Positions 1 through 64,000 of a stretch of 64,000 nt of DNA are shown here, piece by piece. The stretch lies in the NCBI RefSeq assembly GCF_000376445.1, contig NZ_AQXI01000001.1, positions 1,396,962 to 1,460,961 of the forward strand. Direction: 5' to 3'. A program made the translations under genes and the position numbers. Below the pieces are notes generated by a model. The model was given only the letters and a program-made list of their open reading frames with translations, made no database searches and was not told the DNA's origin. How positions within the stretch are numbered: the stretch's first letter is position 1; every line of letters starts with the position of its first letter. This DNA is from Haladaptatus paucihalophilus DX253 (GTDB taxonomy: Archaea > Halobacteriota > Halobacteria > Halobacteriales > Haladaptataceae).

Positions 1-404
1 AACGGGCCATCGCGGCCGGTGGGGGCGACACCCACCGGCTCACGCTCTCGGGGATGGTCATGGTCAAGGACAACCACATCGAGGAGATGGGACTCGACGA
101 CGCGATAGCACACTTCCGCGAGTCGGCGTCGTTCGCCACGAAAATCGAGGTAGAAGTGGAGCGCCCAGCCGACGGCCGCCGGGCGGCCGAGGCGGGGGCG
201 GATATCGTGATGTTCGACAACCTCCCGGCGGCGGACGTGGAGCGCGGCGTCGAACTGCTCCCGAATGGCGTCCTCGCGGAGGCGAGCGGCGGCATCGGTA
301 TCGAGGACGTACCCGACTACGCCGGGACCGGCGTGGACGTGATTTCCATCGGCGCGCTGACCCACAGCGCGCCGTCGGTGGATTTCTCGTTCCACACTGG
401 CTGA
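1..404 (+). CDS. nadC: Quinolinate phosphoribosyltransferase (C-terminal part)
   Basis: The gene enters from the left edge; the reading frame runs from base 3 and the start is outside the window. NadC turns quinolinate and PRPP into nicotinate mononucleotide in de novo NAD synthesis, in the cytoplasm. The visible 133 residues include GGGDTHR, MVMVKDNH, EVEVE, DIVMFDN and EASGGI, which are the phosphate- and substrate-binding strands of the type II PRT barrel. The C-terminus (SIGALTHSAPSVDFS) is the usual family ending, so the 3' end is intact. Haloarchaeal nadC normally follows nadA and nadB, which would lie to the left. Confidence 0.95.
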   Translation, partial: RAIAAGGGDTHRLTLSGMVMVKDNHIEEMGLDDAIAHFRESASFATKIEVEVERPADGRRAAEAGADIVMFDNLPAADVERGVELLPNGVLAEASGGIGIEDVPDYAGTGVDVISIGALTHSAPSVDFSFHTG

Positions 405-458
405 GAAGGGACGAACCGCAACCGGGACGGATTTTACGCCGCGGTGATACGTATCGGT

Positions 459-1226
459 ATGGACGAGAGTGACCTCGATTCGTTCGAGGCGGTCGCGGTG
501 CGGGCGTGTGACACCGCCGGGGGGTATCTGGCTTCCGAGTTCGAAACGAACTCGCTCGCGGCGGAGCACGGCCCGGACGACGTGAAGGCGCTCGCCGACC
601 GTGCGGCGGAGCGTCGCGTGCTGAACGTGTTGACCGAGGCGTTCCCCGACCACGCCATCTACGCCGAGGAGTCGGGAAAGCGGTCCGGCGCGGGCGAGTA
701 CCGGTGGGTGGTGGACCCGCTCGACGGCACGAACAACTTCTGTTCCGGGATTCCGTACTTCGGCACCGCGCTCGCGCTCCTCCGGGAGGACGTGCCGGTT
801 CTATCGGTGGTCCGCGACCCGCTTCACGACGACACCTACGTCGCCAGGCGGGGCGGCGGGGTCACGCTGAACGGCGAACCGATTCGGGCCGAGAGCGACA
901 TGGCGAGCGACCACGCGACGGTTTCGTTCGTCCTCGGGCTGGACGCGGTTCGGGACGAGGAGTTGCGGGTGAAAGCGGACGCGTTGAACGATGAGGTCGC
1001 CGAACGCTGCAAGCGAGTCTGGGAGAGTTGGGCACCCGCGTTGGATTGGGGCCTGCTCGCGCGGGGGAAACTCGAAGCCGTCGTCTCCGTCCACCCGGAC
1101 GCGGTGGAACAGCACGCGGGGTGGTTGCTGGCGGAGGAGAGCGGCGCGCGGTTGGCGAACGACGACGACCTGTTCCTCGCGGCGGCGAGCGACGAGACCT
1201 TCGAGACGCTGCGAACGCTGTTGTGA
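459..1226 (+). CDS. Inositol monophosphatase family phosphatase
   Basis: 255-residue Mg-dependent sugar-phosphate phosphatase of the IMPase/FBPase superfamily. Metal ligands are visible: EE at 70-71, then DPLDGTNN at 86-93, and a C-terminal EQHAGWLLAEESGA in the place of the usual WD-x-A-A-G element. The substrate could be inositol phosphate, fructose 1,6-bisphosphate or a nucleotide phosphate; family membership alone does not decide. The start at the MDESDLDSF methionine is chosen because AT-rich attttac lies about 25 bases upstream; an ATA-region extension five codons longer is possible. The changed second metal motif (a Gln-His in place of Trp-Asp) is unusual and may indicate a divergent substrate. 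Confidence 0.85.
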   Translation: MDESDLDSFEAVAVRACDTAGGYLASEFETNSLAAEHGPDDVKALADRAAERRVLNVLTEAFPDHAIYAEESGKRSGAGEYRWVVDPLDGTNNFCSGIPYFGTALALLREDVPVLSVVRDPLHDDTYVARRGGGVTLNGEPIRAESDMASDHATVSFVLGLDAVRDEELRVKADALNDEVAERCKRVWESWAPALDWGLLARGKLEAVVSVHPDAVEQHAGWLLAEESGARLANDDDLFLAAASDETFETLRTLL

Positions 1227-1323
1227 GTAGGGAATGCCGGTGAGCAACGACCATTCTGGTTGATTATCCAACAAGTATCAAAAAATCGTTATAGTTATGC
1301 AGTGCCATACCATACGTTACCAC

Positions 1324-1521
1324 ATGGCAGCCAAATCCAGCCGTTCCCCGTTCGACCGGCTACGACAGCATTACGAGGACAAGGAGCGCAAGTGCATCGA
1401 GTGCGGTTACGTCGATACGGAAGGTAACTGGCGCGTCACGAAACGAGGACGGGAAATCCACTACCAACACCTCTGCCCGCGCTGTGACGCCATCGACACG
1501 CGCATCCTCCGGTACGACTAG
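1324..1521 (+). CDS. Small zinc-finger protein (HVO_0649-like)
   Basis: 65-residue protein with two CxxC knuckles (CIEC and CPRC) separated by about 30 residues, forming one likely zinc ribbon. The N-terminus AAKSSRSPFDRLRQ matches what I recall of the haloarchaeal HVO_0649 family. No function is established that I can name; such proteins are thought to bind nucleic acid or partners. Start ATG at 1324 is preferred over an in-frame start nine codons upstream because an AT-rich stretch lies around 1285-1297. It ends convergently with gpmI, the two stop codons sharing the four bases ctag. Confidence 0.8.
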   Translation: MAAKSSRSPFDRLRQHYEDKERKCIECGYVDTEGNWRVTKRGREIHYQHLCPRCDAIDTRILRYD

Positions 1522-3038
1522 TTTTCCAACAGCGACTCGCCGGTCATCTCCGCCGGTTGCTGGACGCCGATGAGCGACAGGAGCGTCGGCGCGAGGTCAC
1601 AGAGCGACCCGCCGCTCCGAACCCTCTTTCCGCCGTCGTCGCCCTCCGGGGAGACGTAGACGAGCGGAACGGGATTGTACGTGTGCGCCGTGTGCGGGTC
1701 GTCCGGCATCCCCATGTCGTCCGCGTTGCCGTGGTCCGCGGTGATGAGGACGTGGGCACCGTGGGCTTCGAGCGTGTCCACGAGTCGTCCGAGTTGTTCG
1801 TCCACCGCTTCGACGGCTTCCACGGCGGCGTCGAAGTCCCCGGTGTGGCCCACCATGTCCGGGTTCGCGTAGTTCAGGACGAGCACGTCGGGGTCCTCGG
1901 CGTCGATGACCGAGATAGCGGTGTCCGTGACGCCTTCGGCGCTCATCTCGGGTTGCTGGTCGTAGGTCGGTACGTCGGGACTCTCGATGATGCGCCGAAT
2001 CTCGCCGTCGAACTCGACCTCCCGCCCGCCGTTTAGGAAGTAGGTGACGTGGGCGTACTTCTCCGATTCCGCAAGCCGAAGCTGCGTCAGGCCGTTCTCC
2101 GAGAGTACCTCCCCCAGCGTCTCTTCGGGTTGATGAGGCGGGAACGCCACCGGCAGGTCGAACTCGGGGTCGTACTGGGTCATCGTCACGAACTCGACGT
2201 CCGGCGGGTGCGTGTCGAACGACCACGCCGGGTCGATGTCCGCAATCATGCGCGTCAGCTGTCGGGCGCGGTCGGAGCGGTAGTTGAAGAACACCACCGC
2301 GTCACCGTCCTCCAGCGCGTGCCCGCCCCTCACGAGCGACGGCTTGACGAACTCGTCGGTGTCGCCGCGTTCGTAGGACGCTTCCACGGCCTCCACGGCG
2401 CTCCCCTTCTCGTACTCGGCCTCCCGATTCACGATTGCGTCGTAGGCCCGCTGGGTCCGCTCCCAGTTCTGGTCGCGGTCCATCGCGTAGTAGCGCCCCG
2501 AGACGGTCGCTATCTCGCCCGTCCCCTGTTCCTCGACCACATCTTCCAGACTGGAAAGAAAGCCCGCCCCGCTCTTCGGCGGCGTGTCCCGCCCGTCCGT
2601 GAAGGCGTGCGTCGTCGCCTCGATACCGCGGTCCGCCGCGAGTTCGATGAGCGAGTAGAGATGTTCCTGGTCGGAGTGGACGCCGCCGTCGCTCACCAAT
2701 CCCATGAAGTGGACGCGCCCGCCGTGTTCCTCGGCGTAGTCGAACGCGCCGTTGATGGCCTCGTTCTCGCCAAGTTCGCCGTCCGCGATGGCGTCGCTGA
2801 TGCGGGTGTACTCCTGTTTGACCACGCGACCCGCGCCGATGTTGAGGTGGCCGACTTCGCTGTTACCCATCTGGCCGTCCGGGAGTCCGACCCGCCGCCC
2901 CGTCACGTCGAGCGTCCCGTACGCGCCGTCCCGCGCGAGGCGGTCGAAATTCGGCGTGTCCGCGGCCTCGATTGCGTTCCGGCCGCCGTCTTCGCTACCC
3001 AGTCCCCATCCGTCGAGCACGATGAGTCCCGCTTTCAT
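1518..3038 (-). CDS. gpmI: 2,3-bisphosphoglycerate-independent phosphoglycerate mutase
   Basis: 506 residues, the usual length of cofactor-independent mutase, which interconverts 3- and 2-phosphoglycerate in glycolysis and gluconeogenesis. The alkaline-phosphatase-fold metal sites are visible: D9 in LIVLDGWG, the phosphorylated serine S60 in GNSEVGHLNIGAG, the phosphate-binding region HSDQEHL, TDGRDTPPKSG, and the late metal cluster ITADHGNADDM with HTAHTYNPVPLV. A TATA-like gtaactattc (3062-3071) lies about 28 bases before the ATG, consistent with a leaderless message. Confidence 0.97.
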   Translation of the reverse strand: MKAGLIVLDGWGLGSEDGGRNAIEAADTPNFDRLARDGAYGTLDVTGRRVGLPDGQMGNSEVGHLNIGAGRVVKQEYTRISDAIADGELGENEAINGAFDYAEEHGGRVHFMGLVSDGGVHSDQEHLYSLIELAADRGIEATTHAFTDGRDTPPKSGAGFLSSLEDVVEEQGTGEIATVSGRYYAMDRDQNWERTQRAYDAIVNREAEYEKGSAVEAVEASYERGDTDEFVKPSLVRGGHALEDGDAVVFFNYRSDRARQLTRMIADIDPAWSFDTHPPDVEFVTMTQYDPEFDLPVAFPPHQPEETLGEVLSENGLTQLRLAESEKYAHVTYFLNGGREVEFDGEIRRIIESPDVPTYDQQPEMSAEGVTDTAISVIDAEDPDVLVLNYANPDMVGHTGDFDAAVEAVEAVDEQLGRLVDTLEAHGAHVLITADHGNADDMGMPDDPHTAHTYNPVPLVYVSPEGDDGGKRVRSGGSLCDLAPTLLSLIGVQQPAEMTGESLLEN

Positions 3039-3203
3039 GGGCGAACCGACGGCACCGCGGGGTAACTATTCTTCGCCTGCGTCGCTGAAACGGAGGCGTC
3101 TCCCCTCGGTCGTTTTCCGTTCACTTTCACTCCGCGTAAGAATTCCGTTAACTACGGTGGCGGTGCTGGTTGTAGTCGCTCGTTCACAGGGACGGGTGAT
3201 ACT

Positions 3204-3344
3204 ATGCCCAACAGGGCACCATCAAACGGGGTTTCCGTGGCGCTCATCACCGCCGGTGCGACGATAATTGCCAATCGAAACGACGTCGGTTGGATACTCA
3301 TCGTCGTGGGGGTGATACTCGCGAGGCAGAGACCGGGCGACTGA
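3204..3344 (+). CDS. Possible 46-residue membrane protein
   Basis: Short reading frame starting at ATG 3204, with ggtgat five bases upstream that fits a haloarchaeal ribosome binding site. The product has a hydrophobic N-terminal half (VSVALITAGATIIA) and a second hydrophobic run (WILIVVGVILA), so two short membrane segments are possible. I do not recognise it. It lies alone between gpmI and nurA. Codon third positions are GC-rich as in neighbours. It could be spurious because it is so short. Confidence 0.45.
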   Translation: MPNRAPSNGVSVALITAGATIIANRNDVGWILIVVGVILARQRPGD

Positions 3345-3526
3345 CGCCGCAGGGCTATCGTTCGCCCGAAACGAATCGTTTCGTAGCGGCGGGGACGTCG
3401 GTCACGCCGAGCGTCGGCCGTCGGTTCGGAAGCGACCAGTCGTCGGTTCGGAAGCGGTCGGATTCGATTACGCGCGGGAATCGGAGAACGGTACCTTTTT
3501 TCGGGGTGGACCGGGTTGAAGCGGGC

Positions 3527-4777
3527 ATGACACTCGACCCCGTTCACTTCGACGGCATCGCCGAACTGGCGGACAGGATTGAGTACGAAGGGGAAGAGCG
3601 CGACCATCGGGAACTCGCACGGAACGTCTGGGAGAACTACCTCGACCCGCTGTTTCACGACGGGACGGAGATACTCGAACCGCTCTCGGACCTCCGTCGG
3701 AAGCGCGCCAACATCGAGGAGTTGGCGCTCGAAGCCGACCAGTTCGGGACGATGCACGGCCTCGATTCGGGGACCATCAACCCGCAACCGTTCAAGAACG
3801 GGTTGGTGGTGGACGTGGCGCACGCCGCGATGAGTTCGTCGCCGTCGGACCTCGACCTGCACGGGTCGCGGACCATCGTCAAGGCGGTCCACACCAACGA
3901 CGCGACGACGGAGTTCGGCACGGACTGGGAGTCCTACAGCGAGGGGAGCAAGCGACGCATCGTCCACGCGCCGCGCCGGGACGACTACGAACGGGACATC
4001 GTGCACGCGCTGGCGCTGTACCGCGCCGAGAGTCGGCACGCGCTCGACCACGCCGACGACGTGTCGGACTTCCTCCTGCTGGACGGGCCGGTGTACCCGA
4101 AAGGCATCATCCGCTGGCGCGACCGCGGGTCGATACTTCCCGACCTGTTCGAGGAGTCGGACGAGGTGCGGACCATTCTGCAGAACTACGTCGAACTGGT
4201 GGAGACGTTCGCCGAGCGCGACGTGCCGCTCGCGGGGTTCGTCAAGAACATCTCCGCGAAGTCCATCATCCGCACGCTTCGGGCGAAAGGGGTGAACACG
4301 CCGTGGGTGCACGACGCGGCCTTCTTCTCGCAAGTCCTCGAACGCGGCGAGTACGAAAACGGGGAGTACGAGCGGTTCACCGACGACATGACCCTGACGA
4401 ACTGGTTCGTCTCCCGCGCCGGGTCCGACGCCTTCTTCGGGAGCACGGAGGCCGCACGGCACGTCGAGCGAGAGTACGCGCCGGAGCAGTACGAACTGAC
4501 GTTCTGCGTCGTCTACGACCCTCGGCGGCGATTGCTGTTCAAGATAGAAGCACCGCGGATCTTCACCGAGGACGAGACGTGTCGGCGGCGTATCGAGCGC
4601 CAACTCCTGAAAGAAATCGCCATCTCGAAGGGACCGCCGACGGTCATCACGAAGGCCGATTCGCTGGCGCAAATCGGTCGAAATAGCACTGATTCGCTGA
4701 TAACGAGCTTCGAAAGGTCGTTCGATACCGAACTCGACCGGAACTACAACGACATCCGGTGGGGGCTCGACTACTGA
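3527..4777 (+). CDS. nurA: NurA-family 5'-3' nuclease
   Basis: 416 residues. NurA is a Mn-dependent single-strand endonuclease and 5'-3' exonuclease that works with the HerA motor to resect DNA ends. The RNase-H-like core is seen from about residue 75, with an acidic GLDSGTINP motif (D80), then VVDVAHA, LLLDGPVYP around 190 and GFVKNISAKS around 235. The start at MTLDPVHF is chosen because a cctttttt element lies about 29 bases upstream; longer starts reach into non-coding sequence. Its motor gene herA lies just downstream, separated by one small gene on the other strand, instead of the direct operon seen in many archaea. The stop region overlaps that convergent gene by seven bases. Confidence 0.88.
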   Translation: MTLDPVHFDGIAELADRIEYEGEERDHRELARNVWENYLDPLFHDGTEILEPLSDLRRKRANIEELALEADQFGTMHGLDSGTINPQPFKNGLVVDVAHAAMSSSPSDLDLHGSRTIVKAVHTNDATTEFGTDWESYSEGSKRRIVHAPRRDDYERDIVHALALYRAESRHALDHADDVSDFLLLDGPVYPKGIIRWRDRGSILPDLFEESDEVRTILQNYVELVETFAERDVPLAGFVKNISAKSIIRTLRAKGVNTPWVHDAAFFSQVLERGEYENGEYERFTDDMTLTNWFVSRAGSDAFFGSTEAARHVEREYAPEQYELTFCVVYDPRRRLLFKIEAPRIFTEDETCRRRIERQLLKEIAISKGPPTVITKADSLAQIGRNSTDSLITSFERSFDTELDRNYNDIRWGLDY

Positions 4778-5106
4778 AGCTCCGCTTTCTCTATCGAGAA
4801 CTCCACGTCGTCCGCGTTCACGCCGATGCGAGCGAACTGCGTTCTGACGTGTTCTTCCGCGGCGTCGAGGGCCTGCTCGCGGGTGTCGAACCCGCGCGGC
4901 ATCGGCGTCTCGAACGCGACGTGGACCTCCTCGCCGGATACCATCTGGGCGGTGCCGCCGCTCTCGACCTGATAGAACTCGTCACAGACCCAGACGTACG
5001 GCGCGTCTTCGTCCGGCGCGCCCTTGAACGAGGGCGAGCGTTCGCCCCGCTCGTACAACGTCCCCGTGAGGGTCGTCCCGCCTGCCTCACCACGAACGAG
5101 CAACAT
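4771..5106 (-). CDS. Conserved haloarchaeal protein (DUF7113-like)
   Basis: 111-residue acidic soluble protein, no membrane segment or known catalytic motif. It resembles, from memory, the haloarchaeal family DUF7113; function unknown. Start at 5106 is preferred to an ATG two codons earlier (5112) because the aataaaag box at 5131-5138 places the expected transcript start at about 5108. It sits between nurA and herA on the opposite strand and shares its upstream region with herA, so a link to DNA repair is only a suggestion from position. Confidence 0.75.
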   Translation of the reverse strand: MLLVRGEAGGTTLTGTLYERGERSPSFKGAPDEDAPYVWVCDEFYQVESGGTAQMVSGEEVHVAFETPMPRGFDTREQALDAAEEHVRTQFARIGVNADDVEFSIEKAELQ

Positions 5107-5277
5107 ACCCATAGATAGGCGGTGGGAGAATAAAAGGCAAGTGGGGAATTTGGTGCCAAATCACGACAATCGGTGGTAAAGACGGGGCGTTTCGGTTCGT
5201 TTCACGCCGTCGGCCAGTAACTCGCACGTCCGGTCCCGTGCGAAACACGTTTCACTCGCGCCCGAGATGGCAGGTCC

Positions 5278-7107
5278 ATGAGCGATTTGGGCGACTTCTC
5301 GAACTACGGGAGCGACACCGACGACTCGTCGGGGTCGGAAACGTCGTCAGGAACCGACGAAGGGCGGACGGACGAAACGAGCGCGACGGAGGCAAACGAC
5401 GACTTCGACCGCATGGACCTCGACCCCATCGGCGAGGACCGCGGCCTCGGCAGTCTCGCCGTATCGGAGGGCCTCGTAATCGGCGAGGACAGCGACGACA
5501 CCTGCCTCCGGGCGTACATCACCGCGCCGAACCGCGGCGACGTACGAATCGGGAAGTACCTGCTCGTGCCGTATCCCGACGGCGAGAAGCTCTTCTGTCG
5601 CATCACGACGCTGGAGTACGCACAGGAGTTCCACAGCGACGACGCCACCGAGATTCACGCCCGGCGAGCGATGCGCAACGGGACGATAGACGAGACGGAC
5701 TACAAGTTCATGGCGACGCTCGAACCCATCGCGGTCCTCTTTTCCGACGGCGGCGAGCTAAAGCGGCGGATGACCGACCGCGTGCCGAAACCCGAGACGG
5801 TGGTCCGACAGGCGAGCGACAAGCGCGAAATCAAGACGGGGCTGAAGATTCCCGAGGACGGCGTGTTCCTCGGGCACCTCTCCGTCGGGGGCGAGAAGGT
5901 TCGAACCGCCGCGGAGCCGCCGACCATCGACTACCGCGTGACGGACGATTACGACTCGGGCGACCCGCTCGTCTTCCGCCACTCGCTCGTTGCGGGCGGC
6001 ACCGGGTCCGGGAAGACCCACGGCGCGAAGAACATCCTCCGGCAGTACCTCGCCGACGAACGCACGTATCCGATGGAGGACGGCCGCGACGCACGGATGG
6101 CCGTCGTGCAGTTCGACCCGCAGGACGAGTACGCCCAGATGCACGACGACAACCCGGACGTGACGGCGAGCGACGAGCGCGCGTGGGAGCGCGAGGGCAT
6201 CGCCCACGGCGGCCACGACGAAACCGTCGCGTTCGTCCCGAAGGTCGGCGGTTCGACGTACGCCGCGAGCCACCACGACGCCGAGCAAATCGAGTTCACG
6301 ATACCGTTCTCGATGGTCAGGGACAACCAGTGGCTCGTCGCGGGCGCGAGCCTCAACGACAACCAGTACGGCGCTCTCACGCACCTCCTGAATCGGTTCT
6401 TCCGGAGCCACGGCGACGGCGGAACGTATCAGGAGTTCCTCTCCTACCTCGACGACCCGGCGCTCCGCGAGGAGTTGGACGAAACCGGGCGCGTCCACGA
6501 GGCGACGTTCGACGCGGTGAAGCGCCGCGCCCGCTCCGTGCCGAGCGGCGTGTTCGACCAGTCGGCGAAGTCCATCACCGAACTCGTTCCCCAGTTCGTC
6601 CGGTCCGGCAGGCTCTCGGTCGTGCCGACCTACCACCTGCCGTCGAGTCGGGCGAAGGAGATGGTCGTCCTCGCCGTGTCGAGCCTCCTCATCGACGAGA
6701 AGCTCTCGAACGCGCCCGAGTTCCCGACCATCAAGGAGACGCCGCTCCTCGTCGGGATGGACGAGGCGCACAACTTCCTCTCGAACGCCGACAGCGTGCA
6801 GGCCCGGAAGGTCATCGGCAAGTTCACCGACGCGGCGAAGCAGGGCCGCAAGGAGCGACTCGGCCTGTTCCTCATCACGCAGGACCCGCAGGACATCGCC
6901 GAATCCGTGTTCAAGCAGATAAACACGACCGTCGTCCTCAATCTGGGCGACGAGGACGCCATCAAGAGCGTGAACATCCCGACCAGTCTGGAGAAGAAGG
7001 TGCCGTACATGGAGAAGGGTCAGATGGTCGTCTATTCACCGGACAACTCCGAGCCGGTCGAGATCACCGGATTGCCGAAATGTGTCACCCGGCACGGCCG
7101 AGACTGA
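5278..7107 (+). CDS. herA: HerA-like hexameric DNA translocase
   Basis: 609 residues. HerA is a FtsK/VirB4-class ATPase that pumps DNA and activates NurA during end resection. After an acidic, Ser/Asp-rich disordered N-terminus (1-50) comes a HAS-barrel-like region (about 55-200), then the ATPase: Walker A GGTGSGKT at about 240-247, Walker B GMDEAHNF at about 490-497, and a sensor region with LFLITQDPQDIAESVFKQ. The ATG at 5278 is followed by halophile-type acidic sequence. Archaeal herA is often with mre11-rad50; those are not in this window. Other DUF87 ATPases exist, but the adjacent nurA supports the assignment. Confidence 0.88.
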   Translation: MSDLGDFSNYGSDTDDSSGSETSSGTDEGRTDETSATEANDDFDRMDLDPIGEDRGLGSLAVSEGLVIGEDSDDTCLRAYITAPNRGDVRIGKYLLVPYPDGEKLFCRITTLEYAQEFHSDDATEIHARRAMRNGTIDETDYKFMATLEPIAVLFSDGGELKRRMTDRVPKPETVVRQASDKREIKTGLKIPEDGVFLGHLSVGGEKVRTAAEPPTIDYRVTDDYDSGDPLVFRHSLVAGGTGSGKTHGAKNILRQYLADERTYPMEDGRDARMAVVQFDPQDEYAQMHDDNPDVTASDERAWEREGIAHGGHDETVAFVPKVGGSTYAASHHDAEQIEFTIPFSMVRDNQWLVAGASLNDNQYGALTHLLNRFFRSHGDGGTYQEFLSYLDDPALREELDETGRVHEATFDAVKRRARSVPSGVFDQSAKSITELVPQFVRSGRLSVVPTYHLPSSRAKEMVVLAVSSLLIDEKLSNAPEFPTIKETPLLVGMDEAHNFLSNADSVQARKVIGKFTDAAKQGRKERLGLFLITQDPQDIAESVFKQINTTVVLNLGDEDAIKSVNIPTSLEKKVPYMEKGQMVVYSPDNSEPVEITGLPKCVTRHGRD

Positions 7108-7165
7108 ATCGTTTGAGCGCGCGGAGAGACAAAACGCTATGTAACAGGAACGCGTAATATTCGAT

Positions 7166-7588
7166 ATGGGAAAGAAAATCCTCGTTCCGTTGGACGGGTC
7201 GGAACAGGCGACCGAGGCACTTTCGTACACGTTTTCTGAGTTTCCGGACGCCGATATCACCGTCATCAACGTCATCGACCCCATCGACGTCGGCTACACG
7301 TCCACGGTCGGCATGCCCGGCTATTCGGAGGAGTGGTACGAGGAGTCGAAGGAGAACGCCGCCATGCTCTTCGAGGAGGCACAGGAGATGGCCGCCGAAC
7401 ACGGAACCAGCGTCTCGACGGCGACGGAAGTCGGGCAACCCGCCCAGACCATCGTGGAGTTCGGCGAGGAGTTCGACCACATCGTCATGGGAAGCCACGG
7501 ACGCTCGGGCGTCTCGCGCATCCTGCTCGGGTCCGTCGCCGAAACGGTCGTCAGGCGGTCGCCCGTCCCCGTGACGGTCGTTCGATAA
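7166..7588 (+). CDS. Universal stress protein (UspA family)
   Basis: 140-residue single-domain Usp. The Rossmann-like ATP-binding signature is present: ILVPLDGSEQA at the N-terminus and GSHGRSGVSRILLGSVAETV with S-P-V-P-V at the C-terminus, matching the G-2x-G-9x-G-S/T nucleotide motif. These proteins act in the cytoplasm in stress and energy signalling; partners are unknown. It is monocistronic by spacing. A second Usp gene lies at 15697-16134 in the same window. Confidence 0.92.
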   Translation: MGKKILVPLDGSEQATEALSYTFSEFPDADITVINVIDPIDVGYTSTVGMPGYSEEWYEESKENAAMLFEEAQEMAAEHGTSVSTATEVGQPAQTIVEFGEEFDHIVMGSHGRSGVSRILLGSVAETVVRRSPVPVTVVR

Positions 7589-7666
7589 TCATTCATAACT
7601 GAACCGGAAGGGTCAGAATGTATGGTTTTTATATAATGAATACCATTTGATAACTCGACTACAGCC

Positions 7667-8014
7667 ATGGCCATCCCCGAAATTTTATTTATAGGAGGAC
7701 TTGTCGTCGGTGCAGCCGTTTCGAGTATCGTGTATCTGGACTGCGCTCGGCGGGAGATACCGGTGAAAGGACGACTCCTTCAGACAGTCGTATTTGGTGC
7801 CCTCAGTTTCGTTGGATTCCTCGTCCCGCACGTATTTTCGAGTCAACTGAGATACGTGTATTTTCAGGTCATCAAGCCCCGGCCGGTCGCGGTCTCTCCG
7901 TACGAATGGCTCGCGGTGAACCTCGCAACTGGCTTTCTGATCGGTGTAGCGCTTCTGCTCCTCTATTTCACAGGTAGCCGACGCTATCCGTTGACGACGT
8001 TCTCGATAGACTGA
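7667..8014 (+). CDS. Hypothetical membrane protein
   Basis: 115 residues with three predicted membrane helices: about 5-25, 38-57 and 85-105. The loop CARREIPVKGR is positively charged. I do not recognise a family. A strong AT-rich box, tttttatata at 7626-7635, precedes the ATG by roughly 35 bases. The gene stands alone after the Usp gene and before a hairpin-rich gap. Its codon use is less GC-biased than the neighbours, which may hint at later acquisition. Confidence 0.7.
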   Translation: MAIPEILFIGGLVVGAAVSSIVYLDCARREIPVKGRLLQTVVFGALSFVGFLVPHVFSSQLRYVYFQVIKPRPVAVSPYEWLAVNLATGFLIGVALLLLYFTGSRRYPLTTFSID

Positions 8015-8379
8015 ACCGAGCGATTGACCGTCCTCCGTATTCAGCACACCATTTCCGTCACGCCTAGCGGTTCCAAGAGGGTCGGGATTTTTACAATCGC
8101 GGACGATAGCCAACGACACAGCCGCCAGAAACAGCCCCTTCGCAACCGCTGGAATCTTCATTTTCACAGCTACCGGAAACAGCAGGTGACACAACCGCCA
8201 GTCGCTAGCACGTCCTCCGGAAAATCGGAGATTTTCCGGGCCGACGAACCCCCAGAGTCTTGCTGAACGAAGTGAAGCAAGGCACGGAAGACCCCCGGTC
8301 TTCCGGAGGGGGTGAGGAGTGCTTTTGGTGCAGATTTTTATCGAGGGTCGCGGAGCGACCCTCGCAATAAAAAGGTGCG
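8015..8379. other. Non-coding gap with four tandem hairpins
   Basis: No credible gene in these 365 bases. The right half holds four inverted repeats in a row. Stem 1 is 10 bp (8217-8226 with 8230-8239, loop gga). Stem 2 is 6 bp (8259-8264 with 8276-8281). Stem 3 is 9 bp (8285-8293 with 8297-8305, loop ccc). Stem 4 is 10 bp (8342-8351 with 8355-8364, loop gga). Stem 4 lies just before the convergent end of the KaiC-like gene and may act as a terminator. The stem 2-3 block looks like the right end of an IS200/IS605-type element, see findings. Confidence 0.7.
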
Positions 8380-9474
8380 TCAGAAGAGGTTGGCCTGTTG
8401 ATACACGCTGATGCCCTCGTTCGTGATGTCGTAGGGTTTGATCTCGCGGGAGTGGTTCGCGTCCCGGATTTTCTGGATTTCGATGGCGAGTCGCGTCTCG
8501 CGGAAGTCGTCGGTGCTGCGCACGTAGCGGAGGACGAACACGGCGTCGGTGAGGTATTCGATGATACCGTGGCGGGAAGAGTAGGGGTTCTCGTCGCTGG
8601 CTTCGCTCGTGAGCATGGTGGTCACGCCCGCTTCCTTGAGACTTCGAGTGAAGTCGTAAATCTCGTTGCGGCGGGTGGCCTGCCCTTGATACATCATTTC
8701 GAGGAGCGACACGGAGTCGAGGACGAGCCGCGACGCGCCGAAGTCGCGGACGAGGCCGGGGAGTTCGCTTCGAATGCTCGACAGCGAGTTGGCCATCTCG
8801 ATGGGGTCCAAGTCCACGACCGCGAGGCGGTCCTTCTCGACGTACTCGTCGTAGGGCCAGCCCTTCTCGGTCGCGCTGGCGACGATTCGCTCGTGGCTCT
8901 CCTCCAGCGTGACGTAGACCGCCTTTTCGCCGTTCGAGAGGGCGTGGTTCAAAAACTGCAGTCCGAACGTGGTTTTCCCGGTCCCCGCGTTGCCGATGGC
9001 GACCATCAGGGTTCGTTCGGGGACGCCGCCGTGGATCATGCTGTCGAGGCCGTCGATGCCGATGTCGATGCGCGGGATGGCGGATTCGAACGCCTCGTCG
9101 TCGAAGCTACTGCCGCCACCGCCGAAACCGCCAGCGTCGAACCCGCCTTCGCCACCAAATCCGTCGTCGAAACCGCCACCGCCGAATTCGCCGCCGTCGA
9201 ATCCGTCACCGCCGTCGAAGTCCGGTTCGCTTCCTCCACCGGCACCGGGAGCGCTGGCGAACGCGCTGGCGAAATCGTCCTCGAACAGCGGGTCGTCGCC
9301 GGTGTCCGGTGCGTCGTCGGTCGCATTTCCCTCGACCGCGTTTTCATCGGCGTCACTGTCCGCTTCCGTTCCGTCCGCTTTCCTATCGACGGATTCCTTG
9401 CTGACGGATTCCTCGTCATCGGATTCCTCGTCGTCGCGCAGTGCGGCCTCGAACCAATCGTCGTCGTCGCTCAC
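8380..9474 (-). CDS. KaiC-like RecA-superfamily ATPase (HTR-like)
   Basis: 364 residues starting at GTG. The first 60 residues are acidic and low in complexity; residues about 78-130 are a Gly/Phe/Asp-rich tract (repeats of GGFD and GGGF). The RecA/KaiC domain follows: IDGLDSMIHGGVPERT, Walker A GNAGTGKT near 159-166, LEESHERI, and Walker B-like LVLDSVSLLEMM. Haloarchaea carry many such single-domain KaiC relatives in signal transduction; substrate unknown. It is divergent from nadK, an arrangement I recall from other haloarchaea. A 30-codon leader frame overlaps its start (see separate entry). Alternative later starts exist but would remove the acidic tail. Confidence 0.85.
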   Translation of the reverse strand: MSDDDDWFEAALRDDEESDDEESVSKESVDRKADGTEADSDADENAVEGNATDDAPDTGDDPLFEDDFASAFASAPGAGGGSEPDFDGGDGFDGGEFGGGGFDDGFGGEGGFDAGGFGGGGSSFDDEAFESAIPRIDIGIDGLDSMIHGGVPERTLMVAIGNAGTGKTTFGLQFLNHALSNGEKAVYVTLEESHERIVASATEKGWPYDEYVEKDRLAVVDLDPIEMANSLSSIRSELPGLVRDFGASRLVLDSVSLLEMMYQGQATRRNEIYDFTRSLKEAGVTTMLTSEASDENPYSSRHGIIEYLTDAVFVLRYVRSTDDFRETRLAIEIQKIRDANHSREIKPYDITNEGISVYQQANLF

Positions 9475-9563
9475 GTCAGTCCCTCCGCATCGGCTTCGAT
9501 TCGGCGTGAACCGCGGACCGATAACCCGGTCGTCCGCGTCCGGTTCCGAGCGACAGTTCTCAT
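9471..9563 (-). CDS. Possible 30-codon leader peptide
   Basis: Short frame from ATG (9561-9563) to TGA (9471-9473). The TGA overlaps the GTG start of the KaiC-like gene in the four bases GTGA. A TATA-like attaattta (9587-9595, read on the minus strand) is centred 28 bases before this ATG, so a leaderless transcript would begin at the leader frame and not at the KaiC-like gene. The product is Arg/Thr-rich with no recognised domain. It could be a coupling leader or chance. Confidence 0.35.
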   Translation of the reverse strand: MRTVARNRTRTTGLSVRGSRRIEADAEGLT

Positions 9564-9584
9564 CGTCCTGTCACTGGCACCCGT

Positions 9585-9597
9585 CGTAAATTAATGT
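9585..9597 (-). promoter_or_regulatory. TATA box for KaiC-like gene
   Basis: The minus strand reads attaattta around 9587-9595. It is centred about 28 bases upstream of ATG 9563, the archaeal TATA-to-start spacing for a leaderless message. It is the only AT-rich block in this divergent spacer on that strand; nadK on the other strand uses ctttttga near 9610-9617. Confidence 0.55.
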
Positions 9598-9641
9598 TCG
9601 TGTCGGCGGCTTTTTGAGCACCGGGAGAGAACGAGGCCGTG

Positions 9642-10466
9642 ATGAACGTCGGTATCGTCGCACAGCGGGGAAACGAGCGGGCCGCGACACTCGCGGGACG
9701 GCTCCGAGAAACGCTCAGAGACGATTCCGTGGCGGTGTACATCGACGCCGCGACCGCAGAGCGGTTGGGCGTCGACGGCGTGGACGTGAGCCGGATGGCC
9801 GAAAACGATCTGGTCGTCAGCATCGGCGGCGACGGCACCTTCCTCTTTTCGGCGAGCGGTGCGGGCGGGACGCCGATACTCGGCGTCAACCTCGGCGAAG
9901 TCGGATTTCTGAACGCGGTCGCGCCGGAAGACGCCGTGGCCGAAGTCGGCGCGGTCGTCGCGGAGTATCTGGAGACGGGCGAGATACCGTCCTGGGAAGT
10001 GCCCCGCCTCCGTGCGAACGGGGAGGGCGACTGGTCGGTCCACCCCGCGCTGAACGAAATCGTGATACAGGGCGCACAGCGCGGACACGGACAGGGACTC
10101 GACTACGAAGTTCACGTGGACGACGTGGAGTACAACAGCGGCCACGCGGACGGCCTATTGGTTTCGACGCCGACGGGGAGCACCGCGTACAATCTCAGCG
10201 AAGGCGGGCCGCTGGTCCACCCCGGCGTGAACGGGTTGATACTCACCGAGATGTGCGCGTCACATCCCATGCCGCCGCTGGTGTTCGAACCGGACCACGA
10301 GGTGGTGGTCGAGGTGTCGAACGCGGACGCCGCCGTCGTCGGCAGCGACGGGACGCAAGTACACATCGAACCGCCGGAGACGATTACCGTCTCGCTCGCG
10401 TCCGAACCCGCCCGAATCGCCGGGCCGTCGCCGAACTTCTTCGAAGCCCTCGGAAAGTTAGACTGA
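9642..10466 (+). CDS. nadK: NAD kinase
   Basis: 274 residues. Phosphorylates NAD to NADP using ATP or polyphosphate in the cytoplasm. The catalytic GGDGTFLFS motif is at 62-70; the conserved LNEIVI and the substrate-binding [23 protein letters not shown] block follow. The ATG at 9642 is preferred over the GTG one codon earlier because ctttttga lies about 29 bases upstream. Divergent from the KaiC-like gene and followed after 48 bases by mptA. Confidence 0.95.
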
Positions 10467-10514
10467 CTGCCGGAAGCGGAAGCCTCTAATTCCGTTGCTC
10501 ACAAGGGAACGACA

Positions 10515-11450
10515 ATGAAAGGGCAACTCCCAGACGTACAGGCAACGGAACCCGACGTGACCGTCGGGTTGAATCGGGTCGGCGTGACGGGGGTCGAGAA
10601 GTTGGTCGAAGTCGCCCGACCTGACAAACGACCCTACGTTCTCACCGCGGAGTTCGACGTGCTCGTCGACCTCCCGAGCTGGCGGAAAGGCGCGGACATG
10701 AGCCGAAACATGGAGGTCGTGGACGAAGTGCTCGAAGACGCGGTGAGCGAACCGACCTACCGACTCGAAGACGTGTGCGGCGACGCCGCCGAGCGACTGC
10801 TCGAAAAGCACGAGTACACCTCGAAAGCGGAGGTCAGCATGGAGGCGGAGTTCATGGTACGCGACACGACGCCCGAGAGCGAGCGCCCCACGCAGGCCAT
10901 GGTGGACATCATCGCCAGCGCGACCGCGACCGAGGAGGAGACGACCGAGGAAATCGGCGCGCGCGTCACGGGCATGACGGTCTGTCCCTGCTCGCAGGGT
11001 ATGATGAGCGGCCGCGCGAAGGAGAAACTCCTCGACCTCGGCGTCGGCGAGCGCGAAGTGAAGGAGTTCCTACGGGAGATTCCGCAGGCGGGCCACTCCC
11101 AACGCGGCCACGCGACCCTCACCGTCGAGAGTTCCGGCGCGCCCGAAGTGGACCTCCACGAACTCATCGAGGTCGCCCGCGACTCGATGAGCGCCCGGAT
11201 TTACAACCTCGCCAAGCGCCCGGACGAGGACCACATGACGTTTCAGGCGCACGCCGACGCGAAGTTCGTCGAGGACTGCGTGCGCGACATGGCCCACGGC
11301 GTCGTGGAGACGTTCTCCGACCTGCCCGACGACGCCGTCGTGACGATGAAACAGAGCAACGACGAATCCATCCACCAGCACAACGCCCACGCCGAGCGCG
11401 TGGCCGAAGTGGCCACGTTGCGCGAGGAAGTCGCCGAATCGAGCGAGTGA
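10515..11450 (+). CDS. mptA: GTP cyclohydrolase MptA (FolE2-type)
   Basis: 311 residues, archaeal GTP cyclohydrolase IV, first step of the tetrahydromethanopterin or archaeal folate pathway, converting GTP to 7,8-dihydroneopterin 2',3'-cyclic phosphate. Family motifs: VGVTGVEK near the N-terminus, [31 protein letters not shown] with the catalytic Cys, AGHSQRGH, and [15 protein letters not shown] near the C-terminus. Length is normal. It may be transcribed with nadK, 48 bases upstream. A TC-rich tract just after the stop could end transcription. Confidence 0.95.
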
Positions 11451-11809
11451 CGTAGATTTTCGCCGTTTCTTTCCCGAGGTATCCTTCTTTTCGGCGACAA
11501 CGTGTAGCGTTTTGGAGGCACGTGGCTGTTCGGTATCGTGAGCGAACTCGTCCGCCGTGACCGCAACTGCGGGGGACCGTAATTGCAACTTCGGGGGACC
11601 GTGACCGCACCGGCACCGCGGACGGACGGCCGGGACCGCACGGCCGTCCGTCCGCTCGGCCCCTGACCTCCCCGGTGCTCGGACGCCATCGCCGTATGGC
11701 TCGGGCGTCCTCACCGCGCATCCCGAAGGCGGCCGTGAAAACGGCGTTTCGCCCTCGGTTCGGTCGCTTTCGCTCGGTAGTCGTGGTCCCGACGTTCACC
11801 ACGATGTCG
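11451..11809. other. Non-coding gap with tandem repeat and long hairpin
   Basis: 359 bases without a credible gene between the convergent mptA and a small membrane-protein gene. It holds two copies of a 20-base unit (11561-11580 and 11583-11602, period 22, gcaactNcgggggaccgt core). Next to them is a perfect 14-bp inverted repeat, 11618-11631 with 11642-11655 (gcggacggacggcc), loop 10 bases. T-rich runs at 11466-11500 may be terminators for mptA. Open frames through here are GC-driven and lack family features. Confidence 0.7.
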
Positions 11810-12043
11810 CTACCGGATTCGGACGCCGCCGACGTACAGGCCGTTGCAGAGGACGAACACGCCGATAGCGCCGTAGATGACGCCCGAAGTGGGAACCGTA
11901 TGCGGGTCGATGGCCCAATCGATGATTTCGACCGCGATGAACGCGAGGAAGAGACCGAAGAGGTGCCGACCGAGGGACCGCCGGAGGACGAGGAGTGGGC
12001 CGAACGAACGGGAGGAAGGGGACGCGGGTGTATCGGGTGACAT
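11810..12043 (-). CDS. Small two-helix membrane protein
   Basis: 77 residues. A basic, Ser/Pro-rich N-terminus leads to two membrane helices, about 30-46 (HLFGLFLAFIAVEIIDWAI) and 55-72 (GVIYGAIGVFVLCNGLYVGG). No recognised family. ATG at 12043 is chosen because the upstream in-frame extension is Arg-rich and lacks halophilic character. Upstream region 12044-12261 is shared with the divergent FAD oxidoreductase gene. Confidence 0.6.
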   Translation of the reverse strand: MSPDTPASPSSRSFGPLLVLRRSLGRHLFGLFLAFIAVEIIDWAIDPHTVPTSGVIYGAIGVFVLCNGLYVGGVRIR

Positions 12044-12261
12044 TGTATACTGGAGGATGTGACAGTACCAAATACGTTGTGCATCAGTACGAGAGTTCGA
12101 GAGTCGCTCGAACGCCACGAGAACAGCGGGAAGGAGGCCCGCGGCGGTCTTTCGTTCAGCACCGGGCGTGGAATCTTCGCGTGAGCGACCCGTCCGAAAA
12201 ACGAACCTCCCGGATTGCGGGGTCGTAAGACGTATTCCATGCGACAACGAATCCGTCTTTT

Positions 12262-13632
12262 ATGATAGGTATCGTCGGCGGGGGAATCGCCGGATTGGCC
12301 GCCGCCTACCGCCTCCAACAGCACGGCTACGACGTGCAAGTATTCGAAGCGAGCGACGACCTCGGGGGACTCGCCGCGACCTACGAGACGAACGGGGACC
12401 GCATCGAGAAGTTCTATCACCACCTCTCCGCGTCCGAGCAGACCATCATCGACCTCATCGAGGAACTCGGACTGGACGACGATTTGGACTGGCCCATCGG
12501 CAAGAACGCCTACTACATGGACGGCGTGGTCCATCCCCTCGACAAGCCGTGGGAGATTCTCGCCTACCCGCACATGAGCTTCTACGACAAGTTCCGCCTC
12601 GGCATGCTCACGCAGGAAATCGACGTTCGCGGCGGGATTCCGAAGTTCGACAGCTACGAGCGACTGGAGGACTACGAGGACGTTCCCATCAAGGACTTCC
12701 TGGTGGAACACACCTCGCGGGGCGTCTACGAGAACTTCTTCGGCCCGCTGCTGGACGCGAAGTTTGGGAGCAAAAAGGAGAAGGTGAGCGCCGCGTGGCT
12801 GCTCGGCCGCATCAAATTCCGCGGCGAGCGCGACCTGCTCCGCGGCGAACCGCTCGGCTACCTCCGCGGCGGCTTCGGACGGCTCATCGACGCGCTCGTC
12901 GAAGAAGTCGGACGAGAGAACATCACGACCGGCGTGTACGTCACCGACCTCGATGCCGAGGACGGGCACGTCACCTCCCTGACGACGGAAGCGACCGAAA
13001 GCGCCGAGGTCGCGGCCGCCGACGGCGGCACCGCAACCGAAACGCACGACGTGGAGAGCGTCGTCGTCGCCGCGATGCCGAACGTCCTCGAAGACTTAAC
13101 CGGCTACGAGTGCGACATCGACTTCCAAGGCGCGGTCTGTGCGCTCGTGACGATGGACGAACCGCTGACCGACACCTACTGGCTCAACATCGGCCACGAC
13201 GCGCCGTTCGGCGCGCTCATCGAACACACCAACTACATCCCGCCGGAGCAGTACGGCGGCGACCACCTGCTCTACGTCGCCAGCTACATTCAGGACTACG
13301 AGGAGGAGTTGTGGCAACTGGACGACGACGAGGTTGAGGAACTGTGGTTGAGTCACATCGAGGAGATGTTCCCCGAGTGGGACCGCTCGTCGGTGACGAA
13401 CTTCCGCCTCGCGCGCAACCCGCGCGCAGCGCCGGTGTACGAGCGCGGCTACCTCGATATGGTCGTCCCCTACGACCTCGGCGACGACATTGCGGACGGC
13501 ATCTACTACGCCGGAATGGCGAGCAAGGCCCAGTATCCCGAGCGCAGTCTGAACGGCGGCATCGTCGCTGGCTACGAGTGTGCCGACCGAATTTCCGGGA
13601 AGAAAGTGGTCGTCAGTCCGGACGACGAGTAG
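12262..13632 (+). CDS. NAD(P)/FAD-dependent oxidoreductase (amine-oxidase fold)
   Basis: 456 residues. The N-terminal Rossmann motif GIVGGGIAGLAAAYRL (GxGxxG, residues 3-18) followed by VFEASDDLGGL binds FAD. The C-terminal FAD motif is GIYYAGMASKAQYPERSLNGGIVAGYECA. The fold is that of protoporphyrinogen oxidase, phytoene desaturase and UDP-galactopyranose mutase relatives. Haloarchaeal members are often tied to glycan or isoprenoid genes, but no such neighbour is present, so the substrate is open. The region about 250-270 is an acidic insertion. Confidence 0.85.
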   Translation: MIGIVGGGIAGLAAAYRLQQHGYDVQVFEASDDLGGLAATYETNGDRIEKFYHHLSASEQTIIDLIEELGLDDDLDWPIGKNAYYMDGVVHPLDKPWEILAYPHMSFYDKFRLGMLTQEIDVRGGIPKFDSYERLEDYEDVPIKDFLVEHTSRGVYENFFGPLLDAKFGSKKEKVSAAWLLGRIKFRGERDLLRGEPLGYLRGGFGRLIDALVEEVGRENITTGVYVTDLDAEDGHVTSLTTEATESAEVAAADGGTATETHDVESVVVAAMPNVLEDLTGYECDIDFQGAVCALVTMDEPLTDTYWLNIGHDAPFGALIEHTNYIPPEQYGGDHLLYVASYIQDYEEELWQLDDDEVEELWLSHIEEMFPEWDRSSVTNFRLARNPRAAPVYERGYLDMVVPYDLGDDIADGIYYAGMASKAQYPERSLNGGIVAGYECADRISGKKVVVSPDDE

Positions 13633-13698
13633 TACCGGTAATAACCTCCCGGAATACGCTACGGGTAGGGTCTTGCCAGTTCGTCGCCGGTAGTCTGC

Positions 13699-14868
13699 AT
13701 GGTGGGGACAGCGCAGCTGGCGGTCGTGGGTATCGGCGCGGTGGCGAGCTTCTTCATGGCGTGGACGGTCGGGGCCGGATGGACACCGTACGCACCGGGC
13801 GTCGGCGCTCGAACCACGACGGTCATGCGGGCGGCGTTCTTCACCGGTCTGTTCGGGATACTGGGAGCGATTTTACAGGGCGCGAACGTTACGGAAGCGA
13901 TTTCCGCCGGACTCATTAACGGCGTGGCACTCACCCCGATTGCGGCCGTCATCGCGCTCCTCGTCGCCGCCGGACTCGTCGCCGTCGGGATATTCACGGG
14001 GTACCCACTGGCGACGGCGTTCACGGCGACGGGCGCGGTCATCGGCGTCGGTCTGGCCCTCGGTGGGACGCCAGCCTACGCGAAATATCAGCAAATACTG
14101 CTGCTGTGGGTCCTGACACCGTTGTTCTGTGGCGGCATCGCGTATCTCCTCGCTCGGTTGATTCGCCGCGACGACGTGCCCGACGAGTATTCGATTCCCC
14201 TGTTCGGGGCCATCGTGGGACTCGTCCTCGCGAACTCGCCGTTCACCGTCCTCGCTCCGGAGTCGGGCGGCGCGTCGATTGCGGCGGTAGCCGCGAAGCG
14301 TTTACCGCTCCCGGAGTTCACCGGCGTCGCCGTGGCGACCCTGTTCGTCGCGCTCGTCATCGGCGGTCTGCTCCTGGTGGACGTTCGCGCGGACGTACGG
14401 GCGGGGCAGCGACACCTCCTGTTCGGCATCGGCGCGCTCGTCTCCTTTTCCGCGGGGGGCAGTCAGGTCGGACTCGCCGTGGGACCGCTCGCGCCGCTGG
14501 TGATACCCATCGGACTCTCGCTCGCCGTCGTGTTGTTGTTCGGCGGTCTCGGGGTGATGTTCGGCGCGTGGATGGGTGCGCCGCGGATGATAAAAGCCCT
14601 CGCGCGGGACTTCTCCTCGCTCGGACCACGGCGGGCCACCGCCGCGCTCATCCCAGCGTTCGCCATCGCACAGACTGCGGTCCTGTTCGGCATCCCCGTC
14701 TCGTTCAACGAAATCGTCGTCAGCGCCATCATCGGCAGCGGCTACGCCGCAGGAGGCGGACGCATCAGCAAGCGAAAGATGTCCTACACCGTCTTCGGAT
14801 GGCTCGTCTCGTTGCTCCTCTCGTTCGCGCTCGCCTACGGGGCGGTCCTCGGGGTCGGAATGCTATAG
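13699..14868 (+). CDS. PiT-family inorganic phosphate transporter
   Basis: 389-residue integral membrane protein with about ten helices arranged as two inverted halves, as in PiT/Pho-4 Na- or H-coupled phosphate carriers. The duplicated signature is visible but divergent: GAGWTPYAPGVGART near residue 25 in the first half and VSFNEIVVSAIIGSGYAAGGG near 340 in the second, the N-terminal copy lacking the classic GANDVAN. Haloarchaeal members often have such variants. No phosphate-regulator (PhoU) gene is adjacent. Confidence 0.82.
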   Translation: MVGTAQLAVVGIGAVASFFMAWTVGAGWTPYAPGVGARTTTVMRAAFFTGLFGILGAILQGANVTEAISAGLINGVALTPIAAVIALLVAAGLVAVGIFTGYPLATAFTATGAVIGVGLALGGTPAYAKYQQILLLWVLTPLFCGGIAYLLARLIRRDDVPDEYSIPLFGAIVGLVLANSPFTVLAPESGGASIAAVAAKRLPLPEFTGVAVATLFVALVIGGLLLVDVRADVRAGQRHLLFGIGALVSFSAGGSQVGLAVGPLAPLVIPIGLSLAVVLLFGGLGVMFGAWMGAPRMIKALARDFSSLGPRRATAALIPAFAIAQTAVLFGIPVSFNEIVVSAIIGSGYAAGGGRISKRKMSYTVFGWLVSLLLSFALAYGAVLGVGML

Positions 14869-14973
14869 TCCGACGTATCGAGGCTAACGATTCGCGGAGG
14901 AGCGTTATCTCAACCTTGAACCGGCAAGAACCCGTCGGAAACGTAGATAGCCGTCGCTGACATACCTCGACGT

Positions 14974-15621
14974 ATGGAGGAGAGTATTGCTGGCTTCAAG
15001 GAGACGGGGGACTGGGTGGCCATCGTCGAACACGGCGAGCGAATCACGAAAGCGCTCGACGAGGAGGGAATCGAGGGTCACGACTTCGACGAGTGGAACG
15101 AGTGGCGGCCGAAAGCGGGCGAGCGACTCAGGGAGGACGTGAACGAGAAGACGGCGAAGCAGGCGAGTGCGGCGCGTGGCGAGGGGGAGAAGGCGGGGAA
15201 GTCGTCCACGGAAGACGCGGAAACGGCGCGCGAAGAACTCGAAGACACGGTGTCCGAACTCGCGGAGGGCGACATCGACGATGCGTTGAAAGAAGGGAAA
15301 GGCACCATCGAGTACGCGACTCGGGCGGCCGACACGGCGGGACGGAAGGCGCTTCGAACCGTCGAGGAGACGGTGTACAAACACGTCATGACGCAGGTGT
15401 CGCCAGCCTACTTCGACAACGAACTGGTGAGCGCGAACGTCGAACGCGGCCGGGGCGAAAACCGATACACCTTCGAGGTGAACGTCAACGACGACGACCT
15501 CAAGGCCCGCGTCAGCGACCGGCTGAAGCGGTACGACGAGGAGATAGACCGCTGGCGCGGCGAAACCGAAAAGGAAACCGAGTCCGTCGAGGCCGCGGAG
15601 GGAATCGACCCGGTAGAGTGA
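14974..15621 (+). CDS. Conserved haloarchaeal protein (DUF5828-like)
   Basis: 215 residues, very acidic, mostly helical. Residues about 45-110 are rich in Glu, Lys and Ala and likely form a coiled coil. It resembles the haloarchaeal family I remember as DUF5828. No catalytic motif is apparent and function is unknown. It stands between the phosphate transporter and a Usp gene, all on the same strand, with about 75-105 bases between genes. Confidence 0.78.
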   Translation: MEESIAGFKETGDWVAIVEHGERITKALDEEGIEGHDFDEWNEWRPKAGERLREDVNEKTAKQASAARGEGEKAGKSSTEDAETAREELEDTVSELAEGDIDDALKEGKGTIEYATRAADTAGRKALRTVEETVYKHVMTQVSPAYFDNELVSANVERGRGENRYTFEVNVNDDDLKARVSDRLKRYDEEIDRWRGETEKETESVEAAEGIDPVE

Positions 15622-15696
15622 CGGAGTTTGGTTCGTCGGTCGGGGCTCGGAACTCGACGCTACTTCTATTGATGGCCGGAGCGTGGATGAGCTATC

Positions 15697-16134
15697 ATGT
15701 TCGACCGAATCCTCGTTCCCATCGACGGCAGCACGGCGGCGAAAAACGCGATTCCGTACGCACTCGATGTCGCGGAGACGTACGACGCCGCGCTCTACAC
15801 GCTTTCCGTCGTGGGTGCGAGCGGCGGCGAGGATGGGGAAAAACGCACGTCGATGTACGAGAAGTTCGGCCCGGAGTCGAAGCGGCAGGTAGAGGAGCTG
15901 CTCGACCGGGCGCGTGAGAAGGGAATCAGAACGGCGGCGGGGTCCATCGCCGAAGGAAAACCGCACCGCGCGATTTTACGGTACGCGGACGAGCAGGACA
16001 TCGACCTCATCGTGATGGGAACGCACGGACGAGGCGGCATTCGCTATCCGCTTCGTCGGAGCGTCACGGAGAAGGTCCTCAGGCGGGCGGACGTTCCTGT
16101 GTTGACGATTCGCTTGGGGGAAGCGGAGGAGTAG
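15697..16134 (+). CDS. Universal stress protein (UspA family)
   Basis: 145 residues, single Usp domain. The N-terminal ILVPIDGSTAAKNA strand-loop and the ATP motif GTHGRGGIRYPLRRSVTEKVLRRADVPVL are complete. A short Gly/Glu/Asp insert (ASGGEDGEKRT) near residue 45 differs from the 7166-7588 paralog. Ends 10 bases from the convergent DUF6149-like gene. Confidence 0.92.
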   Translation: MFDRILVPIDGSTAAKNAIPYALDVAETYDAALYTLSVVGASGGEDGEKRTSMYEKFGPESKRQVEELLDRAREKGIRTAAGSIAEGKPHRAILRYADEQDIDLIVMGTHGRGGIRYPLRRSVTEKVLRRADVPVLTIRLGEAEE

Positions 16135-16144
16135 GTGGACGGAT

Positions 16145-16729
16145 TCAGGCTTCGCCTTCGTCCACGCCGACCGCATCCGAGATGTCCACGTTCTCGGGGT
16201 CGTCCTGGCCGCCGACTCGGATTTCACCGTCGTCGCCTTGGACGTACACGTCGTCGGCGAAGCCGCCTTCCGCGAACGGGTGTTCCGGGTCGTCCAGTTT
16301 TTCGGGCGTGGACGGCGCGTCGGGCATCTCGTCGGGGGCGAACTCGCCCAGCGGGTCGGCGATGGTGATGTCGTGCTCGGCGAAGAACGTCTCGTAGCGC
16401 TCGTAGTGTTCTTCGAGTTCGTCGCTCGGGAACTCCATCATCTCCGTCCAGCCGTGGTTGTAGAAGTCGAAGTTCGACTGGATGTGTGTGATTTCGCGGG
16501 CTTCCGCCTCCGGCGCACCGGCCTGTAGGGCCGCGAGGTACGAATCCATCGTCGCGTCGAAGAAGGCGTCGAGTCGTTCCTTGCGTTCCTCTCGACGTCC
16601 CTCCTCGGCTTTTTTGAGGAAAATACCCGTGTGCATGTCCACCAGTTTCGACTTCACCACGTCGCTGACGACGGGCAGTTCGAGAGCTTTTCTCGACGCG
16701 AAGTGGCGCGCGTTCTGACGGATTTTCAT
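16145..16729 (-). CDS. Conserved haloarchaeal protein (DUF6149-like)
   Basis: 194 residues, acidic, with a helical N-terminal half (RQNARHFASRKALELP, then a Lys/Arg/Glu-rich helix around 45-60) and a Pro/Asp-rich C-terminal half. From memory it matches DUF6149, unknown function. ATG at 16729 is chosen over a start 37 codons upstream, whose extra sequence would overlap the divergent promoter and is not halophilic in composition. Confidence 0.76.
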   Translation of the reverse strand: MKIRQNARHFASRKALELPVVSDVVKSKLVDMHTGIFLKKAEEGRREERKERLDAFFDATMDSYLAALQAGAPEAEAREITHIQSNFDFYNHGWTEMMEFPSDELEEHYERYETFFAEHDITIADPLGEFAPDEMPDAPSTPEKLDDPEHPFAEGGFADDVYVQGDDGEIRVGGQDDPENVDISDAVGVDEGEA

Positions 16730-16842
16730 ACCCGTGTTTGGGACGCGACGGTCTTCAACGTCCCGACTCAGGCGTGTGTTGGCGTTTGACAGCGATATCG
16801 AGATAGCAATCCACTTTAACCCCGACGAAGAACGTCCCAAAC

Positions 16843-18084
16843 ATGAGCGAATCGTACGTGATCATCGGGGATGGCATCGCGGGCAGTTCCGCGGCCGAAA
16901 CCATCCGCGAGGAAAAACCCGACGCCGACATCGCCGTCATCACAGATGAGGGCGAAGCACTGTACAATCGTATTCTCATCAAGGAATTCGCCAAAGGCAA
17001 ACTCCCCGAAGCGCCCATCTCCATTCACGAACCGGAATGGTACGACGAGCGCGACATCGACCTCGAACTGAACACGTTCGTCACCGACATCGACCCGGAC
17101 GCACACGAGGTCCACACCCACGCGAGCGGGATCTACACCTACGACAAACTCCTCGTCGCCACGGGCGGGACGCCGACCCAGCTTCCGGTTGACAACAGCG
17201 ACGCCGACGGAATCCACCACTTCTGGACGTTTCAGGACGCCCGACGCATCGCCGAACACGCGGAAGCGTCGGACACCGGGACCGTCATCGGTGCGGGTCT
17301 TCTCGGCATCGACCTCGCCGCCATCTGTGCCGCACAGGACGTCGAAGCCAAGTACATCATGCGCGGCAACCGCTGGTGGCGCTACGGCCTGAGCCTCGAC
17401 GGTGCGGAGATCATTCACGACGCGCTCGAAGAGAAGGGCGTCGAACCCGTCCTCGAAAGCGGCGTCAACGGCTTCAAGACGGACGACGACGGCAACGTCG
17501 TCGCCACCATCGACGCGGACGACAACGAGTACGAGAGCGATTTCGTCGGCATCGCAATCGGCCTCAACTTCAACACGGAGTATCTGCAGGGCAGCGGCGT
17601 CGAGACGGACAACGGCGTCGTCGTGGACCAGTACATGCAGACGAACGTGGACGACATCTACGCCGCGGGTGACATCACGCGCTTCTACGACGTGATCTTG
17701 GACGAGTACGCCCAGAACGGGTCGTGGGGCAGCGCGAAACAGCAGGGCGTCATCGCCGCGAAGAACATGGTCGCGGACGACGAGGAAGAGGAGTTCCGCT
17801 GGGTTTCGTCGTACTCCATCACTCACTTCGACTTCCCGTTCCTCTCCTTCGGCTTCCCGACGATGGGCGACGACGAGTGCGAGGAGAAGTACAGCGAGAC
17901 CGAATGGCGTCGCCTCTCGTTCAAGGACGGAAAACTCATCGGCGGCGTCCTCATCGGCGATATCGCCCCGCAGGGCAAGTACAAGGACCTCATCCGCAAC
18001 GAGGTCGAGTGTGCCGACCAGAAGGAAATCCTCCTCGAGAAGGATTTCGACCCGGACAAACTCGCACCCCAGCAGGAACAGTGA
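16843..18084 (+). CDS. NAD(P)/FAD-dependent oxidoreductase (pyridine nucleotide-disulfide type)
   Basis: 413 residues. FAD motif YVIIGDGIAGSSAAETI at the N-terminus, LLVATGGTPTQLP linking strand, NAD(P) motif TVIGAGLLGIDLA at about 144-156, and the second FAD motif DDIYAAGDITRFYD at about 270. The layout is that of rubredoxin/ferredoxin reductases and of the NirB N-terminal region, without redox-active cysteines. Electron partner unknown. Very acidic overall. Monocistronic by spacing. Confidence 0.85.
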   Translation: MSESYVIIGDGIAGSSAAETIREEKPDADIAVITDEGEALYNRILIKEFAKGKLPEAPISIHEPEWYDERDIDLELNTFVTDIDPDAHEVHTHASGIYTYDKLLVATGGTPTQLPVDNSDADGIHHFWTFQDARRIAEHAEASDTGTVIGAGLLGIDLAAICAAQDVEAKYIMRGNRWWRYGLSLDGAEIIHDALEEKGVEPVLESGVNGFKTDDDGNVVATIDADDNEYESDFVGIAIGLNFNTEYLQGSGVETDNGVVVDQYMQTNVDDIYAAGDITRFYDVILDEYAQNGSWGSAKQQGVIAAKNMVADDEEEEFRWVSSYSITHFDFPFLSFGFPTMGDDECEEKYSETEWRRLSFKDGKLIGGVLIGDIAPQGKYKDLIRNEVECADQKEILLEKDFDPDKLAPQQEQ

Positions 18085-18161
18085 GGCCGTAGTGCGGAGC
18101 GGTTCGAGGTTGTATTTTTGTCGTTTGATGTAGATAAAATCAATAGCTGTCACGACGTGAA

Positions 18162-18171
18162 GATTTAAGTA
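18162..18171 (+). promoter_or_regulatory. TATA box, first small paralog
   Basis: The sequence gatttaagta is an archaeal TATA element. It sits 32 bases before ATG 18199 of a seven-codon frame and about 53 before GTG 18219. The downstream stretch cagttggtatca closely matches that after the TATA of the second paralog at 18468. Confidence 0.6.
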
Positions 18172-18218
18172 CTACCACGACAGTTGGTATCATTGGCCAT
18201 GCTCGGTCGGGAGAATTC

Positions 18219-18428
18219 GTGAAACCCAAGATAGCCGTCGAACCGGTGGATTCGATTCCGAACGACGCGCGCGTTCGACACTACGACGAACTCGAATACG
18301 ACGCGAAAGGGCACTTCCCGAGCGTCGTCGAACGCGGCGAACAACTCATCGACTGGGAGACAGCGGGACAGTTCAGTGACGGCGAATTCGTGAAGTACAC
18401 CGGTTATTTCCGGGTACTGCTCGCGTAG
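18219..18428 (+). CDS. Small haloarchaeal protein, paralog 1
   Basis: 69 residues from GTG. It shares a core with the next gene: a x-PxxxRVRHYDEL segment against a PAGVRVYHFDEL segment in paralog 2, and a C-terminal YTGYFRVLLA against DDYYRIDVP. I think these belong to a small haloarchaeal DUF (DUF7979-like), not confirmed. No catalytic motif. The GTG overlaps the TGA of a seven-codon frame starting at ATG 18199, which lies at the expected transcript start. A lost base near 18216 that split an original longer start is an alternative. Confidence 0.6.
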   Translation: MKPKIAVEPVDSIPNDARVRHYDELEYDAKGHFPSVVERGEQLIDWETAGQFSDGEFVKYTGYFRVLLA

Positions 18429-18467
18429 CGAGAGAACCATCACGTTTTTTCGAGACAATTGCCACAA

Positions 18468-18477
18468 GGTTTAAGAG
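18468..18477 (+). promoter_or_regulatory. TATA box, second small paralog
   Basis: ggtttaagag, centred about 34 bases before ATG 18506. The following caattggtaaca resembles cagttggtatca downstream of the first paralog's TATA box, suggesting the promoter was duplicated along with the gene. Confidence 0.6.
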
Positions 18478-18505
18478 GTGCTAAGTCAATTGGTAACATG
18501 TATCA

Positions 18506-18760
18506 ATGGCATCGAACAGCACGAGTAGTCTCGGGTCCGCATCGACCGGAGAGACGGCGTTTACCATCACCCGAACCGAAACCGTTCCGGCGGGCGTTCG
18601 GGTGTACCACTTCGACGAACTCTCGGAGGCGACTCAACAGGTGTTCGCGGAAATCGACGGCCGCGAGCGAGTCGTGAGGATGGGCGAAGCGGTGGCGAAC
18701 GAGTTCACGACCGACGCCCTCGTGGTGTTCGACGACTACTACCGAATCGACGTGCCCTGA
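18506..18760 (+). CDS. Small haloarchaeal protein, paralog 2
   Basis: 84 residues with a Ser/Thr-rich N-terminus (1-20) and the shared core RVYHFDELSEATQQVF. Function unknown. A second ATG at 18498 in another frame lies nearer the predicted transcript start but gives an Arg-rich product with no relatives in view, so 18506 is preferred. It is a tandem copy of the gene at 18219-18428, with its own promoter. Confidence 0.7.
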   Translation: MASNSTSSLGSASTGETAFTITRTETVPAGVRVYHFDELSEATQQVFAEIDGRERVVRMGEAVANEFTTDALVVFDDYYRIDVP

Positions 18761-18814
18761 CCGGGCGAACGAGCAACCGAAGCCGTTTTCTCCCGCAGGA
18801 CGGGATGTAGGGAC

Positions 18815-19234
18815 ATGAGCATGAGCGGAAGCGGCGAGATGACGCTGGCGTTCGAGTTGTCCGCGCTCAAAGCGTTGGCGAGTCCCGGAGCGGTGTTCGA
18901 AGACGCCCGACGCTGGACGCGGTACGTCGGCGTCATCTCCGACCAACCGACCTACGTGGTGACGAACTTCACCCGGAAGAACCGCATCCGACAGGACTTC
19001 TTCTCCGGCCCGAAAGGACGCGCCGAGAGCCTCGACAGCGTGAAATCGCAGTTCGACACCGACCGCCACGTCTTCGTCGGCGTGACCGACGAGGACCGCA
19101 AACTCGCCGAGGAGCACGACTGGGAGTTCCTCCACGTCGAGGACGCCGCCGAGGCGGCCGAGTGGGACCTCGCGTCCGACGACGACGGCGAAGGGACGGC
19201 GAACGAAGAGGACGTGCGCGACGACTGGCCGTAG
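18815..19234 (+). CDS. Conserved haloarchaeal protein (DUF7124-like)
   Basis: 139 residues. An ordered N-terminal domain (MTLAFELSALKALASPGAVFEDARRW, then YVGVISDQPTYVVTNFTRKNRIRQDFF) is followed by an acidic tail (EWDLASDDDGEG). From memory this is the DUF7124 family. Function unknown. The first two Met codons (MSMSGSG) are both possible starts. Confidence 0.75.
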   Translation: MSMSGSGEMTLAFELSALKALASPGAVFEDARRWTRYVGVISDQPTYVVTNFTRKNRIRQDFFSGPKGRAESLDSVKSQFDTDRHVFVGVTDEDRKLAEEHDWEFLHVEDAAEAAEWDLASDDDGEGTANEEDVRDDWP

Positions 19235-19253
19235 CCGGAGAATCGCTACTCGG

Positions 19254-19517
19254 TCAGCGGTCCGCCCGCAACCGTCGTCTCCCTTCCTCGGTTATCTGAT
19301 AACAGCACCAGTTCGAGTTCCGAACGAGGTCGCGCTCGACGAGGGAACGACAGCGAGTCGCGGTGACGCAGTTGGACAGCGACAGTCGTCGTTCGATGTC
19401 GATTCGAACCTGTATCCCCTCCGCGTCGAGCAGTCGGAGGATTCGTTCGTCGATCGGGCGCAGTCGGTCGGGAACCCCGCTGGCCTGTGCCATAGCAGTC
19501 AGTATTTTTTCCGCCAT
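19254..19517 (-). CDS. Winged-helix DNA-binding protein (PhiH1-like)
   Basis: 87 residues with one winged helix: DERILRLLDAEG, RLSLSNCVTATRCRSLVERDLVRNSNWCCYQITEEGRRRL. The pattern matches short haloarchaeal PhiH1-repressor-type regulators that pair a recognition helix with a wing ending ITxEGRRxL. The annotated ATG is at 19517; a later ATG at 19493 is possible. Target unknown. Convergent with the gene to the left and divergent from the DUF5815-like gene. Confidence 0.8.
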   Translation of the reverse strand: MAEKILTAMAQASGVPDRLRPIDERILRLLDAEGIQVRIDIERRLSLSNCVTATRCRSLVERDLVRNSNWCCYQITEEGRRRLRADR

Positions 19518-19641
19518 CAAATAGCTCGCTAAGAGGGGTATGTATCGTGGGCTGGAACGGGGGAGGACTATTGAGCACTATCTGTACGGTCGCGGTACGT
19601 GTCGGGCGAACGAATCGGCTCCGACGACGACCAATCACGTT

Positions 19642-19650
19642 CTTTAAACT
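19642..19650 (+). promoter_or_regulatory. TATA box for DUF5815-like gene
   Basis: ctttaaact, centred 26 bases before ATG 19672, giving a leaderless transcript. Confidence 0.55.
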
Positions 19651-19671
19651 CGTCAGGGACAAACGGAGCGT

Positions 19672-20205
19672 ATGGCAGAACCGCGCGTACCGGGAGGAGA
19701 CGGTGCGACGCTCGACCTCCCCTGTGGCGAGTCGGTGGCGACCGGGAAACTCGACATGGGGATGCGCGAGTACGACTGTGACTGTGGCGAATCGCATGCG
19801 GTCGTCATGGACGTCCATCCGCCGTCACGGTTCGTCCCCGAGTTCCTCGTGGATATCCTCCGCGAAACCATCGATACGACCGACGAGAACGTCGAATTCG
19901 GCACGCTCCACATCATGGGCGTCGTCATGGAGGAGTTCCCCGAGGAGGTCGCAAGCGAGGACGTGGCGGAAAACCCCGACCTCGGCTACGCGATGGTCTG
20001 GGTGACCGACTTCGACTCGCGTCGTCTTCACGAGGTCGTCGTCGAACTCATCGTCGAACTGATGGAACACGCCGTCAGCCACGCCGAGGACGACGAGGCG
20101 ATGAGTCAGTTCGAAGCGGACATGCTGAACTTCGACGTGCCGACCTTCGTCGAACAGTATCGGAAGGAACGCGATTTCTCCGGGCCGCACGACCGACCGG
20201 CGTGA
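19672..20205 (+). CDS. Conserved haloarchaeal protein (DUF5815-like)
   Basis: 177 residues, acidic. An N-terminal Cys-containing segment (DLPCGE, then YDCDCGESHAVVMDVHPPSRF) suggests metal binding; the rest is helical with VVVELIVELMEHAVSHAEDDEA. I recall this as DUF5815. No known activity. The TATA-to-ATG spacing of 26 fixes the start. Confidence 0.78.
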   Translation: MAEPRVPGGDGATLDLPCGESVATGKLDMGMREYDCDCGESHAVVMDVHPPSRFVPEFLVDILRETIDTTDENVEFGTLHIMGVVMEEFPEEVASEDVAENPDLGYAMVWVTDFDSRRLHEVVVELIVELMEHAVSHAEDDEAMSQFEADMLNFDVPTFVEQYRKERDFSGPHDRPA

Positions 20206-20241
20206 GCGGGGACGCTCCGACCGGGGTGGTTGTCTGACTGA

Positions 20242-20250
20242 AATTTAAGT
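20242..20250 (+). promoter_or_regulatory. TATA box
   Basis: aatttaagt, centred near 20246. It is 28 bases before ATG 20274, which decides among three in-frame ATGs of the next gene. Confidence 0.55.
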
Positions 20251-20273
20251 ACCTAATGACCGATATGACGACC

Positions 20274-20495
20274 ATGCCACTTCGGGGGAGTGCGTTCGAA
20301 CGGATTCGGGACGTCGTGACCGAACACGGGACCGGTGAACCGTTGACGGCGCGGGAAATCCTTTGCCTCCTCGACGAGAGCGACGCCCACGAGGAGTTCG
20401 AGAGTACACACGAAATCGCCACCGTCCTCGGGCGACGGGCACAGGCGGGCGACGTGACCGTGATTCGGTCCTCGCCGTATCGATACGAACTCTGA
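20274..20495 (+). CDS. Small winged-helix-like protein
   Basis: 73 residues. The segment TAREILCLLDESDAHEEFESTHEIATVLGRRAQAGDVTVI reads as a helix-turn-helix with a wing; the end is SSPYRYEL. In-frame ATGs at 20256 and 20265 would lie upstream of the expected leaderless start, so 20274 is used. It may regulate or serve as a small DNA-binding adaptor; no family name is certain. The following Vms1-like gene begins 62 bases later. Confidence 0.68.
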   Translation: MPLRGSAFERIRDVVTEHGTGEPLTAREILCLLDESDAHEEFESTHEIATVLGRRAQAGDVTVIRSSPYRYEL

Positions 20496-20557
20496 GTGCG
20501 ACGCGAATCCCGGTTGTACACCAAACTACAAGACCCCGGAACGCCCCCTTCGAGTCG

Positions 20558-21445
20558 ATGCTGGACGAGTTGCTCGGGCGCGCGGAGCTGAAAGAGCGAA
20601 TCGACGACCTCGAAGACGACAAACATCATCTCGAACGGCAGTTGGAAGCCGAACAGGAACGGCGGGCGGAAGCCGTCACCGAACGCCAGAACGCAGAAGA
20701 GCGGGTCAACCGCCTCGAAAACCGCATCGTGGAACTCGAAGATCGAGTGGAGCGACTGCAAAGCGACGAGGAATCGGTCGAGTTCCGCGGCACCGAAACG
20801 CTTCACGGAGAACGGGTGGACGACGTGTTGGCCCGACTCGACAGCTTCGAGACGGAACCGGAAGGGGCGTTGACCGCGATGGTGGACGACGACCTTCCCG
20901 AAGCGGTGGCCGAGGCGTTCGGGGACCACGGGTCGCTCGTCGCTCGCGCCGCCCCGTGTCTGGCCGTGACCGACGACGCGGGACTCGTCAGCGCGGCGCT
21001 CGTCACGCCGAATCCTCCGGAACCGTTCGTCTCGTGGAGCGACGACTTCGCGTTCGAGTCGTCGTGGTTCCGGCCGGAGGGTCGGTTCGCGTTCGCGCTC
21101 GTCCGCTCCGACCTGTTCGCCATCGCCGAGTACGACGGCCGGGACCGCCTGTCGGTCGCGGGATTCGAAAGCGACGTGAAGGGGGACCACTCGAAAGGCG
21201 GGTTCTCACAGGCTCGGTTCGAGCGGATTCGAGACGAACAGATTGCCGACCATCTGGAGCGCTGTCGGGAGGAGATAGACGCCCGCGACGCGGAGCGTCT
21301 GTACGTCGTCGGCCAGCGAACGCTCCTCTCGGAGTTCCGCGACGATGCCGAGGCGACCAAACCGGTGGACGCGACCGGCAAACCGAAGGAGGCACTCGAC
21401 GACGCTTTCTACGAGTTCTGGACGACGCGGCTGTTTCGAGTGTGA
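20558..21445 (+). CDS. Vms1/Ankzf1-type peptidyl-tRNA hydrolase
   Basis: 295 residues. Residues 1-70 form a strong Glu/Arg-rich coiled coil. The remainder is an eRF1-domain-2-like VLRF1 fold, with SVAGFESDVKGDHSKGGFSQARFERIRDEQ near 205-235; the GGFSQARFxRxR element corresponds to the GGQ-like loop that releases peptides from tRNA on stalled 60S/50S subunits. Such proteins act in ribosome-associated quality control. Here the Q of GGQ is replaced by F-S-Q order, as in Vms1 relatives. Confidence 0.82.
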   Translation: MLDELLGRAELKERIDDLEDDKHHLERQLEAEQERRAEAVTERQNAEERVNRLENRIVELEDRVERLQSDEESVEFRGTETLHGERVDDVLARLDSFETEPEGALTAMVDDDLPEAVAEAFGDHGSLVARAAPCLAVTDDAGLVSAALVTPNPPEPFVSWSDDFAFESSWFRPEGRFAFALVRSDLFAIAEYDGRDRLSVAGFESDVKGDHSKGGFSQARFERIRDEQIADHLERCREEIDARDAERLYVVGQRTLLSEFRDDAEATKPVDATGKPKEALDDAFYEFWTTRLFRV

Positions 21446-21451
21446 CTCCTC

Positions 21452-21658
21452 TCAGTCCAGCTTCGCGTGGAACAGCAGGCGGCCGCATTCGGGACACATG
21501 CCCGTTTCGACCTCCTTTCGCTCGTTCATGCCGAGCGAGCCGAGAAGTCCCTCTCGACGTTCGCTCGTTTTCACGTACGGTTTCCACGCGTCGTTCATGC
21601 CGAACTTGACCGGTTCGAGCGAGACGTCGCAGTCGGGACAGCGGTCACGACTCATCAT
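21452..21658 (-). CDS. Small zinc-ribbon protein
   Basis: 68 residues with CPDC near the N-terminus and CPEC near the C-terminus, spaced about 45 residues, ending RLLFHAKLD. The two pairs should make one zinc ribbon. Between them is a basic, Gly-rich linker. Function unknown. Two adjacent ATG codons (21658, 21655) are both possible. Six bases separate it from the convergent Vms1-like gene. Confidence 0.75.
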   Translation of the reverse strand: MMSRDRCPDCDVSLEPVKFGMNDAWKPYVKTSERREGLLGSLGMNERKEVETGMCPECGRLLFHAKLD

Positions 21659-21716
21659 ACGAGAACCATTTTCACGAGAAACCGTGGGTGTTCCGCTTTC
21701 CCCGACTCACACCGAC

Positions 21717-22598
21717 TCACCGACGTTCTATCGTCGCTCCGCCCCCGACGGCGGTCGGATAGGCGCGCGCCTCCACGTCGGCGTCGGAGAACGCGTCCAA
21801 CATCGCGCTCGCGACCGCGCTCTGCCCGTCGTCGTGACAGACGGCGAGGACGCTCGGTCCGGCCCCGCTGACCGCGACGCCCGTCGCACCGGCGTCGAGC
21901 GCGGCGGTTCGCACCGCGTCGAAGCCGTCGATGAGCGACGCCCGCGACCCGGTGACCGAACCGTCTTCGAGACCCGTTCCGACGAGCTCCGGGTTGTCGC
22001 GGAACATCCCCGCGGTGAGCGTCGCGGCGTTCCCGACGGTATCGACCAGTTCGTCGATGTCCACCGACTGGGGAACGACGCGCCTCGCATCCCGCGTCGA
22101 GACGACGATTTCCGGCAGGCAGGCGACAACAGGAATCGACGCCTCGACTTGCGTGATGGCGTCGTCGGTGACCATCGTGAACCCGCCGAGAATCGACGGC
22201 GCAACGTTGTCCGCGTGGGCTTCGCCCGAGACGGCGGCCTCGCCCTCCGCCGCGACGCGGACGAGTTCGCGCCGTGTGAGCCCGCAGTCGTAGAGTTCGT
22301 TCAGGGCGACGGCCGCGGCGGCCGCGCTGGCGGCGGACGACCCGAGTCCCGACGACGGTCGAACTCCCTTGTTGATCCGAATGTGCGCGGGCGTCCCGAG
22401 TTCCTCGGCGACGACGCCCGCCGTGTTCTTCGGCGGTTCAGTCGGGATGTACTGTTCCCCGACGCCCGTCACCTCTATCGTCGTCTCCTCCGCTCGTTCG
22501 ACCCGAACGATGTCGGCGGGACGTTCCAATGCCAATCCGAACACGTCGAACCCACACCCCAGATTGGCACTCGTAGCCGGTGCCCGCACTGTGACCAT
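21717..22598 (-). CDS. thrB: Homoserine kinase
   Basis: 293 residues of the GHMP kinase superfamily. It phosphorylates homoserine on the way to threonine. Motif 1 (VRAPATSANLGCGFDVFGLAL) and the phosphate loop GVRPSSGLGSSAASAAAAA at about 78-96 are intact, as is the C-terminal GATGVAVSGAGPSVLAV. Threonine synthase is not adjacent. Divergent from dgcN, sharing about 136 bases of upstream DNA. Confidence 0.95.
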   Translation of the reverse strand: MVTVRAPATSANLGCGFDVFGLALERPADIVRVERAEETTIEVTGVGEQYIPTEPPKNTAGVVAEELGTPAHIRINKGVRPSSGLGSSAASAAAAAVALNELYDCGLTRRELVRVAAEGEAAVSGEAHADNVAPSILGGFTMVTDDAITQVEASIPVVACLPEIVVSTRDARRVVPQSVDIDELVDTVGNAATLTAGMFRDNPELVGTGLEDGSVTGSRASLIDGFDAVRTAALDAGATGVAVSGAGPSVLAVCHDDGQSAVASAMLDAFSDADVEARAYPTAVGGGATIERR

Positions 22599-22701
22599 GC
22601 AAAGGCTATCGAAAGCACGGACAAAAACCTTCGCCTCGGGGCGGAATCGACATCCTCGAAACCCGACAACCGGATGCGATTACTACGTTACCGCGAGAGA
22701 C

Positions 22702-22711
22702 GGGTTTAAGC
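22702..22711 (+). promoter_or_regulatory. TATA box for dgcN-dgcA
   Basis: gggtttaagc, centred 28 bases before ATG 22735; supports that start and a leaderless two-gene message. Confidence 0.6.
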
Positions 22712-22734
22712 CACCGTGCCACCACCGCACACGC

Positions 22735-23748
22735 ATGCAGGTTGCGATACTGGCGCACGAAAAGTTCCCCGGTCGCGCGAAGACGGCGGTCGGGATTCTA
22801 CGCTACGCTGACTACGACGTCGCGGCGGTACTCGACCGCGACCGTCCCGGAGAACGCGTCACCGACCACGTACCCGACGTCCAGGACGCACCGATAGTCG
22901 CCGGAATGGACGACGTTGGGGACGTGGACGCGCTCGTCATCGGCATCGCACCCATCGGCGGCGGGTTCGACGAGTCGTGGCGACCGGACGTGGAGAGCGC
23001 GCTCGAACGCGGCTGTGACGTGATTTCGGGACTGCACTACTTCCTCGAAGACGACGATGAGTTCGCCCGATTGGCCGAGGCGAACGACTGCGATATTTGG
23101 GACGTTCGAAAGCCCCGCGACGACCTCACCGTCAGCCAAGGCGTGGCCGACGAGGTGGACGCGGAAGTCGTCCTCACCGTCGGAACGGACTGCTCGGTCG
23201 GGAAGATGACCGCCACGCTCGAACTCGTGCAGGCGGCCCGCGACCGCGGCGAGAGCGTCGGGTTCATCCCGACCGGACAAACGGGAATCATGATAGACGG
23301 ATGGGGCAACCCTATCGACCGCGTGGTGAGCGACTTCACCGCGGGGGCCGTCGAGGAGATGATTTTGGAGCGCGGCGACGAGTACGACTACCTGTTCGTG
23401 GAAGGACAGGGAAGCATCGTCCACCCGGCCTACTCGGCCGTGACGTGCGGGATTCTTCACGGATCCATGCCGGACAAACTCGTCCTCTGTCACGAGGCCG
23501 GAAAGGAGGTCATCCACGGCTACGAGTCCGTCTCCCTGCCGCCGATTTCGGAGTACGTCTCGCTCTACGAGGGCCTCGCCCACCCGGTACACGAGACCGA
23601 AATCGTCGCCGGAGCCATCAACACGTCCGGTATCGAGGACGACGAGGACGCCCGCGCGGCGGTCGCCGAGTACGAATCCGCGCTCGGAGCGCCCGCAGCG
23701 GACCTCGTTCGGTTCGACGCCGAGGCCGTGTTGGAGGCGATTCTGTGA
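22735..23748 (+). CDS. dgcN: DUF1611 family N-acyltransferase, DgcN-like
   Basis: 337 residues. An N-terminal Rossmann-like domain (about 1-140) is followed by a P-loop-type domain with TVGTDCSVGKMTATLEL near 144-160 and GQGSIVHPAYSAVTCGILHG. In Proteobacteria, DgcN proteins of this family N-acetylate D-amino acids such as D-glutamate before racemisation. The next gene overlaps it by GTGA and encodes the matching racemase-type enzyme, which supports this role. In archaea the activity is untested to my knowledge, so substrate is inferred. Confidence 0.82.
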   Translation: MQVAILAHEKFPGRAKTAVGILRYADYDVAAVLDRDRPGERVTDHVPDVQDAPIVAGMDDVGDVDALVIGIAPIGGGFDESWRPDVESALERGCDVISGLHYFLEDDDEFARLAEANDCDIWDVRKPRDDLTVSQGVADEVDAEVVLTVGTDCSVGKMTATLELVQAARDRGESVGFIPTGQTGIMIDGWGNPIDRVVSDFTAGAVEEMILERGDEYDYLFVEGQGSIVHPAYSAVTCGILHGSMPDKLVLCHEAGKEVIHGYESVSLPPISEYVSLYEGLAHPVHETEIVAGAINTSGIEDDEDARAAVAEYESALGAPAADLVRFDAEAVLEAIL

Positions 23749-24782
23749 GCCTCACGGCCGAGTTTGAGCGGATTTCGCTCCCGCTCGAACACGCCTTCAC
23801 CATCTCGCGAGGCACGCAGACGGCCGCGGAAAACGTCGTCGTGAAAATCGAGGATGACGACGGAAACGTCGGCATCGGCGGGGCCGCCCCCTCGGAACAC
23901 TACGGCGAGACGGCGGCGACGGTCGAAGCCGTCATGCCGGACCTCCTCGCCGTCGTCGAACGGGTGGACGACCCACACGCGCTCGCCCGAATCGAACGGG
24001 AGATGCGCGAGACGGTGAACCGCAACCCGGCGGCGCGCTGTGCGGTGAGTATCGCGCTGCACGACCTCGTGGCGAAACGCGCCGGACTGCCGCTGTATCG
24101 CTACTGGGGACTCGACGGGCGCGAGACGCTCGAAACGTCGTTCACCATCGGTATCGACCCGACCGACGTAATGCGCGAGAAGACGCGCGAGGCAGTCGCG
24201 GCCGGGTACGGAACCTTGAAGGTGAAGGTCGGCACCGACCGCGACGAGGAAATCGTCGGCGCGATTCGGGAGGAAGCGCCCGACGCGACGATTCGCGTGG
24301 ACGCGAATCAGGCGTGGAGTCCGCGCGAGGCGGTGCGGAAGATCGACGCGCTCGCCGACTTCGGCGTGGAATTCGTCGAACAGCCCGTCCCCGCCGAGAA
24401 TCCGGACGGAATGGCCTTCGTCCGCGAACGCGCCGCCCTCCCCATCGCGGCCGACGAGTCCTGCATCACGCTGGAGGACATCCCGAGAATTGCGGGCAAG
24501 GCCGACATCGCCAACCTGAAACTGATGAAGTGCGGCGGCCTCCGCGAGGCGATGCGGATGATTCACGCCGCGAACGCCCACGGCTTGGAACTCATGCTCG
24601 GGTGCATGGTCGAGAGCAACGCCAGCATCGCGGCGGCGTGTCACCTCGTTCCCCTGCTCGACTACGCGGATTTGGACGGGTCGCTCCTGCTCGCCGAGGA
24701 CGAGTACGAGGGCGTCCCGATGCCGAACGGCGTCATCGACCTCGAAACGGGACGCGCGGGCACCGGCGTTCGAAAATCGTAG
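23745..24782 (+). CDS. dgcA: Dipeptide epimerase / N-acyl-amino-acid racemase (enolase superfamily)
   Basis: 345 residues from GTG 23745. A muconate-lactonising-type enolase-superfamily enzyme: capping domain, then the KxK catalytic pair (K159, K161), metal ligands in VDANQAW, EQPVP and ADESC, and the opposite-face lysine in NLKLMKCGGL. Known relatives epimerise L-Ala-D/L-Glu dipeptides (YcjG, YkfB) or racemise N-acetyl-D-Glu (DgcA). Overlap with dgcN by GTGA favours the DgcA reading, but the dipeptide-epimerase role would fit the cell-wall-peptide genes at 46-61 kb. The two reactions are chemically the same. Confidence 0.86.
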   Translation: MSLTAEFERISLPLEHAFTISRGTQTAAENVVVKIEDDDGNVGIGGAAPSEHYGETAATVEAVMPDLLAVVERVDDPHALARIEREMRETVNRNPAARCAVSIALHDLVAKRAGLPLYRYWGLDGRETLETSFTIGIDPTDVMREKTREAVAAGYGTLKVKVGTDRDEEIVGAIREEAPDATIRVDANQAWSPREAVRKIDALADFGVEFVEQPVPAENPDGMAFVRERAALPIAADESCITLEDIPRIAGKADIANLKLMKCGGLREAMRMIHAANAHGLELMLGCMVESNASIAAACHLVPLLDYADLDGSLLLAEDEYEGVPMPNGVIDLETGRAGTGVRKS

Positions 24783-24786
24783 GTCG

Positions 24787-25581
24787 TCAGCGCTCCAGCG
24801 TTCCGACCCGCTCCGCCCGAAAGCCGACCATCTCGTCGTAGCCGTCGGTGGACATCAGGACGGGATAAAAGGGACGGTCGGCGCGGAGTTCGTTTCCTGG
24901 GCTCCCCGTGTCGCCCGTTCCTCTCTTTCTGGCGAACACCTCGCCCTCCTCGACGCGGACGAAGTTCTCGCCGACGAACTCGTAATCGGCCCCTTCAACG
25001 GCGTCGAAGATGCGATACAGTTCGGGGTCCCCGCTTTCCGAGAGCGCGTCGACCGCCCCGGTTTCGCCGAGGAAGTTCCGCAGGACCCGCTCGGCGTTTC
25101 GCTCGGCGCGCTCCGTCCCCCGAAGGCCGCACTCGACCGCCACGCCGTCCACGTGGTCGATGAGACCACCGGCGACGTAGCTGATATCGACGACGCGCGC
25201 GACGCCCGTCGCCCGCGCCAACCGTTTCGTCCGGTCGTTTATCCGCGAGAGGAGCGCGAACGCCTCCGGATGTGACCTCGTGGAGTGCAGGTCGAGAACG
25301 CCGCAGTCCCGAATCTCGGGCAGGAGTTCCGCAGCGAGTCGGGACTCGTGGGTGTCCCCCTCGGGGTCGCCGGGAAACGCGCGATTCAGGTCCTCGTCGA
25401 TGAACCTGACGCCCTCCGCGATGGCCGCCTCGTTGGCGAGGACGAACCGAACCGGCCGAGAGAAGGCGGGCTTCTCCGCCAGCACGCGCTCGATTGCTGT
25501 TTTGCCACAGCGCTCGTTCCCGTGCAGGCAGGCGACGACGGCGAGGTCCGGCGTTCCATCGCCGAGGGTCTGGACGCGCAT
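24787..25581 (-). CDS. Succinylglutamate desuccinylase/aspartoacylase-family zinc deacylase
   Basis: 264 residues of the M14-like AstE/AspA family. Zinc ligands H20 and E23 in LHGNERCG and a third His in LDLHSTRSHPEA are present, as is RFIDEDLNRAFPGD, the substrate-binding Asn-Arg. These enzymes remove acyl groups from N-acyl amino acids. It ends 4 bases from dgcA on the opposite strand. As a deacylase for N-acyl-L-amino acid it would complete the dgcN-dgcA route; this is inference from position and chemistry. Confidence 0.85.
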   Translation of the reverse strand: MRVQTLGDGTPDLAVVACLHGNERCGKTAIERVLAEKPAFSRPVRFVLANEAAIAEGVRFIDEDLNRAFPGDPEGDTHESRLAAELLPEIRDCGVLDLHSTRSHPEAFALLSRINDRTKRLARATGVARVVDISYVAGGLIDHVDGVAVECGLRGTERAERNAERVLRNFLGETGAVDALSESGDPELYRIFDAVEGADYEFVGENFVRVEEGEVFARKRGTGDTGSPGNELRADRPFYPVLMSTDGYDEMVGFRAERVGTLER

Positions 25582-25653
25582 CGATGGTCATGGCACACAC
25601 CCACACGACTTGAGACTGTGGGTTTTCACTGCGCGTGCCGCCGTCCGACGTAA

Positions 25654-25917
25654 TTACTTCTTCTTCTCGTGTTCCGTGTCGTGAGTCCGTAGCCGAACTT
25701 CTTTGTCCGTTATCTCGTGGATGGCGTCGTGCGGAAGCGGGTAGATGTCCTTCGCCTCGTCTTTCCACCCGAGGAGCATCTTGTACTCGTCGAAGAGGCT
25801 GGGGTGCGGGTCCACGTACGCGATACCGTCCCGAACGTCGGTGACGATGCCGACCTTCTGGTCGTCCACGTTGAACACCGGTTTGTCCACGTCCTTCGGT
25901 TTCGGTGATTTGCGCAT
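25654..25917 (-). CDS. PRC-barrel-like small protein
   Basis: 87 residues. The segment PVFNVDDQKVGIVTDVRDGIAYVDPHPSLFDEY resembles PRC-barrel beta strands (a GxVxDV core), with a Lys-rich tail (EHEKKK). PRC-barrel proteins act as adaptors in RNA metabolism and elsewhere. Start at 25917 is picked from the ATG preceding RKSPKPKD; upstream in-frame sequence runs through repeat DNA and is rejected as coding. Confidence 0.7.
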   Translation of the reverse strand: MRKSPKPKDVDKPVFNVDDQKVGIVTDVRDGIAYVDPHPSLFDEYKMLLGWKDEAKDIYPLPHDAIHEITDKEVRLRTHDTEHEKKK

Positions 25918-26011
25918 ATCCTTCGTTCGACCGACATCACCATCAGCGTATCCGCCGATACGAGGGGTCGAGTTTTCTATCTCGTAATCGATGACTGCAT
26001 CGAAAATTCCG

Positions 26012-26045
26012 GCCGCTCGTTTTCGAGGTTTCCGCGAAACCTCGC
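26012..26045 (+). repeat. Mosaic repeat, hairpin module (gap A)
   Basis: ccgctcg followed by a hairpin with arms gaggtttc and gaaacctc around cgc. The same flank-plus-hairpin occurs at 31876-31909 and 35932-35965. Confidence 0.75.
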
Positions 26046-26172
26046 TGTCCTCGGACCCGATGGCACACGCGCCACGGCGGTTAGTCAGTAGTGCGCATCC
26101 CGGTTTTCGAATGGCGCGCGCTGGCGGGGTGACGAGGATAGCGGTCATCCGAGTCACCTCGCTATAGTTCGC

Positions 26173-26222
26173 GCGAGGGATGACGGAGGGAGCCAGCGAC
26201 CGAAGGAATCGGTTGGGGAGGC
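26173..26222 (-). repeat. Mosaic repeat, CCTCCCCAACC module (gap A)
   Basis: Minus strand reads cctccccaaccgattccttc, a tract also present on the plus strand at 31918-31961 and 35789-35842, including the ending tcatccctcgc. Confidence 0.78.
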
Positions 26223-26237
26223 ACGAGGGCGGTGGCG

Positions 26238-26273
26238 GCGCAGTTTTAGTGACGTCTGTACTTGCAGTCACCA
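26238..26273 (-). repeat. Mosaic repeat, GACGTC module (gap A)
   Basis: Minus strand reads ctgcaagtacagacgtcact, matching the GACGTC modules at 31821-31850, 35673-35709 and 35743-35780. Confidence 0.75.
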
Positions 26274-26466
26274 CAAACCAACCGCGACATTTGCAGCCGT
26301 AGAAAACCAACCGCGACATTTGCGACCACGGAAAATCAGACACGACTCGTAGCGAACGTGGAGAGGGGTTTCCGGGACTGCTTCTCGGTTATTCCGGCTA
26401 CTTCTCGCCCGACCCGACCTCGAAAAATCACCTCGACTCGTCACCGTCGCTCGCGCCGTCTCAACA

Positions 26467-26476
26467 CACTTATCTG
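26467..26476 (+). promoter_or_regulatory. TATA box for thrS
   Basis: acacttatct, centred about 28 bases before ATG 26500. This is the nearest AT-rich element in an otherwise GC-rich flank. Confidence 0.5.
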
Positions 26477-26499
26477 GCGCGTGGCGCGTACCAAACCGC

Positions 26500-28422
26500 A
26501 TGAGCGATATCGTTGTCACGCTCCCGGACGGCGCCGAACTCGACATGGAGGAAGGCGCAACCGTGGAGGACGTGGCGTACGAAATCGGCCCGGGACTAGG
26601 CAAGGACACGGTGGCAGGTGTCGTGGACGGCGAACTCGTCGACAAGGCGACGCCGCTGTCCGAGGACTGCCGACTCGTCATCGTCACCGACCAGAGCGAC
26701 GAGTACCTGAGCGTCCTCCGGCACTCCGCGGCCCACGTCTTCGCGCAGGCGCTGAAGCGACTCCACCCCGAAGCGAAACTCACCATCGGCCCGTGGACCG
26801 ACGAGGGGTTCTACTACGACATCGCAGGCATCGAACTCGACAGCGACGACCTCGCGGAAATCGAGGACGAGGGCCACGACATCATCGAGGAGGACCTCGA
26901 CATCGAGCGCGTCGAGAAATCGCGCGAAGAGGCCTTCGACATGTACGAGGACAACGAGTATAAACAGGACATCCTCGACACCGAAGCGGCCGACGAGGAC
27001 TCGATTTCCTTCTACGAACAGGGCGAGTTCTCGGACCTGTGTAAGGGACCGCACGTCTCCTCGACGGGCGAAATCGGCGGCTTCACGCTGCTCGAAACCT
27101 CCGCGGCGTACTGGCGCGGGGACGAGGAGAACGACATGCTGACCCGCGTGTACGGGACGGCGTTCCCGACCGAGAAGGGCCTCGAACAGTACCTCGAACG
27201 CATGGAGGAGGCCGAAGAGCGCGACCACCGCAAACTCGGCAAGGAACTCGACCTGTTCTCCATCGACGAGACGACGGGACCGGGCCTGCCGCTGTATCAC
27301 CCCCACGGAAAGACGATTCTCCGCGAACTGTCCGATTACGCGGGCGAACTCAACCGCGGCGCGGGCTACGACGAGGTGGAGACGCCCCACCTGTTCCGCA
27401 CGGAACTCTGGAAGAAATCGGGTCACTACGACAACTACGTGGACGACATGTTCCTCCTCGACGTGAACGACGAGGAGTACGGCCTGAAGCCGATGAACTG
27501 TCCCGGCCACGCGACCATCTTCGACCAGCACAGTTGGAGTTACCGCGACCTGCCGATTCGCTACTTCGAGAACGGCAAGGTGTATCGCAAGGAACAGCGC
27601 GGCGAACTCTCCGGCCTCTCGCGCGTCTGGTCGTTCACCATCGACGACGGCCACCTGTTCGTCCGTCCCGACCAAATCGAGCGCGAGATTCGACAGGTCA
27701 TGGACCTCATCTTCGAGGTCATCGAGACGTTCGACTTGGACGTGGAAGTCGCGCTCGCCACCCGCCCCGAGAAGTCCGTCGGTAGCGACGAGTTGTGGGA
27801 GCACGCCGAAGAACAACTCCGCTCCGTCCTCGAATCCACCGGCATCGACTACGACATCGAGGCGGGCGACGGCGCGTTCTACGGCCCCAAAATCGACTTC
27901 GGCTTCGAGGACGCCCTCGGGCGGGTCTGGGACGGCCCGACGGTCCAACTCGACTTCAACATGCCCGAGCGCTTCGACCTGACGTACGTCACCGAGGAAA
28001 ACGAGGAGGAGCGCCCGGTCATGATCCACCGCGCGCTGTACGGTAGCTACGAGCGCTTCTTCATGGTGCTCATCGAGCACTTCGACGGCAAGTTCCCGCT
28101 CTGGCTCTCGCCCGAGCAGGTCCGCGTCCTCCCCGTCAGCGACGACAACCTCGGCTACGCCCACCGCGTCGCCAACGAACTCGACGACTTCCGCGTCGAA
28201 GTCGAGGACCGCTCGTGGACGGTTGGGAGAAAGATTCAGCAGGCCCACGACGACCGCGTTCCCTACATGATAATCGTCGGCGGCGACGAGGAGGAAGCGG
28301 GCACGATTTCGGTCCGCGACCGTCTGGAGCGCGAGGAGAAGGACGTTTCGTTGGAGGCGTTCCGCGAGCATCTGGAAGCAGAGCGGGACGAGAAGAGTAC
28401 GGAACTCGGCTTCTTGGACTGA
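26500..28422 (+). CDS. thrS: Threonyl-tRNA synthetase (bacterial-type)
   Basis: 640 residues. TGS domain 1-65, an editing domain with the HSAAH zinc/hydrolase pair (H75, H79) and a later [14 protein letters not shown] site, then the class II core: motif 2 [26 protein letters not shown] and motif 3 region [22 protein letters not shown]. The C-terminal anticodon domain starts near 540 ([16 protein letters not shown]). The bacterial-style editing domain (TGS plus N2 HxxxH) is found in haloarchaea instead of the archaeal DTD-like editing domain, consistent with ancient transfer. Confidence 0.97.
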
Positions 28423-28593
28423 GGCGGCTGGACTGCGGTTTTCCGGTTTTGCTGAAATATTCGGTGGGGGTCGGATTTTACCAGTATTGACGAATAGAGG
28501 AGGCGTATTTAGTATTCTACTTCACGGACTACTGGATTCGTGGTCAGTAGTCACCGGTGACCATATGAATATTCGCTGTTATCTACGAGATAG

Positions 28594-28860
28594 ATGAAAC
28601 CTGTTCGGTTCGTAACCCTCTGTTTCGTATATAGTGGAATAGTACTACTAGCACAGGCCGTTTTCCTCTTCGAGTCTCCTATCGCTGTCATTACACAACT
28701 CGGCGTTGGCCTCTCCATCTTGGGAACCGGACTCCTCCGTTTGTACAATCCCGAGAAATACGAGCGAAAGCCGACGGAGTACGGGCTATTAGCGTATGGA
28801 ATGGCGATTCTCGCTCTCGTATTAACTGCGCTATTTCTCGTCCAAATAATCGTCTTCTAA
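28594..28860 (+). CDS. Small three-helix membrane protein
   Basis: 88 residues, three hydrophobic helices at about 5-24, 30-48 and 65-86. The motif LRLYNPEKYERKPTEYG between helices 2 and 3 is charged and probably faces the cytoplasm. No family known to me. Upstream DNA (28423-28593) is AT-rich and contains the palindrome gtcaccggtgac. Confidence 0.65.
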   Translation: MKPVRFVTLCFVYSGIVLLAQAVFLFESPIAVITQLGVGLSILGTGLLRLYNPEKYERKPTEYGLLAYGMAILALVLTALFLVQIIVF

Positions 28861-28950
28861 ACTGCAGTTCCCACTGTTCGACCTACGCTCGGTATCCAGC
28901 ACACCACCGCTGACGAATGTCGGGAGAGTTGCCGACCTCGTTCGCTCTTC

Positions 28951-29991
28951 TCAGTCCAACTCGTCGCTCCGCTTCGTCTCCCGCAAAATGAACGGCCCAA
29001 TCGAAAGCGTCCGCTTTGCCACCGTCGCAATCCGCAGAATGTAGGATAGCAAGATGATGAACGGGACGATTGCAATCGTCGAAGCCAGACTCACCGTCAG
29101 CACGTCGTTGCTGATGCCGAACGTGGACCCCGGAATCGCCTTCGCGTCGAAGTAGATTATCATCGAGATGGTGACGACGAGGGCCGGGACCGCCGTGTAC
29201 AGCATGGCCCGCGAGAGGTTGACCAGTTCCCACTGGAAGTAGAGCGTCTTGAAGTGCTCGCGCGACGGGCCGAAGAAGGTCAGCGACTCGATGATGTCGT
29301 CGAACGCCTCGTCCACTTCGTCGGTGAGGGCGTCCGCGTGTTCGTTGCGAATCTTCCGCGCGAGGAAAATCTTCCACGAGTAGTTGAAGTTGAGGATGGC
29401 CGAGAGCACGTCGAACGTCCCGAACTGCGTGTCTTCGAGCGTGTCGCTCACCTCGTCGGCGTTGCCGGTCAGACCATCGACGTAGCTACCGATTTCGTCT
29501 TTCAGGTCCTCGTCGCGGCTCTCGTCCACCGCGTCGGCGAGGGCGTTCGCCCGCGATTTGGTCTCTTCGAGGAGCGCCTGCATGAACGACGCGGGTTCCG
29601 GCGGCGCGGTCGGGACGTCGAGCGCGTCCTCGACTTCGCGTCGGAACTGCATCGCGCCCTCCATGCGACTCTGCTGGTCTCCGACCGGACCGAGTTCCTG
29701 CGAGAGGACGAGCTGATTCAGCGTCACGACGAGCGTCACGCCGGTGATGATCGCCCCGACGAAGCCTTGAAACACCGTGTCCACCGCGTCGTCGCTCGGC
29801 CCGATGTACTGCTGTAGCGGCGACGGGTCGAGAACGCCGAGGACGACCAACGCCGCGAAGACGGCGAGGAGGATGACGGCCGCGACGAGCCACCGATTGG
29901 CCTCCATCAGAATCCATAGTTTGAGCCGACTCTCGTCTACTCGCTCGCGCATCGTGTCTCCGGGTTGCGCGCTCCCGTCGGACTCGCTCAT
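28951..29991 (-). CDS. Conserved haloarchaeal membrane protein
   Basis: 346 residues with about four membrane helices: 35-58, 75-97 (GAIITGVTLVVTLNQLVL), 263-285 (AMLYTAVPALVVTISMIIYF) and 298-325. The long soluble middle (about 100-240) is acidic and helical. No catalytic motif; probable ion-channel or scaffold-like membrane protein with DUF-type status. Start at MSESDGSAQ (29991) is preferred to an in-frame ATG nine codons upstream. It and pspA are on the same strand, 201 bases apart. Confidence 0.75.
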   Translation of the reverse strand: MSESDGSAQPGDTMRERVDESRLKLWILMEANRWLVAAVILLAVFAALVVLGVLDPSPLQQYIGPSDDAVDTVFQGFVGAIITGVTLVVTLNQLVLSQELGPVGDQQSRMEGAMQFRREVEDALDVPTAPPEPASFMQALLEETKSRANALADAVDESRDEDLKDEIGSYVDGLTGNADEVSDTLEDTQFGTFDVLSAILNFNYSWKIFLARKIRNEHADALTDEVDEAFDDIIESLTFFGPSREHFKTLYFQWELVNLSRAMLYTAVPALVVTISMIIYFDAKAIPGSTFGISNDVLTVSLASTIAIVPFIILLSYILRIATVAKRTLSIGPFILRETKRSDELD

Positions 29992-30090
29992 ACGGAACAA
30001 AAACGCGAGTAGCGTCAAATAGACACTTGCCGAAACCAGTTACTCTTGCCGGAGGATGGGTCTGGCGCGGAGTCGTGCAAAAATGGCTCC

Positions 30091-30175
30091 GAATCGGGGT
30101 TCCCGGAACGAATCGGGATTCCCGGAGGTGGTTGCGGGGCGAGAGGTTGTTGCGGGGCCGGAGGTGATTGCGGGG
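30091..30175. repeat. Short tandem repeats
   Basis: Two nested arrays. gaatcgggRttcccgga occurs at 30091 and 30110 (period 19). gaggtNNttgcgggg occurs at 30125, 30143 and 30161 (period 18, three copies). Lies between pspA and the membrane-protein gene; non-coding by position and composition. Confidence 0.65.
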
Positions 30176-30192
30176 TGGTTTACCGGAGGCGA

Positions 30193-31032
30193 TTACGAGT
30201 TGTTCTCCTCGGTCGCCTGTTCGGTTTCGCTCTCCGTCTCGGTTTCCGTCTCCTCGGCGGCGACATCGGCTTCGAGGTCCGAGAGGTCGATGTCGTCGTC
30301 GCTGGACGACGTTTCTTCCTCCTCGGGTTCGTCCTCCACACCCATGTCGGCTTTCAGCGTCTCCAGTTCGGAGTCGACCTCGCCGGACGACCGCATCTCT
30401 TCGAGTTCGCGGTCGAGGCTGCTTTTATCGGAAAGCGCGTCCTCGAACGCGCCGGTGTCCTGCAGTTCGTCCATCGCTTCCGCACGGGCTTCCATGTCCT
30501 CCGTCTTCTCCTCGGCGCGCTCGATGGCCATCCCGACGTCCTGCATCTCGTCGCCGACGCCGGTCATGGCCTCCGAGACGCGGCTGTTGGCTTCCGCGGC
30601 CTCGTAGCGAGCCTTCATGCTCTCTTTCTTCGTGCGGAACTCCTCGATACGGTTCTGGAGTTCGTTCTTCTTCTCGACGAGGTTGTCCTGCGTATTCTGG
30701 AGTTGCGCGATCTGGCCCTCCAGGTCCTCGATTTGGTTCATCTTCTGCTTTTTCTTTTCGAGGGCTTGCCGGGCCAGGTCCTCGCGGTCCTGCTTGACCG
30801 CTTGGCGCGCTTGCTGGTTGTGCTTCTCGACGTTCTCTTCGAGGCGGCGCTTCTGAATTTCGAGGCGCTTTTTCTGCGTCGTGAGGTCCGCGATACCCTG
30901 CTTTACGTCCTGCAGTTCGTCGCGCATCTGCTCGTAGGAGTAATCGAGCGTCTCGGTCGGGTCTTCTGCCCTGTTGAGGACGGCGTTTATCTTCGAGCGG
31001 ACGACGTACGACATGCGTGAAAGTACTCCCAT
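30193..31032 (-). CDS. pspA: PspA/IM30 family membrane-stress protein
   Basis: 279 residues. Starts MGVLSRMSYVVRSKINAVLNRAEDP, the usual amphipathic helix, then a long coiled coil (about 30-190; DELQDVKQGIADLTTQKKRLE and on) as in phage-shock protein A and Vipp1, ESCRT-III-like membrane remodelers. The C-terminal 60 residues are highly acidic with Ser/Thr/Glu tracts, a halophile extension. No PspC or PspB neighbour is visible. Confidence 0.93.
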   Translation of the reverse strand: MGVLSRMSYVVRSKINAVLNRAEDPTETLDYSYEQMRDELQDVKQGIADLTTQKKRLEIQKRRLEENVEKHNQQARQAVKQDREDLARQALEKKKQKMNQIEDLEGQIAQLQNTQDNLVEKKNELQNRIEEFRTKKESMKARYEAAEANSRVSEAMTGVGDEMQDVGMAIERAEEKTEDMEARAEAMDELQDTGAFEDALSDKSSLDRELEEMRSSGEVDSELETLKADMGVEDEPEEEETSSSDDDIDLSDLEADVAAEETETETESETEQATEENNS

Positions 31033-31086
31033 ACTACTACATTCAGAACCCGACCCTTAAAATCCTCACCAAGCTAACACGCCCAC

Positions 31087-31683
31087 ATGACGTTGAACGA
31101 AGTCGTCGTCCCCGGGGCGCGGGACGTGCGCGGGTCGCTGGACGAACCCGAAGCACCGACGGATACCGTCGTCGTCGCCTGTCCACCACATCCGCAATTC
31201 GACGGCAACAGAGGCGACAACCGCCTCGTCGCGCTCGCCGACTACCTCACGGAGCACGGCGTGGCCTGCCTGCGCTTCGATTACGGCGATTGGGACGAGG
31301 GGTACGGCGAACGCGAGGACGCGCGCAACGCCCTCCGCTGGGCGCGCGAGCGCTACGATTCGGTCGGCATCTTCGGTTTCAGCTTTGGCGGCGCGATAGC
31401 GACGCTCGCGGGCGTGGACGAGACCGCCGACGCCATCGCGTTGCTCGCGCCCGCGTCCCGCCTGACCACGGAACTGGACGCGGCCGCGGCGCTGGACGAC
31501 GTGGACGTTCCGCTGAAAGTCCTCTACGGAACGCGCGACGACACGGCCGACTGGAAACCCCTCGTGGAGCGCGCGAAGGAGTTGGGCTTCGAAACCGAGG
31601 AGTTCAGCGCGGACCACTTCTTCATCGGACAGGAAGCGAAGGTGGCGGGGCGGTTGGGCGAGTTCTTGGTCGAACGGCTTTGA
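31087..31683 (+). CDS. Alpha/beta hydrolase
   Basis: 198 residues, compact alpha/beta-hydrolase like DUF (abhydrolase_5-type) serine enzymes. Nucleophile S99 in GFSFGG, acid in LYGTRDDTADW, His in SADHFF near the C-terminus, and an oxyanion-type CPPHPQFDG near residue 33. Substrate unknown. Divergent from pspA, sharing a 54-base gap. Ends next to repeat gap B. Confidence 0.88.
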   Translation: MTLNEVVVPGARDVRGSLDEPEAPTDTVVVACPPHPQFDGNRGDNRLVALADYLTEHGVACLRFDYGDWDEGYGEREDARNALRWARERYDSVGIFGFSFGGAIATLAGVDETADAIALLAPASRLTTELDAAAALDDVDVPLKVLYGTRDDTADWKPLVERAKELGFETEEFSADHFFIGQEAKVAGRLGEFLVERL

Positions 31684-31820
31684 AAGGCGGTGGTACGGTG
31701 GTTTTTGGGTCTCCGCTGACCGAGGCGGAGAAGACAGCGGGATGGTTCAGCCCTCGAAAGCCCACGTTCAGGACACGTTGATCGTGAGTTCGTTATAATG
31801 GTCGTGAGTTCGCCACGACC

Positions 31821-31850
31821 GCGATTACAGACGTCACATGACCGCACCGC
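31821..31850 (+). repeat. Mosaic repeat, GACGTC module (gap B)
   Basis: gcgattacagacgtcacatg followed by accgcaccgc; the tail accgcaccgc is shared with both copies in gap C, and the tacagacgtca core with all copies. Confidence 0.72.
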
Positions 31851-31875
31851 TACCGTGCCGCGTGCTCGCGGTGTT

Positions 31876-31909
31876 GCCGCTCGCTTTCGAGGTTTCGCCG
31901 AAACCTCGC
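31876..31909 (+). repeat. Mosaic repeat, hairpin module (gap B)
   Basis: gccgctcg flank, then a perfect 9-bp stem cgaggtttc with gaaacctcg around gcc. The 34 bases differ at only a few positions from 26012-26045. Confidence 0.75.
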
Positions 31910-31917
31910 ACGCCACA

Positions 31918-31961
31918 CCCTCCCCAACCGATTCCTTCGCATCCGCTCAGTCATCCCTCGC
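31918..31961 (+). repeat. Mosaic repeat, CCTCCCCAACC module (gap B)
   Basis: ccctccccaaccgattcctt start and tcatccctcgc end are identical to gaps A and C; the middle is shorter here. Confidence 0.75.
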
Positions 31962-32217
31962 ATGATAGTCAGTAGGCTCTCGGACGTGAAGTCCTCGAAC
32001 CGACTGACACACGCGCCGGGGACGTTGGTTTGTTTTTCTCCGACAGATCCTCCGCCGTATCGCGCGCTGATGGGTCCTTTCACCGCCGTCCTCCCTTCCG
32101 TTTTTCCGGCCTCGCGTTCATCTCACGGCGGACCTCCGACGTATCCAACATATGTCACCTCCTGTCGAACCGGACGGCCTCCGAAATGGTTTTGAAGAAC
32201 GGTTGCGGAAAGTCAGT

Positions 32218-33864
32218 ATGCCGACTGACCCCGAGACAGACTACGACCCCGAGATGGGGAAGAAGTTCATTTTCGTCACAGGGGGCGTCATGTCCGGACT
32301 TGGCAAAGGCATTACCGCCGCGAGCACTGGGCGACTGCTCGCAAACGCCGGGTTCGACGTGACTGCCGTGAAGATCGACCCGTATCTCAACGTGGACGCG
32401 GGGACGATGAATCCCTACCAGCATGGAGAAGTGTACGTACTGAAGGACGGTGGCGAGGTCGACCTCGATTTGGGGAACTACGAACGGTTCCTCGACATCG
32501 ACATGACCTTCGACCACAACATCACGACCGGCAAGGCCTACCAGTACGTCATCGAGAAGGAGCGCGCCGGGGACTACCTGGGCAAGACGGTCCAGATCAT
32601 CCCGCACATCACGGACGAAATCAAGCGCCGCATCCGCGAGGCCGCCGAGGGCCACGACGTGTGTATCGTCGAAGTGGGCGGCACCGTGGGCGACATCGAG
32701 AGCATGCCGTTCCTCGAAGCGCTGCGCCAGTTCGCCACGGAACAGGACGACGACGACTTCCTCTTGACCCACGTCACGCTCGTCCCGCACTCGAAGAACG
32801 GCGAGCAGAAGACGAAGCCGACCCAGCACAGCGTGAAGGAACTCCGGAGCATCGGCCTGCAACCCGACGTGCTCGTCGGGCGCTGTAGCGACGGACTGGA
32901 GGAGAAAACGAAGGAGAAAATCGCGCTGTTCTGCGACGTGCCGACCGACGCCGTGTTCTCGAACCCCGACGTGGAGGACATCTACCACGTCCCGCTCGTC
33001 GTGGAGGAGGAGGGCTTGGACGAGTACGTCATGGAGCAACTCTCCCTGACGGACCAGGCGATTCCGAGCGACGACCGGAGCACCGCGTGGCGCGAACTCG
33101 TCACGCAGGAGACCGAGGGCGAGGTCGATATCGCGCTCGTCGGTAAGTACGCGCTCGAAGACGCCTACATGTCCATCCACGAGGCGCTCAAACACGCCGG
33201 ACTGGAGAAGAACGTGGACGTCAACGTCCTCTGGGTCGATTCCGACGAGATGGACGACGACCACGAGGAACGCCTCAAGGAGGCCGACGGAATCGTCGTC
33301 CCCGGCGGGTTCGGCAGTCGCGGAACCGAGGGTAAAATCGAGGCCATCCGCTACGCCCGCGAGAACGACGTGCCGTTCCTCGGCCTGTGTCTCGGCTTCC
33401 AGATGGCCGTCGTGGAGTACGCCCGGAACGTCCTCGGACTGGACGACGCGAACTCCGCCGAACTCGACGCGGACACACCGCACCCCGTCATCGACATCCT
33501 CCCCGAACAGTACGAGGTGGAGGACATGGGCGGGACGATGCGCCTCGGCGCGCACGAAACCGACATCGAATCGGGAACGCTCGCGGAGGAAGTCTACGGC
33601 GCGACGAGTTGCACGGAGCGCCACCGCCACCGCTACGAGGTGAACCCCGAGTACTTCGAGGACTTCGAGGGCGAGGACCTCGTTTTCTCCGGCAGTGCCG
33701 GAAACCGGATGGAAATCCTCGAAATGAACGACCATCCGTACTTCTTCGGGACGCAGTTCCACCCCGAGTTCCGCTCCCGTCCCGACCGCGCGAGTCCGCC
33801 GTTCGTCGGCCTTCTCGATGCGGTCCTCGACGAAGCCGAGCAGCGTGAGGAGGTGGAAGCCTGA
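32218..33864 (+). CDS. pyrG: CTP synthase
   Basis: 548 residues. Amidoligase domain (1-290) with [18 protein letters not shown] and [14 protein letters not shown]; class I glutaminase domain from about 300, nucleophile C391 in [10 protein letters not shown]515 and E517 in FHPEF. Makes CTP from UTP, ATP and glutamine. ATG 32218 is used because the family N-terminus begins shortly before KKFIFVTGG. The stop overlaps the next start (TGATG), indicating coupling with guaAb. Confidence 0.97.
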
Positions 33865-34781
33865 TGGTCGAAACCGGCAAGTTCATCGAGAAAGCGGTCG
33901 CGGAGATTCGAGAAGCGGTCGGCGACTCGCACGCCATCATCGCGCTGTCGGGCGGCGTCGATTCGTCCGTCGCCGCCGGACTCGCGTACAAGGCCATCGG
34001 CGACCAGCTCACGCCGGTCTACGTCGATACCGGCTTGATGCGCAAGGGCGAGACGAACCAGATTCGCAAGACGTTCTCCTACATGAGTTCGCTGGAAGTC
34101 GTGGAAGCGGAAGACCGCTTTTTCGACGCGCTCTCTGGCGTCACCGACCCCGAGGAGAAGCGGAAGGTCATCGGCGAGCAGTTCATCCGCGAGTTCGAGC
34201 GCGAAGCGCGGGTCACGGACGCGGACTACCTCGTGCAGGGGACCATCTACCCCGACCGAATCGAGAGCGAGGGCGGTATCAAGTCACACCACAACGTCGG
34301 CGGCCTGCCGGACGTGGTGGACTTCGACGGCATCGTCGAACCCGTCCGCGACCTCTACAAGGACGAAGTGCGCGAGGTCGCTCGCGCCCTCGGCATGGAA
34401 GAAATCATCGCCGAGCGCATGCCGTTCCCCGGACCGGGACTGGCAGTCCGCGTCATCGGCGAGGTCACGCCCGAGAAGGCGCAGGTCGCACGCGAGGCGT
34501 GCCACGTCGTGGAGGAGGAACTGGAGGAGTACGACCCGTGGCAGGCGTTCGCCGCCGTCGTCGGCAAGGGAACCGGCGTCAAGGGGGACAACCGCGTCCA
34601 CGGTTGGATTGTCGCGGTGCGCTCGGTCGAATCGCGCGACGGCATGACCGCCAGAGCGCAGGAGATAGACTGGGAGACGCTCCAGCGTATCCAGTCGCGC
34701 ATCACCGGCCAAAACGAGAACGTCGCCCGCGTCGTCTACGACGTGACACATAAGCCCCCGGCGACCATCGAGTACGAGTGA
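33864..34781 (+). CDS. guaAb: GMP synthase ATP-pyrophosphatase subunit
   Basis: 305 residues, the synthetase half (subunit B) of archaeal split GMP synthetase. PP-loop [12 protein letters not shown] at about 28-39 activates XMP with ATP; the C-terminal dimerisation domain carries [13 protein letters not shown] and ends KPPATIEYE. The glutaminase subunit guaAa is not in the window. Overlaps pyrG and the next gene, both by TGATG, forming a nucleotide-synthesis operon. Confidence 0.95.
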
Positions 34782-35101
34782 TGCGCGCAGTCATCGCAGG
34801 TCCCGACGACGGAGAACTCGGTCGCGCCCTCGAAGCAGAGGGCGTCGAACTGACGGCTGTCAACGGCGTCGCCTCCCGTCCCGCGCTCGAAGACGCGGCC
34901 ATCACCGAGGCCGACCTCTTCGTCCTCACGGACGTCGGACAGGCCACGGCCATCGCGGTTGCAAAGGACGTGAACCCGGACGTTCGCGTCGTCGTCTACG
35001 ACGAGCAGTCCATCCCCGAATTCGCTCGGAGTCAGGCCGACCTCATCGTGGACCCGAACCTCCTCGATGCGAACGCAGTCGCAGAGGAGTTGACGGCCTG
35101 A
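34781..35101 (+). CDS. Small TrkA-N-like protein (DUF7126-like)
   Basis: 106 residues with a single Rossmann-like fold: RAVIAGPDDGELGRALEAEGVE, DLFVLTDVGQATAIAVAKDVNPDVRVVVYD. It resembles haloarchaeal DUF7126, often next to nucleotide-synthesis genes. ATG 34781 overlaps the guaAb stop by TGATG. Possibly a regulator or nucleotide sensor for the pyrG-guaAb operon; inferred from coupling only. Confidence 0.76.
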   Translation: MRAVIAGPDDGELGRALEAEGVELTAVNGVASRPALEDAAITEADLFVLTDVGQATAIAVAKDVNPDVRVVVYDEQSIPEFARSQADLIVDPNLLDANAVAEELTA

Positions 35102-35206
35102 GCGACGACGGCCCAGGGGCGAAAGCAGGAGACGGAAGCGGGAAGAGAATCGACGGTATCGGTCGGAAGGGGTAGGGTTAATCCCCCATCCGAACGAGGA
35201 TTTTGC

Positions 35207-35611
35207 ATGCGCTACGAAGTCCGTGACGAGCTACCGACACCCGAGGAGTTCATCGCCCTCCGCGACGCCGCGGACATGGCACCCCGGAGTTTGGAGGCGG
35301 TCGAACGAGGCTTGCCGAACTCGGTGTTCGGCGTGACGGTCGTGGACGGCGAAACCGGCGAGGTCGTCGGCATGGCCCGCATCATCGGCGACGGCGGGTC
35401 GGTGTACCAGATTGGCGACATGGCGGTCCACCCCGACCACCAGCGGCAGGGGCTTGGGTCCCGTATGATGGAGCGATTGATGGAATATCTGGAGGAAAAT
35501 GCACCCGAAGGAGCCTACGTCAACCTCATGGCCGACGTGGAGGGATTCTACGAGCAGTTCGGCTTCGAGTACACGGCTCCCGCTTCGCGGGGGATGTACC
35601 AGCGAATGTGA
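35207..35611 (+). CDS. GNAT family N-acetyltransferase
   Basis: 134 residues, one GNAT fold. Acetyl-CoA site: IGDMAVHPDHQRQGLGSRMMERLMEY (QxxGxG/A around residues 82-90), and the C-terminal FYEQFGFEYT strand. Substrate unknown. Monocistronic; ends at gap C. Confidence 0.9.
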   Translation: MRYEVRDELPTPEEFIALRDAADMAPRSLEAVERGLPNSVFGVTVVDGETGEVVGMARIIGDGGSVYQIGDMAVHPDHQRQGLGSRMMERLMEYLEENAPEGAYVNLMADVEGFYEQFGFEYTAPASRGMYQRM

Positions 35612-35672
35612 CGAATACGAAGTGCGTTCTCGAAAATCCTCGTCCACTCTCTGACTCGTGGTTGGTGTTGCG

Positions 35673-35780
35673 GTGATTGCAAATACAGACGTCAATGAGA
35701 CCGCACCGCAACCCAGTACAGAAATCGCATTTTGGGCTGTCGCGTGATTGCAAGTACAGACGTCACTGAAACCGCACCGC
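35673..35780 (+). repeat. Mosaic repeat, doubled GACGTC module (gap C)
   Basis: Two copies, 35673-35709 and 35743-35780, both reading gtgattgcaaRtacagacgt, then caNtgaRaccgcaccgc. A single copy is present in gaps A and B. Confidence 0.78.
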
Positions 35781-35788
35781 ATCGGCCA

Positions 35789-35842
35789 CTCCCTCCCCAA
35801 CCGATTCCTTCGGTCGCTGGCGCTCCCTTCGTCATCCCTCGC
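35789..35842 (+). repeat. Mosaic repeat, CCTCCCCAACC module (gap C)
   Basis: Begins ccctccccaaccgattcctt and ends tcatccctcgc; same length and near-identical to the reverse copy at 26173-26222. Confidence 0.78.
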
Positions 35843-35931
35843 ACGCTGCCAGCATCGACCTTCGGCCGACCGCTGGTTCGCGGTTTCGCCAGACTCCGTC
35901 TGGCTGACTGCCGAGCGTTGCTCGGCAATTT

Positions 35932-35965
35932 CACCGCTCACCCAGAGGTTTCTTCGAAACCTCGT
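35932..35965 (+). repeat. Mosaic repeat, hairpin module (gap C)
   Basis: accgctca flank with stem gaggtttc/gaaacctc around ttc. Flank and arms match gaps A and B. Confidence 0.7.
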
Positions 35966-36052
35966 TGGCCTCAGGCCGGTGCCAGCGCGCGCCACGTTGT
36001 TCGCTCGACTGGCGTTCGGGATGGTTCCCGTCCCCTCTCGCGTGCGTTCGAC

Positions 36053-36724
36053 TCACATCGACGCGACCAGTTCGCGCAGTCGCTCGCTCCCCTCGCGGAG
36101 GAAGGGGACGCCGTGGCCCATCGCGGCCACCTCGAACTCCGGCGTTCGGGATTCGAGCGAGACGATGCTGTCGTGGACCGCTTCGGTGTCGTAGCTGATG
36201 GCCCACGAGGAGGGTTCGAGTTTCCCGTGGTTCTCGCGCACGAGGTCACCGAGGAAGGCGACGCCCAGCGATTCGCTGACGTACGACGTGTGTCCCGGCG
36301 AGTGGCCCGGCGTGGCGTAGGCGGTGAAACTCCCGATTTCGTCGCCGTCCTCGATGGGACGAATCTCCTCGTCGGGACGGGAGAGGAGCGGTCGGGTCAC
36401 GCGCTGGAGCGCTCCCTTGTGGTTGTGCCAGTCGGGGGCGTCCGCGCGCGAGAGCAGCGGCGCGTCCGCCGCCCCGGCGTACACCGGCGCGTTGAGGGGC
36501 AAGCGCGCGAGCGACCCGACGTGGTCGAAGTCGTAGTGCGTGAGCAGCACGCGGTCCACGTCGTTGATGGAGTACCCCGCCTCCCGCACGCCGCGCATGA
36601 TGTCGCCGCTGTCGAAGGGTGTCCCGGCGTCCACGAGGGTCAGGTCGCCGCCGTCGTCGGCGAGATAGCAGTTCACGCTCCCGAGGTCGAGCCACCACAC
36701 GTCGTCCGCGAGTTGCGTTACCAT
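36053..36724 (-). CDS. MBL-fold metallohydrolase
   Basis: 223 residues. Metallo-beta-lactamase fold with THYDFDHVG (H63, D65, D67, H68; a THxDxDH form of the usual HxHxDH), a later GHSPGHTSYV and GHG. The replacement of the first His-x-His by His-x-Asp is common in haloarchaeal members. Hydrolase of unknown substrate. Starts divergently from the next small membrane-protein gene. Confidence 0.88.
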   Translation of the reverse strand: MVTQLADDVWWLDLGSVNCYLADDGGDLTLVDAGTPFDSGDIMRGVREAGYSINDVDRVLLTHYDFDHVGSLARLPLNAPVYAGAADAPLLSRADAPDWHNHKGALQRVTRPLLSRPDEEIRPIEDGDEIGSFTAYATPGHSPGHTSYVSESLGVAFLGDLVRENHGKLEPSSWAISYDTEAVHDSIVSLESRTPEFEVAAMGHGVPFLREGSERLRELVASM

Positions 36725-36796
36725 ATCGGACCCACGACGGCCAACCACTTGAGCGTGAACGGGTGATTTTTGGTCGTGCGAGACGCAACTCCTGCT

Positions 36797-37030
36797 ATGG
36801 GAACGCCACTGCCGACCGAGACGCGCGACATCGACCGGTGGCGCGCGACGAAAGCCGTCCTTCCGTTTCTCGCGCTCGGACTGTTCGACCTCGTGCTCAT
36901 CCTCGGATGGGGACTCAACCCGTTGTGGGGCTTTGCCATCCTGCCGCCGATGCTCTTCATCAGCGTACTGGCGTGGATCAGCTTCAAATCCGGGTTCGTC
37001 GGCGACAACGCCGAATACGCGGAGGAATGA
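36797..37030 (+). CDS. Small two-helix membrane protein
   Basis: 77 residues, helices at about 22-38 (VLPFLALGLFDLVLILGW) and 43-63 (GFAILPPMLFISVLAWISF), ending in an acidic tail. ATG 36797 is used; an extension nine codons upstream is less halophilic. Its stop overlaps the next start by ATGA, so it is coupled to the cupin gene. Confidence 0.68.
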   Translation: MGTPLPTETRDIDRWRATKAVLPFLALGLFDLVLILGWGLNPLWGFAILPPMLFISVLAWISFKSGFVGDNAEYAEE

Positions 37031-37344
37031 ACGTGTTGGACCGCACACCGGACCTCGACCCGGACGACGGAGAGGTGCTGACGGACGAACTGGTCGTCAC
37101 CGACGACGTGCTCGTGAAGGCCTTCGCGCTCGGTCCCGGCGCGGAACTCAGCCCGCACGAACACGGCGACAGCACGAACGTCTTTCACGTCATCTCCGGC
37201 GAGGTGACGGTGATTCAGGACGACGAGGAAGAGACGGTCTCGGCTCCCGGCGTCGTGCTCCACGAGCGCGGCGTCGTCCACGGCGCGCGCAACGACTCGG
37301 ACGACGTGGCGATGCTGACGGCGAGCCTCTGCCCGCTTCCGTGA
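37027..37344 (+). CDS. Cupin-domain protein
   Basis: 105 residues, one cupin barrel: PHEHGDSTNVFHVISGEVTVI gives the first metal motif (G-x-H-x-H-type with E), and APGVVLHERGVVHGARN the second. Metal-dependent dioxygenase or sugar-binding roles are possible; unassigned. Coupled to the membrane-protein gene through ATGA. Confidence 0.84.
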   Translation: MNVLDRTPDLDPDDGEVLTDELVVTDDVLVKAFALGPGAELSPHEHGDSTNVFHVISGEVTVIQDDEEETVSAPGVVLHERGVVHGARNDSDDVAMLTASLCPLP

Positions 37345-37415
37345 CGGCGGCGGGACTCTTTTCGACGGATTCGGTGCGGAAGATATTTGTTCCGTCTCGC
37401 CGACAATAGCGGACG

Positions 37416-37616
37416 ATGAACCACTCCCTCCGCCGGTTCGCGCTCGGGCTCTACGTCCTGTGGCTTCTCGCCACCGTCCTGCTCGTTCTCGGAAAGTACA
37501 CCTCGTTCCCGACCGTGGCGGGCGTTCACAGCGCGGTCGTGGTCGGCGCGACGGTGCTGACGGTGGGCGGGGCAGGGAGACTCGCTCGTGACGGCTATCG
37601 GCGGTTCGTCGCCTGA
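37416..37616 (+). CDS. Small two-helix membrane protein
   Basis: 66 residues. Helices about 8-26 (LGLYVLWLLATVLLVLGK) and 34-52 (AGVHSAVVVGATVLTVGG), with basic ends (NHSLRRF and RLARDGYRRFVA). Unknown family. Independent gene, 71 bases after the cupin. Confidence 0.6.
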   Translation: MNHSLRRFALGLYVLWLLATVLLVLGKYTSFPTVAGVHSAVVVGATVLTVGGAGRLARDGYRRFVA

Positions 37617-37717
37617 ACTCCCGTCGAAGTTGCAGTTTGCTCCAACAACGGCACCGTCCGCTAGTCGAGGTAACCGCTTTCGGAACGACTTTGAAACCGC
37701 GATACATCCCCGCAGGC

Positions 37718-38764
37718 ATGAACCGAATCATCGGGGAACGCGAATTGGATGAAACGCCGTTCTCCGCGGAAGCCGCCCGGGAGACGTTCGAACGGATGGT
37801 TCTCGCCCGGCGATTCGACGAGCGCGCCATCGCGCTCCAACGACGCGGGTGGATGAGCAGTTGGCCGCCGTACCGCGGACAGGAAGCCTCACAAGTCGGT
37901 GCCGCGCTGGCGATGGCCGACGACGACTGGCTCTTCCCGACCTACCGCTCGAACGGGATGCAGGTCGCACGCGGCGTCCCCATCAGCGACATCTTGCTGT
38001 TCCGTCGCGGACGACCGGAGTTCAACTCCGAGCACGACATCCCGACGTTTCCCCAAGCGGTACCCATCGCCACGCAAATCCCCCACGCGGCGGGCGCGGG
38101 CATGGCGATGAACTACCGCGGCGACGAGGACGCCGTTCTCTGTTACTTCGGCGACGGTGCGACGAGCGAGGGCGACTTCCACGAAGGGCTGAACTTCGCG
38201 GGCGTGTTCGACGCGCCGGTCGTCTTCTTCTGTGAGAACAACAACTGGGCCATCAGCCTCCCGCGACACAAGCAGACCGCGAGCGACAGCATCGCCGTGA
38301 AGGCGGAGGCCTACGGTTTCGAGGGCGTGCAGGTGGACGGCAACGACCCGCTGGCGGTCCGCGAAACGGTCGCCGACGCGCTCGACTCCGCCCGGAAGGG
38401 AAAACCGGTCCTCGTGGAGAGTCTCACCTACCGACAAGGTGCCCACACCACGAGCGACGACCCGAGCAAGTACGAGGACGTGGAACAGGACCTCCCCGAA
38501 TGGCGGAAGGCGGACCCCCTCGACCGCTACGAGACGTGGCTCCGCGAGCAGGGTGTCATCGACGACGAGTTCGTCGAGGAGGCCTACGACGAAGCGGACG
38601 AACTCCTCGCGGAGGCCGTCGAGGAAGCGGAAGCAGTCGAGGACCCCGACCCGCACGACGTGTTCGACCGGGTGTACGCCGACGTGCCCCCGCGACTCCG
38701 CGACCAGCGCGAATGGCTGGACTCGTTCCTCGAAGACCACGACGTGTACGAACTGGAACACTGA
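37718..38764 (+). CDS. 2-oxoacid dehydrogenase E1 component, alpha subunit
   Basis: 348 residues, TPP-dependent E1-alpha of the pyruvate/branched-chain family. TPP motif GDGATSEGDFHEGLNFAGVFDAPVVFFCENNNW near 145-177; conserved YRGQEASQVGAAL and FPTYRSNG upstream. It would decarboxylate a 2-oxoacid together with an E1-beta. E1-beta, E2 and E3 genes are not adjacent, unlike the usual operon. The C-terminus is acidic. Confidence 0.92.
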   Translation: MNRIIGERELDETPFSAEAARETFERMVLARRFDERAIALQRRGWMSSWPPYRGQEASQVGAALAMADDDWLFPTYRSNGMQVARGVPISDILLFRRGRPEFNSEHDIPTFPQAVPIATQIPHAAGAGMAMNYRGDEDAVLCYFGDGATSEGDFHEGLNFAGVFDAPVVFFCENNNWAISLPRHKQTASDSIAVKAEAYGFEGVQVDGNDPLAVRETVADALDSARKGKPVLVESLTYRQGAHTTSDDPSKYEDVEQDLPEWRKADPLDRYETWLREQGVIDDEFVEEAYDEADELLAEAVEEAEAVEDPDPHDVFDRVYADVPPRLRDQREWLDSFLEDHDVYELEH

Positions 38765-38799
38765 GAAGGATAGCAAAAAACCGCGCTCGGGAGAACGAA

Positions 38800-39030
38800 T
38801 CAGTCGATAGCGATGTACGTTTTGGTGTCCACGACGCCATCGAGTCCCTGAATATCGGACGAGGAGGTTTGGAGTACTTCGTACACCTCGTCCGTGTCCA
38901 CCTCGACGATGATGTCGAAGTCCCCGGCGACGATGTGCGCCTCCCCCACGTTCGCCAGGCCGCGCACCGATTCGAGCAACCCTTGGGACTTTCCGGCGGC
39001 CGTGTTAACCATGATAAACGCGTGCACCAT
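38800..39030 (-). CDS. Stand-alone RAM (Lrp/AsnC ligand-binding) domain protein
   Basis: 76 residues, only the effector-binding alpha/beta sandwich of Lrp/AsnC regulators, no helix-turn-helix: AFIMVNTAAGKSQGLLESV, VGEAHIVAGDFDIIVEVDTDE, DTKTYIAID. It could bind amino acids and oligomerise. A second such protein lies downstream of the divergent trkA gene (39898-40128). Confidence 0.88.
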   Translation of the reverse strand: MVHAFIMVNTAAGKSQGLLESVRGLANVGEAHIVAGDFDIIVEVDTDEVYEVLQTSSSDIQGLDGVVDTKTYIAID

Positions 39031-39173
39031 TATGCCGTGTGATACTCTATCATGCGAGAAAAACCTTTGCCCGGCGACGATCCGATACTGTCGTTTCGTC
39101 CCGAATCCGCCAAAGACGCCGACCAGCGCGCTCCCGAGCGGCGGTATTGAGGGGCCGGTTCGTCACCGGAGAA

Positions 39174-39183
39174 AGCTTATTCA
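39174..39183 (+). promoter_or_regulatory. TATA box for trkA-like gene
   Basis: agcttattca, centred 28-29 bases before ATG 39207. Confidence 0.5.
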
Positions 39184-39206
39184 ACCTCTCTATCGTACGG
39201 AGTGAC

Positions 39207-39896
39207 ATGCGATTCGTTATCATAGGTGCAGGTAGGGTCGGCCTGCGAACCGCTCGCGTCCTCCGCGAAGAGGGGCACGAGGTCGTGTTGGTGGAAAACG
39301 ACGCGAACAAAGTGAAGCGTGCGCGCACCGACGACTTCGAGGTCATCGAGGGCGACGGGTCGCGCGAGTCGGTCCTCGAACAGGCGGACCTCGACACCGC
39401 GGACGCCCTCGGGGGGTTGACGGGGGACCTAAACGTCAACTTCGCGGCCTGCATGGTCGGCAAACACCACGGCTGTCGAACCATTCTGCGCATCGACAAC
39501 GACTACCGGGAGGACATCTACCGGAAGTTCGCCAGCGACGTGGACGAAGTGGTCTACCCCGAGCGACTGGGAGCCATCGGTGCGAAAAACGCCCTCCTCG
39601 GCGGGAACATCCGCGCCATCGCCGATATCGCCCAGAACTTGCAGGTGGTCGAACTCACCATCACCGAGGAGTCACCCATGCGCGGCTACTCCATCAGCGA
39701 ACTCGAACTACCCGCGAACTCGCGCATCCTCGCGTTCGGCAAGCACGACGAGCGGATCGGCATTCCGCTCCCGGACGACTCCCTCGAAGTCGGCGACAGG
39801 GTAGCCGTCCTCGCCGATTTCGGGGTGTTGGACGACGTTCGGAAGATACTCGTCGGCGACGGCAGTCGAGCGGCCGCGGGAGCGGGGGGTGTCTGA
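39207..39896 (+). CDS. trkA: TrkA-type potassium channel regulator
   Basis: 229 residues: RCK-N Rossmann domain with FVIIGAGRVGLRTARVL at the start and an RCK-C domain about 137-218. Binds NAD(H) or ATP and gates K uptake systems. One base after its stop begins a stand-alone RAM gene, so the two are coupled. No Trk/Ktr membrane subunit is nearby. Confidence 0.9.
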   Translation: MRFVIIGAGRVGLRTARVLREEGHEVVLVENDANKVKRARTDDFEVIEGDGSRESVLEQADLDTADALGGLTGDLNVNFAACMVGKHHGCRTILRIDNDYREDIYRKFASDVDEVVYPERLGAIGAKNALLGGNIRAIADIAQNLQVVELTITEESPMRGYSISELELPANSRILAFGKHDERIGIPLPDDSLEVGDRVAVLADFGVLDDVRKILVGDGSRAAAGAGGV

Positions 39897-39897
39897 G

Positions 39898-40128
39898 ATG
39901 GTCGCCGCATACATCATGGTCAAGGCGAACACGGGCGAGGCGGACCGGTTGAAGAACGCGATTCTCGACATCGACGGCGTGGAAGACGCCCACATCGTCG
40001 CGGGCGACGTGGACCTCATCGTGAAGGTGGACGTCGAGAACCCCGCCGAAGTGAAGACCGTCGCTGCCGACGGAATTCAGGGCGTGCAGGGCGTCGAGGA
40101 CACTCAGACGTACATATCTATGGACTAA
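39898..40128 (+). CDS. Stand-alone RAM (Lrp/AsnC ligand-binding) domain protein
   Basis: 76 residues, same length and same fold as the gene at 38800-39030: AYIMVKANTGEADRL, DAHIVAGDVDLIVKVDV, EDTQTYISMD. No DNA-binding helix-turn-helix. Its coupling to trkA suggests it modulates the K channel regulator, possibly sensing an amino acid or nucleotide. Confidence 0.88.
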   Translation: MVAAYIMVKANTGEADRLKNAILDIDGVEDAHIVAGDVDLIVKVDVENPAEVKTVAADGIQGVQGVEDTQTYISMD

Positions 40129-40245
40129 CATACGGGGCCGAGAGAATCGCAAAACGACGCCGCTCGTCCTCTTTGTACGCCGTTCGGATGCCCCTCCACC
40201 AATATTTGACCGACACCCGGCCGCGACACGACCGATAGCCGACCG

Positions 40246-40707
40246 TTAGTCGTAGGATTGGTGTGCCCGGTTCAACATCCCCGCGGCGGGTTCGTCGTAG
40301 TCGTAGCCGGGAATCAGACCTTGCATCCACGTCCCCTCGGCGAAATCCACGACCGCCTTCGCGTTCTCGGCCGCTTTGTCGGGATACCCCGAGAACTCGA
40401 CTTCGAGGACTACTTCGTCGCCGTCTCGCCTTATCGTCGGTGGCGTCGCGTCGTCCGAGGAAACGACCGTGTGGGCGTCTTCCAGTCGGAGTTCGAGCGT
40501 TTCGAACCAACCGGTTTCAACGACGTCGGCGACCGAATCGTCCGCCACGACGCCCGAAAGCATCGGCATTCTGACGGTCACTCGGATGGAGTCGGATACG
40601 GTAACGCGTCCGTCGAACGGCGTCGTGGTCACGAGGTAGCCGTCGTCGTCCGATTCGAAGCCGTCGTGCAGGCCGAAGGCTCGTTCGACCGCGTTCGTCT
40701 GCGTCAT
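40246..40707 (-). CDS. Conserved haloarchaeal protein (DUF5813-like)
   Basis: 153 residues, acidic, with the AFGLHDGFESDDDGYLVTTTPFDGRV opening I associate with DUF5813. Unknown role. Same strand as and 33 bases downstream of the CHAT-protease gene, so it could be in that operon. Confidence 0.75.
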   Translation of the reverse strand: MTQTNAVERAFGLHDGFESDDDGYLVTTTPFDGRVTVSDSIRVTVRMPMLSGVVADDSVADVVETGWFETLELRLEDAHTVVSSDDATPPTIRRDGDEVVLEVEFSGYPDKAAENAKAVVDFAEGTWMQGLIPGYDYDEPAAGMLNRAHQSYD

Positions 40708-40740
40708 TGCCCGTCGGTAGGGCCGGAGAACGGAAGGGCG

Positions 40741-42852
40741 TTACGAGAAGTCGCGGCGGACATCGACGTCGGACGACCAGTACAGGTCGTGGTCGTAGAC
40801 GACCGCCGTATCTTCGAGTTTTAGGTATCGTTGCAACTCGTCCCCCGTGACAGTGAACGTCGGTAGGTCGCCACCCAATAGGTAGTACGACTCCTCGTCG
40901 TCGATGTACGGAAGGAGGAACGACCCCATCGAATGTTGGTTCGTCGGGTAGGTTCGAATGCCGAGCGCGTACTCGTCGTCGCCGAGCGGTTCGACCGAGA
41001 ACACGACCGGTGCGCTCTCCGATTGGACGACTTGGATGCTGCCGTCGCCGACGACGACGTACTGATTGCCGACGAGTCGCCGTCGGCGTGCGATGGAAAG
41101 CGCCGCCCGGAGCGGGAATCCGGCGTTGAGCAGTTTGGCGATGGTTTGGCCGATGACGGTGGCTCCGGCGTTGCCGATTTCGCTGTACGTGACGATGCCG
41201 CCGATGCTGCCCGCCTCGATGAGGCGTTTGCCGGGGACGTACGACCGACAGGCGTTCAGCAGAAACATATCGACGCCCACGGTCGCCACATCGTCGGGAT
41301 GGAGAAGTCCGTCGTGACAAACGAACGCCTCGTTTTCGACGTGGCCGATGTAGTGGAAGAAGTCGGTCGGTTCGCGGAGGTGTCGCCGAAGGTCCGCCGT
41401 CGAGCAGTTCCGGTCGATGGTCACGTCGAACGGCAGTTCGTCCCGGTGGTAGTACAGCGAATCGCGGTACTCCGCTTCCATCTTCGGGTCGTTACAGATG
41501 ATAGTGATCTGCGGGTCGTCCGTCGATCCATCGCGGTCCACGCGATGTTCGAACCCGGCATCGACGAGTTTGTTCCCGCCGACCGGTGCGCCGTCGCCGA
41601 GCCACGCGTGTTCGAGCGTTTCCGTCTTCGGCGGCACGACGTACCGCTCGTCGGGGGCGGGTTCCACGGGATACCTCCTGTCCACGTCTGTCGTCCGCGT
41701 GAACTCGCCGATATCTGCCGCCGTCGCGACCGGCTCGCTGAACGCTCCGTCAGTCGTCGCCACGCCGATTATCGGCAAGTCCCGAATGACGTACGGAAGT
41801 TGGGCCGCGTTCCGGTGGTCGTCCGTGGCCTGCACCGCGAGTCGCCACGTGGGAAGCACGTCATCGAGCAGCGAGAACGGCACGTCGAGGTACGCCAGCA
41901 GTCGGTCCGAAAGCGACGCATCGTAGAGGGCCGCGAAGTCGAGGTTGACGAAGGGTTCCACTTCCCGCCGTTCGTGTAAGTCGAAGCGATACAACCCCTC
42001 GGTACGGGTGAGACAGTCGAGCAACAGGGTCTGTTTGAGGACGCGGGCCGTTTCGCCTTCGAACCCGCGCTCCGGGTGGTCGAGGGCGTGGGAACCGCTG
42101 TCCGTGACGATTCGGGGGGAATCTCCGGGGACGACCGTCGCGCCGAGATAGTACGCGAGCGAGGCGACGGGAAAGACGAACTCGAACGCCGGCGGGACTT
42201 CGATGGTCACGCCCGTTTCCGGCGGTTGCAGGTCGTCCGGAACGTGGAGTTCGTCGCCGAACTCGACCGTCGGGGGGTGTCCGCGGAGCGTGGGGAACGA
42301 CCGCTCCGGACTGGTCGTCTTCAACGCCGACCCGAACGAGGAGATGGCCGCCATCACGTCCGCCGGGTCGCTCGTCGTCGTCACCGTCCCCGCCGGGCGG
42401 GTGTGGTCGGACCGAGCACCGATTTCGAGGGGGGATTCGTCGCCCAACGAGAGAGTCAACCGGTCGTCTCCAACCTCGAAGTCGAGCGCGGATTCCACGC
42501 GGAGATACGTCTTCACCGGCGTCGTCAGTTCGACGTAATATTCGTCGGACGGGAGCGTCACCTCCGTCTCGTGGTCGACCGTAGCGACCAGTTCGCCGGA
42601 CGTGTCGCGGACGAACGCGGAGACGAGGAACGGGAACTCGATTCGGTCCGTTCGGACGCGAGCCACCGCACTGACCGGCGCGGCGAACCCATCGACGGAG
42701 ACGGGACGGGGTTCCACACACTGTGACGTTTCGATAGCGTACTGACACCGTTCCAGCGGGTCGATGATGGAAACCCCGGGTCGGTCGTCCCGCGGTCGAA
42801 AAAGCGGCTCGACGCTTCGGCCGATGGTATTGGGGACGGGTACGTCACTCAT
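40741..42852 (-). CDS. CHAT-domain (caspase-like) protease
   Basis: 703 residues. The C-terminal third is a CHAT domain: the region around 485-560 has FHYIGHV with catalytic His likely H504 and LLNACRSY with Cys C535, in the order and spacing of CHAT/separase-type clan CD proteases. The N-terminal 450 residues are a large haloarchaeal module without recognised repeats; it may sense a partner. CHAT proteases are usually activated by a sensor encoded next to them; here a HalOD1 regulator sits 12 bases upstream on the same strand. Substrate unknown. Confidence 0.8.
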   Translation of the reverse strand: MSDVPVPNTIGRSVEPLFRPRDDRPGVSIIDPLERCQYAIETSQCVEPRPVSVDGFAAPVSAVARVRTDRIEFPFLVSAFVRDTSGELVATVDHETEVTLPSDEYYVELTTPVKTYLRVESALDFEVGDDRLTLSLGDESPLEIGARSDHTRPAGTVTTTSDPADVMAAISSFGSALKTTSPERSFPTLRGHPPTVEFGDELHVPDDLQPPETGVTIEVPPAFEFVFPVASLAYYLGATVVPGDSPRIVTDSGSHALDHPERGFEGETARVLKQTLLLDCLTRTEGLYRFDLHERREVEPFVNLDFAALYDASLSDRLLAYLDVPFSLLDDVLPTWRLAVQATDDHRNAAQLPYVIRDLPIIGVATTDGAFSEPVATAADIGEFTRTTDVDRRYPVEPAPDERYVVPPKTETLEHAWLGDGAPVGGNKLVDAGFEHRVDRDGSTDDPQITIICNDPKMEAEYRDSLYYHRDELPFDVTIDRNCSTADLRRHLREPTDFFHYIGHVENEAFVCHDGLLHPDDVATVGVDMFLLNACRSYVPGKRLIEAGSIGGIVTYSEIGNAGATVIGQTIAKLLNAGFPLRAALSIARRRRLVGNQYVVVGDGSIQVVQSESAPVVFSVEPLGDDEYALGIRTYPTNQHSMGSFLLPYIDDEESYYLLGGDLPTFTVTGDELQRYLKLEDTAVVYDHDLYWSSDVDVRRDFS

Positions 42853-42864
42853 TGGCGGATGACC

Positions 42865-43788
42865 TCAAACGTCGAACCACTCGGTCGTGTAGCTCGTCTC
42901 GCGGAGGTGCCAGCGCTGTTCCGGGCCGCTGTCCCCCGCACGGAGTTCGATTATCGCGTCGAACCGGTGTGCGATGGCGCGAACCTGCGGCGAATCGCGG
43001 TCGATGGGGAGGACGTAGTGGCCCATCCCGGAGACGTCCTTGATGCGGCGACAGAGGGTATCGAGGAACGCATCGACCTCGGCGTCGTCGTGGGTCTCCA
43101 CCAGCGGGCGGAGCGTATCGAAACAGAAGCGAAGTTCGGCCGGTGCGAACCCGCCGTGTTCCGCGTCGAGGCGTTCAATTGCGTCGACGATTTCGTCGCG
43201 GAACTCGTGTATATCGCCGTCCACGCGTTCGACGGTCGGGGTGGTCCGTACCGAAGATTCGGCGGCCGCGGACCGAGCGCCGGTGTGATAGTCCACGACG
43301 TGCGCGTCCGACCCGGCGGAACCGGCGCGAGAGAGACGAGTACGCGCCGTCGAGATGCTGCGGTCGTGGAGCGCGAAGAGCCGCGTTCGGTTGCGCGTCG
43401 AATCGCCGAGTAGCGGGACGCTGGCGGCGTCGACGACGGAATCCGGGACCGACCCGACGACGAGCAGATTCCCCCCGAGTCGCTTGATGCGTGCGAGACC
43501 CGGCTCGATGGTTATCGACCCGTCGCCGCGAACGGTTACGTGGTGGCCGTACAGAGAAAACGAGAGTCGCCCGCCGCGTCGCGGCGTGCCGTCGTCGCGT
43601 GACTTGAACAGTTTGTCGAGCGCCTCGGGGTCGATAACGTCGTAGAGTTGTTCGGGGATGTCCGCCGGTTCGACGCCTGCCACGTCCGCGACAGCCACCG
43701 TCACCGTCGTGCTGAGTGACTGCGGGCTGGAGAGGTCGTGTTGCACGCGGTACACACCGCGCTCGTCAGGGGAACCGTCCTCAGTCAT
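42865..43788 (-). CDS. HalOD1-output / RecA-like regulator
   Basis: 307 residues. Residues about 12-95 match the HalOD1 haloarchaeal output domain (YRVQHDLSSPQSLSTTVTVAVADVAGVEPADIP). Residues 105-300 look like the KaiC-like DUF7504-type domain lacking an intact Walker A (GGNLLVVGSVPDSVV). No receiver domain is visible. It is directly upstream of the CHAT protease and probably co-transcribed, so it may control protease activation. Confidence 0.78.
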   Translation of the reverse strand: MTEDGSPDERGVYRVQHDLSSPQSLSTTVTVAVADVAGVEPADIPEQLYDVIDPEALDKLFKSRDDGTPRRGGRLSFSLYGHHVTVRGDGSITIEPGLARIKRLGGNLLVVGSVPDSVVDAASVPLLGDSTRNRTRLFALHDRSISTARTRLSRAGSAGSDAHVVDYHTGARSAAAESSVRTTPTVERVDGDIHEFRDEIVDAIERLDAEHGGFAPAELRFCFDTLRPLVETHDDAEVDAFLDTLCRRIKDVSGMGHYVLPIDRDSPQVRAIAHRFDAIIELRAGDSGPEQRWHLRETSYTTEWFDV

Positions 43789-43965
43789 ATACTTTTTAAG
43801 CTTCTGTGAGCGACAGTGAAAAACCCATCGTCACTTCTCTGATAATGATTTCGTCCGATAGGTATTTTCGTCGCGCTCTCCGTCGGTTCTCGAACCGCGG
43901 AAACCGCTCTCGACGTTCGTTCCGCTCCGACCACATCGCCTCGTCCACTCACCGCACCGTCCAGT

Positions 43966-44826
43966 TCACCCCACCCATTCGTACGCGCGGGAGAACATCC
44001 ACGGAACAACGACGAGCAGGCCGCCGAGACACATCGCGAAGAGGGCCGCCATATCCCCGAGGGTCCACCGCTTCGAATCGCCGCCGGGCGGGGAGAGACG
44101 ACCGGCGTTCTCCGGCGTGCCCGAATCGGTCGTCGAACCGTTCGGGACGGCGCTCGTGCGCTCGGTCCCTCGGTCGGTTTCCGTCGTCCGCTCCCGCGTC
44201 GTCTCGGACTCGATAGCGGTCGCCGTTGCGGTCGTCGATGATGCCGATGTCGCGTCGGTCGGCGTCGTGGCTGGTACCGTAGTCGTCGTGGTCACTGGGG
44301 TCGTGGTCGTTGTCGTCGGAGTCGTCGTGGACGTGGAAGTCGTCGTGGTCGCGGTCGTGGAGGGCGGCGGCGTCGTGGTTGTCGTCGTAGTCGGCGTCGT
44401 TGTTGTGGTGGTCGTGGTGGTCGGTATCGTTGTTGTGGTGGTCGTGGTGGTCGGTATCGTTGTTGTGGTGGTTTGGGTGGTGGTCGTCGTTGCGGTTGTG
44501 GTCGTTGTGGTCGTGGTTGTTTGAGTAGTCGTCGTGGTTGTCGTCGGAATCGTCGTGGTCGTCTGGGTCGTCGTGGACGTCCCGGTGGTCGTGGTCGCGT
44601 TGGTCGTGGTGGCCGTCGTAGACGACGAGGTGGTCGTGTTGGTAGCGGTCGCCGTCGCGTTGGTCGTCGCGGCGAGCACGCCCGGAGCACCACCGCCGCG
44701 ACCGGCGGACGGGGTGACGTTCCCTGCGATGAGAAGTCCTGCAATGAGTAAGAGAGTGAGCACACGGGATACCGAGGTTCGCGTCTGGACCGGGAGCATG
44801 GGTCGCTGGTCATCGGTTCCCGTCAT
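43966..44826 (-). CDS. Thr-rich surface stalk protein
   Basis: 286 residues. An N-terminal hydrophobic segment about 20-37 could be a signal or anchor. Residues about 55-200 are almost entirely Thr, with scattered Ile, Pro, Gln, Ala and Ser, as in O-glycosylated mucin-like stalks of archaeal and fungal surface proteins. Residues about 258-280 are a C-terminal membrane helix, followed by a short basic tail. The coding DNA is a GT/GTGG-rich near-satellite tract. It lies just upstream of the HalOD1-CHAT genes on the same strand. Confidence 0.72.
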   Translation of the reverse strand: MTGTDDQRPMLPVQTRTSVSRVLTLLLIAGLLIAGNVTPSAGRGGGAPGVLAATTNATATATNTTTSSSTTATTTNATTTTGTSTTTQTTTTIPTTTTTTTQTTTTTTTTTATTTTTQTTTTTIPTTTTTTTTIPTTTTTTTTTPTTTTTTTPPPSTTATTTTSTSTTTPTTTTTTPVTTTTTVPATTPTDATSASSTTATATAIESETTRERTTETDRGTERTSAVPNGSTTDSGTPENAGRLSPPGGDSKRWTLGDMAALFAMCLGGLLVVVPWMFSRAYEWVG

Positions 44827-45280
44827 CGGTTGATTATTGTTACGATTATTCCGAACAAACGTAAATATCTTACAATAATTTGTTCTGATTGGTATTGTAT
44901 GTGCGAAATTCGGAAGTGATGTTTGAAATGTTCAAAATTCGTATGTAGCGGATAAGTGATAAATCCGACCGACGTGATGGGATTTCGCACGTCGAATCAG
45001 ATTTGGTTCCATTTGTACGACAAGTACGACAGTTATCGTTCTCGTGGGAAGACACGTGCAGGTCGCTAGCCGCCGTCGAAACTGTCAAAATTCGGTTCAA
45101 TGCTGGTCGAGTATCGCCGCGAAACCCATCCTTTCGGCTCGTCGCACCCGAAATTCGAACCCGCCGGTCGATACCATTAAGCCCCCGGAATCAGATATGT
45201 AGGACGAAGCGAACGAGGTTATAGCCGCAAAGGCAGGTGCTAGAACACCTACCTCGTTTGCTTCGGACCCGTACCGAAGC
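44827..45280. other. AT-rich non-coding region
   Basis: About 450 bases, markedly AT-richer than the rest (44830-45010), with no credible gene. The right end (45204-45263) carries a large imperfect hairpin before a small zinc-finger gene. The composition contrast and the adjacent tRNA attachment-like repeats suggest foreign or remodelled DNA. Confidence 0.65.
45204..45263. repeat. Inverted repeat upstream of zinc-finger gene
   Basis: Arms gaagcgaacgaggt and acctcgtttgcttc (13 of 14 matched) enclose a second inner stem aggtg/cacct. The arms sit 18 bases before ATG 45281. Possible RNA switch, operator or mobile-element end. Confidence 0.65.
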
Positions 45281-45433
45281 ATGTTTGACAACGATTCTCC
45301 GCAAGAAAAGCGTACCGCTCAGCAACCGCTCCCGAAAACCTGTCCGCGCTGTGACGAGCGGGTCAGGATGATAACGGTGACTGACCCCGAGTACATGCGG
45401 CTGTGGCCGTGTGGACATCGAATCGCCGCGTAG
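45281..45433 (+). CDS. Small zinc-finger protein
   Basis: 50 residues. CPRC near residue 23 and CGH near 44 give a likely zinc ribbon, between them MRMITVTDPEYMRLWP-like strands (EYMRLWPCGH). It is too short for many gene finders, but has the flavour of haloarchaeal small zinc proteins. Preceded by the inverted repeat at 45204-45263. Confidence 0.62.
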   Translation: MFDNDSPQEKRTAQQPLPKTCPRCDERVRMITVTDPEYMRLWPCGHRIAA

Positions 45434-45551
45434 GAAGTTCCGACAGTTCGTTTTTTGGTGGGCCGTACGGTGGAAATCGTCGTTCAGTTCGGTGATGCGC
45501 CTCGGACAAACGTGTCTACTCGGTTGTCAAGTACAGCAGGCAGAATGCGAT

Positions 45552-45572
45552 GCGAGGGATGGGATTCGAACC
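45552..45572 (-). repeat. Copy of tRNA-Leu 3' end (attachment-like)
   Basis: gcgagggatgggattcgaac is identical to the first 20 bases of the tRNA gene at 45838 (its T-arm and acceptor). Likely remnant of site-specific integration. Confidence 0.7.
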
Positions 45573-45722
45573 ACGGCAAGACGTTCCTGCTCACTCGACA
45601 AGAGCAAGCTCTTGCCTGCTCTCGTTCACTTCGTTCACGAGAGCTCCGTTCCGCGGGCGTGCGTCTTGTCTACTTCGAATCCCAGAGCGCAGTCTCCGCT
45701 CACGAAGTGGTTCGCGGAGAAT

Positions 45723-45742
45723 GCGAGGGATGGGATTCGAAC
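45723..45742 (-). repeat. Copy of tRNA-Leu 3' end (attachment-like)
   Basis: Same 20 bases, 171 bases after the first copy and 115 bases before the intact tRNA gene. Confidence 0.7.
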
Positions 45743-45837
45743 AACGCCCGAGAACCTGCGCTTCGCGCAGAACCTCGGTCTAATTCGAACCTATTCAGCC
45801 GATTCGTACGGCGCGACGGACTGTCGCGCCGATTCAT

Positions 45838-45921
45838 GCGAGGGATGGGATTCGAACCCATGGACGTCTACACGAGCGGGTCTTAAGCCCGCCGCCGTTG
45901 GCCTAGCTTGGCAACCCTCGC
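45838..45921 (-). tRNA. tRNA-Leu (anticodon TAA)
   Basis: 84-base gene on the minus strand. Acceptor gcgaggg pairs with ccctcgc; D-arm, anticodon stem gcggg/cccgc with loop cttaaga (anticodon taa), a long variable arm as expected for leucine, and TTCGAAT in the T-loop. No intron. Its 3' end is duplicated twice to the left. Confidence 0.96.
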
Positions 45922-45979
45922 GCGTCAGTCGATTACCGCTTCCCCTGCAAGTGGGTTTCGGTTAGGGGTGGCCTCCCGT

Positions 45980-45988
45980 GTTTATCAC
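45980..45988 (+). promoter_or_regulatory. TATA box for JAMM gene
   Basis: gtttatcac, 26-28 bases before ATG 46011, selects that start. Confidence 0.55.
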
Positions 45989-46010
45989 GCCTCGAACCGA
46001 ATCCCCGTCC

Positions 46011-46418
46011 ATGCTCGCCCTCTCGCGCGAAGCGTACGATACGCTCGTCAGTCGCGCGCGTCGCGGCCGTCCCGCGGAGATTTGCGGAATCCTCGCGGGC
46101 ACCCGCGGCGACCCCGCGAACGTCGAAGAGGTGTTTCACGCAGAGAACGTCGCGGCGGACGCGCGAACGCACTACGAAATCGACCCGGAAGAGCAACTCG
46201 CGGTCATGGAACGAATCGAAGCGGACGGCCGGGAGGTCGTCGGATTCTATCACTCCCACCCGCTCGGCCCGGACGAACCGAGCGCGACCGACGCGGCGGA
46301 CGCGACGTGGGACGGCTACTCCTACGTCATCGTCTCGCTGAACGGCTCGCACCCGTTCGTCGGGTCGTGGCGCTGGACCGGCGAGGGATTCGAACCGGAA
46401 GTGGTGCGGCTGACGTAG
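46011..46418 (+). CDS. JAMM-family metalloprotease (desampylase-like)
   Basis: 135 residues, the minimal Mov34/JAB1 domain. E23 in PAEICGILAG, HSHPLGPDEPSATD at 81-94 with zinc ligands H81, H83, D94 and S91. Haloarchaeal relatives such as HvJAMM1 remove SAMP ubiquitin-like modifiers from proteins. A bacterial CysO-peptidase role is possible, but archaeal context favours desampylase. Leaderless by TATA spacing. Confidence 0.88.
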   Translation: MLALSREAYDTLVSRARRGRPAEICGILAGTRGDPANVEEVFHAENVAADARTHYEIDPEEQLAVMERIEADGREVVGFYHSHPLGPDEPSATDAADATWDGYSYVIVSLNGSHPFVGSWRWTGEGFEPEVVRLT

Positions 46419-46497
46419 CCGCGCGAACCGCCGCAACCACCGAGGACGGTAGCAATCTAGGGGCGGGATTTTTTACGTCGCTTCGAACACAGGTGGC

Positions 46498-47499
46498 ATG
46501 GACGAAACGGAACCCGTCGAGGCGGCCGACCGAATGGACCCGACCCACCGCGCGAAACTGGCGCTACAGTGCTGCGAGACGAGACACGCGCCCGACTCGC
46601 GGGTCGCGGTTTTCGACGTAACTCCCGCCGGACGAGAATCGAACGGGGACGAACTCGTACTCCGTGGATCGGTTTCAACCTCCCGACACGAACGCGAAGC
46701 GTGCGAGGCGGTCGAGCGCGCGACCGGACGAACGACGACGAGCGACCTCACCGTCCTCGAATCGCTCCGAACGGAGAAGACCGTCGCGCGGTCCGTCGTC
46801 CCCGTTCGCGGGGACGCGGACGACGAGGGCGAACAGGTGACGCAAGTCCTGTACGGCGCGCGAGTCGCCGTCTTCGACCGCGACGGCGACTGGGCGCGGG
46901 TGTTCACGCCCGACGGGTATCTCGGGTGGGTCGATGTGGACGCGCTCGCCGAGATGGAAGTCGAAGACGCGAACGCGGTCGTCGCCCGCGATACCACGAC
47001 GACGGAGGGCGAGACGGTGTACGCCGGAACCCCCTGCAAAGTCGAGGACGATACCGAAACGACGGCCGTCTTCCGAACCGGCGAACGGGTGGCTTCGGCG
47101 GATGGGGCGATTCAGCGACCGCCGGAGAATCCCACTGGGGACGATATCGTCGAAATCGCACGAGAGTATCTCGGAACGGAGTACGACTGGGGCGGCATGA
47201 CGAGCGACGGAATCGACTGCTCCGGGCTGGTGTGGATTTCCTATCGGATCAACGGACTCGTCCTTCCCCGCGACGCGGACCAACAGCGGGCCATGGGTGA
47301 GTCGGTCGAGCGCGACGACCTCCGCCCCGGCGACCTGCTCTTTTTCCCCGGTCACGTCGCCATCAGCCTCGGCGGCGACGAATACGTCCACGCCTACGGC
47401 GGCGCGGAAGCCGTCGTCATCAACAGTCTCGACCCGGAAAGCGATTCGTACATCCCCGACTTGGACGAGAAGTTCGAACTCGCGCGACGGCTTATCTGA
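46498..47499 (+). CDS. NlpC/P60 (C40) peptidase with SH3 region
   Basis: 333 residues. N-terminal part about 1-165 holds an SH3-like segment (VLYGARVAVFDRDGDWARVFTPDGYLGWVD). The C-terminal papain-like NlpC/P60 domain has C241 in GIDCSGLVW and H286 in PGHVAIS. Bacterial relatives such as YkfC cut gamma-D-Glu-diaminopimelate bonds of murein peptides. No signal peptide, so it likely acts inside the cell. It ends overlapping the convergent serine hydrolase by eight bases. An archaeon without peptidoglycan would use it on imported peptides. Confidence 0.88.
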   Translation: MDETEPVEAADRMDPTHRAKLALQCCETRHAPDSRVAVFDVTPAGRESNGDELVLRGSVSTSRHEREACEAVERATGRTTTSDLTVLESLRTEKTVARSVVPVRGDADDEGEQVTQVLYGARVAVFDRDGDWARVFTPDGYLGWVDVDALAEMEVEDANAVVARDTTTTEGETVYAGTPCKVEDDTETTAVFRTGERVASADGAIQRPPENPTGDDIVEIAREYLGTEYDWGGMTSDGIDCSGLVWISYRINGLVLPRDADQQRAMGESVERDDLRPGDLLFFPGHVAISLGGDEYVHAYGGAEAVVINSLDPESDSYIPDLDEKFELARRLI

Positions 47500-48385
47500 G
47501 CCACGCGAACACGGCGTCCCCGATTTCGGCGATGGCGTCCGCCGCGTCGGCACCCGTGTCGGACGTCGCTCGCGCGCCGTCCGTCTCCGTCCCACCAACC
47601 CCGTCGATGAAGACCGAAAAAACGAGCGGTCGGTCGCGGTCCGGAACCGACAGGAAGCCGGTATCGAGTGCGGCGGTCGGAAGCCGTCCGGTTTTGTGCG
47701 CGACGTCGGTTTCGTAGGGGAGATAGCGCGGGACCATCGACGTGTCCTTCTGGGCGGCGAGCGGGACGCGCATTCGCTCGTAGGCGGCCGCGGAAAGCGT
47801 CGTCTCGCACGCGAGGTCCGCGAAGAACCGCGCACAGTCGAGCGGCGTAGTCGCGTTCGTCGGTTCGTCCGCGGGAACGTGCACGTCGAACTCCCCGAAG
47901 TCGGTGTCTTCGAGCGTCGTCATCATCTTTCGCGCGAGGCGGGTTCGGTCCATGCCGAGACGGGCCGCGGCGTCGTTCACCGCCGACATCCCGAGGTGGT
48001 CGATGAGTTGGTTCGTCGCGGCGTTGTCGCTCACCGAAATCATCGCACGCGCGAGGTCCTCGACCGTCGGCGTGGCGTTGAGGAGGTGCAACAACCCGCT
48101 CCCACCGACGCGGTTTTCGGGCGAGAGGGGGCAGGGCCGGTCGAGTTCGTCGAGTCGGTCGTCGGCGTCGTACCGCTCGTAGAGGGCGTAGAAGACGGGG
48201 AGTTTGACGGTGCTCGCGCTCTGGAAGACGCGCGTCTCGTCGTGAGAACACACTACGTCGAACTCGTCCGGGCCGGACGGGAAGCCGAGAAAGACGCCGA
48301 GGTCGCCGTCGATGGTCTCGTCGTACGCCGCGATGGTGGCCGCCAGTTCGTCGCGCGTGTCGATAGCGGGGGTGTCAGGACGCAT
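47492..48385 (-). CDS. Serine hydrolase, class A beta-lactamase / D-Ala peptidase fold
   Basis: 297 residues. All three penicillin-binding motifs: S58-T-V-K61 in SASTVKL, S119-D-N121 in SVSDNAATN, and K231-T-G233 in HKTGRL. A Glu near 165 may correspond to class A E166, but the omega loop is divergent. No signal peptide. In haloarchaea it is more likely a peptidase acting on D-amino-acid peptides than a resistance enzyme. Convergent with the NlpC/P60 gene. Confidence 0.87.
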   Translation of the reverse strand: MRPDTPAIDTRDELAATIAAYDETIDGDLGVFLGFPSGPDEFDVVCSHDETRVFQSASTVKLPVFYALYERYDADDRLDELDRPCPLSPENRVGGSGLLHLLNATPTVEDLARAMISVSDNAATNQLIDHLGMSAVNDAAARLGMDRTRLARKMMTTLEDTDFGEFDVHVPADEPTNATTPLDCARFFADLACETTLSAAAYERMRVPLAAQKDTSMVPRYLPYETDVAHKTGRLPTAALDTGFLSVPDRDRPLVFSVFIDGVGGTETDGARATSDTGADAADAIAEIGDAVFAWLR

Positions 48386-48551
48386 CGGTCATCGACCCCG
48401 ATTTCGTCGCCATGCCGACACACTGGTCGCCCGCGCCTACAAATAGTTTCGTGTCGGAGGGGGTTTGGGAAAGAACGACCGACGAATCGGGGGAAGCGCC
48501 ACCTAGCATGGGAGGGTCAACCGTTATCCGCCGCTTGTGGGATGTTCGGGC

Positions 48552-49829
48552 ATGGAACTCACGGAACGAACGGAGCGGTTGCGGAGGCACGCCGACGACC
48601 TCGTGTCGGCGTACGGGTCGCCGCTGTACGCCTTTTTCGAGGACGACCTCCGCGCGAACTACGGGACGCTCCGGGACGCGTTGGACGAGCAGTATCCGAA
48701 CTCCGAGGTCCACTTCGCGGTGAAGGCGAACTACAACCTCGGCGTCCTGTCGGTGCTTCGGGACGCCGGTTGTAAGGCGGAAGCCTACGCGCGCTGTGAA
48801 CTGACGGCCACCCGACGGGCCGGATTCGACCCCGAGGACGTGCTCCTCACCGGGATGAACCGAGCGCCCGAGGACATCGAACGGGCGCTCGACTGGGGCG
48901 TCTCCCACCTCCTCGTGGACAACGCGACGGAGTTGGAGAAGATACTCGTGGCCGCCGAGGCGACCGAAACCGTGCCGGACATGCTGATTCGCGGCAATCC
49001 CGCGATGGAGGTCCCGACCCACCCCGAAGTGGCGACGGCGACCCGCGAGAGCAAGTTCGGGCTCGACATCGAGAGCGGGCGGGCGATGGCGGTCGCGCGG
49101 CAGGCCGTCGAATCGGAGTTCGTCTCGCTCGCGGGCGTGCAGTTGCACGTCGGCAGCCAGATTCGCGGCGTCGAACCCTACGGAGTCGCGGGCCGCGAGA
49201 TGCTCGGCTTCGCGGCGGACGTGCGGGACGAACTCGGCGTCGAAATCGACGTGCTCGACCTCGGCGGCGGATTCCCCGTTCCCTACGACGAGGACGTGCC
49301 GGACACCGAAACCATCGTGGCGCACATGGCCGAGACGATTCGGGAAACGTGTGCACAATACGACCTCGACGAGCCGCGGCTGTTCGTCGAACCGGGCCGA
49401 CGCCTCGTCGGCAACGCCGGAACCTTCCTCGGGACGGTCGGCGTCGTCAAGGAGACGCCCTACGCCGACTTCGCAGTCCTCGATGGGGGAACGAACGCGG
49501 TGTCGTCGTACTGGCCGTATCCCGTCTACGCGGTGAAGGACCGCGAACCGACGCGGACGTACCACGTCGCCGGGCCGCTCTGTTACTCCGGCGACGTGCT
49601 GAGCGAGGACGTCCCGCTGCCCGAACTCGGCCCCGGCGACCTCGTGGCGGTGGACAGAATCGGCGCGTACTCGCTCGGCAGCGCGAGTCACACCAACGCC
49701 GAGCCGAAACCGCCGGTCGTGTTGGTCCGAAGCGACGGCGGATACGACCTGCTCAGGAAACGCGAATCGTGTGACGACGTGCTCGGAAACGACTCGATCC
49801 CCGAAGGACTGGGCGACGAACGGCAGTGA
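48552..49829 (+). CDS. lysA: Diaminopimelate/ornithine decarboxylase-family PLP enzyme
   Basis: 425 residues, fold-type III PLP decarboxylase. K58 in FAVKANY binds PLP; HVGSQI, DLGGGFPVPYDED, EPGRRLV and SLGSASHTNAEPKP follow. At the specificity loop it reads C344-Y-S (in GPLCYSGDVL), where classical LysA has C-E-S. That change may broaden or alter the substrate. LysA would turn meso-diaminopimelate into lysine, which suits recycling of murein peptides by the neighbouring genes, though it could also be the biosynthetic enzyme. Confidence 0.85.
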   Translation: MELTERTERLRRHADDLVSAYGSPLYAFFEDDLRANYGTLRDALDEQYPNSEVHFAVKANYNLGVLSVLRDAGCKAEAYARCELTATRRAGFDPEDVLLTGMNRAPEDIERALDWGVSHLLVDNATELEKILVAAEATETVPDMLIRGNPAMEVPTHPEVATATRESKFGLDIESGRAMAVARQAVESEFVSLAGVQLHVGSQIRGVEPYGVAGREMLGFAADVRDELGVEIDVLDLGGGFPVPYDEDVPDTETIVAHMAETIRETCAQYDLDEPRLFVEPGRRLVGNAGTFLGTVGVVKETPYADFAVLDGGTNAVSSYWPYPVYAVKDREPTRTYHVAGPLCYSGDVLSEDVPLPELGPGDLVAVDRIGAYSLGSASHTNAEPKPPVVLVRSDGGYDLLRKRESCDDVLGNDSIPEGLGDERQ

Positions 49830-49854
49830 GCGAAGTAGTCCGAGCGACGAACGT

Positions 49855-49935
49855 CGTGAGAAAGCCATTCGCAACGGCCCCCGCCGTGAGAAAGATAGTC
49901 GCAACGGCCCCCGCCGTGAGAAAGACCTTTGCGTG
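49855..49935. repeat. 30-base tandem repeat
   Basis: cgtgagaaagNNNNtcgcaa plus cggcccccgc, copies 49855-49884 and 49885-49914 and a partial third from 49915, immediately after the lysA-like stop and before the BsuPI-like gene. Possible regulator-binding or recombination hotspot. Confidence 0.7.
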
Positions 49936-49955
49936 GCGGGGACGGTGACGAATCC

Positions 49956-50438
49956 ATGAAACCGTCAGAGAGGCTTTCGCCCGACCCGGTGGGGGAAATC
50001 GAGGACGCGGGGGGGTTTGTCGCGGGTCTCGTGCCGAATTCGGTCGCGCTCCGTTGTCTCTCCGTCGAACTCCGCGCGCCCAGTGAAATCGTCGTCGGAG
50101 AACCGGCGCGGTTCATGTTTCGGGTGGAAAACAGGTTTCCGATTCCCTTGAGCGTTCGATTGCCGACGAGCAAGCTGTGGGGATGGTCGGTGAACGGAAT
50201 CCCGGAGGCCGACGAGCGGGGGTTCGAGCCGCCAGAGACACCGCGGACGGTCGCGTTTCGACGGCAGGGAGTCAGAGTGTTCGAGGGGACGTGGGACGGA
50301 CAGATTCGTCGCGCCGGAGACGACGGGGACGTGTGGCGACCGATACAGGGGACCCAAACCCTCTCGGCGTTTCTTGCGACGGATACGGACCGTCAAAATC
50401 TGGCCGATAGCGTGGAAATAAGTGTCGTCTCGCGTTAG
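49956..50438 (+). CDS. BsuPI-like Ig-fold protein
   Basis: 160 residues. Residues about 40-145 match the pattern of the BsuPI intracellular proteinase inhibitor fold: FMFRVENRFPIPLSVRLPT, KLWGWSVNGI, FRRQGVRVFEGTWDGQI, TLSAFLAT. It could bind proteases or peptides. No signal peptide. It lies between the lysA-like gene and the importer operon, same strand. Identification is moderate. Confidence 0.62.
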   Translation: MKPSERLSPDPVGEIEDAGGFVAGLVPNSVALRCLSVELRAPSEIVVGEPARFMFRVENRFPIPLSVRLPTSKLWGWSVNGIPEADERGFEPPETPRTVAFRRQGVRVFEGTWDGQIRRAGDDGDVWRPIQGTQTLSAFLATDTDRQNLADSVEISVVSR

Positions 50439-50527
50439 CCCTAGTATGAAAGGGCGGCGTTATATGCCGCGTCCATCTTTGCTATTAGGTATCACGAACC
50501 GGGGCAATTACCCCGACGACCGATACC

Positions 50528-52237
50528 ATGACAGACAAATACGAATACTCGTTGAATCGACGGCGGTTTTTGACGGTGAGCGCACTCGGCGGTGCGACCG
50601 CGCTCGCCGGCTGTGGCGGTAAAAGCACGACCGGTGATAATCCCGGCGGAGCCGGAACGGACAACTCTGGCAACACGGACACCGGTGGAAACGGCGACGG
50701 CGGCGCAAAGGGTGGAACGTTCGTCAACACCGCGCCCGAGGACGCGACAACCCTCGACCCACGTATGAACGAACTCGCGTGGGCCAACGGGATGTTGAAT
50801 TACATCTTCGACCCCCTCTTGGCCGTCAAACCCGACGGGAGCGAGGTGGTCCCCCACCTCGCCAAGGAGAAGCCGAAAAAGCAGGACGAGACGACCTACA
50901 CCGTTCCGATTCGGCAGGGCGTAACGTTCCACGACGGAAGCAAGCTCACTGCCGACGACGTTGAGTACTCGTTCAGCTGGGTGCTCAACCCGGACAACAA
51001 ATCCACGAATCAGGAGAACCTCGCGTTCATCGATAACGTCAAGAAGTCGGGCGATTACGAGGTGACGTTCAACCTCAAGCACCCCTACGCGCTGTTCGAG
51101 TTGACGCTGGCGGGCATGAACGCCGCCATCATCCCGAAGAAGGCCGCGGAAAGCAAGGGCCAAAAGAAGTTCGCCCAGGAACCAGTCGGAAGCGGGCCGT
51201 TCAAACTCAAGGATTGGCAGTCCGGCTCCGACCTCACGCTCGAACGCTTCGACGACTACTTCCTCGAAGCGCCGAACCTGAAGCAGCTCAAATACCGCAT
51301 CATCCCCAAGGCGTCGGTGCAGTTCGTCGAGTTGGCGACGGGCAACGTCCACCAGGCGGGAGTCCCGAAGGACCTCCTCAAGAAAGCACAGGGCCAGAGC
51401 AACATCCAGATGAAGCGCATCTCGCAGTTCGACTACAACGGCCTCATCTTCAACGCGAAACACGAGCCGTTCGGCAACCGAAAGGTGCGCAAGGCCATGC
51501 AGTACCTCGTCGATTACGACGAGATGCTAAAGGTGACGAAGGGCGAGCTGGGCAAGCGCGTCTACGGCTTCATGCCGAAAGAAGTCAACGAGGCATGGGA
51601 CTTCCCGTGGAAGGAATGGAAGGAGAAGTACTACCCGGCAAAGGACCACGACAAGGCGAAACAGCTCCTGAACGAGGCGGGCTACGGCGACGGCTTCAGC
51701 GTGAACATGTCCACCCACTCCTCTGGGAAGTTCAAGAACATGGCCATCATGCTCCAGAACGAGATGGACAAGGTGGGCATCAACGCCAAGGTGCAGGAGG
51801 TGTCTATCGGCGAGTGGCTCGACCAACTCGACACGGGCGAGTACGACGTCACCTTCTACGGTTGGTCGGGCGGGCAGGACCCGGACGGGTTCTACTACTA
51901 CCTGTTCCGCGACCCGCGCAACGATGACAGCCCGGTGCCGGACGACTACGTGGGCAACGCGTCCGCCGGGATGCTCTACGAGGCGCACCCCGACAGCAAG
52001 AAGCTCCAGAAAGCCGACGAGAAGATCCGCAAAGCGCGAGAACTCCAGAGCCGCGACGAGCGCCGACAGCTGTACATCGACGCCGCGGAGACGTTCATGT
52101 CCGAGTACCCGCACATTCCGGTCTACTCGGAGCAGTCCGCCACCGCGTGGAGCAAGAAGGTGAACGACTACGAGCCGACCGCATTCGTCTCACAGCCGCT
52201 GTGTAACGAGTGGTCGAACTCGTCGCTGAGCAACTAA
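50528..52237 (+). CDS. dppA: ABC importer substrate-binding protein (family 5, dipeptide/oligopeptide)
   Basis: 569 residues. Tat signal with twin Arg (RRRFLTVSALGG, residues 11-22) and lipobox LAGC (C29), so an exported lipoprotein. A Gly/Ser/Thr-rich linker precedes the family-5 binding fold, with VPIRQGVTFHDGSKLTADDVEYSF and GPFKLKDW motifs. Binds peptides outside the cell. First gene of the dpp operon; 29-base gap to dppB. Confidence 0.95.
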   Translation: MTDKYEYSLNRRRFLTVSALGGATALAGCGGKSTTGDNPGGAGTDNSGNTDTGGNGDGGAKGGTFVNTAPEDATTLDPRMNELAWANGMLNYIFDPLLAVKPDGSEVVPHLAKEKPKKQDETTYTVPIRQGVTFHDGSKLTADDVEYSFSWVLNPDNKSTNQENLAFIDNVKKSGDYEVTFNLKHPYALFELTLAGMNAAIIPKKAAESKGQKKFAQEPVGSGPFKLKDWQSGSDLTLERFDDYFLEAPNLKQLKYRIIPKASVQFVELATGNVHQAGVPKDLLKKAQGQSNIQMKRISQFDYNGLIFNAKHEPFGNRKVRKAMQYLVDYDEMLKVTKGELGKRVYGFMPKEVNEAWDFPWKEWKEKYYPAKDHDKAKQLLNEAGYGDGFSVNMSTHSSGKFKNMAIMLQNEMDKVGINAKVQEVSIGEWLDQLDTGEYDVTFYGWSGGQDPDGFYYYLFRDPRNDDSPVPDDYVGNASAGMLYEAHPDSKKLQKADEKIRKARELQSRDERRQLYIDAAETFMSEYPHIPVYSEQSATAWSKKVNDYEPTAFVSQPLCNEWSNSSLSN

Positions 52238-52266
52238 CTCCCCATCCATTTCCGTACACACGAATC

Positions 52267-53217
52267 ATGAGTATGTATCGATACACCGCCCGGCGGCTCC
52301 TTCAAATGATACCGGTCCTGCTGGGGGTTTTCACGCTGACGTTCGTCATGATGCACTCCCTTCCGGGCAATCCGGTTCGAATCTACCTCGGCCTGAACCC
52401 GAGCAAGGAGCTCGCGGACCAACTCATTCACCAGTATGGCTTCGACCGACCGCTGTGGCAACAGTACCTCGACTACCTCGGGCGAATCCTGCACGGCAAC
52501 CTCGGCGAGTCGTTCATGCGAAAACGACCCGTCGCCGACCTGATGATGGAACGCATCGCCCCCACGCTGACGCTGATGGGCCTTTCCTACGCCATCGCGT
52601 TGCCGATTTCGATCCTGCTCGGCGTCTACGCCGCTTCGCGGCACAACCAGCTCGGCGACCACGTGTCGCGCTTCTTAGGACTGGTCGGACTCTCGACGCC
52701 GAACTTCTGGCTGGGACTGATGCTCATCTTCCTCCTCGCCTTGGAGTTCCAGTGGCTCCCGGCGTCCGGGTACGTCCCGTTCGCCCAAGCCCCGGTCGAG
52801 TCCACGAAACGACTGATAATGCCGGTCATCACGCTCGCGACCGCACAGACCGCGACGCTGATGCGGATGACGCGTTCGAGCATGGTCGAGGAGTTATCGC
52901 AGGATTACGTCCAAACGGCGCGCGCCTACGGACTTCCCGAGCGGCGCATCCTGCTCAAACACGCCTTCAGGAACGCGCTGTTGCCGCTCGTCACCATCAT
53001 CGGACTGCAGTTGTCGTTCCTGCTGGACGGCAGCGTCATCGCCGAGAAAATCTTCGCCATTCCGGGCATTGGCCGGTTGTTCTTCACCGGCATGACGCAC
53101 CAGGATTACGGCGTCATCATGGGTCTCACCCTGATATTCGCGTTCCTGTTCCTGATGGGCGTCCTGTTGACGGACCTGGCCTACGCCTACATCGATCCGC
53201 GAATCAGATACGACTGA
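52267..53217 (+). CDS. dppB: Peptide ABC importer permease (DppB-type)
   Basis: 316 residues, six helices. N-terminal helix followed by GFDRPLWQQYLDYLGRILHGNLGESF, the DppB N-terminal region, and the inner-membrane EAA loop RTARAYGLPERRILLKHAFRNALLP-type sequence near residues 215-240. Part of the dpp operon; one base separates its stop from dppC. Confidence 0.95.
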   Translation: MSMYRYTARRLLQMIPVLLGVFTLTFVMMHSLPGNPVRIYLGLNPSKELADQLIHQYGFDRPLWQQYLDYLGRILHGNLGESFMRKRPVADLMMERIAPTLTLMGLSYAIALPISILLGVYAASRHNQLGDHVSRFLGLVGLSTPNFWLGLMLIFLLALEFQWLPASGYVPFAQAPVESTKRLIMPVITLATAQTATLMRMTRSSMVEELSQDYVQTARAYGLPERRILLKHAFRNALLPLVTIIGLQLSFLLDGSVIAEKIFAIPGIGRLFFTGMTHQDYGVIMGLTLIFAFLFLMGVLLTDLAYAYIDPRIRYD

Positions 53218-53218
53218 C

Positions 53219-54280
53219 ATGAGTACGAATCAACCAATTACGGAAGCCGAAATAGACACGGAGAGTCGCCTACGAGGGACGGTTCGAGAGTTACGGCACA
53301 GTCCGACGGCTATCGCCGGTGCGATAATGGTCGGCGTTCTCGTCGTGCTGGCCGTCTTCTCGACCATCGACCTCGTGGTGTTCAATAAGCAACTCATCAC
53401 CGCCATCCACGCGGACCCTCATCAGATGAACACGATGAACCGTTACTCGCCACCGTCGCTTTCCCACCCGATGGGGACCGACCAGTTCGGGCGTGACGTG
53501 CTGTCGCGTGTTATCTACGGGAGCAGAATCGCGCTCGCCATCGGCGTCATCTCCGTCGGAATCAGCTTCCTCGGCGGCGTCGCCTGCGGTGCGACGGCGG
53601 CCTACTTCGGCGGCAGAATCGACGACCTCATCATGCGATCGCTGGAGGTGTTGTACTCGATTCCCGGTCTCATCCTCGCCATGACGCTCATGGCCATCAT
53701 GGGACCGAGCGTGTACAACCTCTTTCTCGCCTACGGGGTCATCGGCATTCCGGCGTACGCCCGCGTGATGCGTTCGGAAGTCCTCTCACTTCGGGAGGCG
53801 GAGTACGTCGAAGCGGCGCGCGCCGCCGGACTTCCGACCCGGACCATCCTCTTCCGAGAAATCGTTCCGAACGGGCTGACCGCGGTTATCGTTCAGGCAA
53901 CGCTCTCGATGGGCGGCGTCATCATCGGCGCGGCGGCGCTGTCGTTCCTCGGATTCGGCGTCCAGCCGCCCACGGCCTCGTGGGGACGGATGCTGAACGA
54001 TGCACAGCAGGCCATGATAATCGCGCCGTGGGCCGCCGTGTTCCCCGGCATGATGATATTCCTCACCGTGATGGGATTCAACATGCTCGGCGACGGCCTC
54101 CGCGACGCGATGGACCCGCGGACCACGCTGTGGAAGCCCGACTGGGACGAACTCGGCGACGACTTCCTGCCCACCGACGACCGACAGAGAGAGGAACCCG
54201 ACGCGGTGACGGACAGCGCGGCGACGGACGGCGGAACGGCCGTCGATAGACGACCCGACGAAGACGGAGGAAACCGATGA
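53219..54280 (+). CDS. dppC: Peptide ABC importer permease (DppC-type)
   Basis: 353 residues. DppC motifs: N-terminal helix, HPMGTDQFGRDVLSRVIYGSRIAL, EAA loop EAARAAGLPTRTILFREIVPNG, and AALSFLGFGVQPPTASWGRML. Its C-terminal cytoplasmic tail (about 310-353) is unusually long and acidic. Stop overlaps the next start by ATGA. Confidence 0.95.
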   Translation: MSTNQPITEAEIDTESRLRGTVRELRHSPTAIAGAIMVGVLVVLAVFSTIDLVVFNKQLITAIHADPHQMNTMNRYSPPSLSHPMGTDQFGRDVLSRVIYGSRIALAIGVISVGISFLGGVACGATAAYFGGRIDDLIMRSLEVLYSIPGLILAMTLMAIMGPSVYNLFLAYGVIGIPAYARVMRSEVLSLREAEYVEAARAAGLPTRTILFREIVPNGLTAVIVQATLSMGGVIIGAAALSFLGFGVQPPTASWGRMLNDAQQAMIIAPWAAVFPGMMIFLTVMGFNMLGDGLRDAMDPRTTLWKPDWDELGDDFLPTDDRQREEPDAVTDSAATDGGTAVDRRPDEDGGNR

Positions 54281-55287
54281 GCCTACTCGAAGTCGAGAAC
54301 CTGCGGACGTACTTCTACACCGAGAGCGGTATCGTGCAGGCAGTTGACGGCGTGAGCTTCGAGGTCGACAGGGGTGAGACGCTCGGACTGGTCGGCGAGA
54401 GCGGGGCCGGAAAGAGCGTCACGGTGAAGAGCCTCCTCGGCCTCGTCAACTCGCCCGGAAAAGTGGTCGATGGCTCCGTCCGGTTCGACGGACGCGACTT
54501 GACCGAGTGCTCCGAGCGGGAACTCCGGCGGGAGGTCCGCGGGAGCGAAATCTCGTTCGTCTTTCAGGACCCGATGACGGCGCTGAACCCCGTCTTCACC
54601 GTCGGGAACCAAATCGCCGAAATCGTCGAGTATCACACCGACGCTACGGAATCGGAAGCCTACGACCGGGCCATCGAACTGCTGGACGACGTGGGAATCC
54701 CGGACCCCGAACAGCGAGTGGACCAGTACCCGCACGAGTTTTCGGGGGGGATGCGCCAACGCGTCCTCATCGCCATGGCGCTGTCGTGCAACCCGAAGCT
54801 CATCATCGCGGACGAGCCGACGACGGCGCTCGACGTGACGATTCAGGCCCAAATCCTCGACCTGTTCGACGAGATTCAGGCGAAGTACGACACCGCTATC
54901 GTCTACGTCACCCACGACCTCGGCGTCGTCCGCGAGGTGTGCAACCGCGTGGCCGTGATGTACCTCGGCAAGGTGGTCGAACACGCGCCCTACGAGGAGT
55001 TGTACCGCAATCCGAAACATCCGTACACGCAGTCGCTCTTGCGCTCGGTCGTTCGACCGGACGAACGAGTGGATAATCTCAATCCCATCGAGGGGACGAT
55101 GCCGAGCGCCATCGACCCGCCGTCCGGGTGTCGATTCCGTACGCGCTGTCCCGTCGCGGTCGACGACTGTGCGCGAATCGAACCGCCGCGACTCGACGTG
55201 GGGCCGGACCACGATTCGGCCTGCATCCTCTACGAGGAGGGGTACGGAACCGACGAACCGCGACTGCACCAGCGAGGAAAACCATGA
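54277..55287 (+). CDS. dppD: Peptide ABC importer ATPase (DppD-type)
   Basis: 336 residues. Walker A GESGAGKSV near 45, signature FSGGMRQR, Walker B LIIADEPTTALD. The C-terminal oligo-HPY tail has a Cys cluster GCRFRTRCPVAVDDC and a fourth Cys in ACIL. Couples ATP to peptide import. Overlaps dppC and dppF by ATGA. Confidence 0.95.
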   Translation: MSLLEVENLRTYFYTESGIVQAVDGVSFEVDRGETLGLVGESGAGKSVTVKSLLGLVNSPGKVVDGSVRFDGRDLTECSERELRREVRGSEISFVFQDPMTALNPVFTVGNQIAEIVEYHTDATESEAYDRAIELLDDVGIPDPEQRVDQYPHEFSGGMRQRVLIAMALSCNPKLIIADEPTTALDVTIQAQILDLFDEIQAKYDTAIVYVTHDLGVVREVCNRVAVMYLGKVVEHAPYEELYRNPKHPYTQSLLRSVVRPDERVDNLNPIEGTMPSAIDPPSGCRFRTRCPVAVDDCARIEPPRLDVGPDHDSACILYEEGYGTDEPRLHQRGKP

Positions 55288-56567
55288 GTCAACAGGTACG
55301 ACAGCCACCGAGAGGGAAGGACGAACCGCTCCTCAGGGTCGAGAACCTGACGAAACACTTTCCGGTGAACACCGGGTTCATCAGTTCGCTTCGGTGGAAC
55401 TCCGACGGCGGCTTTCCGCTGACGCTGGACGACCAGCGCGTCAGGGCGGTCGACGGCGTGAGCTTCGACCTGCAACCCGGCGAGACGCTCGGCGTCGTCG
55501 GCGAGTCGGGGTGTGGGAAATCGACGCTCGCACGAACCCTTCTCGGGTTGACGGAACCGACCGGCGGTGCCGTCGAGTTCCGCGGAACTCGGACGACAAC
55601 GTTCGATTCGGACGCGAAACGGACGTTCCGCCGGAACGCCCAGATGGTGTTTCAGGACCCGCAGTCGAGTCTCAACCCGCGACGGAAGGTCGGGAACATC
55701 ATCGCGGACCCGCTGGAAGCGGCCGGATGGGACGAGGACCGACGGCGGGAGCGGGTCGTCGAACTGCTCGGACAGGTCGGGTTGAAGGAGGAACACTACG
55801 GCCGCTACCCCCACGAGTTCTCGGGAGGGCAGCGCCAGCGCATCAACCTCGCGCGGGCGCTCTCCATCAACCCGGACCTCGTGGTCGCCGACGAACCCGT
55901 GAGCGGCCTCGACATGAGCGTGCAGGCCCAAATCCTCTCGCTCATGCAGGACATTCAGGACGAGTACGACCTGACCTACCTGTTCATCACGCACGACCTG
56001 AGCGTCGTCCGGAACGTCGCCGACCGCGTGGCCGTGATGTACCTCGGCGACTTCGTGGAGACGGGACCTGTCGAGCGCATCTTCACGGAGCCACATCACC
56101 CCTACACCCGCGCGCTGCTCGATGCGGTCCCGAACCCCGACCCGGACACGCGCGCCGTCGAACCGAAACTCGTCGGCGACGTGCCGAGTCCCAGCGACCC
56201 GCCGTCCGGGTGTAAGTTCCACACGCGCTGTCCGGACATCATCGTCCCCCATCCGTTCACGCGCGAGACCTACCGCGAGTACATGAACCTCAAGGAGGAC
56301 GTTCGAGCGGCGTCCCTCAAAACGGACGCCGAACCCGCCGCCGTTCGGTCGGAATACTTCACGGAAACGCTCCCGACGGCGGTCGACGAGACGGTCGAGC
56401 AGGCCGTCTCGGCTGCGGCGAGCGGGGACTGGAACGGCGCACGGGAGGCGCTCGATACGTACCAGTCGCCGTGTGAAACCGACGTGCCGGAACTGGAATC
56501 GGTCGCCGACGGACAGCAATCGGCCTGTCACCTCGACGTCGACGACCGGGCCGCGTTCTCGTGGTGA
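55284..56567 (+). CDS. dppF: Peptide ABC importer ATPase (DppF-type)
   Basis: 427 residues, longer than most DppF (about 330). Walker A GESGCGKST, signature FSGGQRQR, Walker B LVVADEPVSGLD. The C-terminal Cys motif begins GCKFHTRCPD but the third and fourth Cys (SPCE and SACHL) come some 80-90 residues later, after an acidic insertion. Overlaps dppD by ATGA and the dacB-like gene through GTGA. Confidence 0.93.
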   Translation: MSQQVRQPPRGKDEPLLRVENLTKHFPVNTGFISSLRWNSDGGFPLTLDDQRVRAVDGVSFDLQPGETLGVVGESGCGKSTLARTLLGLTEPTGGAVEFRGTRTTTFDSDAKRTFRRNAQMVFQDPQSSLNPRRKVGNIIADPLEAAGWDEDRRRERVVELLGQVGLKEEHYGRYPHEFSGGQRQRINLARALSINPDLVVADEPVSGLDMSVQAQILSLMQDIQDEYDLTYLFITHDLSVVRNVADRVAVMYLGDFVETGPVERIFTEPHHPYTRALLDAVPNPDPDTRAVEPKLVGDVPSPSDPPSGCKFHTRCPDIIVPHPFTRETYREYMNLKEDVRAASLKTDAEPAAVRSEYFTETLPTAVDETVEQAVSAAASGDWNGAREALDTYQSPCETDVPELESVADGQQSACHLDVDDRAAFSW

Positions 56568-56572
56568 GCGGA

Positions 56573-57841
56573 ATGGACGCCGACGCGAGCACTCCCGACG
56601 CCGACGCTCCCCACACCGACATCCTCGACTCGGATTCGTTCGTCACGAGCGTACTGGCCCGCGAACGCGGCGGGTCCGTCCTCGCGTCGCGGAACCCGGA
56701 CGTGCCGCTCCCGCCCGCGTCGAACACGAAACTGCTCACCGCCGCCCTCTCGCTGCATCACCTCGGCCCGTCCTATCGCTTCGAGACGCGCGTCTCGCGG
56801 CTGGGAGATTCGCTCGTGCTCTCGGGGCGGGGGAACCCGTCTCTGTCGCCGGACGACCTCTCGCGGCTCGCCGACGCGGTTCGGGACGCCGGTATCGGGA
56901 GCGTGACGAACATCATCGCGGATACGGAGTGGTTCGGCGACCAATCTCGCGGACCGGGCTGGATGTGGGAAGACGGGCGATACGGCTACGGCGCGGAGAG
57001 CACCCCGTTGGCGCTTTCCGGCAACACGGTTTCCGTTACGGTGTCCGGCACCGACGTCGAAGTGATGCCGGACACGGATGCCGTCGAAATCCGCGCCCAA
57101 TTCGACGAAGCCGCGGCGGAGTTGCGGGTGTTCCGCGACTGTCCCGAGAATACGATTCGAGTGGAAGGAAAGCCCCCCGGAGAACCCCAAACCGAAACCG
57201 TCTCGGTCGGTGACCCCGTTCGTCACTGTCTACTCGCGTTCCGTGACGCGCTCGAAGCGAAGGGCGTGAACCACACCGGCGGCGTTCGCGTCACGGACGA
57301 TGCCGAATCGGGCGAGACGGTCGCCACCGTGACCTCTCCGCCCGTCTCCGAACTCGTCCGCAAGATGAACGTCCCCTCGGACAACTTCCTCGCGGAGCAA
57401 CTCGCCCGAACCGTCGCCCGCGAAGTTCGCGCCGAGGGGTCGTGGGACGCGTGGGAACGCGTCGTCGGCGACTTCCTCGACGCCCGCGACGCCGGGCGCG
57501 CTCGAATCCGCGATGGGTCCGGCCTCTCGCGCTACAACCTGATTTCGGCGCGGGGGCTGGTGCGGACGCTCGAATGGGTCGGAGAACGGCCGTGGTCCGA
57601 GGCGTTCTTCGACTCGCTTCCCGCACCCGGCGAGGGAACGCTGGCGGAGCGATTCGCCGACGTTTCGGGCGTTCGGGCGAAGACCGGAACGCTCACCGGG
57701 AGCAGGACGCTCTCGGGAATCGTCCGCAGGGAGGACGGAACCGACGTTTTGTTTTCCGTCCTCCTCGGCGGACTCGTGGGCGACGACGAGGAGCGGGCGC
57801 GGGAGCGAATCGACGCGTTCGTGTCGGGAGTGGCTGACTGA
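56573..57841 (+). CDS. dacB: D-Ala-D-Ala carboxypeptidase/endopeptidase (DacB, S13-type)
   Basis: 422 residues. Complete S13 set: S50-N-T-K53 in PASNTKLL, SDN in PSDNFLAEQ, and KTG in AKTGTLTGS, plus DGSGLSRYNL. This family cleaves D-Ala-D-Ala and D-Ala-DAP bonds. No signal peptide, so probably cytoplasmic, unlike bacterial PBP4. A GTG at 56564 overlapping the dppF stop (GTGA) is an alternative start. It is fused to the importer operon by overlap. Confidence 0.9.
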   Translation: MDADASTPDADAPHTDILDSDSFVTSVLARERGGSVLASRNPDVPLPPASNTKLLTAALSLHHLGPSYRFETRVSRLGDSLVLSGRGNPSLSPDDLSRLADAVRDAGIGSVTNIIADTEWFGDQSRGPGWMWEDGRYGYGAESTPLALSGNTVSVTVSGTDVEVMPDTDAVEIRAQFDEAAAELRVFRDCPENTIRVEGKPPGEPQTETVSVGDPVRHCLLAFRDALEAKGVNHTGGVRVTDDAESGETVATVTSPPVSELVRKMNVPSDNFLAEQLARTVAREVRAEGSWDAWERVVGDFLDARDAGRARIRDGSGLSRYNLISARGLVRTLEWVGERPWSEAFFDSLPAPGEGTLAERFADVSGVRAKTGTLTGSRTLSGIVRREDGTDVLFSVLLGGLVGDDEERARERIDAFVSGVAD

Positions 57842-58092
57842 GCGCGAAGGTTTTTCAGTAAAAACGAGGCCAGTCCGCCCCATGGACCGGTTCCTCGAAT
57901 CCATCGGAACGATAGCCGTCGAGCAGCTGGTTCGAGTGGTGTTCCGGTTCCCGATTTCGTTTCCAGTCTCGTTGTACCCGCGGAGGTATTACAGCGAAAA
58001 GAGGCAAACGTCCGCGAGCGTACAGTCCGCGGACGAACACGACCCGGATGGAAGAAATGCGTCGAACATCATCGACGCGGGACCGCCACCGC

Positions 58093-58929
58093 CTACCCGT
58101 AGAACTCGTTCCTCCCCGCACCGCCGCCGTGCAACATCGCCACGGACGCCTCGAACGCCGCGACGTACGAGTCCGCTTCGATGCGAGTCGTCCGACCAGC
58201 GACGCGTTCGACCGACGGAATCCCCGCCGCGCTGGCGGCCTGATTCGTCGCCGCCCAGTCGGCCTCGATGGTCACCGGTTCGTCCGGCGTCGGTTGCGCG
58301 AAGTCGGACGCCCGGCGGACCGCCCGCTCCGCACCGTCCCGAATCCGCGCCCGTGCCCGTTCGGGAGGGAGGCAGTTCGCGGTGAACCGGTCAACGGCGT
58401 CCTTGACGACGGCGGTTTCGACGTCCTCCAGACGGTCGAGGGCCTCCGCTTCGGTCGCGTCGTCGCCCGTAACGAGGCCGACCGGAACGCCGATCGAGGC
58501 CGCGAGTCCGGCGTTCCAGCCGAGTTCGCCGACCTCCGTGCCGTTCACGCGGAGCGAGAGGAGGACCTGTCCGTAGTAGGTGTGGTTCAGGACGGCCTCC
58601 GGCGTTCCGGCCTTGGCGTGATAGCCGACGAAAAAGGCGACGTCGTGGTCCTCGGACAGGCCCTGCATCATCGACCACGGTTTCGTGCCGCCGCGGATCA
58701 GGCGGGCCGATTCGTGCAGGGACTCGCGGGGCAGGTTCGTCATCGAGGAGTGCGAATCGTTGACCAGCACCGCCTCGGCGCCACCAGAGAGAGCACCCTC
58801 GACGGCCGCGTTCACGTCGGCGACCATCGCCTCCCGTCCGGCGGGGTAATCTGCCTCGCCTTTCACCACGTCGCTCGGGTCGGCGATGCCCGTGATTCCC
58901 TCCATGTCGGCGGAAATGAAGACCTTCAT
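58093..58929 (-). CDS. M55 D-aminopeptidase (DppA-type)
   Basis: 278 residues. Zinc site D8 and E10 in ADMEGITG, further His in LVNDSHSSM and GYHAKAG, and NHTYYGQVLLSLRVNGTEVGELG. In Bacillus, DppA releases D-Ala from D-Ala-D-Ala and D-Ala-containing peptides. Its ATG overlaps the S9 stop by ATGA, so they are coupled. Cytoplasmic by lack of a signal. Confidence 0.92.
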   Translation of the reverse strand: MKVFISADMEGITGIADPSDVVKGEADYPAGREAMVADVNAAVEGALSGGAEAVLVNDSHSSMTNLPRESLHESARLIRGGTKPWSMMQGLSEDHDVAFFVGYHAKAGTPEAVLNHTYYGQVLLSLRVNGTEVGELGWNAGLAASIGVPVGLVTGDDATEAEALDRLEDVETAVVKDAVDRFTANCLPPERARARIRDGAERAVRRASDFAQPTPDEPVTIEADWAATNQAASAAGIPSVERVAGRTTRIEADSYVAAFEASVAMLHGGGAGRNEFYG

Positions 58930-60914
58930 CGTTCGTCCTCCAACACTCGTTCGACCTTCCTCAAGGTTCGCCTCCACGTCGCCCGCTTCGAGAAGACGTG
59001 ATTCTCGCCGGGGTAGTGGTCGGCGTCGAACTCCTTTCCGAGGTCGGTGAGCGTTTCGACCACCACGTCGAGTTGCTCGAAGTTGACGTACCGGTCGCCC
59101 GTCCCGTGGAAGTTGTACAGCGGAACCTCGTAGTCCGCCATGTGCGTCACCGGGGAAGCCTCGTCCCAGCGCTCGGGGACCTCCCACGGTTCGCCGCCCA
59201 TCCGCAACACTTCGGTCGAGACGGCCGCCGGGTATTTCGTCTCCTCGGCCCACTCGCGGTACAGTTCGAGGTCCGCCAATCCGGCGAGGTTGATGCCGAG
59301 CGAGAAGGTATCGGGGTGCGTCCCGAGGACTTGGAGCGTCGAGTAACCGCCGTAGGAGAGGCCCCACACGGCGACGGAATCGGCGTCCACGTAGTCCAGC
59401 GATTGCAGGAACTCGCCCGCACGCGCCACGTCCTCGATTTCGTCCTCCCCGCGGGACCCCGCGATGGCCTGTCTGAACTCCCTCCCGTAGCCGATGCCGC
59501 CGCGATAGTTGACGAAGAGGCAGGCGTAGCCCTTCGCGGCGAGGTACTGGTGATAGGTGTAAAAGAGGCCGTAGGAGCGCGACGGATGCCAACCGTCGCG
59601 CATCTGGCGCATCGGCCCGCCGTGAACGCAGACGACGGCGGGAAGGTCCGCGGCGTCGTCCGCGACAGAATCGGACTTCCGCGGGTCCAACAGATAGCCG
59701 TCGATACGCCGTCCCGCGCTTTCGAACTCGATTCGGTCGGGGTCGATGGGGGCCGTCGGCCATTCCTCGACTGACGAGCGGGTGAGTCGCCTCGGTTCGC
59801 CGTCGACCACGCTCGAAACCCGAAGCTCCGGCGAACGCGCTCGGTCGGCGTGGACGTACGCGAGGGTTTCGCCGTCCGGTGCTGGGCGCGGGTGGACGTT
59901 GGTTCCGGGCGTCTCGACGAGCGGCGTCGTGTCACCGTCGAGCGTAACGGCGAACAGGTGGCGCTGCCCGGAATCGTTCCGATTGGAGGCGAAGACGAGG
60001 GTCTCGTCGTCCAGCCACCGCGGCGTCGCGTCGGCGACACCCTTGTCCTCGAACGCCCCACGAGTGAGTTGGGTTCGCTCTCCAGACGTCACATCGACGA
60101 CGTGAACGTGGTCCCACCCGTCCAACGGGAGCGAGAGTGCGATTTTCGTCCCGTCGGGGGACACCGCCGGGGCACCGCTCGAAACGATACCGCGTTCGCG
60201 GTCGATTTCCTCGACGAGAACGGTCTCCTCGCCCGTCTCGGGGTCCGCGGCGACGATTCGTCTCATCGTCCCGCCCTCACCACGCCGGTCGAAAATGACG
60301 CGACCATCGGCCAGCCACGCGGGGCAGGAATTCGCCATCTCGCCGTGCGTGCGCCAGACCAGTTCGTCGGTTTGGCCGCTGGCGGATTCGACATCGATGA
60401 CGCCGACGTGTGTGGTTTCGTCCTCCACGAACCGATAGGCCAGATAGGTGTCGTCGTCGGACCACGCGAACATCCGGGATTCGCCGAGGAACGGGCCTCG
60501 TTTCGGCCCGTCGAACCCGCGTTCGGTTCCGGTTTCGGCGTCGCGGACGGTCGGTCGTCCGTCGCGGTAGAACGCGAACCGCGTCCCGTCGTTCGACCAC
60601 GTGTACGATTCCGTGGGCTCCGGCCCGGAGAGCAGTCGCTCGGTCGTCCGTCGCTCCGGATCGGCGAGCAGTAACTCGCCCGCGTCGGTCGCAACGAGAA
60701 GCTCGGAGTTCGTCGACGACCACTCGAAGTCGGAGACGTAGCACTCCTCGGGGGAAAATCGCCACGAGCGGTTCCCGTCGGGGTCGGTCACGAACAGGGC
60801 GTTCCCGTCGTCCTCGTACGCTGTCGCCGCGAGAAAGTCGCCGTCCGCGGACCACGCCGGGGGGCCGGGATACTCCACGTCCAATACGTCGGAGATAGTG
60901 AGGGAAGGTGGCAT
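58926..60914 (-). CDS. S9 prolyl-oligopeptidase-family peptidase
   Basis: 662 residues: beta-propeller about 1-400 and alpha/beta-hydrolase about 410-662. Nucleophile in GLSYGGYS, Asp in FHGTGDRYV, His in GENHVFS. Acts as oligopeptidase or acylaminoacyl peptidase on short peptides. Followed by M55 through ATGA. Lies 60 bases downstream of a co-directional Bat-type regulator. Confidence 0.92.
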   Translation of the reverse strand: MPPSLTISDVLDVEYPGPPAWSADGDFLAATAYEDDGNALFVTDPDGNRSWRFSPEECYVSDFEWSSTNSELLVATDAGELLLADPERRTTERLLSGPEPTESYTWSNDGTRFAFYRDGRPTVRDAETGTERGFDGPKRGPFLGESRMFAWSDDDTYLAYRFVEDETTHVGVIDVESASGQTDELVWRTHGEMANSCPAWLADGRVIFDRRGEGGTMRRIVAADPETGEETVLVEEIDRERGIVSSGAPAVSPDGTKIALSLPLDGWDHVHVVDVTSGERTQLTRGAFEDKGVADATPRWLDDETLVFASNRNDSGQRHLFAVTLDGDTTPLVETPGTNVHPRPAPDGETLAYVHADRARSPELRVSSVVDGEPRRLTRSSVEEWPTAPIDPDRIEFESAGRRIDGYLLDPRKSDSVADDAADLPAVVCVHGGPMRQMRDGWHPSRSYGLFYTYHQYLAAKGYACLFVNYRGGIGYGREFRQAIAGSRGEDEIEDVARAGEFLQSLDYVDADSVAVWGLSYGGYSTLQVLGTHPDTFSLGINLAGLADLELYREWAEETKYPAAVSTEVLRMGGEPWEVPERWDEASPVTHMADYEVPLYNFHGTGDRYVNFEQLDVVVETLTDLGKEFDADHYPGENHVFSKRATWRRTLRKVERVLEDER

Positions 60915-60974
60915 GCATCACCATTCGGGGCGACCCTCAAATCGGTTCGTGATGCGGCCAACGGGACGGCGCGG

Positions 60975-61700
60975 TCAGTAGTTTCGCTTGGCGAGTTTGG
61001 TGAGGAAGGCGTTGAGGACCTTCTGTTCGCCCTTCCTGAGGTGTTCGAGGAACGTCGGGCCGCTGATGCCGAAGTCGGCGGCGATGTCGTTCGCGGTCAC
61101 GTCACGCGGCCAGTTGTAGTAGCCCGCCTCGTGCGCCGAGAAGAGACACTCCGTCTGGCGGGCCGAAAGCGAGTCGTAAATCCGGTCGCTGGTGTTGGCG
61201 AACTCCACGTTGTCGTGGGGGTCCACCTCGTGAATCGATTCCAACTGCACGTCGTACTCGTCTTCGAGTCTGGTGAAGACGGATTCGAGTTGGTCCGAGC
61301 GGACGAGGACGGTCCAGTACTCGTACCCGCCGGTGATGTGCACGGGTTCGATGGGCATGAACTCCGAGTTGACGATTTCCGGGACGATGCTGGACGAGCG
61401 CGCGTAGGTGACGACGACGCGGGCGCGGTCGCCGCTGTGTTTCAGGATGGCCGTGCTCTCGACCACACGGTGGGAGTCGATGGCTTCGACGAACGTCTCG
61501 ATGTCGTGGTCACCCTCGGAAACGATGATGAAGTCACCCTTAACCATCTCGTCGGTCGGGTAGAGCGACTTCTCGATGATGTGGGTTCCGTCGTACTCGT
61601 CGGAGACTTCGAGCGTCCAGCATCCCGGATGCCAGAATTTGAGTTCCACTTGCCGATGTGTCGTTCCGTCGTGTTTCTCCGAGACGTGGATGACGCTCAT
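60975..61700 (-). CDS. Bacterio-opsin activator-type HTH regulator
   Basis: 241 residues with a GAF/HTH_10 plan typical of haloarchaeal Bat proteins: N-terminal ligand-binding-like region, then SARQTECLFSAHEAGYYNWPRDVTANDIAADFGISGPTFLEHL, the HTH. ATG 61700 is chosen for the aaatttt box at 61729-61736. Directly upstream of S9-M55, so it may control them. Confidence 0.9.
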   Translation of the reverse strand: MSVIHVSEKHDGTTHRQVELKFWHPGCWTLEVSDEYDGTHIIEKSLYPTDEMVKGDFIIVSEGDHDIETFVEAIDSHRVVESTAILKHSGDRARVVVTYARSSSIVPEIVNSEFMPIEPVHITGGYEYWTVLVRSDQLESVFTRLEDEYDVQLESIHEVDPHDNVEFANTSDRIYDSLSARQTECLFSAHEAGYYNWPRDVTANDIAADFGISGPTFLEHLRKGEQKVLNAFLTKLAKRNY

Positions 61701-61727
61701 TCTGCGTGTGTCATTCTCCCACATCAT

Positions 61728-61737
61728 GAAAAATTTG
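61728..61737 (-). promoter_or_regulatory. TATA-like box for the Bat-type regulator
   Basis: Minus strand reads caaatttttc around 61728-61737, centred about 32 bases before ATG 61700. It argues against the ATG at 61724, which would be only about 8 bases away. Confidence 0.45.
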
Positions 61738-61837
61738 TGTATTGCGGAGATTACATTTCAGAAGAAGACGATCGATTCGAGAAAATGTCGGACAATATGA
61801 GACACCGGGACGTGCGTTCGGGTCGATCCGGTCGCAC

Positions 61838-62047
61838 CTACACCCGTTTTTGGGCCGACCACACCGCCACCCCGCCGAGCAACAGCGCCGGGATGAGCGG
61901 CAGGATGAGGTAAGCGAACTTGAACGGCAGATAGGGCGGATTGAGGTAGATGAGCAGCGGCGAAACGACGAACGCCAGTACGATTACGCCGACCAGAATC
62001 CACCCGCTCCGTCCGAACTCCCTCGATTCGCTGTTCTCGGTCATCAT
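61838..62047 (-). CDS. Small two-helix membrane protein
   Basis: 69 residues. Helices about 15-35 (GWILVGVIVLAFVVSPLLIYL) and 40-62 (LPFKFAYLILPLIPALLLGG). The start overlaps the alcohol dehydrogenase stop by ATGA, so it is coupled to it. Function unknown. Confidence 0.75.
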   Translation of the reverse strand: MMTENSESREFGRSGWILVGVIVLAFVVSPLLIYLNPPYLPFKFAYLILPLIPALLLGGVAVWSAQKRV

Positions 62048-63084
62048 AACTCGCTATCGGGTTTTACCACCACTTTACCAAAGCCTTCCCGGTTTTCGAG
62101 CATCTCGTGGGCGCGGGCCGTCTCGCTCATCGGGAGGACCTCCCGAATCGCGGGTTCGAAGGTGCCGTCCCAGACGAGTTCCATCACGTCGTCCGCCTCG
62201 CCGAGGCTGGCCATCGTCGAACCGATGACCGAGAGCTGGTTCCAGAAGATTCGGTTGATGTCGGTTTCCGGTTGGCCCCCGGTGGTCGCACCACAGGTGA
62301 CGATTCGTCCGCCCTTGGCGAGACTCTTGAGCGAATCCTGCCACGTGGCCTTGCCGATGTGGTCCACGACGACATCGACGCCGCGTCCGCCGGTCAGCTC
62401 GCGGATTTGCGAGGCGAAATCCTCTGCCTCGTAGTCGATAACGTGGTCGGCACCGAGTTCGCGGGCGTGTTCGAGTTTCGCCTCGCTGCTCCCCGTGGCG
62501 TACACCGTCGCCCCGGCGTAGTCGGCGATCTGAACCGCCGCGTGGCCGACGCCGCCGGACGCGCCGAGGACGAGAACGTGTTCGCCCGACGTGACGTCGG
62601 CGCGCGTGATGAGCATCCGCCACGCGGTCTGGAAGACGAGCGGGGCCGCCGCGGCCGTCTCCCACGAGACGCCCTCGGGAACCGAAAGCAGATTGTCCTC
62701 GGGGACGGCGGCGAGTTCGCTGTGAACGCCGCGGACGTGCTCGCCGATGATGTGGTAGTTGACGCACATCGAGTGCTCGCCGTGGCGGCAGAACTCGCAC
62801 TTCCCGCAACTGACGCCCGCCGAGAGCGCAACGCGGTCGCCGGGTTCGAAGCGCGTCACGTCTTCGCCGACGTCCACGACCTCGCCCGCCCCGTCGCTGC
62901 CGGGGATGTGCGGCATGTCGAGGGTGATTCCGGGCAGTCCGCGGCGCGTCCACACGTCCAAGTGGTTCAGCGCGCCCGCCTTCACGTCGACGAGAACCTC
63001 GTCGCGTTCCGGTTCCGGGTCGGGGAAATCGCCGTATTCGATGACTTCGGTTCCGCCGTGTTCCGTGAACTGGACGGCCTTCAT
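62044..63084 (-). CDS. Zinc-dependent alcohol dehydrogenase (MDR)
   Basis: 346 residues, medium-chain dehydrogenase. Structural zinc Cys cluster CGKCEFCRHGEHSMC at about 93-107, catalytic region PHIPGSDGAGEV, NAD-binding VLGASGGVGHAAVQIA at about 165-180. Oxidises alcohols or reduces aldehydes or quinones; substrate not decided. Gene is divergent from moaB with about 87 bases between. Confidence 0.92.
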   Translation of the reverse strand: MKAVQFTEHGGTEVIEYGDFPDPEPERDEVLVDVKAGALNHLDVWTRRGLPGITLDMPHIPGSDGAGEVVDVGEDVTRFEPGDRVALSAGVSCGKCEFCRHGEHSMCVNYHIIGEHVRGVHSELAAVPEDNLLSVPEGVSWETAAAAPLVFQTAWRMLITRADVTSGEHVLVLGASGGVGHAAVQIADYAGATVYATGSSEAKLEHARELGADHVIDYEAEDFASQIRELTGGRGVDVVVDHIGKATWQDSLKSLAKGGRIVTCGATTGGQPETDINRIFWNQLSVIGSTMASLGEADDVMELVWDGTFEPAIREVLPMSETARAHEMLENREGFGKVVVKPDSEL

Positions 63085-63171
63085 GCTTGCACCGTCGGCG
63101 GCGAAGACCAAAACTGTGTGCAAATCGGGGGTTCGTGTGGACTTTTGGGGTGGCCCGCCCAAGAGTCGGAC

Positions 63172-63825
63172 ATGACTAATCACGACGATAACGGCGGAGA
63201 CCACAGCGACGGCCACGATGACACTGGACACGACGAGGGCGAACACGGCCACCACGACCACGAAGACGGTCACGACGGCCACAGCGACGATGAACACGGC
63301 CACCACAACCACGCGCACAACCACGACCACGACCATCACAGCCACGACGTGAGCGAACTCGGCTTCGCGGTCGTCACCGTCTCCTCGTCGCGGTCCGTGG
63401 ACGACGACCCGGCGGGCAACGCCATCGCGGAACTCGTCGAGGATGCGGGACACGACGTCGTGACGCGGGAACTCGTCGCCGACGATCACGACGGGGTGCA
63501 GAAGACGGTGCACAACATCGTCGGGCGCGACGACGTGGGCGTCGTCGTCACGACCGGCGGCACCGGAGTCACGCCGGACGACGTGACGGTAGAGGCCGTT
63601 CGCCCGCTGCTCGAGAAGGAGCTACCCGGTTTCGGCGAACTGTTCCGGCGGCTCTCCTACGACGACATCGGGACGAAGATCGTCGGGACGCGAGCGACCG
63701 CGGGCGTCGCGAACGGCGTCGTGGTCTGTTGTCTCCCCGGGAGCGAGAACGCGGTTCGACTCGGCCTGTCCGAAATCATTCTCGAAGAGGCGGGCCACCT
63801 CGCCGGTCTCGCGCGCCGCGAGTGA
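63172..63825 (+). CDS. moaB: MoaB/Mog molybdopterin protein with His-rich N-terminus
   Basis: 217 residues. The last 160 are the MoCF-binding fold: LGFAVVTVSSSRS, VVVTTGGTGVTPDDVTVEAV (GGTG signature), AVRLGLSEII. Adenylates molybdopterin before Mo or W insertion. Residues about 4-59 are a His/Asp/Gly tract (HGHHDHEDG-type), a probable metal-binding or storage tail absent from most homologs. Start at ATG 63172 keeps this tail. Confidence 0.92.
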   Translation: MTNHDDNGGDHSDGHDDTGHDEGEHGHHDHEDGHDGHSDDEHGHHNHAHNHDHDHHSHDVSELGFAVVTVSSSRSVDDDPAGNAIAELVEDAGHDVVTRELVADDHDGVQKTVHNIVGRDDVGVVVTTGGTGVTPDDVTVEAVRPLLEKELPGFGELFRRLSYDDIGTKIVGTRATAGVANGVVVCCLPGSENAVRLGLSEIILEEAGHLAGLARRE

Positions 63826-63827
63826 TA

Positions 63828-64000
63828 TCAAAAGTGGAGCGGTTCCGCCGTCTCCCACCGCGAGGAGAACTGGCTGTTGACGTTCGCCGCGAACTCGGGG
63901 TCTTTGAGGTCTATCATGGCGAACGCCTCGCCGGGTGAGAGGGGATTCGCAACCTCGATGCACACCTCGATGTCGTCGATGAGGTTGAACGTGCCGTCGA
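63828..64000 (-). CDS. Unidentified protein, C-terminal part
   Basis: Minus-strand reading frame of 56 codons plus stop from the right edge: EVCIEVANPLSPGEAFAMIDLKDPEFAANVNSQF and ending EPLHF. It is halophile-like in composition and continues off the window, so no start is seen. Function not recognised. Its stop is two bases after moaB. Confidence 0.65.
   Translation of the reverse strand, partial: DGTFNLIDDIEVCIEVANPLSPGEAFAMIDLKDPEFAANVNSQFSSRWETAEPLHF

Follow-up and report, generated by a model that had tools for sequence, protein, structure and literature searches.

Archaea have been thought to lack clear caspase homologues, and Haloferax volcanii shows high caspase-like activity that is inhibited by zVAD and for which the gene is not known (PMC3615174). 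In heterocyst-forming cyanobacteria, the putative CHAT protease HetF acts in development and cell division, and its active site is needed (PMC8406250). The architecture of HalOD1 joined to a KaiC domain that has diverged and may be inactivated has been on record since 2018 (PMC5847659).

Here, two adjacent genes of Haladaptatus paucihalophilus DX253 were analyzed. They lie in a stretch of 64,000 nucleotides, referred to as the window (contig NZ_AQXI01000001.1, positions 1,396,962 to 1,460,961), and encode P0001 and its neighbor P0002 (Table 1). A check of the open reading frames confirmed the coordinates, strand and lengths of the two genes, in agreement with an earlier, sequence-only reading of this DNA, and also the gap of 12 bases, which lies between the P0002 stop codon and the P0001 ATG. 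Both genes are on the minus strand, with the partner gene upstream.

Table 1. Features of the locus, with positions counted from the first nucleotide of the window
Feature	Position	Strand	Support
P0001, CHAT-family protein, 703 aa	40741..42852	-	ORF; 10 full-length members in genome including P0001; relatives in 272/292 Halobacteria
P0002, HalOD1-DUF7504 partner, 307 aa	42865..43788	-	Pfam HalOD1 E 2e-24, DUF7504 E 1e-52; mirror-tree r 0.86
CHAT/caspase-fold domain of P0001 (predicted), residues ~430-640	40933..41565	-	hhalign 96.8; Foldseek 8tl0 E 4.8e-8
Predicted catalytic His504 codon of P0001 (HYIGHV)	41341..41343	-	Invariant 93/93; aligned on CHAT His
Predicted catalytic Cys535 codon of P0001 (LLNACRS)	41248..41250	-	Invariant 93/93; aligned on CHAT Cys
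N-terminal region of P0001, residues 1-429	41566..42852	-	Beta-rich start (17-147) and motif ERSFPTLRGHPP
HalOD1 domain of P0002, residues 23-96	43501..43722	-	Pfam PF18545
DUF7504 domain of P0002, residues 105-282, predicted inactivated KaiC/RecA fold	42943..43476	-	AlphaFold2 and Foldseek; Walker A 0/51
DUF5813 protein directly downstream of P0001, possible operon member	40246..40707	-	Pfam PF19130 E 1e-47; at this position in 4 Haladaptatus loci only

Two features of the surroundings were also recorded. Just upstream of the pair, positions 43966-44826 (minus strand) encode a protein of 286 residues whose start is signal-like, whose C-terminus is hydrophobic and which contains a long Thr-rich stretch; it is probably a mucin-like surface protein. 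Alongside the tRNA-Leu(taa) gene at 45837-45921 are two partial copies of its 3' end, 26 nt long and 96% identical to each other. The repeats occupy 45550-45575, 45721-45746 and 45836-45861, and from the sequence the partial copies look like the footprint of integrations at that tRNA gene.

The CHAT domain of P0001 and its predicted catalytic dyad

Pfam and NCBIfam assigned P0001 itself to no family, PF12770 (CHAT) did not match it, and PDB sequence searches with P0001 and with a profile of the ten family members returned nothing meaningful. When the predicted structure of P0001 was compared with the PDB using Foldseek, SAVED-CHAT (8tl0) came first, and separase, Craspase TPR-CHAT, gingipain and caspases were matched as well. 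Twenty of the 21 matches at E <= 1e-3 are related by name to CHAT, separase, gingipain or caspase; the title of the other one, 7x8a, is uninformative. Over the whole length of P0001 this model is poor (mean pLDDT 63.8, pTM 0.36); it is good in the C-terminal domain only, with a local pLDDT of about 85-90 around the dyad.

Residues 430-640 of 93 close relatives, drawn from the ten members in the genome and 80 loci, were then made into a profile and aligned by hhalign with one built from 17 Pfam-accepted archaeal CHAT domains (probability 96.8, E 2e-10). The GH of the family fell on the CHAT His (H504) and NAC on the CHAT Cys (C535), while a control with the N-terminal region 1-429 reached 0.2% against the CHAT profile. 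A search of the 4.3-Mb genome with PF12770 at E <= 1 gave four matches, every one in the P0001 family. These four paralogues scored 10.6-19.5 bits against a curated cut-off of 24, and a Pfam scan of the paralogues agreed. A more distant haloarchaeal member of the family (L146 = G018:C7) scored 28.1 bits. Since the fold search, the profile-profile alignment and a member above the Pfam cut-off point the same way, P0001 is taken to end in a CHAT domain with a predicted caspase fold. The CHAT-like His-Cys pair and the caspase fold put forward by the sequence-only reading were thus both recovered, and the fold carries its dyad, H504/C535.

No known domain was found by Pfam or NCBIfam in residues 1-429. 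The motif ERSFPTLRGHPP of this region (residues 183-194, window 42276-42305 region) is nearly invariant, as are residues 190-194 within it, and relatives outside Halobacteria have a weaker form.

H504 lies within DFFHYIGHV and C535 within MFLLNACRS. Eight residues, H500, G503, H504, C512, G515, N533, C535 and S537, are invariant in all 93 relatives. A Gly directly after the catalytic His is common in clan CD enzymes but not obligatory. It is not conserved here, where the residue following H504 is V, I, C, A or T. Since some Pfam-accepted archaeal CHAT domains likewise lack this Gly, its absence does not exclude CHAT membership. The dyad is kept in three of four distant relatives outside Halobacteria, the fourth (L117) being without both residues, and is lost in 7 of 31 haloarchaeal family genes from a broader sample. 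One haloarchaeal branch (L151-L157) consists of pseudo-CHAT proteins, in which the dyad is gone and the N-terminal region is still similar; to judge by their sequences, these proteins are probably inactive.

The missing Gly, the existence of dyad-less sister proteins and the loss of both residues in L117 would suit a caspase-fold scaffold without protease activity that is used in regulated assembly. The strict invariance of H504, C535 and the residues around them across 93 relatives argues against such a scaffold, which we consider highly improbable.

The partner and its coupling to the CHAT protein

The AlphaFold2 model of P0002 had a mean pLDDT of 87.6. In the Foldseek search, the KaiC C1 domain was the best match (E 1.7e-8), and the RecA-superfamily ATPase PH0284 was also matched. 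The phosphate-binding loop position reads GGNLLVVGSVPDSV, and a Walker A motif (GxxxxGK[ST]) was absent from all 51 partner copies. Among 42 partners scanned by Pfam, DUF7504 was found in all and HalOD1 in 17. The model and the sequence suggest that the DUF7504 domain of P0002 is a KaiC/RecA fold that has lost its nucleotide-binding loop, consistent with the earlier description of the neighbor as a HalOD1/RecA-like protein without an intact Walker A.

This genome contains 16 DUF7504 genes, and directly upstream of 7 of its 10 CHAT genes lies one of these, in the same orientation. Among the 80 nearest loci, 44 show the pairing. When the survey was widened to 31 CHAT-family genes from 14 other haloarchaeal genomes, only 1 had a DUF7504 gene next door. 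The pairing is real but is a property of certain branches, since it is so rare in the broader sample, and an adjacent partner is therefore no general requirement of the predicted protease. No DUF7504-CHAT fusions were seen, as no DUF7504 match coincided with a CHAT ORF among the ORFs at hand.

Where the two genes are paired, their histories agree. Protein distances of the CHAT proteins and their partners correlated across 51 pairs (mirror-tree r 0.86), and the seven paralogous pairs of this genome gave r 0.71 (Mantel p 0.006). The latter value is free of confounding by species history because all seven pairs are in one genome. The state of the partner changed 8 times on the tree compared to 46 in shuffles, using a 127-row FastTree phylogeny that has long branches and is uncertain in parts. 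The CHAT proteins with a HalOD1-DUF7504 partner formed one clade with full support (20 of 21 rows, the exception being a tandem copy), which spans Haladaptatus, Halocatena, Natronobiforma and Natronococcus. The coupling put forward by the sequence-only reading is thus matched by a pair that is co-conserved, both in its co-evolution and in its adjacency in several genera.

One explanation for these data is that the CHAT protein acts independently and that its DUF7504 neighbor is simply co-transcribed with it. The adjacency of only 1 in 31 in the broad sample and the large CHAT branches that have no DUF7504 neighbor are in keeping with mere operon neighbors. We find this very unlikely, however, given that adjacency is kept across several genera, that duplication inside one genome is matched, and that so few changes occurred on the tree.

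The strongest rival to regulation is that the partner is the substrate, such that cleavage of the HalOD1-DUF7504 protein by its CHAT neighbor releases or destroys a signaling output. Adjacency and co-evolution suit a partner that is a substrate or a scaffold equally well. P0002 also has a low-confidence loop or variable linker at 171-181 in an otherwise well-folded protein, which could serve, for example, as the cut region, and the gene neighbor of Craspase, Csx30, is its substrate (PMC10028731). A degenerate KaiC domain together with a signaling domain fits a regulator as well or better, however, and cleavage of the partner is in our judgment unlikely.

A conserved third gene was also sought as a candidate substrate. 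That search came up empty, as the DUF5813 gene is conserved downstream only within Haladaptatus. The other neighbors considered as substrates (a HalX response regulator, TrmB, IMP dehydrogenase, Lrp/AsnC and the Haloferax aminotransferase) look like unrelated flanking genes.

In another CHAT branch, a conserved upstream gene of about 200-270 aa replaces DUF7504 (L010:5381-6055 and 10 more loci, family f8). A Pfam scan of one of these genes gave no match. It is possible that they encode a second kind of partner.

Distribution and proposed role

The other nine full-length members in this genome are 33-50% identical to P0001. Across the Halobacteria sampled, relatives were present in 272 of 292 genomes, where the copy numbers are lower bounds. 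Outside the HalOD1-partner branch, the CHAT family usually stands alone. Each of 15 Haloferax genomes has one copy, and 11 named Haloferax loci share a common gene order with the partner. Some copies are on large plasmids, and two of these are annotated as 'caspase family' or 'CHAT domain-containing', the family being mostly annotated as hypothetical. The relatives outside Halobacteria (L117-L120) come from four genomes of one family in the same phylum. Close to them, and in the same order, are genes whose sequences suggest a DnaG primase, a GNAT acetyltransferase and a small protein resembling methyltransferases.

The sequence-only reading had hinted at cell death. In an abortive-infection scheme, phage or damage would cause the partner to free the protease and the cell would be killed. 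CHAT proteases do occur in bacterial defence systems (Craspase; PMC10028731), and a SAVED-CHAT protein is the best fold match of P0001. Against this, the family is near-universal, often single-copy and, in Haloferax, syntenic. Phage records and viral contigs contained no relatives of the family, PADLOC had no match for P0001, and none of the neighboring genes scanned was recognized as a defence gene. An anti-phage or suicide role is therefore disfavored, because of the wide distribution and the lack of phage, viral and defence-library matches, and we regard an abortive-infection effector as distinctly unlikely. The distribution pattern is that of a lineage-wide regulatory family and not of a defence island.

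With moderate confidence, we favor the reading that the pair is a CHAT cysteine endopeptidase with a dedicated regulator, serving regulatory or stress proteolysis in the living cell rather than phage-triggered suicide. Catalysis, physical interaction, the direction of regulation and the substrate are what we infer in the following scheme. The C-terminal CHAT domain of P0001 would probably cut one or a few specific proteins by means of H504 and C535. P0002 would bind the protease and either keep it off or switch it on, with the signal arriving through HalOD1 or the dead KaiC domain, and several such protease-partner pairs may operate in parallel in one genome. Securin-separase and Craspase are analogies to a protease controlled by a partner and not evidence for one here.

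A signal-controlled archaeal protease becomes a concrete and testable idea through this co-evolving, ATPase-dead KaiC-like partner directly upstream in one branch. It also provides the uncharacterized DUF7504/iKaiC and HalOD1 domains with a possible function that can be put to the test. Haloferax, with a single copy and its partner, is a tractable test bed. A broader suggestion, rather doubtful at present, is that these multi-copy, near-universal caspase-fold proteases form a signaling layer with dead KaiC-like switches, some with HalOD1, and are the source of the caspase-like activity in Haloferax.

Comparison with known systems

The sequence-only reading held that a haloarchaeal version with HalOD1 had not been described. 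In the literature on DUF7504, HetF-PatU3 and CHAT in haloarchaea, we found nothing that describes the pair and no paper that joins HalOD1-iKaiC with CHAT. The claim is too broad for the parts, as the HalOD1-iKaiC architecture was already published and a small number of homologues carry the NCBI names 'CHAT domain-containing' or 'caspase family'. The parts are known, and their combination is undescribed. P0002 has the architecture of the published HalOD1-iKaiC proteins, whereas their description makes no link to a protease gene (PMC5847659). The disk-determining factor DdfA of Haloferax volcanii is, like P0002, a HalOD1-containing regulator, and the NCBIfam DdfA model scored 67.4 bits on P0002 against a cut-off of 70, in a match confined to the HalOD1 part (67 residues). 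DdfA has been linked to cell shape, together with RdfA and Sph3 (PMC10869688), and not to a CHAT protein.

A caspase-fold family in more than nine-tenths of the sampled haloarchaea, with ten copies here, contrasts with the presumed absence of such proteins from archaea. It supplies candidate genes for the long-standing question of the source of haloarchaeal caspase-like activity. The single copy in each of the 15 Haloferax genomes is a candidate for that activity, H. volcanii by name having been checked for DUF7504 only; another enzyme, for example the proteasome, could also explain it.

HetF shows that a CHAT protein can act in development and division (PMC8406250). It differs in having TPRs and a transmembrane segment and in interacting with FtsI, and no KaiC-like or HalOD1 partner has been described for it. 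The CHAT family PF12770, including SAVED-CHAT and the TPR-CHAT/Csx29 of Craspase, shares with P0001 the caspase fold, the placement of the His-Cys dyad and an activation that presumably depends on a partner or ligand (PMC10028731). In contrast to these proteins, the P0001 family is without TPR, SAVED or CRISPR context, has another N-terminal region and falls mostly below the Pfam cut-off. It is chromosomal, apart from the plasmid copies noted above, and near-universal in Halobacteria, and would therefore be a case of CHAT proteases beyond CRISPR and defence.
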